Assembly: GCA_001871075.1 (NCBI GenBank)
Contig: MNUP01000068.1
Location: forward strand, 1 to 14,912
Reading direction: 5' to 3'
DNA length: 14,912 bases
Source of the DNA: Candidatus Desantisbacteria bacterium CG1_02_49_89
Lineage (GTDB): Bacteria; Desantisbacteria; UBA1551
The first letter of the stretch is position 1, and every line of letters begins with the position of its first letter. Of the stretch, positions 1-14,912 are shown piece by piece. The notes below the pieces were generated by a model. That model was not told the DNA's origin and made no database searches. It saw only the letters and a list, made by a program, of their open reading frames with translations. A program made the position numbers and the translations under genes.

Positions 1-9
1 CCTAAAAAT

Positions 10-46
10 CGAGATTGCCACGCTCCCTTTGGTCGCTCGCAATGAC
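10..46. repeat. Half-copy of a dispersed palindromic repeat
   Basis: The segment running from cgagattgcc to cgctcgcaatgac matches one arm of the larger palindromic element at 10180-10262 (gagattgcttcgc...gctcgcaaagac). Only one arm is present here. The rest of the space up to tsaD shows no gene. The element class is inferred from the internal match; sequences of this type (GTCATTGCGAG...GCAATCTC) are commonly seen between genes in bacterial drafts. Confidence 0.6.
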
Positions 47-93
47 AACTCAAAGCAGAATCAAATGTCAAGGGATTTATGTAACACCACACT

Positions 94-120
94 AGGATCT
101 AACATCCAGCATCCAGGATC
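94..120. repeat. Short tandem repeat just upstream of tsaD
   Basis: Units of the form catccag and aggatct repeat here (aggatct, catccagcatccag, aggatct). The second AGGA, at 115-118, lies five bases before the tsaD ATG and is the only visible Shine-Dalgarno candidate, so the repeat seems to supply the ribosome binding site. A related style of repeat (cagcattcagcattcag, ggatactggatactgg) occurs at 11064-11108. Confidence 0.5.
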
Positions 121-123
121 TAT

Positions 124-1119
124 ATGTTAATACTCGGGATTGAAACTTCGTGCGATGAAACCGCGGTAGCGCTTGTCGAAGACGGCAGGAAGATATCGAT
201 AGATCTTGTTGCCTCGCAGGTCAGCTTCCATTCCCGCTACGGGGGCGTGATACCCGAGGTTGCGTCAAGAAAGCAGATAGAGCTTATAAACCCGCTGCTA
301 CGCGAAGCGCTTACGAAGTCCAAAACCAAATGGAAAAATATCGACGCGGTCGCGGTTACCGCGGAGCCGGGGCTGATCGGTTCCCTGCTTGTGGGGATCA
401 GCACAGCCAGCGTTCTTTCTTATGTGAACAAGATTCCTTTGTATGAAGTAAATCACGTTGAATCGCATCTCTACGCCAACTTCCTTGCGAACGTCGTACA
501 TCGCCCTAGCGGGTCGTACGTCGAACGTGAACTGCAGATGCCGTTTATCGGGTTAGTTGCTTCCGGGGGACACACAAGCCTTTTTCTTGTGAAGGACCAC
601 CAGCATCTTGAACTGCTGGGTTCAACCCGTGATGACGCGGCAGGCGAAGCATTCGACAAGGTCGCGAAGCTCCTGGGGCTTCCGTATCCCGGAGGGCCCC
701 AGATACAGAAATACGCTAAAATGGGAAACCCGGAAGCAATTAAATTTCCGCGTCCGTACCTGCACGGCTCATACGATTTCAGCTTCAGCGGTCTCAAAAC
801 CGCGGTCGCCTATTATTTAAAAAATACGATGCACGATGGACGATGCACGATGGACGGCAAATTAAAGGCGGATGTCGCGGCGGGTTTCCAGGCAGCGGTC
901 GTTGATACGCTTGTTTATAAAACAGTGAAGGCCGCGAAAAAAAATGGAATAAAGCGGATAGCGATTGGCGGCGGGGTTGCCGCGAACAAAGCCCTGCGCT
1001 TGATGCTTCGTTCCGAAACCGCAAAGCACGGCATCGAGCTTTTTATCCCGCCGGTCAGGCTCTGCCTTGACAACGCGGCGATGGTGGCGGTAAGAGCGTA
1101 TTTTAAATATCAATTATGA
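124..1119 (+). CDS. tsaD: tRNA N6-threonylcarbamoyladenosine (t6A37) synthase, catalytic subunit TsaD
   Basis: TsaD transfers the threonylcarbamoyl group from threonylcarbamoyl-AMP to A37 of ANN-decoding tRNAs, working in the cytoplasm with TsaB and TsaE. The 331-residue protein starts with the Kae1/YgjD signature GIETSCDETAVAL (5-17). It has the metal-binding HxxxH (H111, H115), a nucleotide-binding SGGH (148-150), FSGLKTA (221-227), GGGVAAN (282-288) and the C-terminal metal ligand Asp in LCLDNAAM (D316). Length is normal. Two variable loops look unusual: residues about 123-137 and 235-245 are encoded by repeat-like DNA, the second by two perfect 14-base copies. The stop codon lies in an ATTATGA repeat that fills the following gap. 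The ATG at 124 has AGGA five bases upstream. No tsaB or tsaE is present nearby. Confidence 0.96.
   Translation: MLILGIETSCDETAVALVEDGRKISIDLVASQVSFHSRYGGVIPEVASRKQIELINPLLREALTKSKTKWKNIDAVAVTAEPGLIGSLLVGISTASVLSYVNKIPLYEVNHVESHLYANFLANVVHRPSGSYVERELQMPFIGLVASGGHTSLFLVKDHQHLELLGSTRDDAAGEAFDKVAKLLGLPYPGGPQIQKYAKMGNPEAIKFPRPYLHGSYDFSFSGLKTAVAYYLKNTMHDGRCTMDGKLKADVAAGFQAAVVDTLVYKTVKAAKKNGIKRIAIGGGVAANKALRLMLRSETAKHGIELFIPPVRLCLDNAAMVAVRAYFKYQL
826..853 (+). repeat. Two perfect 14-bp tandem copies inside tsaD
   Basis: The unit acgatgcacgatgg occurs at 826-839 and again at 840-853, followed by a third partial start (acgg). It encodes TMHDGRCTMDG in a loop between the FSGLKTA and KADVAAGFQ blocks of TsaD. 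The unit length is not a multiple of three, so the two copies are read in different frames. It resembles the short-unit tandem repeats found between genes elsewhere in the window. Confidence 0.9.
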
Positions 1120-1214
1120 ATTATGAATGATGAGTTATGAATTAGAAACAAGGATTTTATTTAAATTAACTCCTTGCTGTTGATTCATAATTAATAACTC
1201 ATAACTCATAATTA
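1112..1214. repeat. AT-rich palindromic repeat element, copy A1
   Basis: The gap between tsaD and the MgtC-like gene is almost wholly one imperfect inverted repeat. Its arms are built from attatgaat/ataactcat units, and it has an inner stem caagga/tccttg around an AT-rich loop. A second copy, in the opposite orientation, lies at 4318-4406. The two share an exact 20-base core (1172-1191 here, 4332-4351 there as reverse complement) and the surrounding arms. The tsaD stop codon is the TGA inside the first repeat unit. It may be a small non-autonomous mobile element; no target duplication is clear. Confidence 0.8.
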
Positions 1215-1226
1215 AACGGAGTGCAA

Positions 1227-1670
1227 ATGATAACTAACACGGAAATGATCATACGGCTGGTGATGGCAATGGTGCTTGGAGGACTGGTAGGCTGGGAAAG
1301 GGAAATATATCACAAGCCAGCGGGGTTCCGCACCCATATACTTGTGTGCCTCGGCTCAAGCCTTTTTACCATTCTTTCGTTTTCATTTCCCTGCGGGCCG
1401 GGATTTCAGGCGGTAGACCCAAGCAGGATAGCGGCCGGCATCGTGATGGGGATAGGTTTCCTGGGAGCGGGCGCGATCCTGCACGGACAGGGAAGCGTCA
1501 GCGGCCTGACTACAGCCGCGAGCATCTGGGTTGTGGCAGCTATCGGCATGGCAGCAGGCAGCGGTTTTTATATGGCAGCGGCTGTGGCAACAGGCCTTGT
1601 GGTGCTTGTGCTTTTCGTCCTGAACAAGGTCGAAAAGTATTACATCGAAAAAACCAGCAAACCAAAATAA
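1227..1670 (+). CDS. MgtC/SapB-family inner-membrane protein
   Basis: This small integral membrane protein has 147 residues and about four to five hydrophobic segments. It carries the family signature in order: GGLVGWEREIYHKPAGFRTH (18-37), LVCLGSSLF (39-47), DPSRIAAGIVMGIGFLGAGA (64-83) and GLTTAASIW (93-101). It lacks the C-terminal soluble domain of full-length Salmonella MgtC, so it is the short SapB-like form. Family members are linked to Mg2+-limited growth and acid or phosphate homeostasis, but the molecular activity is unsettled. I chose the ATG at 1227 because GGAG (1218-1221) lies five bases before it; the in-frame GTG at 1221 overlaps that ribosome site. The preceding repeat ends directly against the Shine-Dalgarno. 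No Mg2+ riboswitch or transporter gene is seen nearby. Confidence 0.9.
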   Translation: MITNTEMIIRLVMAMVLGGLVGWEREIYHKPAGFRTHILVCLGSSLFTILSFSFPCGPGFQAVDPSRIAAGIVMGIGFLGAGAILHGQGSVSGLTTAASIWVVAAIGMAAGSGFYMAAAVATGLVVLVLFVLNKVEKYYIEKTSKPK

Positions 1671-1673
1671 TCA

Positions 1674-1689
1674 CCTCAACAAGTTGAGG
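1674..1689. promoter_or_regulatory. Perfect short inverted repeat before galT
   Basis: Seven-base arms (cctcaac / gttgagg) are separated by two bases, right after the MgtC-like stop codon and 26 bases before the galT ATG. There is no T-run, so it is a poor terminator. It could be a protein-binding site or incidental. Confidence 0.35.
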
Positions 1690-1715
1690 CACCCAAAAAG
1701 GAAGGAGTAAAAGCA

Positions 1716-2717
1716 ATGCCAGAACTGAGGAAGGATCCGATAATAGGAAGGTGGGTTATTATATCGACAGAAAGGAAAAAAAGACCGTTTGATTACCCTC
1801 ATGTGCCGCTGGACGACAAGAACGGCGCTTCGTGCCCGTTCTGCCAGGGGAATGAGAGCAAAACCCCTCCAGAGATCATCGCTCTCAGGAACCCGGAGAC
1901 AAAACCCAACACCCCGGGATGGTGGGTCAGGGTTGTTCCCAATAAATTTCCGGCGCTTCAGATCGAGGGCCAGCTGGACCGCAGGGCGGAAGGAATGTTC
2001 GACGTGATGAGCGGGATAGGCGCCCACGAAGTCATTATTGAAACGCCTGACCATACCAAAGAACTCCCGGACCTGGAAGACAAGAATCTTGAGGACGTAA
2101 TATGGACGTACCGCGACCGAAGCGTGGACCTGCGCAAGGACAGCAGGTTCAGATACATTTTGATCTTCAAAAACAAGGGCGGGGAAGCGGGCGCGTCCCT
2201 GGCTCACGCGCACTCCCAGCTCATAGCAACCCCCATTGTGCCCAAAAGGGTCGTGGAGGAAATGGAAGGCGGGAAGGCGCATTACGATCTGAAGGAAAGA
2301 TGCATTTTCTGCGATATTATACGGCAGGAAATAGAGGAAAATATGCGCGTTGCCTGCGAGAACGAAAACTTTATCACGATCGAGCCGTTCGCGCCAAGGT
2401 TCCCGTTCGAGACCTGGATCCTGCCCAAGGTCCACGAGAGCGATTTTACCCGCATCCAGAAACACTCGGCGGCAAGCCTGGCGCAGATACTGAAGCTGAC
2501 CCTGAAGAAAATGAACAAGATACTGAACAACCCTCCTTATAATTTTATAATACACACCTCGGACTGCCAGTCTCCTTTTCTGCCGCATTACCACTGGCAC
2601 ATAGAAATAATACCCAGGCTCGTGAAGCACGCGGGTTTCGAGTGGGGGAGCGGTTTTTATATAAACCCCACGCCGCCCGAAGAGGCGGCGAAGTTCCTTA
2701 AGGAAGCCGAACTTTAA
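1716..2717 (+). CDS. galT: GalT-family hexose-1-phosphate nucleotidylyltransferase
   Basis: This is a histidine-triad superfamily enzyme of GalT type. GalT swaps UMP between UDP-glucose and galactose-1-phosphate through a uridylyl-histidine intermediate (Leloir pathway, cytoplasm). The 333-residue protein shows paired zinc cysteines (C40/C43 in CPFC), the catalytic HAHSQ (H164, H166 nucleophile), a second CIFC pair (196-199), HYHWHIEI (291-298) and GSGFYINP near the C-terminus. The catalytic motif is HAH rather than the HPH of E. coli GalT, and the gene sits directly before glycogen synthase. An ADP-glucose or other hexose-1-phosphate phosphorylase/transferase role is therefore possible; the sequence alone does not settle the substrate. 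A strong GGAAGGAG lies eight bases before the ATG. No galK or galE is in the window. Confidence 0.85.
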   Translation: MPELRKDPIIGRWVIISTERKKRPFDYPHVPLDDKNGASCPFCQGNESKTPPEIIALRNPETKPNTPGWWVRVVPNKFPALQIEGQLDRRAEGMFDVMSGIGAHEVIIETPDHTKELPDLEDKNLEDVIWTYRDRSVDLRKDSRFRYILIFKNKGGEAGASLAHAHSQLIATPIVPKRVVEEMEGGKAHYDLKERCIFCDIIRQEIEENMRVACENENFITIEPFAPRFPFETWILPKVHESDFTRIQKHSAASLAQILKLTLKKMNKILNNPPYNFIIHTSDCQSPFLPHYHWHIEIIPRLVKHAGFEWGSGFYINPTPPEEAAKFLKEAEL

Positions 2718-2720
2718 CTG

Positions 2721-2801
2721 CAGTTTACAAAGTTTATATAGTTTACTAGTTTACATAGTCAAGATTCAGAAACTTTGCAAACTGTGTAAACTCTGTAAAC
2801 T
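2721..2801. repeat. AGTTTAC-unit repeat with opposing arms, copy B1
   Basis: The left part holds about four agtttacaNN-type units with 9-11 base spacing (2723-2758). The right part holds the same motif inverted (gtaaactNN units, 2770-2801), so the stretch can fold on itself. The same unit forms a one-sided array at 5842-5880 after rpoN. Confidence 0.75.
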
Positions 2802-2803
2802 TG

Positions 2804-2825
2804 TCCCAAGGGGATCCCTTTGGGA
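2804..2825. promoter_or_regulatory. Near-perfect 22-bp palindrome upstream of glgA
   Basis: Tcccaagggg and atccctttggga form a palindrome with every position paired except one G-T. It ends 27 bases before the glgA start codon. It is not followed by a U-run, so an operator or an RNA hairpin near the ribosome site fits better than a terminator. Function is not shown. Confidence 0.45.
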
Positions 2826-2852
2826 GAAACTTTTAAGAAGAAAGGAAGCTAA

Positions 2853-4331
2853 ATGAAAGTGCTTATTGTGGCGTCAGAAGTAGTTCCGTTCGCGAAAACC
2901 GGGGGGCTTGCGGATGTGGCGGGCGCCCTGCCCAAAGCGCTGAAGTCGCTTGGGGTGGACGTGCGCGTCGCGATGCCCAGGCACAAGTGCGTAAGCGACG
3001 GAAAATTCGGGCTGAAACCTTCCCACATATCGCCGCTTTCCTTTGACGTGCAGACGGGATTATCGACAGAACGCGCGAACCTGCGGACCGGCAGTATTTC
3101 CGCCGGGCCGTCCGGAGGGGAGATCCCCGTTTATTTCATCGAGAACAATAAGTATTTCGACAGGGACGCGCTTTACGGGGACCAGCACGGTGATTATCCT
3201 GATAACGGCCTGAGGTTTTCGTTCTTCTGCAGGTCGGTGCTGGAAAGCCTGAGGGTTTCCCTGTTCCAGCCGGACGTGATACACTGCAACGACTGGCAGA
3301 CCGGCCTTATACCGGCGTACCTTAAGACGATCTACGGGGAGGACCTCTACCTTAAAGGCATAAAAACGCTTTACACGATACACAACATCGCCTACCAGGG
3401 CCTTTTTGAGCCGGGCATAATGGACTACGCGGGCCTGAACAAATCCCTGTTCAACTTCCGCCAGCTGGAATTTTACGGGAAGATGAATTTCGCGAAGGCA
3501 GGGCTTGTTTTTGCGGACGCTATAAATACTGTCAGCGAAAAATACGCCGGCGAGATAATGACTCCCGATTTCGGCTGCAAGCTTGAAGGCGTGCTGAAAG
3601 AAAGGAGCGGTGACGTTTACGGGATAATAAACGGGATCGACTACGAAGAGTGGAACCCTTCAACGGACGGCAGCCTTAAGACCGCGTATGATGGAAACAT
3701 GCTTGAGGGAAAGCTTGAAAATAAAAAAGCGCTCCAGGCTGAAAGCGGCCTGCCCGTTGACAGCGGCGTGCCGCTTTTCGGGTTTGTAGGCAGGCTTGCG
3801 GCGCAGAAAGGGCTTGATATCCTCTCGGAAGCGCTTCCCGGGCTTCTGGAAGAGGATGTCCAGGTGGTAATGCTGGGCAAAGGGGATACCTCGTATGAAA
3901 AACTGTGCGGCGAGATCGCGGCGAAATATCCGAAAAAAGTAAAGGTTATACTGGGTTTTGACGTTGCCATGTCGCACAGGATCTACGCGGGAAGCGATTT
4001 CTTCCTGATGCCTTCGTTTTTTGAGCCCTGCGGCCTGGGGCAGATGATAGCGATGAGATACGGTTCTATACCCGTCGTTCATTATACGGGCGGGCTTGCG
4101 GATACCGTGGCGGTTTACAATGAGGTAACCGGGGGCGGTAACGGCTTTGTGTTTAAGCGCTACTCCGCGGCAAAGCTGCTCGCGACCCTTAAGAACGCGC
4201 TTGGGGTTTTCCGCAGCAAGGAACGCTGGCTGGGCCTGGTAAGACAGGCAATGGGTTACCGCTTTTCGTGGGAGAAATCAGCGAAGAAATACCTTGAATT
4301 ATATAATAAAATTATGAGTGCTGAATTATGA
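2853..4331 (+). CDS. glgA: Glycogen (starch) synthase, GT5 family
   Basis: GlgA extends alpha-1,4-glucan chains from an NDP-glucose donor (usually ADP-glucose) in the cytoplasm. The 492-residue GT-B protein opens with the donor-binding loop KTGGLADVAGALPKAL (15-30). It then shows HCNDWQT (144-150), YTIHNIAYQG (174-183), INGIDYEEWNP (259-269), FVGRLAAQKGLDIL (311-324), the C-terminal FEPCGLGQ (390-397) and TGGLADT (412-418). Length is typical. The AGGAAG eight bases upstream supports the ATG at 2853. It follows the GalT-family gene by 135 bases, which suggests a shared sugar-storage role. The last residues and the stop codon are encoded by the beginning of repeat A2 (KIMSAEL then TGA), so the native C-terminus may have been altered slightly by the insertion. 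Confidence 0.96.
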   Translation: MKVLIVASEVVPFAKTGGLADVAGALPKALKSLGVDVRVAMPRHKCVSDGKFGLKPSHISPLSFDVQTGLSTERANLRTGSISAGPSGGEIPVYFIENNKYFDRDALYGDQHGDYPDNGLRFSFFCRSVLESLRVSLFQPDVIHCNDWQTGLIPAYLKTIYGEDLYLKGIKTLYTIHNIAYQGLFEPGIMDYAGLNKSLFNFRQLEFYGKMNFAKAGLVFADAINTVSEKYAGEIMTPDFGCKLEGVLKERSGDVYGIINGIDYEEWNPSTDGSLKTAYDGNMLEGKLENKKALQAESGLPVDSGVPLFGFVGRLAAQKGLDILSEALPGLLEEDVQVVMLGKGDTSYEKLCGEIAAKYPKKVKVILGFDVAMSHRIYAGSDFFLMPSFFEPCGLGQMIAMRYGSIPVVHYTGGLADTVAVYNEVTGGGNGFVFKRYSAAKLLATLKNALGVFRSKERWLGLVRQAMGYRFSWEKSAKKYLELYNKIMSAEL

Positions 4332-4406
4332 ATTATGAATCAACAGCAAGGTTTTAATTGAAATAAAATTCCTTCATTCATAATTCATAACTCATAATTC
4401 ATAATT
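4318..4406. repeat. AT-rich palindromic repeat element, copy A2
   Basis: This is the inverted counterpart of the element at 1112-1214. It has the same attatgaat arms and the same exact 20-base core at 4332-4351, then an AT-rich loop and an ataactcat/ttcataatt arm. Its left end overlaps the last codons and stop of glgA. Its right end abuts the rpoN Shine-Dalgarno. Confidence 0.8.
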
Positions 4407-4416
4407 GAGGTGTAGG

Positions 4417-5850
4417 ATGCAATTGCGGCAGGAGCAAAAACAAGACTTGAGGCAGGAGCAGTGGATGAAACTGCAGTTAGTGCAGTTCATGAAGTTACTG
4501 CAGCTGTCAAGCCTTGAGCTTCAGGACGCGGTAGAGCAGGAACTGGAACAGAACCCGGTGCTTGAAGCCAGAGAAACCAAGGAAAACGCCGTAGAAGACA
4601 TCGAACAGAAGGAGATAGAGGCAAAGCCCGGGTCGGACGAGGAAGTGTCGCCGGAAGAAGGGATGACTGCTGAAACAGCCGATTCAAAGTTTGAATATAC
4701 GAAAGCCCTTACCGGGTCCACTAAAGGCACCGCCGCGGTGATCGAGAAGGTCGTTTCACGGCATTCCTCTTTGCGCGATTACCTGATGGAACAGCTGGTG
4801 CTCAAACAGGCTCAGAGCCCAGCGGATTTCACCAGGTCAAAAATATGCGAATTTCTTATATGCAACATAGACGAAAGGGGGTACCTGAGGGCGGGGATAA
4901 AGGAAACCGCGGATATACTTCAGGTGGAAGAAGCCCTGGTAGAAAAAGCGTTAAAAAACGTGCAGGGCCTTGACCCGCCCGGCATCGGAGCCAGAGACCT
5001 GAAAGAATGCCTTCTGCTGCAGATTAAGACACTGCGGCTTGAACCTGCCAGAGAGGAACTTTTGAGGCAGGTGGTTGAAGGTCATCTGGACGATATGGCG
5101 GTCGGCAGGTTCAACAAGATCGCGAACGCGCTGGGCAGGACAGAGGATGAAATAAGGGAGATAAACGCGCTCATAAAAAAACTTAATCCATACCCCGGCC
5201 AGTCATATTCCTCCGAAGAAGCGTGTAAAGTAATACCGGAAATTTTCATTACCAAAAACAGGGATAAGCTTGAGGTTGCCGTTGATTCAAAAAGGATACC
5301 CAGGCTTCACCTGAACCCGCTGTACCTCAATATGTCGAGGGAGAAAAGAGCCGAAACAAAGGATTACCTTAAAAAAAAGATAGAATCGGCGAAGATTTTT
5401 ATGGGCGCTCTTGAAAAAAGGCAGGAGATGATGAGGAAGATATCGGAACTGGCCGCGCACAGGCAGGCGGATTTCATAGAAAAGGGCGTCAGTTACCTGA
5501 AACCTTTGACCATGGAGGAGACGGCAGGCATTGCCGGAGTGCATGTTTCCACGGTCAGCAGGGCAATAGCCAATAAATTCGTCCAGAGCCCCAGGGGAAT
5601 TTTCCCGCTTAAATTCCTGTTTTCCGCGCCGGTAACAAAGGGCGGGCAGATCTCTTCGCGCAGTGTCAAAGAGCGTATTGCACGGCTTATTGAAGGGGAG
5701 GACACAACAAATCCCCTGAGCGACGAGCAGGCGGCGCTGCGGCTGAAAAGCGAAGGTATTGATATAAGCCGCCGTGCTGTTGCCAAATACAGGGCCGCGA
5801 TGAACATATCGTCCACTTTCAAGCGACGCACTACAAAAAAAAGTTTATAG
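4417..5850 (+). CDS. rpoN: RNA polymerase sigma-54 factor
   Basis: Sigma-54 directs core RNA polymerase to -24/-12 promoters, which need an AAA+ enhancer-binding activator to open. The 477-residue protein has the Gln/Leu-rich activator-contact region I (about 1-50), an acidic linker (51-90) and the core-binding domain with the GLDPPGIGARDLKECLLLQ block (184-202). The DNA-binding helix-turn-helix GVHVSTVSRAIANKFVQSPRGIFPLKFLF spans about 374-402. The RpoN box SRRAVAKYRA (451-460) is close to the consensus ARRTVAKYRE. I place the start at ATG 4417, six bases after GAGG (4407-4410); the in-frame TTG at 4405 lies in the repeat. The stop TAG is in the first unit of a repeat array. No activator gene or obvious -24/-12 promoter was recognised in the window. 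Confidence 0.96.
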   Translation: MQLRQEQKQDLRQEQWMKLQLVQFMKLLQLSSLELQDAVEQELEQNPVLEARETKENAVEDIEQKEIEAKPGSDEEVSPEEGMTAETADSKFEYTKALTGSTKGTAAVIEKVVSRHSSLRDYLMEQLVLKQAQSPADFTRSKICEFLICNIDERGYLRAGIKETADILQVEEALVEKALKNVQGLDPPGIGARDLKECLLLQIKTLRLEPAREELLRQVVEGHLDDMAVGRFNKIANALGRTEDEIREINALIKKLNPYPGQSYSSEEACKVIPEIFITKNRDKLEVAVDSKRIPRLHLNPLYLNMSREKRAETKDYLKKKIESAKIFMGALEKRQEMMRKISELAAHRQADFIEKGVSYLKPLTMEETAGIAGVHVSTVSRAIANKFVQSPRGIFPLKFLFSAPVTKGGQISSRSVKERIARLIEGEDTTNPLSDEQAALRLKSEGIDISRRAVAKYRAAMNISSTFKRRTTKKSL

Positions 5851-5880
5851 AGTTTACATAGTTTACAAAGTTTACACAGT
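5842..5880. repeat. AGTTTAC-unit tandem array, copy B2
   Basis: Four units of agttta(t/c)aNN are spaced about ten bases apart. The first overlaps the final codons and the TAG stop of rpoN (AGT TTA TAG). It is the same family as 2721-2801 but one-sided. Confidence 0.8.
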
Positions 5881-5890
5881 TTTAAAAACC

Positions 5891-5915
5891 TTAATCTCAA
5901 TCTCAATCTTAATCT
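5891..5915. repeat. Six-base tandem repeat (aatctc type)
   Basis: About four copies of a ttaatct/caatct unit lie between the AGTTTAC array and the ribosome site of the V-ATPase stalk gene. No function is visible. Confidence 0.6.
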
Positions 5916-5934
5916 GTTTTTCAAAGGAGTCAAG

Positions 5935-6249
5935 ATGGCTGAAGAGACGATCGTGAAGGTGAAGGCAGCGGAAAAAGAATCGCAGGAAATCGTAAAAAAG
6001 GCGCATTCAGAGGCGGACACGATAATTTTAGAAGCAAGGGAAAAAGCAAAGAAGGATATTGAGAACGAGACCGCAAAAGCCGGGAAAAACGCCGAGGAAA
6101 CGGTCCTGAAAGCGGTCCGCAAGGGCGAAGAGGAATCCGGCGCGGTAATAAGGGAAAGCGAAGAGCAGAGAAAGAAGATCAGGGAAAAAGCCCGGTCAAA
6201 CCAGAGAAAAGCGGTTTCTTTCGTTATGGAGCAGGTTAAAAGATCCTGA
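5935..6249 (+). CDS. V/A-type ATPase G/H-like peripheral-stalk subunit
   Basis: This is a 104-residue, highly charged, Ala/Glu/Lys-rich protein with no membrane segment. It is predicted to be one long coiled coil from about residue 5 to 90. This fits the G/H (AhaH/NtpF-type) subunit that pairs with subunit E as the peripheral stalk of V/A-type ATPases. The assignment rests on composition plus position, since it lies 59 bases before subunit I, as in many V/A-ATPase operons. A strong AAAGGAG lies six bases before the ATG. Stalk proteins of this type diverge fast, so sequence alone could also fit another coiled-coil protein. The usual partner E is missing here. Confidence 0.75.
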   Translation: MAEETIVKVKAAEKESQEIVKKAHSEADTIILEAREKAKKDIENETAKAGKNAEETVLKAVRKGEEESGAVIRESEEQRKKIREKARSNQRKAVSFVMEQVKRS

Positions 6250-6260
6250 ATACATTTTTG

Positions 6261-6293
6261 CGACGAACGACGTACGACTTACGACGTACGACG
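6261..6293. repeat. acgacgtacg-type tandem repeat
   Basis: The unit acgacgtacgact is repeated about three times, imperfectly, between the stalk subunit and subunit I. Related sequence (gtcgtacgtcg, reverse strand) occurs inside tsaD at 513-523. Confidence 0.75.
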
Positions 6294-6308
6294 GAATAAG
6301 AGGATAAA

Positions 6309-8333
6309 ATGGCTATAGGAAAAGTCAAAAAAATACAGATAATAGGCCATCGCAGCGAACAAAACGAGATCGCCGGTTTCCTGCAGGAGGCGGGCGCGGT
6401 CCAGCTGGTAAAACCCGTTATTTCCGAAGAAGAGTATCCTGAAATTTCCGCGGGTGAAGAGGAAGAGATCGGCAAAAAGATCTCGGTGCTTGAGCAGGCG
6501 ATAAACTACCTGGAGAAGATCGGGGAAAAGAAGGGCCTGCTTGCAGGGCTCATAAAATCCAGGATACTGCTGGATGCCGGGCAGCTCCGCGGCATACTTG
6601 GCGCTGACCATGAAAAAACCCAGAGCGATGTCCGGGCGTTGCAGGAGGAATTAAGCGGCCTGGACCAGAGAGAAAAACACCTTGTAGGAGAACTGAAGCT
6701 GGTCCTGCCGTGGCTGAAGCTCAATGCGGCGCTTGCGGACCTGGCCGCAGGCAGCGGCAGCGCGGAAGTGATACCGGGTATGCTCCCGTTAAAGAATATG
6801 GATGCGTTGCGCGCCTGCCTGGAAAAGGAATTCGGCGAAAGATATTCACTGGAAAACGTGAGCGTCGAAAAGGATGCGGCGTACGTCCTGCTTGTCCTGC
6901 TGAAGGAGGATTATCAAAGGTTCAAGCCTGCCGAGACAGGTTTCATCAGGATAGAACTGCCCCGCGTGCCAGGGACCCCTTCGCAGGCGGCGGAAGATAC
7001 CATGAAGGAGCTGGCGGAGATCTCGAAGCAGAAACTTGCAGCCAGGGAAGGAGCAACCGCTTTACTGAAGGAGAAAGCAAACCTGATGGCGCTGTATGAC
7101 CACCTTGTGAACCAGAAAAACAAGGAAGGGGCAAAAAAGGAGTTTTTCAATTTTCCGCACGCGTTTGTCCTGGAAGGCTGGATAAGGGCCGCGGACCTGG
7201 GAAAACTGCAGGCACAGCTGCGCGATAAATTCAGCGAGATAGAAATAACCGAAGTCGAGCCGGGAAAAGACGAACAGCCGCCTGTCGCGCTGGAAAACCC
7301 TGAGGGTTTAAAGCCGTTTGAAATGCTCACAAGGATGTACGGCATGCCGGGTTCGAAAGACATGGACCCCACACCTCTTATAACCCCGTTCTTTGTTCTC
7401 TATTTCGGGCTGTGCATAACTGACGCGGCCTACGGCGTCGTGATAATGCTGCTCGCGTATTTCTTCATAAGGCGCTCAAAAACAAAGCCAAGCAGCCTTT
7501 TATACATTCTTTTCTGGGGCGGCCTGCTTACGATCTTCGGCGGGGCGATCACAGGCTCCTGGTTCGGGGACGCCATCGACAAGTTCAGGATATTCTCGGT
7601 TTTCGGGGGGCTGAAAAAATTCATGATATTTGACCCTATGGTGAACCCGATAATATTCCTGGGACTTGCGTTGGTGCTTGGGTTCACGCAGATATGCTTC
7701 GGCCTGTGCGTCAAGATATACAAGCTGGCCAGGAATAAAATGGTGATAGACGCCATATGCGACCCGTTCTGCCTGCTTATGATGATGATGGGCATACCGA
7801 TGCTTGTTGCTTCATTCATGAAGATCCTTCCGCCTATTTATTTATCCGTATCCGCGGCAATGCTTATATTCGGGGTCCTGACCACGTTCTTCTACGTGTT
7901 CGTGAACACCAAAGAAACGTTCTTCATCCGGTTTTTCCTCAGCGCCTACTCCATTTATTCCGCTGTTACGGGGTGTTTTCTGGGAGACACGCTTTCGTTT
8001 TCCAGGCTGGTCGCCCTGGGAATGGCGACATCCGGCATAGCCCTGGCAGTGAACGTAATTGCGCAATTTGCCGCCGGGATACCGGTGGTCGGCATCGTGC
8101 TTGCCATAATCGTGCTTGTCGGCGGCCATGCCTTCAACATAGTGCTTCAGGCTTTCGGCGCGTTTGTGCATTCCATGCGCCTGCAATACGTTGAATTCTT
8201 TACAAAGTTTTATGACAGCGGGGGCAGGGAATTTAAGCCCTTCGCAAAGGAATATAAATATACAGCATTAAGCGAACCTGATAAAATAGTTAAGTCTATG
8301 CAGGAGAGAGTTGGTTATTTCCAAAAAACATAA
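6309..8333 (+). CDS. V/A-type ATPase subunit I (membrane a subunit)
   Basis: Subunit I (NtpI/AtpI, eukaryotic 'a') forms the half-channels that carry H+ or Na+ past the c-ring. The 674-residue length is typical. The cytoplasmic N-terminal half (about 1-350) is alpha-helical with coiled-coil stretches (50-130, 225-275). The membrane half begins at TPLITPFFVLYFGLCITDAAYG (355-376) and has seven to eight hydrophobic segments. Conserved blocks include FSRLVALGMATSGIA (564-578) and AFGAFVHSMRLQYVEFF (615-631). R566 and R624 are candidates for the essential channel arginines. It is followed after 20 bases by nadX, not by the c-ring and catalytic genes expected in V-ATPase operons. The start ATG has AGAGGA shortly upstream. 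Confidence 0.95.
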   Translation: MAIGKVKKIQIIGHRSEQNEIAGFLQEAGAVQLVKPVISEEEYPEISAGEEEEIGKKISVLEQAINYLEKIGEKKGLLAGLIKSRILLDAGQLRGILGADHEKTQSDVRALQEELSGLDQREKHLVGELKLVLPWLKLNAALADLAAGSGSAEVIPGMLPLKNMDALRACLEKEFGERYSLENVSVEKDAAYVLLVLLKEDYQRFKPAETGFIRIELPRVPGTPSQAAEDTMKELAEISKQKLAAREGATALLKEKANLMALYDHLVNQKNKEGAKKEFFNFPHAFVLEGWIRAADLGKLQAQLRDKFSEIEITEVEPGKDEQPPVALENPEGLKPFEMLTRMYGMPGSKDMDPTPLITPFFVLYFGLCITDAAYGVVIMLLAYFFIRRSKTKPSSLLYILFWGGLLTIFGGAITGSWFGDAIDKFRIFSVFGGLKKFMIFDPMVNPIIFLGLALVLGFTQICFGLCVKIYKLARNKMVIDAICDPFCLLMMMMGIPMLVASFMKILPPIYLSVSAAMLIFGVLTTFFYVFVNTKETFFIRFFLSAYSIYSAVTGCFLGDTLSFSRLVALGMATSGIALAVNVIAQFAAGIPVVGIVLAIIVLVGGHAFNIVLQAFGAFVHSMRLQYVEFFTKFYDSGGREFKPFAKEYKYTALSEPDKIVKSMQERVGYFQKT

Positions 8334-8353
8334 AAATATAACGTGAGGCATAC

Positions 8354-9163
8354 ATGGTTAAAATAAAAGCCGGGATAATAGGGTGCGGGGCGATAGGAAG
8401 CGAGCTCGCGAAATTCATAGACACCCAGGTGGCGCACATGGAGCTTGCGGCGATCTGCGACGCTGTCCCTCAGAAAGCGAAGGAACTCGCGGATAACCTT
8501 GTGAAGCGCCCGGCCATAATTGACATGGACAGGCTTATTGACGGCTCGGAGCTCGTCATAGAGGCCGCCTCGAAGGACGCGGCAAAGGAAATTATCAGGA
8601 AGTGCTGCGACAAATCGAGGAATATGCTTGTTATGAGCGCGGGTGCCGTGCTTGAGGACCAGTCAATCCTGGACCACATAAGAAAAAAGGGAATACATCT
8701 CTACCTCCCTTCCGGCGCGATAGCCGGGCTTGATGCTTTGAAAGCAGCGCGCGCGGGTGAGATCAGCTCGGTGACGCTTACAACCAGAAAGCCGCTCAAA
8801 GCGCTTGAGGGAGCGCCGTTCATAGCCCAGAACAAAATAAAGCTCGAAGACATAAAGGAAGAGACCCTTATCTTTGAGGGAAGCGCTGCAGAGGCGGTTT
8901 CCGCGTTCCCGGCAAACATAAACGTGGCGGCGCTTCTGAGCCTTGCCGGCATCGGCCCAAAAAAGACAAGGGTGCGAATATTCGCCAGCCCCCAACTTGA
9001 AATTAATATGCACGAGATTGAAGTAGCGGGGGAATTCGGGAAATTCACAACACGAACGGAAAACCTGCCATCGCCGCATAATCCTAAAACAAGTTACCTT
9101 GCCGTTCTTTCCGCAATGGCAATGCTCAGGCAGATAGCGGATACAGTGAGGGTCGGCACCTAG
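8354..9163 (+). CDS. nadX: L-aspartate dehydrogenase (NadX-type)
   Basis: NadX oxidises L-aspartate with NAD(P)+ to iminoaspartate, which NadA can use to make quinolinate for NAD. It replaces aspartate oxidase (NadB) and works without oxygen, which suits an anaerobe. The 269-residue protein has the Rossmann motif GCGAIG (10-15), YLPSGAIAGLDALKAA (117-132), FPANINVAALLSLAG (185-199), the candidate catalytic His in NMHEIEVAGEFG (H220) and the closing NPKTSYLAVLSAMAML (243-258). All are typical of the family. The ribosome site GTGAGG lies seven bases before the ATG, and the gene follows V-ATPase subunit I by 20 bases, so the two are probably co-transcribed. nadA and nadC are not in the window. 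Some homologues are annotated as homoserine-dehydrogenase-like oxidoreductases, a less likely reading. Confidence 0.9.
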   Translation: MVKIKAGIIGCGAIGSELAKFIDTQVAHMELAAICDAVPQKAKELADNLVKRPAIIDMDRLIDGSELVIEAASKDAAKEIIRKCCDKSRNMLVMSAGAVLEDQSILDHIRKKGIHLYLPSGAIAGLDALKAARAGEISSVTLTTRKPLKALEGAPFIAQNKIKLEDIKEETLIFEGSAAEAVSAFPANINVAALLSLAGIGPKKTRVRIFASPQLEINMHEIEVAGEFGKFTTRTENLPSPHNPKTSYLAVLSAMAMLRQIADTVRVGT

Positions 9164-9170
9164 CTGCATT

Positions 9171-9270
9171 GCAAAAGTCAAATTGTAAATTGTAAATTGC
9201 AAAAGTTAAAAGAAAACACATTCCGCAACTTTAAAAGCTTAAATTCGTGGAAATTCGTGTTAATTCGTGG
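9171..9270. repeat. Compound tandem repeats between nadX and lgt
   Basis: Two repeat types sit end to end. One has aaattgtaaattg/gcaaaagtt units (9171-9212). The other has three units of the aattcgtgg/aattcgtgt type (9242-9270), the last running to within seven bases of the lgt start. Similar aaaagttaaaag/gcaaaatt sequence recurs at 12977-13014. Confidence 0.75.
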
Positions 9271-9276
9271 TTGCAA

Positions 9277-10116
9277 ATGGGTAAAATAATAAGCTGGTGG
9301 CAGCATATTCCGGAGCACATCAACCCCAATCTTTTCGTGATAGGGCAGTTCCAGTTGAGGTATTACGGGTTGATGTATATAGCCGCGTTCGCGGCGGTCT
9401 ACCTGTTTTCTGTTCACAGGATAGAGAAGGAAAACCAGGGATACACAAAGGAAACGGTGCAGAATTATTTTTTATGGGCTGTGCCGGGGTTGCTGATAGG
9501 CGCAAGGCTCGGTTACGTTTTTCTGTACGATTTCGGCTATTTCGCGGCCCGCCCGCTTGAGATAATCCTGCCCCTGGATCTTTCGCGGGGCATACGCTAT
9601 ACGGGCATTTACGGGATGTCATACCACGGCGGTTTTTTAGGTTTATTAATTTCAACAGTGTTATTCTGCGCCAGAAATAAGCTGGATTTCTGGGGCCTTG
9701 CCGATCTTTTTGCGGTCGCGGCGCCGCTTGGTTTCACGTTCGGAAGGATAGGCAATTTTATAAACGGCGAGCTTTACGGAAGGATAACGTCCGTTCCCTG
9801 GGGCATGTATTTTCCCCTGGCCGGGGATGGAGCCCTGCGCCATCCTTCCCAGCTCTACGCGGCGTTCCTTGAAGGAATCTTGATCTTTCTTATCCTGCGG
9901 GCTGCCGAGAAGCGCAAGCTTCGCAGGGGCTTTCTGCTTTCCTTATATATAATACTCTACGGGGCAGCGAGGTTCGCGGGCGAGTTCGCAAGGGAGCCTG
10001 ATCCCCAGCTGGGGTTCGTGTGGGGAATATTTACCATGGGCCAGGTCCTTTCGCTTGTAATGGCGGCATGCGGCGTGTTTATCATGCTAAGGCCCCGAAA
10101 AAAAGAAAATACTTGA
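9277..10116 (+). CDS. lgt: Phosphatidylglycerol-prolipoprotein diacylglyceryl transferase
   Basis: Lgt moves diacylglycerol from phosphatidylglycerol to the lipobox cysteine of prelipoproteins in the inner membrane. With about seven membrane segments, the 279-residue product shows LRYYGLMYIAAF (27-38), the essential His in MSYHGGFLG (H117), the signature GRIGNFINGELYGR (156-169), RHPSQLYAAFLEG (188-200) and ARFAGEFARE (231-240) with the conserved arginine R232. I take ATG 9277 as the start, although the only Shine-Dalgarno candidate is a weak GTGG in the flanking repeat. An in-frame GTG at 9247 would add ten residues coded entirely by that repeat, and is less likely. The stop codon TGA (10114-10116) overlaps the -35 element of the next promoter. 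Confidence 0.95.
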   Translation: MGKIISWWQHIPEHINPNLFVIGQFQLRYYGLMYIAAFAAVYLFSVHRIEKENQGYTKETVQNYFLWAVPGLLIGARLGYVFLYDFGYFAARPLEIILPLDLSRGIRYTGIYGMSYHGGFLGLLISTVLFCARNKLDFWGLADLFAVAAPLGFTFGRIGNFINGELYGRITSVPWGMYFPLAGDGALRHPSQLYAAFLEGILIFLILRAAEKRKLRRGFLLSLYIILYGAARFAGEFAREPDPQLGFVWGIFTMGQVLSLVMAACGVFIMLRPRKKENT

Positions 10117-10141
10117 CAAATTTTGTCGGATATGATATAAT
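10113..10141 (+). promoter_or_regulatory. Consensus sigma-70 promoter with extended -10, for hrb
   Basis: TTGACA (10113-10118), a 17-base spacer and TATAAT (10136-10141) match the housekeeping consensus at all twelve positions. TG at 10133-10134 adds an extended -10 (TGnTATAAT). The -35 overlaps the lgt stop codon. Transcription should begin near 10148 and run into hrb, leaving a 5' UTR of about 140 bases. Confidence 0.85.
10115..10127. promoter_or_regulatory. Perfect inverted repeat over the -35/spacer (candidate operator)
   Basis: Gacaaa-t-tttgtc is a perfect 6+1+6 palindrome covering the end of the -35 element and part of the spacer. That is where a repressor would block polymerase. No regulator gene is in the window, so the binding protein is unknown; chance is not excluded. 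Confidence 0.45.
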
Positions 10142-10144
10142 GTT

Positions 10145-10165
10145 ACCGATATGCGTTTAATCGGT
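10145..10165. promoter_or_regulatory. Inverted repeat at the predicted transcription start
   Basis: Accgat and atcggt are separated by nine bases, immediately downstream of the -10. It could be a second operator or a 5'-end RNA hairpin. It is an inference from symmetry and position only. Confidence 0.4.
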
Positions 10166-10179
10166 CGGTGCTTTTGCGC

Positions 10180-10262
10180 GTCATTGCGACCCGCCAATAT
10201 TCGTGGCGGGGAAGCAATCCCGCAGTTAAAAGCGAGATTGCTTCGCTATTGCTCGCAAAGAC
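10180..10262. repeat. Long palindromic repeat element in the hrb leader
   Basis: Outer arms gtcattgcga / cgcaaagac and middle arms gaagcaatcccgc / gcgagattgcttc (12 of 13 paired) enclose an inner perfect stem cccgcc / ggcggg. The whole 83-base unit could fold as a strong hairpin in the hrb mRNA. A half-copy lies at 10-46. It sits between the promoter and the hrb ribosome site. Confidence 0.8.
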
Positions 10263-10287
10263 ATCTGTAAACAGATAAGGGATAACC

Positions 10288-10986
10288 ATGAATATGGAAA
10301 CATTGCGCAGGATAAGCTACGGCATGTACATTATAAGCTCAAAAAAGGGCGAAAAGCTGAACGGCCAGATAGCGAATACCGTGTTCCAGATAACATCCGA
10401 GCCCCCGACGATAGCCGTGAGCATAAACAAGCAGAACCTGACCCACGACTGCATCAGCGGATCCGGTGTTTTCAGCGTTTCAATACTCGCGAAAGACACG
10501 CCCATGAAATTCATAGGGGCATTCGGTTTCAAGAGCGGCAGGGAAACCGATAAGTTTGCCGGGGTTAAATACCTTACGGGAAAGACGGGCGCTCCCGTTG
10601 TGCTGGACAATGCCGTGGGTTTCCTTGAAGCGGAAGTGTTGTCAAGGTCCGATGCCGGGACCCACACGATCTTTATTGGCAAGGTTATTGAGGCCGAGAT
10701 AATCGGTCCCGCGGAGCCAATGACCTACGCCTACTACCACGAGGTGAAAAAGGGCCTTTCTCCGAAAACCGCGCCGACCTATATCAGGGAGGGAGCTATG
10801 CCTGAAAAAAACGAGGCAAAAGCAAGCAGTTACAAATGCACCGTATGCGGGTATATATACGATCCTGCAAAAGGAGACCCGGACGGGGGCATCAAGCCCG
10901 GAACTCCTTTTGAGCAGATCCCTGATACCTGGGTATGCCCGGTGTGCGGGGCCGACAAATCCGTTTTTGAAAAGGTCAAAGAATAA
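10288..10986 (+). CDS. hrb: High-molecular-weight rubredoxin: flavin reductase-like domain fused to rubredoxin
   Basis: This 232-residue fusion carries electrons from NAD(P)H to the flavodiiron protein. Residues about 1-160 form an FMN-binding split-barrel (flavin reductase/flavoredoxin) domain: [22 protein letters not shown] (13-34), [16 protein letters not shown] (35-50). Residues about 181-232 are a complete rubredoxin with [10 protein letters not shown] (C184, C187) and [14 protein letters not shown] (C217, C220), joined by a Lys/Glu-rich linker. The same architecture is known as Hrb in Moorella thermoacetica, where it serves FprA. Here fprA is the next gene, which strongly supports the role. 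The ATG at 10288 has AAGGG six bases upstream; an ATG two codons later is possible but less well spaced. Expression is predicted from the consensus promoter at 10113. Confidence 0.93.
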
Positions 10987-11108
10987 CCACGGAGGCACGG
11001 AGACACCGAGAAATACATTTTTGCCACTAAAGGCAATGAATTCACCGAGATAATTTTTTAACTTCCAGCATTCAGCATTCAGCAAACAAACTGGATACTG
11101 GATACTGG
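10987..11108. repeat. Compound short repeats between hrb and fprA
   Basis: The stretch begins directly after the hrb stop with a ccacggaggcacggagacac-type repeat (10987-11010), the family seen again at 14310-14433. Later come attcagcattcagc units (11064-11083) and ctggatactggatactgg units (11091-11108). The strong fprA Shine-Dalgarno follows. No gene is visible. Confidence 0.7.
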
Positions 11109-11140
11109 TCACCGGACACTGTCGTTATTAGGAGGAGAAT

Positions 11141-12328
11141 ATGGCTGTAAGGGAGATAAGGCCCGGTGTCAGCTGGGTCGGGGTAATAGACTGGGACAGG
11201 AGGCTGTTTGACGAGCTTATACCGCTCCCTGAAGGGACAAGCTACAATTCCTATCTTGTGAAGGGCAGCGAAAAAACCGCTCTTATAGACACCGCGGACC
11301 CCAGCAAGGAAAAGGAATATATCGAAAACCTTAAAAACTCAGGTATAAACAGGATAGACTTTGTTATCTCAAACCACGCGGAACAGGATCATTCAGGCGC
11401 GATCCCCGCGGTGCTTAAAGCTTATCCTGAAGCAAAGGTCGTTACCAACCCCAAATGCAGGGATATGCTCAAAGACCTGCTCCTGATCCCTGATGAAAAA
11501 TTTATAACCGTGAATGACGCAGAGACACTTTCGCTGGGAAATAAGACGCTGGAATTTATAACCGCTGCCTGGGTTCACTGGCCAGAGACGATGTTCACAT
11601 ATCTCCGGGAAGACAAGATCCTTTTCTCCTGCGATTTCCTCGGTTCTCACCTGGCATCATCAGGCCTGTTCTCAACCGATGAGCCGCACGTGTACAGGTC
11701 CGCTAAACGCTATTACGCGGAAATAATGATGCCTTTCAGGGCGAACATAAAAAAACACCTTGAAAAAATAGGCAGCCTGCAGGCAGACGTGATCGCGCCA
11801 AGCCACGGCACAGTCCACAAAAACCCGAAGTTCATACTGGACGCTTACAGGGACTGGGTTTCGGATGAAGTTAAGAACGAGGTTGTGCTGCCCTACGTTT
11901 CAATGCACGGCACTACCCTTGCCATGGTCAGCCATTTCACGGACAGGCTTCTTGAAAAGGGGATCGCGGTGAAGCCGTTCAATCTCACGAAAACCGATAT
12001 CGGCGAGCTTGCGATGGCGCTGGTGGACGCCGCAACGGTTGTCATAGGCTGCCCTACGGTCCTCGCTGGCCCGCATCCCGCGGCTGTTTACGCGGCTTAC
12101 CTGGCAAACGCGTTAAGGCCGAAAACAAAATTTGCTTCCGTGATCGGTTCGTTTAGCTGGGGAGGCAGGATGCTCGAAACGATCACCGGAATGCTCTCAA
12201 ACCTGAAGGTTGAACTGATAGAGCCGGTGATCATAAAAGGATTTCCGCGCGATGAGGATTACAAGGCGCTTGACAGGCTGGTTGATACAATTGCTGAAAA
12301 ACATAAGGAACTTGCTATATTGAAATGA
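11141..12328 (+). CDS. fprA: Flavodiiron protein (A-type flavoprotein, O2/NO reductase)
   Basis: FprA reduces O2 to water, or NO to N2O, at a non-heme diiron centre using FMN, protecting anaerobes in the cytoplasm. The 395-residue protein has a beta-lactamase-like domain (1-245) with a full ligand set: H79, E81, D83 and H84 (HAEQDHSG), H146 (AWVHWPET), D165 (SCDFLGSH) and H226 or nearby H222 (SHGTVHKNP). A flavodoxin domain follows (about 250-395) with the phosphate loop SMHGTT (254-259) and the FMN-contact region GSFSWGG. There is no extra C-terminal rubredoxin, which agrees with a separate Hrb partner upstream. A strong AGGAGGAG precedes the ATG. It is the central gene of an oxygen-defence operon. 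Confidence 0.96.
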   Translation: MAVREIRPGVSWVGVIDWDRRLFDELIPLPEGTSYNSYLVKGSEKTALIDTADPSKEKEYIENLKNSGINRIDFVISNHAEQDHSGAIPAVLKAYPEAKVVTNPKCRDMLKDLLLIPDEKFITVNDAETLSLGNKTLEFITAAWVHWPETMFTYLREDKILFSCDFLGSHLASSGLFSTDEPHVYRSAKRYYAEIMMPFRANIKKHLEKIGSLQADVIAPSHGTVHKNPKFILDAYRDWVSDEVKNEVVLPYVSMHGTTLAMVSHFTDRLLEKGIAVKPFNLTKTDIGELAMALVDAATVVIGCPTVLAGPHPAAVYAAYLANALRPKTKFASVIGSFSWGGRMLETITGMLSNLKVELIEPVIIKGFPRDEDYKALDRLVDTIAEKHKELAILK

Positions 12329-12340
12329 GAGTTCCTATTC

Positions 12341-12390
12341 ACCCTCACCCCACCCTCTCCCCTCGAGGGAGAGGATTAAGGTGAGGGGGT
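12341..12390. repeat. GC-rich imperfect palindrome between fprA and the rubrerythrin-like gene
   Basis: Accctcacc...ccctctcccctcg pairs with cgagggagagg...ggtgagggggt. The stem is centred on ctcgag and would form a long stable hairpin. Only a short T-run of four (caaatttt) follows, so it may slow or partly end transcription, or stabilise fprA mRNA. This kind of palindrome is common between bacterial genes. Confidence 0.7.
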
Positions 12391-12432
12391 CAAATTTTCT
12401 GTGTCCGAGCATTATTTATAAGGGAGGTAAGA

Positions 12433-12963
12433 ATGGCCGACGAAAAATATCTTGAAGCGCTGAAGATGGCGATCGGCATGGAAAGGAAGGGCCAGAAAGC
12501 GTATAGTGATATGGCCGCAAGGTCCAGGAACCAGCTGGGCATGAAGGTATTTGCCTATCTCGCGAAGGACGAGATCGCCCATATAGAGGCGATAAAGGAA
12601 TTCTCGGTAAAGCTCGCAGGCGGCAGAATCCTGCCTGATGTGGAAAAACTTGTAACGCGAGAGCACCATAAAGGGAACGAAACAATATTCAATAGACCCC
12701 TGGAAGAGCTGAAGGACAGTGCCGGGATCGGAGCAGGAGACCTGAAAGCATATAAAACAGCCATGCAGACAGAGAAAGACGGGTATGAATTTTATAAGGA
12801 GTGCCTTGAAGGCGCGACCGATGAAATGGTAAAGAAATTATTCACGTTCCTGATCGAAGAGGAGAGCTCGCATTACCAGATCCTGCAGGATACCTACCAG
12901 TACCTTGCCCACCCGGCAGACTGGTTCGCCAAGCAGGAGCGGCCGATATTTGAGGGCGGATGA
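12433..12963 (+). CDS. Rubrerythrin-like ferritin-fold diiron protein (no rubredoxin domain)
   Basis: This protein has 176 residues and a predicted four-helix ferritin-like bundle. The diiron ligands appear as two E...ExxH pairs: E17 with E47-x-x-H50, and E114 with E144-x-x-H147. It ends in a family-like DWFAKQERPIFEGG tail. It lacks the CxxC pairs of a rubredoxin domain, so electrons would come from a separate donor, plausibly Hrb's rubredoxin. The likely role is peroxide reduction or iron handling in the cytoplasm, as in rubrerythrins of anaerobes; the exact reaction cannot be told. A strong GGGAGG lies six bases before the ATG. It follows fprA by 104 bases across a large palindrome and probably belongs to the same stress operon. 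Confidence 0.88.
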   Translation: MADEKYLEALKMAIGMERKGQKAYSDMAARSRNQLGMKVFAYLAKDEIAHIEAIKEFSVKLAGGRILPDVEKLVTREHHKGNETIFNRPLEELKDSAGIGAGDLKAYKTAMQTEKDGYEFYKECLEGATDEMVKKLFTFLIEEESSHYQILQDTYQYLAHPADWFAKQERPIFEGG

Positions 12964-12976
12964 CGTGAAAAATATA

Positions 12977-13060
12977 AGTCAAAAGTTAAAAGGCAAAATT
13001 TAAAATGCAAAATTTCCATATTGTTACTCTGACACGTTGATACGCTGATACGTTGACACG
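12977..13060. repeat. Compound short repeats before the NifS-like gene
   Basis: Agtcaaaagttaaaag/gcaaaattt units (12977-13014) resemble the repeat at 9171-9212. They are followed by a roughly ten-base cgttgatacg/ctgatacg/cgttgacacg tandem (13031-13060), which ends just before the GAGG ribosome site. No promoter was recognised. Confidence 0.65.
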
Positions 13061-13076
13061 CATTTGTGAGGTTTTT

Positions 13077-14309
13077 ATGCGTAAAGTTTATTTAGATAAC
13101 CATTCCTGCACGAAAATCGACGAGCGGGTCCTGGCCGAAATGCTGCCCTTCCTGAAAGAGGAATACGGCAACGCCCAGAGCATGCACGCGCTCGGGGCAA
13201 AAGCGAAAGACGCGCTTGAAAAAGCGCGCTCGCAGGCCGCTTCCCTGATCGGCGTGAAGGCCGAGGAGATATATTTTGCGTCCTGCGGCTCAGAGGCGAA
13301 CAACCTTGCGGTAAAAGGGGTTGCGCAGGCTTACGCGCAGAAAGGCAGGCACGTGGTAGTTTCCGGAATAGAGCACTTTTCCGTTCTTTACGCGGCAAGG
13401 CGGCTCAGCCAGCAGGGTTTTGAGGTGACATACATTCCGGTGGACAAATACGGCGCTGTTTCACCGGAAGACGTGAAAAGATCGGTCAGGAAAGACACGG
13501 TCCTTGTTTCCGTGCAGCACGCGAACCCGGAGATAGGGACTGTCCAGCTTGTAGAGGAAATATCAAAGATCGTTCACGGGCAGGGAGCGGTTTTCCACAC
13601 GGATGCCGTGTGCACCGCGGGCATTGTTCCAGTGGACGCGGGCAGGTTCGGGGCAGACCTCCTGACCTTTTCAGGTTCTCAGTTCCACGGGCCCAGGGGA
13701 GCAGCTGCGCTTTATGTTAAAAAAGGCGTGAAGATAGTGCCTCAGATCGACGGGGGGATACAGGAAGGCGGAAGGCGGGCCGGCACTGAGAACATTCCGG
13801 CAATAGCCGGGTTTGGAAAGGCGTGCGAGATCGCCGCAGCTGAAATGGAAGGGAATATTGAAAAAATGATACTGCTCAGAGACAAGCTTATAAATGGGAT
13901 GCGGGAAAAAATAGAATATATATACCTGAACGGGCATCCTGAAAAAAGGCTTCCCAACAACGTGAATTTCTCGGTCGAGTTCATTGAGGGGGAAGGAATG
14001 ATGCTGCTTCTTGACGAGGCAGGGATCTGCGTTTCAAGCGGTTCTGCCTGCGCTTCAAAAGCACTGAAGATGTCCCATATCCTGACCGCGATCTGCGTTG
14101 ACGCCGCGGTTGGCCAGGGCTCGGTTCTTATGACGCTTTCAAAATACAATACCGCAGAAGATGTCGATTACGTGCTGGCCGAGTTCCCGCCCATCGTGAA
14201 AAAGCTGAGGGATATGTCCCCGCTTTACGCCTATTTCAAAAAGACCGGTAACCGGCAGGTTGCGGGTCCGGGTACAGATTACGATCACAAACACAAGGAC
14301 GAAAATTAA
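13077..14309 (+). CDS. NifS/IscS-family protein lacking the PLP lysine
   Basis: The fold is that of a class V aminotransferase/cysteine desulfurase: YLDNHSCTKIDERVLAEM at the start, GSEANNLAVKG (71-81), IEHFSV (98-103), HANPEIGTVQ (148-157), HTDAV (174-178), GGRRAGTENIPAIAGFG (231-247) and the catalytic-loop Cys in SSGSACASKAL (C325). The Schiff-base lysine of the usual SGHK motif is Gln202 (SGSQFHGPRG), and the preceding His is Ser201. The PLP-contact Gln of HxDAxQ is Cys179, and the substrate-binding Arg of the xIRFSLGR block is Leu351 (SVLMTLSKY). Normal PLP-dependent cysteine desulfurase activity is therefore doubtful. A. fulgidus IscS, also without the lysine, is a precedent for a structural or ligand role with IscU. 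ATG 13077 has GAGG five bases upstream; the in-frame TTG at 13053 lies in repeat DNA. iscU follows. Confidence 0.92.
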   Translation: MRKVYLDNHSCTKIDERVLAEMLPFLKEEYGNAQSMHALGAKAKDALEKARSQAASLIGVKAEEIYFASCGSEANNLAVKGVAQAYAQKGRHVVVSGIEHFSVLYAARRLSQQGFEVTYIPVDKYGAVSPEDVKRSVRKDTVLVSVQHANPEIGTVQLVEEISKIVHGQGAVFHTDAVCTAGIVPVDAGRFGADLLTFSGSQFHGPRGAAALYVKKGVKIVPQIDGGIQEGGRRAGTENIPAIAGFGKACEIAAAEMEGNIEKMILLRDKLINGMREKIEYIYLNGHPEKRLPNNVNFSVEFIEGEGMMLLLDEAGICVSSGSACASKALKMSHILTAICVDAAVGQGSVLMTLSKYNTAEDVDYVLAEFPPIVKKLRDMSPLYAYFKKTGNRQVAGPGTDYDHKHKDEN

Positions 14310-14433
14310 CCACAGAGGCCACGCCTTAAAGATTGGCGGGCACGGCACGGAGACATAGAGAATTATTAGAGTCAGAGATTCAAAGAGCCGTAGAGTCAAA
14401 GTAGAAACTCTGTGCCTCGGTGTCTCCGTGGTT
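14310..14433. repeat. Inverted repeat of the CACGGAGACAC family, with a nested insert
   Basis: The left arm (ccacagaggcc...cacggagacatagag, 14310-14360) and right arm (ctctgtgcctcggtgtctccgtgg, 14409-14431, opposite orientation) are the same family as 10987-11010. The left arm is split by about 25 bases containing cgcc...ggcg. Between the arms lie agagtc/agattcaaag units. The right arm ends 35 bases before the iscU start. Confidence 0.7.
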
Positions 14434-14467
14434 TATCTTAAATCGGTGTAATCATATCGGAGGTTAT

Positions 14468-14845
14468 ATGCCATTTTATTCGGAAAAAGTGCTTGATCAT
14501 TTCAAGCATCCCAGGAACGTGGGGGAAATAGAGAATGCTGACGGGACAGGGGAGGTCGGGAACCCGGTTTGCGGGGACATGATGACTTTCTACGTCAAGA
14601 TCAAGGATAACAAGATCGAGGACGTTAAATTCAAAACCTTCGGCTGCGGCGCTGCGATAGCCGTATCGTCTATGGTGTCTGAGATGGCAAAGGGGAAAAC
14701 GCTTGAAGAAGCGATGAAGCTGACCAACGAGATGGTCGCACAGGAGCTTGGCGGCTTGCCGCCCAACAAGCTTCACTGCTCAAACCTGGGCGCGGACGCC
14801 CTTCACAAGGCCATAGAAAACTATCTCACCAAACAAAATAAATAA
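14468..14845 (+). CDS. iscU: IscU/NifU-N-type iron-sulfur cluster scaffold
   Basis: IscU-type proteins assemble [2Fe-2S] or [4Fe-4S] clusters on three cysteines and pass them to target proteins in the cytoplasm. The 125-residue product has MPFYSEKVLDHFKHPRNVG at the start, the first ligand with its conserved Asp in NPVCGD (C35, D37), FGCGAAIAVSS (C60) and LHCSNLGADAL (H103, C104). All four key positions are present, and the length fits a stand-alone scaffold without NifU's extra ferredoxin-like and Nfu domains. The PPxK motif is seen as LPPNKLHCS, close to the LPPVKxHCS consensus. I chose ATG 14468, with CGGAGG five bases before it; the ATG at 14420 would add 16 unrelated residues from repeat DNA. 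It follows the lysine-less NifS homologue and is presumably its partner. Confidence 0.95.
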   Translation: MPFYSEKVLDHFKHPRNVGEIENADGTGEVGNPVCGDMMTFYVKIKDNKIEDVKFKTFGCGAAIAVSSMVSEMAKGKTLEEAMKLTNEMVAQELGGLPPNKLHCSNLGADALHKAIENYLTKQNK

Positions 14846-14849
14846 TTTC

Positions 14850-14884
14850 CACGAAAGCACGAAAGTGTCACGAAAGCACGAAAG
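14850..14884. repeat. Two 16-bp direct repeats after iscU
   Basis: Cacgaaagcacgaaag occurs exactly at 14850-14865 and 14869-14884. Each copy is itself a double cacgaaag unit. The remaining 28 bases to the window end show no gene. Confidence 0.85.
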
Positions 14885-14912
14885 TAGATCTATTTTGCTC
14901 ATGACACATGAC

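Follow-up and report, generated by a model that had tools for sequence, protein, structure and literature searches.

The window analysed here, a stretch of 14,912 nucleotides from Candidatus Desantisbacteria bacterium CG1_02_49_89, raises the question of what a protein with the fold of the cysteine desulfurases NifS and IscS does beside a NifU scaffold when key residues for desulfuration have been replaced. This question concerns the source of cluster sulfur in anaerobes and the need for cysteine of the ancestral two-gene system. The gene belongs to a run encoded entirely on the plus strand, and the first gene of this run is preceded by a promoter match:

10113-10141, plus strand: sigma-70-like promoter match, TTGACA-17-TATAAT (12/12, extended -10), a match to the consensus only
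10288-10986, plus strand: flavin reductase-rubredoxin fusion gene, which opens the run (Pfam PF01613, PF00301)
11141-12328, plus strand: flavodiiron protein gene of the FprA type (flavorubredoxin model matches)
12433-12963, plus strand: rubrerythrin-family gene, upstream of nifS (Pfam PF02915, 2.8e-16)
13077-14309, plus strand: gene for a lysine-less NifS/IscS homologue of 410 amino acids (open frame, FeS_nifS match, AlphaFold model)
14468-14845, plus strand: gene for a NifU scaffold with the ligands Cys-Asp-Cys-Cys intact (NCBIfam NifU_clost, 205.9 bits, above the cut-off of 187.9)

A search for RNA families across the window returned none. A weakly supported dispersed intergenic repeat was found near AACCACAGAGGCACGGAGA at window positions 10985-11003 and at G000:C110:2450-2465 (G000 being the genome of the window); exact matches to its core number 12 genome-wide, versus 8 for a reversed-pattern control.

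The positions that set the NifS-like protein apart are encoded as follows:

13611-13613, plus strand: codon TGC for Cys179, at the position of the Gln of HxDAxQ
13677-13679, plus strand: codon TCT for Ser201; the SGHK motif reads SGSQ in the translation
13680-13682, plus strand: codon CAG for Gln202, at the position of the PLP lysine (Lys in 33/33 canonical and 0/67 lysine-less sequences)
14049-14051, plus strand: codon TGC for Cys325, the loop cysteine within SGSACAS (invariant: 67/67 lysine-less, 33/33 canonical sequences)
14058-14069, plus strand: Lys328 to Lys331, loop-side positive charges of the type found in the lysine-less clade (alignment counts)
14127-14129, plus strand: codon CTT for Leu351, at the position of the substrate-carboxylate Arg (Arg354 in E. 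coli)

The translation of 13077-14309 bears out the SGSQ motif described in the initial annotation, and translation and alignment do the same for the replacement of the HxDAxQ Gln and the substrate Arg. A fourth change, Pro151, affects the conserved Asn of 'NNE', which is present in 32 of 33 canonical sequences. The protein has full-length similarity to the NCBIfam model FeS_nifS (478.8 bits, E 9e-144) and does not reach the cut-off of the NifS equivalog (530.75 bits). That Cys325 is present and the rest of the fold intact, as had also been claimed, agrees with an AlphaFold model computed with 31 relatives as input, which shows the IscS fold with a mean pLDDT of 90.8 and has its best PDB match in Archaeoglobus fulgidus IscS (4hvk) with a TM-score (target) of 0.98. 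Residues 324-329 around Cys325 are the sole internal segment with a pLDDT below 50, as expected for a mobile cysteine loop. A TTG at 13053 is a possible alternative start upstream of the ATG at 13077, and the latter fits the start typical of the family. With either single change, K206A or Q183E, E. coli IscS is left without desulfurase activity (PMC9978102). As judged from the alignment, the residues for the internal aldimine and for binding of the cysteine carboxylate are gone from the window protein and the loop cysteine is kept; the protein would thus be devoid of desulfurase activity.

The initial annotation had placed the protein in a non-canonical class. This is right in outline, and the altered residues turn out to be the shared state of a large family rather than the oddity of one protein. 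Named genomes were scanned with an alignment of lysine-less sequences, and the active sites of the matches were then aligned. This yielded roughly 50 relatives without the lysine, which come from Dehalococcoidia, Anaerolineales, Nitrospirota, Desulfobacterota and other Deltaproteobacteria, Acidobacteriota/Aminicenantes, Planctomycetota, Bacillota, Saganbacteria, Aquificaceae, Verrucomicrobia, Deferribacteraceae, and archaea. In a second, profile-ranked sample of 386 genomes, a lysine-less copy is present in at least 23 genomes from 16 families, a lower bound based on the best 70 or so matches of the ranking. The best-scoring relatives of the window protein in other genomes are all lysine-less, and the occurrence of such relatives in many other genomes rules out an organism-specific peculiarity. 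The nearest one, from genome G086, is 71% identical and also has Gln202 and Leu351, so that the proposed search for relatives sharing the changes had a positive outcome. G001, one of two genomes covered from the phylum of the window, gave weak matches only.

Aligned together, 67 relatives lacking both the Lys and the Arg, which come from bacteria and archaea of more than 10 phyla, show what is retained and what is lost. The loop cysteine Cys325, His100, Asp176, Arg234, and Ser323 are invariant in 67/67 sequences, and the Ser and His that bind the PLP phosphate are eroded. The Gln of HxDAxQ is still present in some members. At the lysine position, Gln (38 sequences), Arg (10), Ser (4), Leu (4), His (3), Pro (2), and others are found; the position of the substrate Arg is occupied by Leu (31), Val (27), Ile (6), Thr (2), or Met (1). 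Since the lysine position varies freely, the site has been abandoned and not re-purposed; the same variability rules out that another residue at position 202 has become catalytic. Near the loop cysteine, position 331 is Lys in 61/67 lysine-less versus Glu in 24/33 canonical sequences, and position 328 is Lys or Arg in 52/67 lysine-less sequences, whereas canonical ones mostly have Gly or Ala. Loss of the Lys and loss of the Arg coincide, with the sole exceptions of L070 (L070:9929-11164), L186 (genome G365), and L192 (genome G098), in which the Lys is kept, the substrate Arg is replaced by Gln or Leu, and a tusA gene lies nearby. These sequences are possible intermediates in which the Arg was lost before the Lys.

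Trees were built from an alignment stripped of the trait columns. In them, a branch with SH-aLRT support of 97-99 sets apart the lysine-less sequences and the few Arg-less ones that keep the Lys. The exceptions are A. fulgidus IscS and the Bathyarchaeota sequence L088, which group among canonical sequences in free trees. A tree in which all Arg-less sequences, A. fulgidus IscS among them, form a single clade is not rejected (p-AU 0.617).

The kinship in type with A. fulgidus IscS that had been proposed for the window protein is supported by the residues themselves and compatible with this test. A. fulgidus IscS (4eb5, 4eb7, 4hvk; D199K mutant 4r5f) is the studied precedent; it is 49% identical to the window protein and has Asp, Ala, and Leu at the positions of Lys, Gln, and Arg, keeps the loop cysteine, and has IscU as partner. 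The window protein likewise has all three residues replaced, the Cys kept, and an adjacent NifU with intact ligands. Unlike the bacterial family, A. fulgidus IscS is archaeal and falls with or near L088; in this Bathyarchaeota locus, tusA is found 4 bp from the nifS-like gene. Although inactive, the A. fulgidus protein contributes a Cys that ligates the IscU-bound cluster (PMC7585200; PMC9769115). A similar role was suggested for IscS1 (MA0808) of Methanosarcina acetivorans, which has no catalytic lysine and an adjacent IscU (PMC7585200); its likeness to the window protein follows from the published description, and it is itself uncharacterised. As a second precedent, PDB entry 9wfy, labelled 'cysteine desulfurase', is close to the Aquificaceae lysine-less sequence L075 and has Lys replaced by Leu, Arg by Val, and Gln by Pro. 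The Aquificaceae lysine-less sequences L074, L075, and L081 are all near this entry. In 9wfe to 9wep the active-site residues are altered stepwise towards the canonical ones, which shows that such a protein is under study, and in our own reading of the deposited sequences the seven entries 9wfy to 9wep would represent an Aquificaceae lysine-less protein and its back-changed variants. A literature search found no paper on the 9wfy series.

The two-gene core of nifS and nifU without HscA, as found at lysine-less loci, resembles the minimal ISC system (MIS). The MIS has been described with a cysteine desulfurase (PMC12192291), however, and the S component at lysine-less loci cannot be a canonical one. 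No paper on lysine-less members of the MIS was found in a literature search. Where a NifU gene is next to a lysine-less locus, the ligands Cys, Asp, Cys, and Cys are complete in 30/30 cases. Redox genes as in the window recur at some loci: FprA also adjoins lysine-less nifS in L037/L169, and nifS, nifU, flavodiiron protein, and rubrerythrin genes are likewise clustered in family f57.

On the level of whole genomes, the scaffold next to the lysine-less protein is often the only one recognised. The window genome has a single match to PF01592 (NifU_N), which is the window NifU, and no SufB/D was found in it; as this genome is 93.5% complete, a scaffold could possibly have been overlooked. SufB/D is absent from 21/23 genomes with a lysine-less copy and present in 88/145 genomes of a general sample (p 2e-7, overlap removed). 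In 12 genomes including that of the window, the sole NifU_N match lies 36-460 bp from a lysine-less nifS; among them, G261 shows a weak match to SufBD. Completeness amounts to 99-100% for G056, G199, G187, G012, G124, G160, and G299. A canonical NifS is encoded elsewhere in 9/9 genomes checked (G000, G002, G012, G042, G056, G067, G086, G087, and G226) and could supply NifU in trans. In the window genome, this is L031 (G000:C134:10818-11990) with SAHK and SIRF motifs, which adjoins a gene for a LarE-like ATP pyrophosphatase and probably serves thiolation.

Outside the window, lysine-less nifS usually has nifU, tusA, and dsrE/dsrE2 as neighbours. Among loci of the named sample flanked by 1.5 kb or more on each side, tusA is found within 5 kb of 19/35 lysine-less versus 2/35 canonical loci. 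Both canonical cases are explained, as L070 is Arg-less and L043 lies in the operon of its lysine-less copy. HscA is encoded near none of the lysine-less loci of this sample versus 16/35 canonical copies. In the second sample, tusA is found within 1.5 kb of 12/22 lysine-less versus 0/45 canonical loci (p 1e-7, shared ancestry ignored); such tests are weakened because the family falls for the most part to one side of a single branch. The tusA gene lies upstream or downstream of lysine-less nifS at variable distance, a pattern suggesting that linkage was selected for more than once, with shared ancestry uncontrolled. The window contig ends 603 bases past nifS, and the TusA gene of this genome adjoins DsrE2 on contig C110. 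In G086, DsrE2 and TusA are encoded inside the nifS operon. This operon also contains a gene for a haem-NO-binding (HNOB) protein (L168:6870-7385), suggesting NO or redox control. The TusA encoded beside Nitrospirota lysine-less nifS (L045, L059, L063, L069, L079) has CPMH instead of CPxP and represents a distinct subtype. No paper on TusA-NifU operons was found in a literature search.

TusA is not an obligatory partner, because it is absent from the whole genomes G056, G199, G331 (99% complete), and G067, and family f57 is without TusA; a TusA relay therefore cannot be general. The lysine-less operons of G086, G226, and G108 contain DsrE and TusA without an adjacent NifU, so that iron-sulfur cluster assembly may not be the sole role of the family, and the operons of G086 and G226 hint at further sulfur acceptors.

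From these findings it is proposed that the protein is not a desulfurase but a partner of NifU whose loop cysteine works with sulfur that a different donor, often TusA/DsrE, provides, a reading that we consider evenly poised between right and wrong. The NifS fold would serve as a platform for cluster assembly from which cysteine desulfuration has been lost. The window protein most likely binds the neighbouring NifU as IscS binds IscU elsewhere, and the mobile Cys325 would carry or place the sulfur. In most of the family, the donor is probably a TusA/DsrE relay, with sulfur passing from the carrier to the NifS-like protein and on to NifU. Fold and both kinds of partners match the E. coli complexes of IscS with TusA and IscU (3lvj, 3lvl), in which the two partners are bound around the loop cysteine (PMC2854127), and DsrE and TusA hand sulfur groups between cysteines (PMC4175335). 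E. coli IscS is the source of the sulfur, however, which the window protein probably is not, and the proposed flow would be the reverse of that from IscS to TusA in E. coli. More tentatively, the sole NifU and a lysine-less NifS fed with sulfane sulfur by TusA/DsrE may form a cysteine-independent module for cluster assembly in many anaerobic phyla.

A possible but rather unlikely alternative is that, as in A. fulgidus, no sulfur is moved at all. NifU would be held ready for assembly, with Cys325 as the fourth ligand of a cluster built from free sulfide and iron. In structure 4eb5 the Cys of IscS is indeed a cluster ligand, A. fulgidus IscS has matching active-site changes, and the genomes G056, G199, G331, and G067 are accommodated, since no TusA is needed. 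The linkage to TusA/DsrE and the operons without NifU are left unexplained, however. The initial annotation had suggested free sulfide as the feed; the neighbouring genes point more often to the sulfane-sulfur carriers TusA/DsrE. Sulfide is a possible donor where TusA is missing, and for f57 and G067 the sulfide-fed ligand role would be preferred. Use of sulfide has been shown for SMS (PMC12192291), not for IscS-IscU pairs.

It is improbable that the protein is a PLP or PMP enzyme that uses a free cofactor for slow desulfuration or another reaction. The conserved His100 and Asp176 are holders of the pyridine ring, and some PLP stays bound to E. coli IscS K206A (PMC9978102), but no new catalytic residue is conserved at the variable Lys site, the phosphate side is eroded, and the substrate Arg has given way to Leu, Val, or Ile. 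A regulatory pseudo-enzyme that dimerises or competes with canonical NifS and thereby tunes sulfur delivery would have the required paralogue in all nine genomes checked; this is very improbable, as the lysine-less copy and not the canonical one adjoins NifU in the 12 single-NifU genomes and a regulator has no obvious need for an invariant loop cysteine. Several key residues altered together could also indicate a decaying gene or a sequence error, of which the chance is negligible given the long open frame, the Gln202 and Leu351 of G086, the spread over more than 10 phyla, and the invariant loop cysteine; conservation across phyla strongly supports the earlier view of a changed function instead of decay, and a read-level error at 13677-13682 is excluded for practical purposes by the matching state of G086 and 67 relatives.

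The breadth of the family, its link to TusA/DsrE, and the absence of another recognised iron-sulfur scaffold are new here. The lysine-less proteins represent a large and barely studied family in anaerobic microbes, which may draw cluster sulfur from a source other than cysteine, and their database label 'cysteine desulfurase' is probably wrong. Many SUF-less genomes appear to depend on a NifU encoded next to a protein that cannot be an ordinary desulfurase. Owing to the link to TusA, the source of the sulfur can be tested directly on three small soluble proteins. If true, a module fed by TusA/DsrE would invert the textbook direction of sulfur transfer from IscS to TusA.
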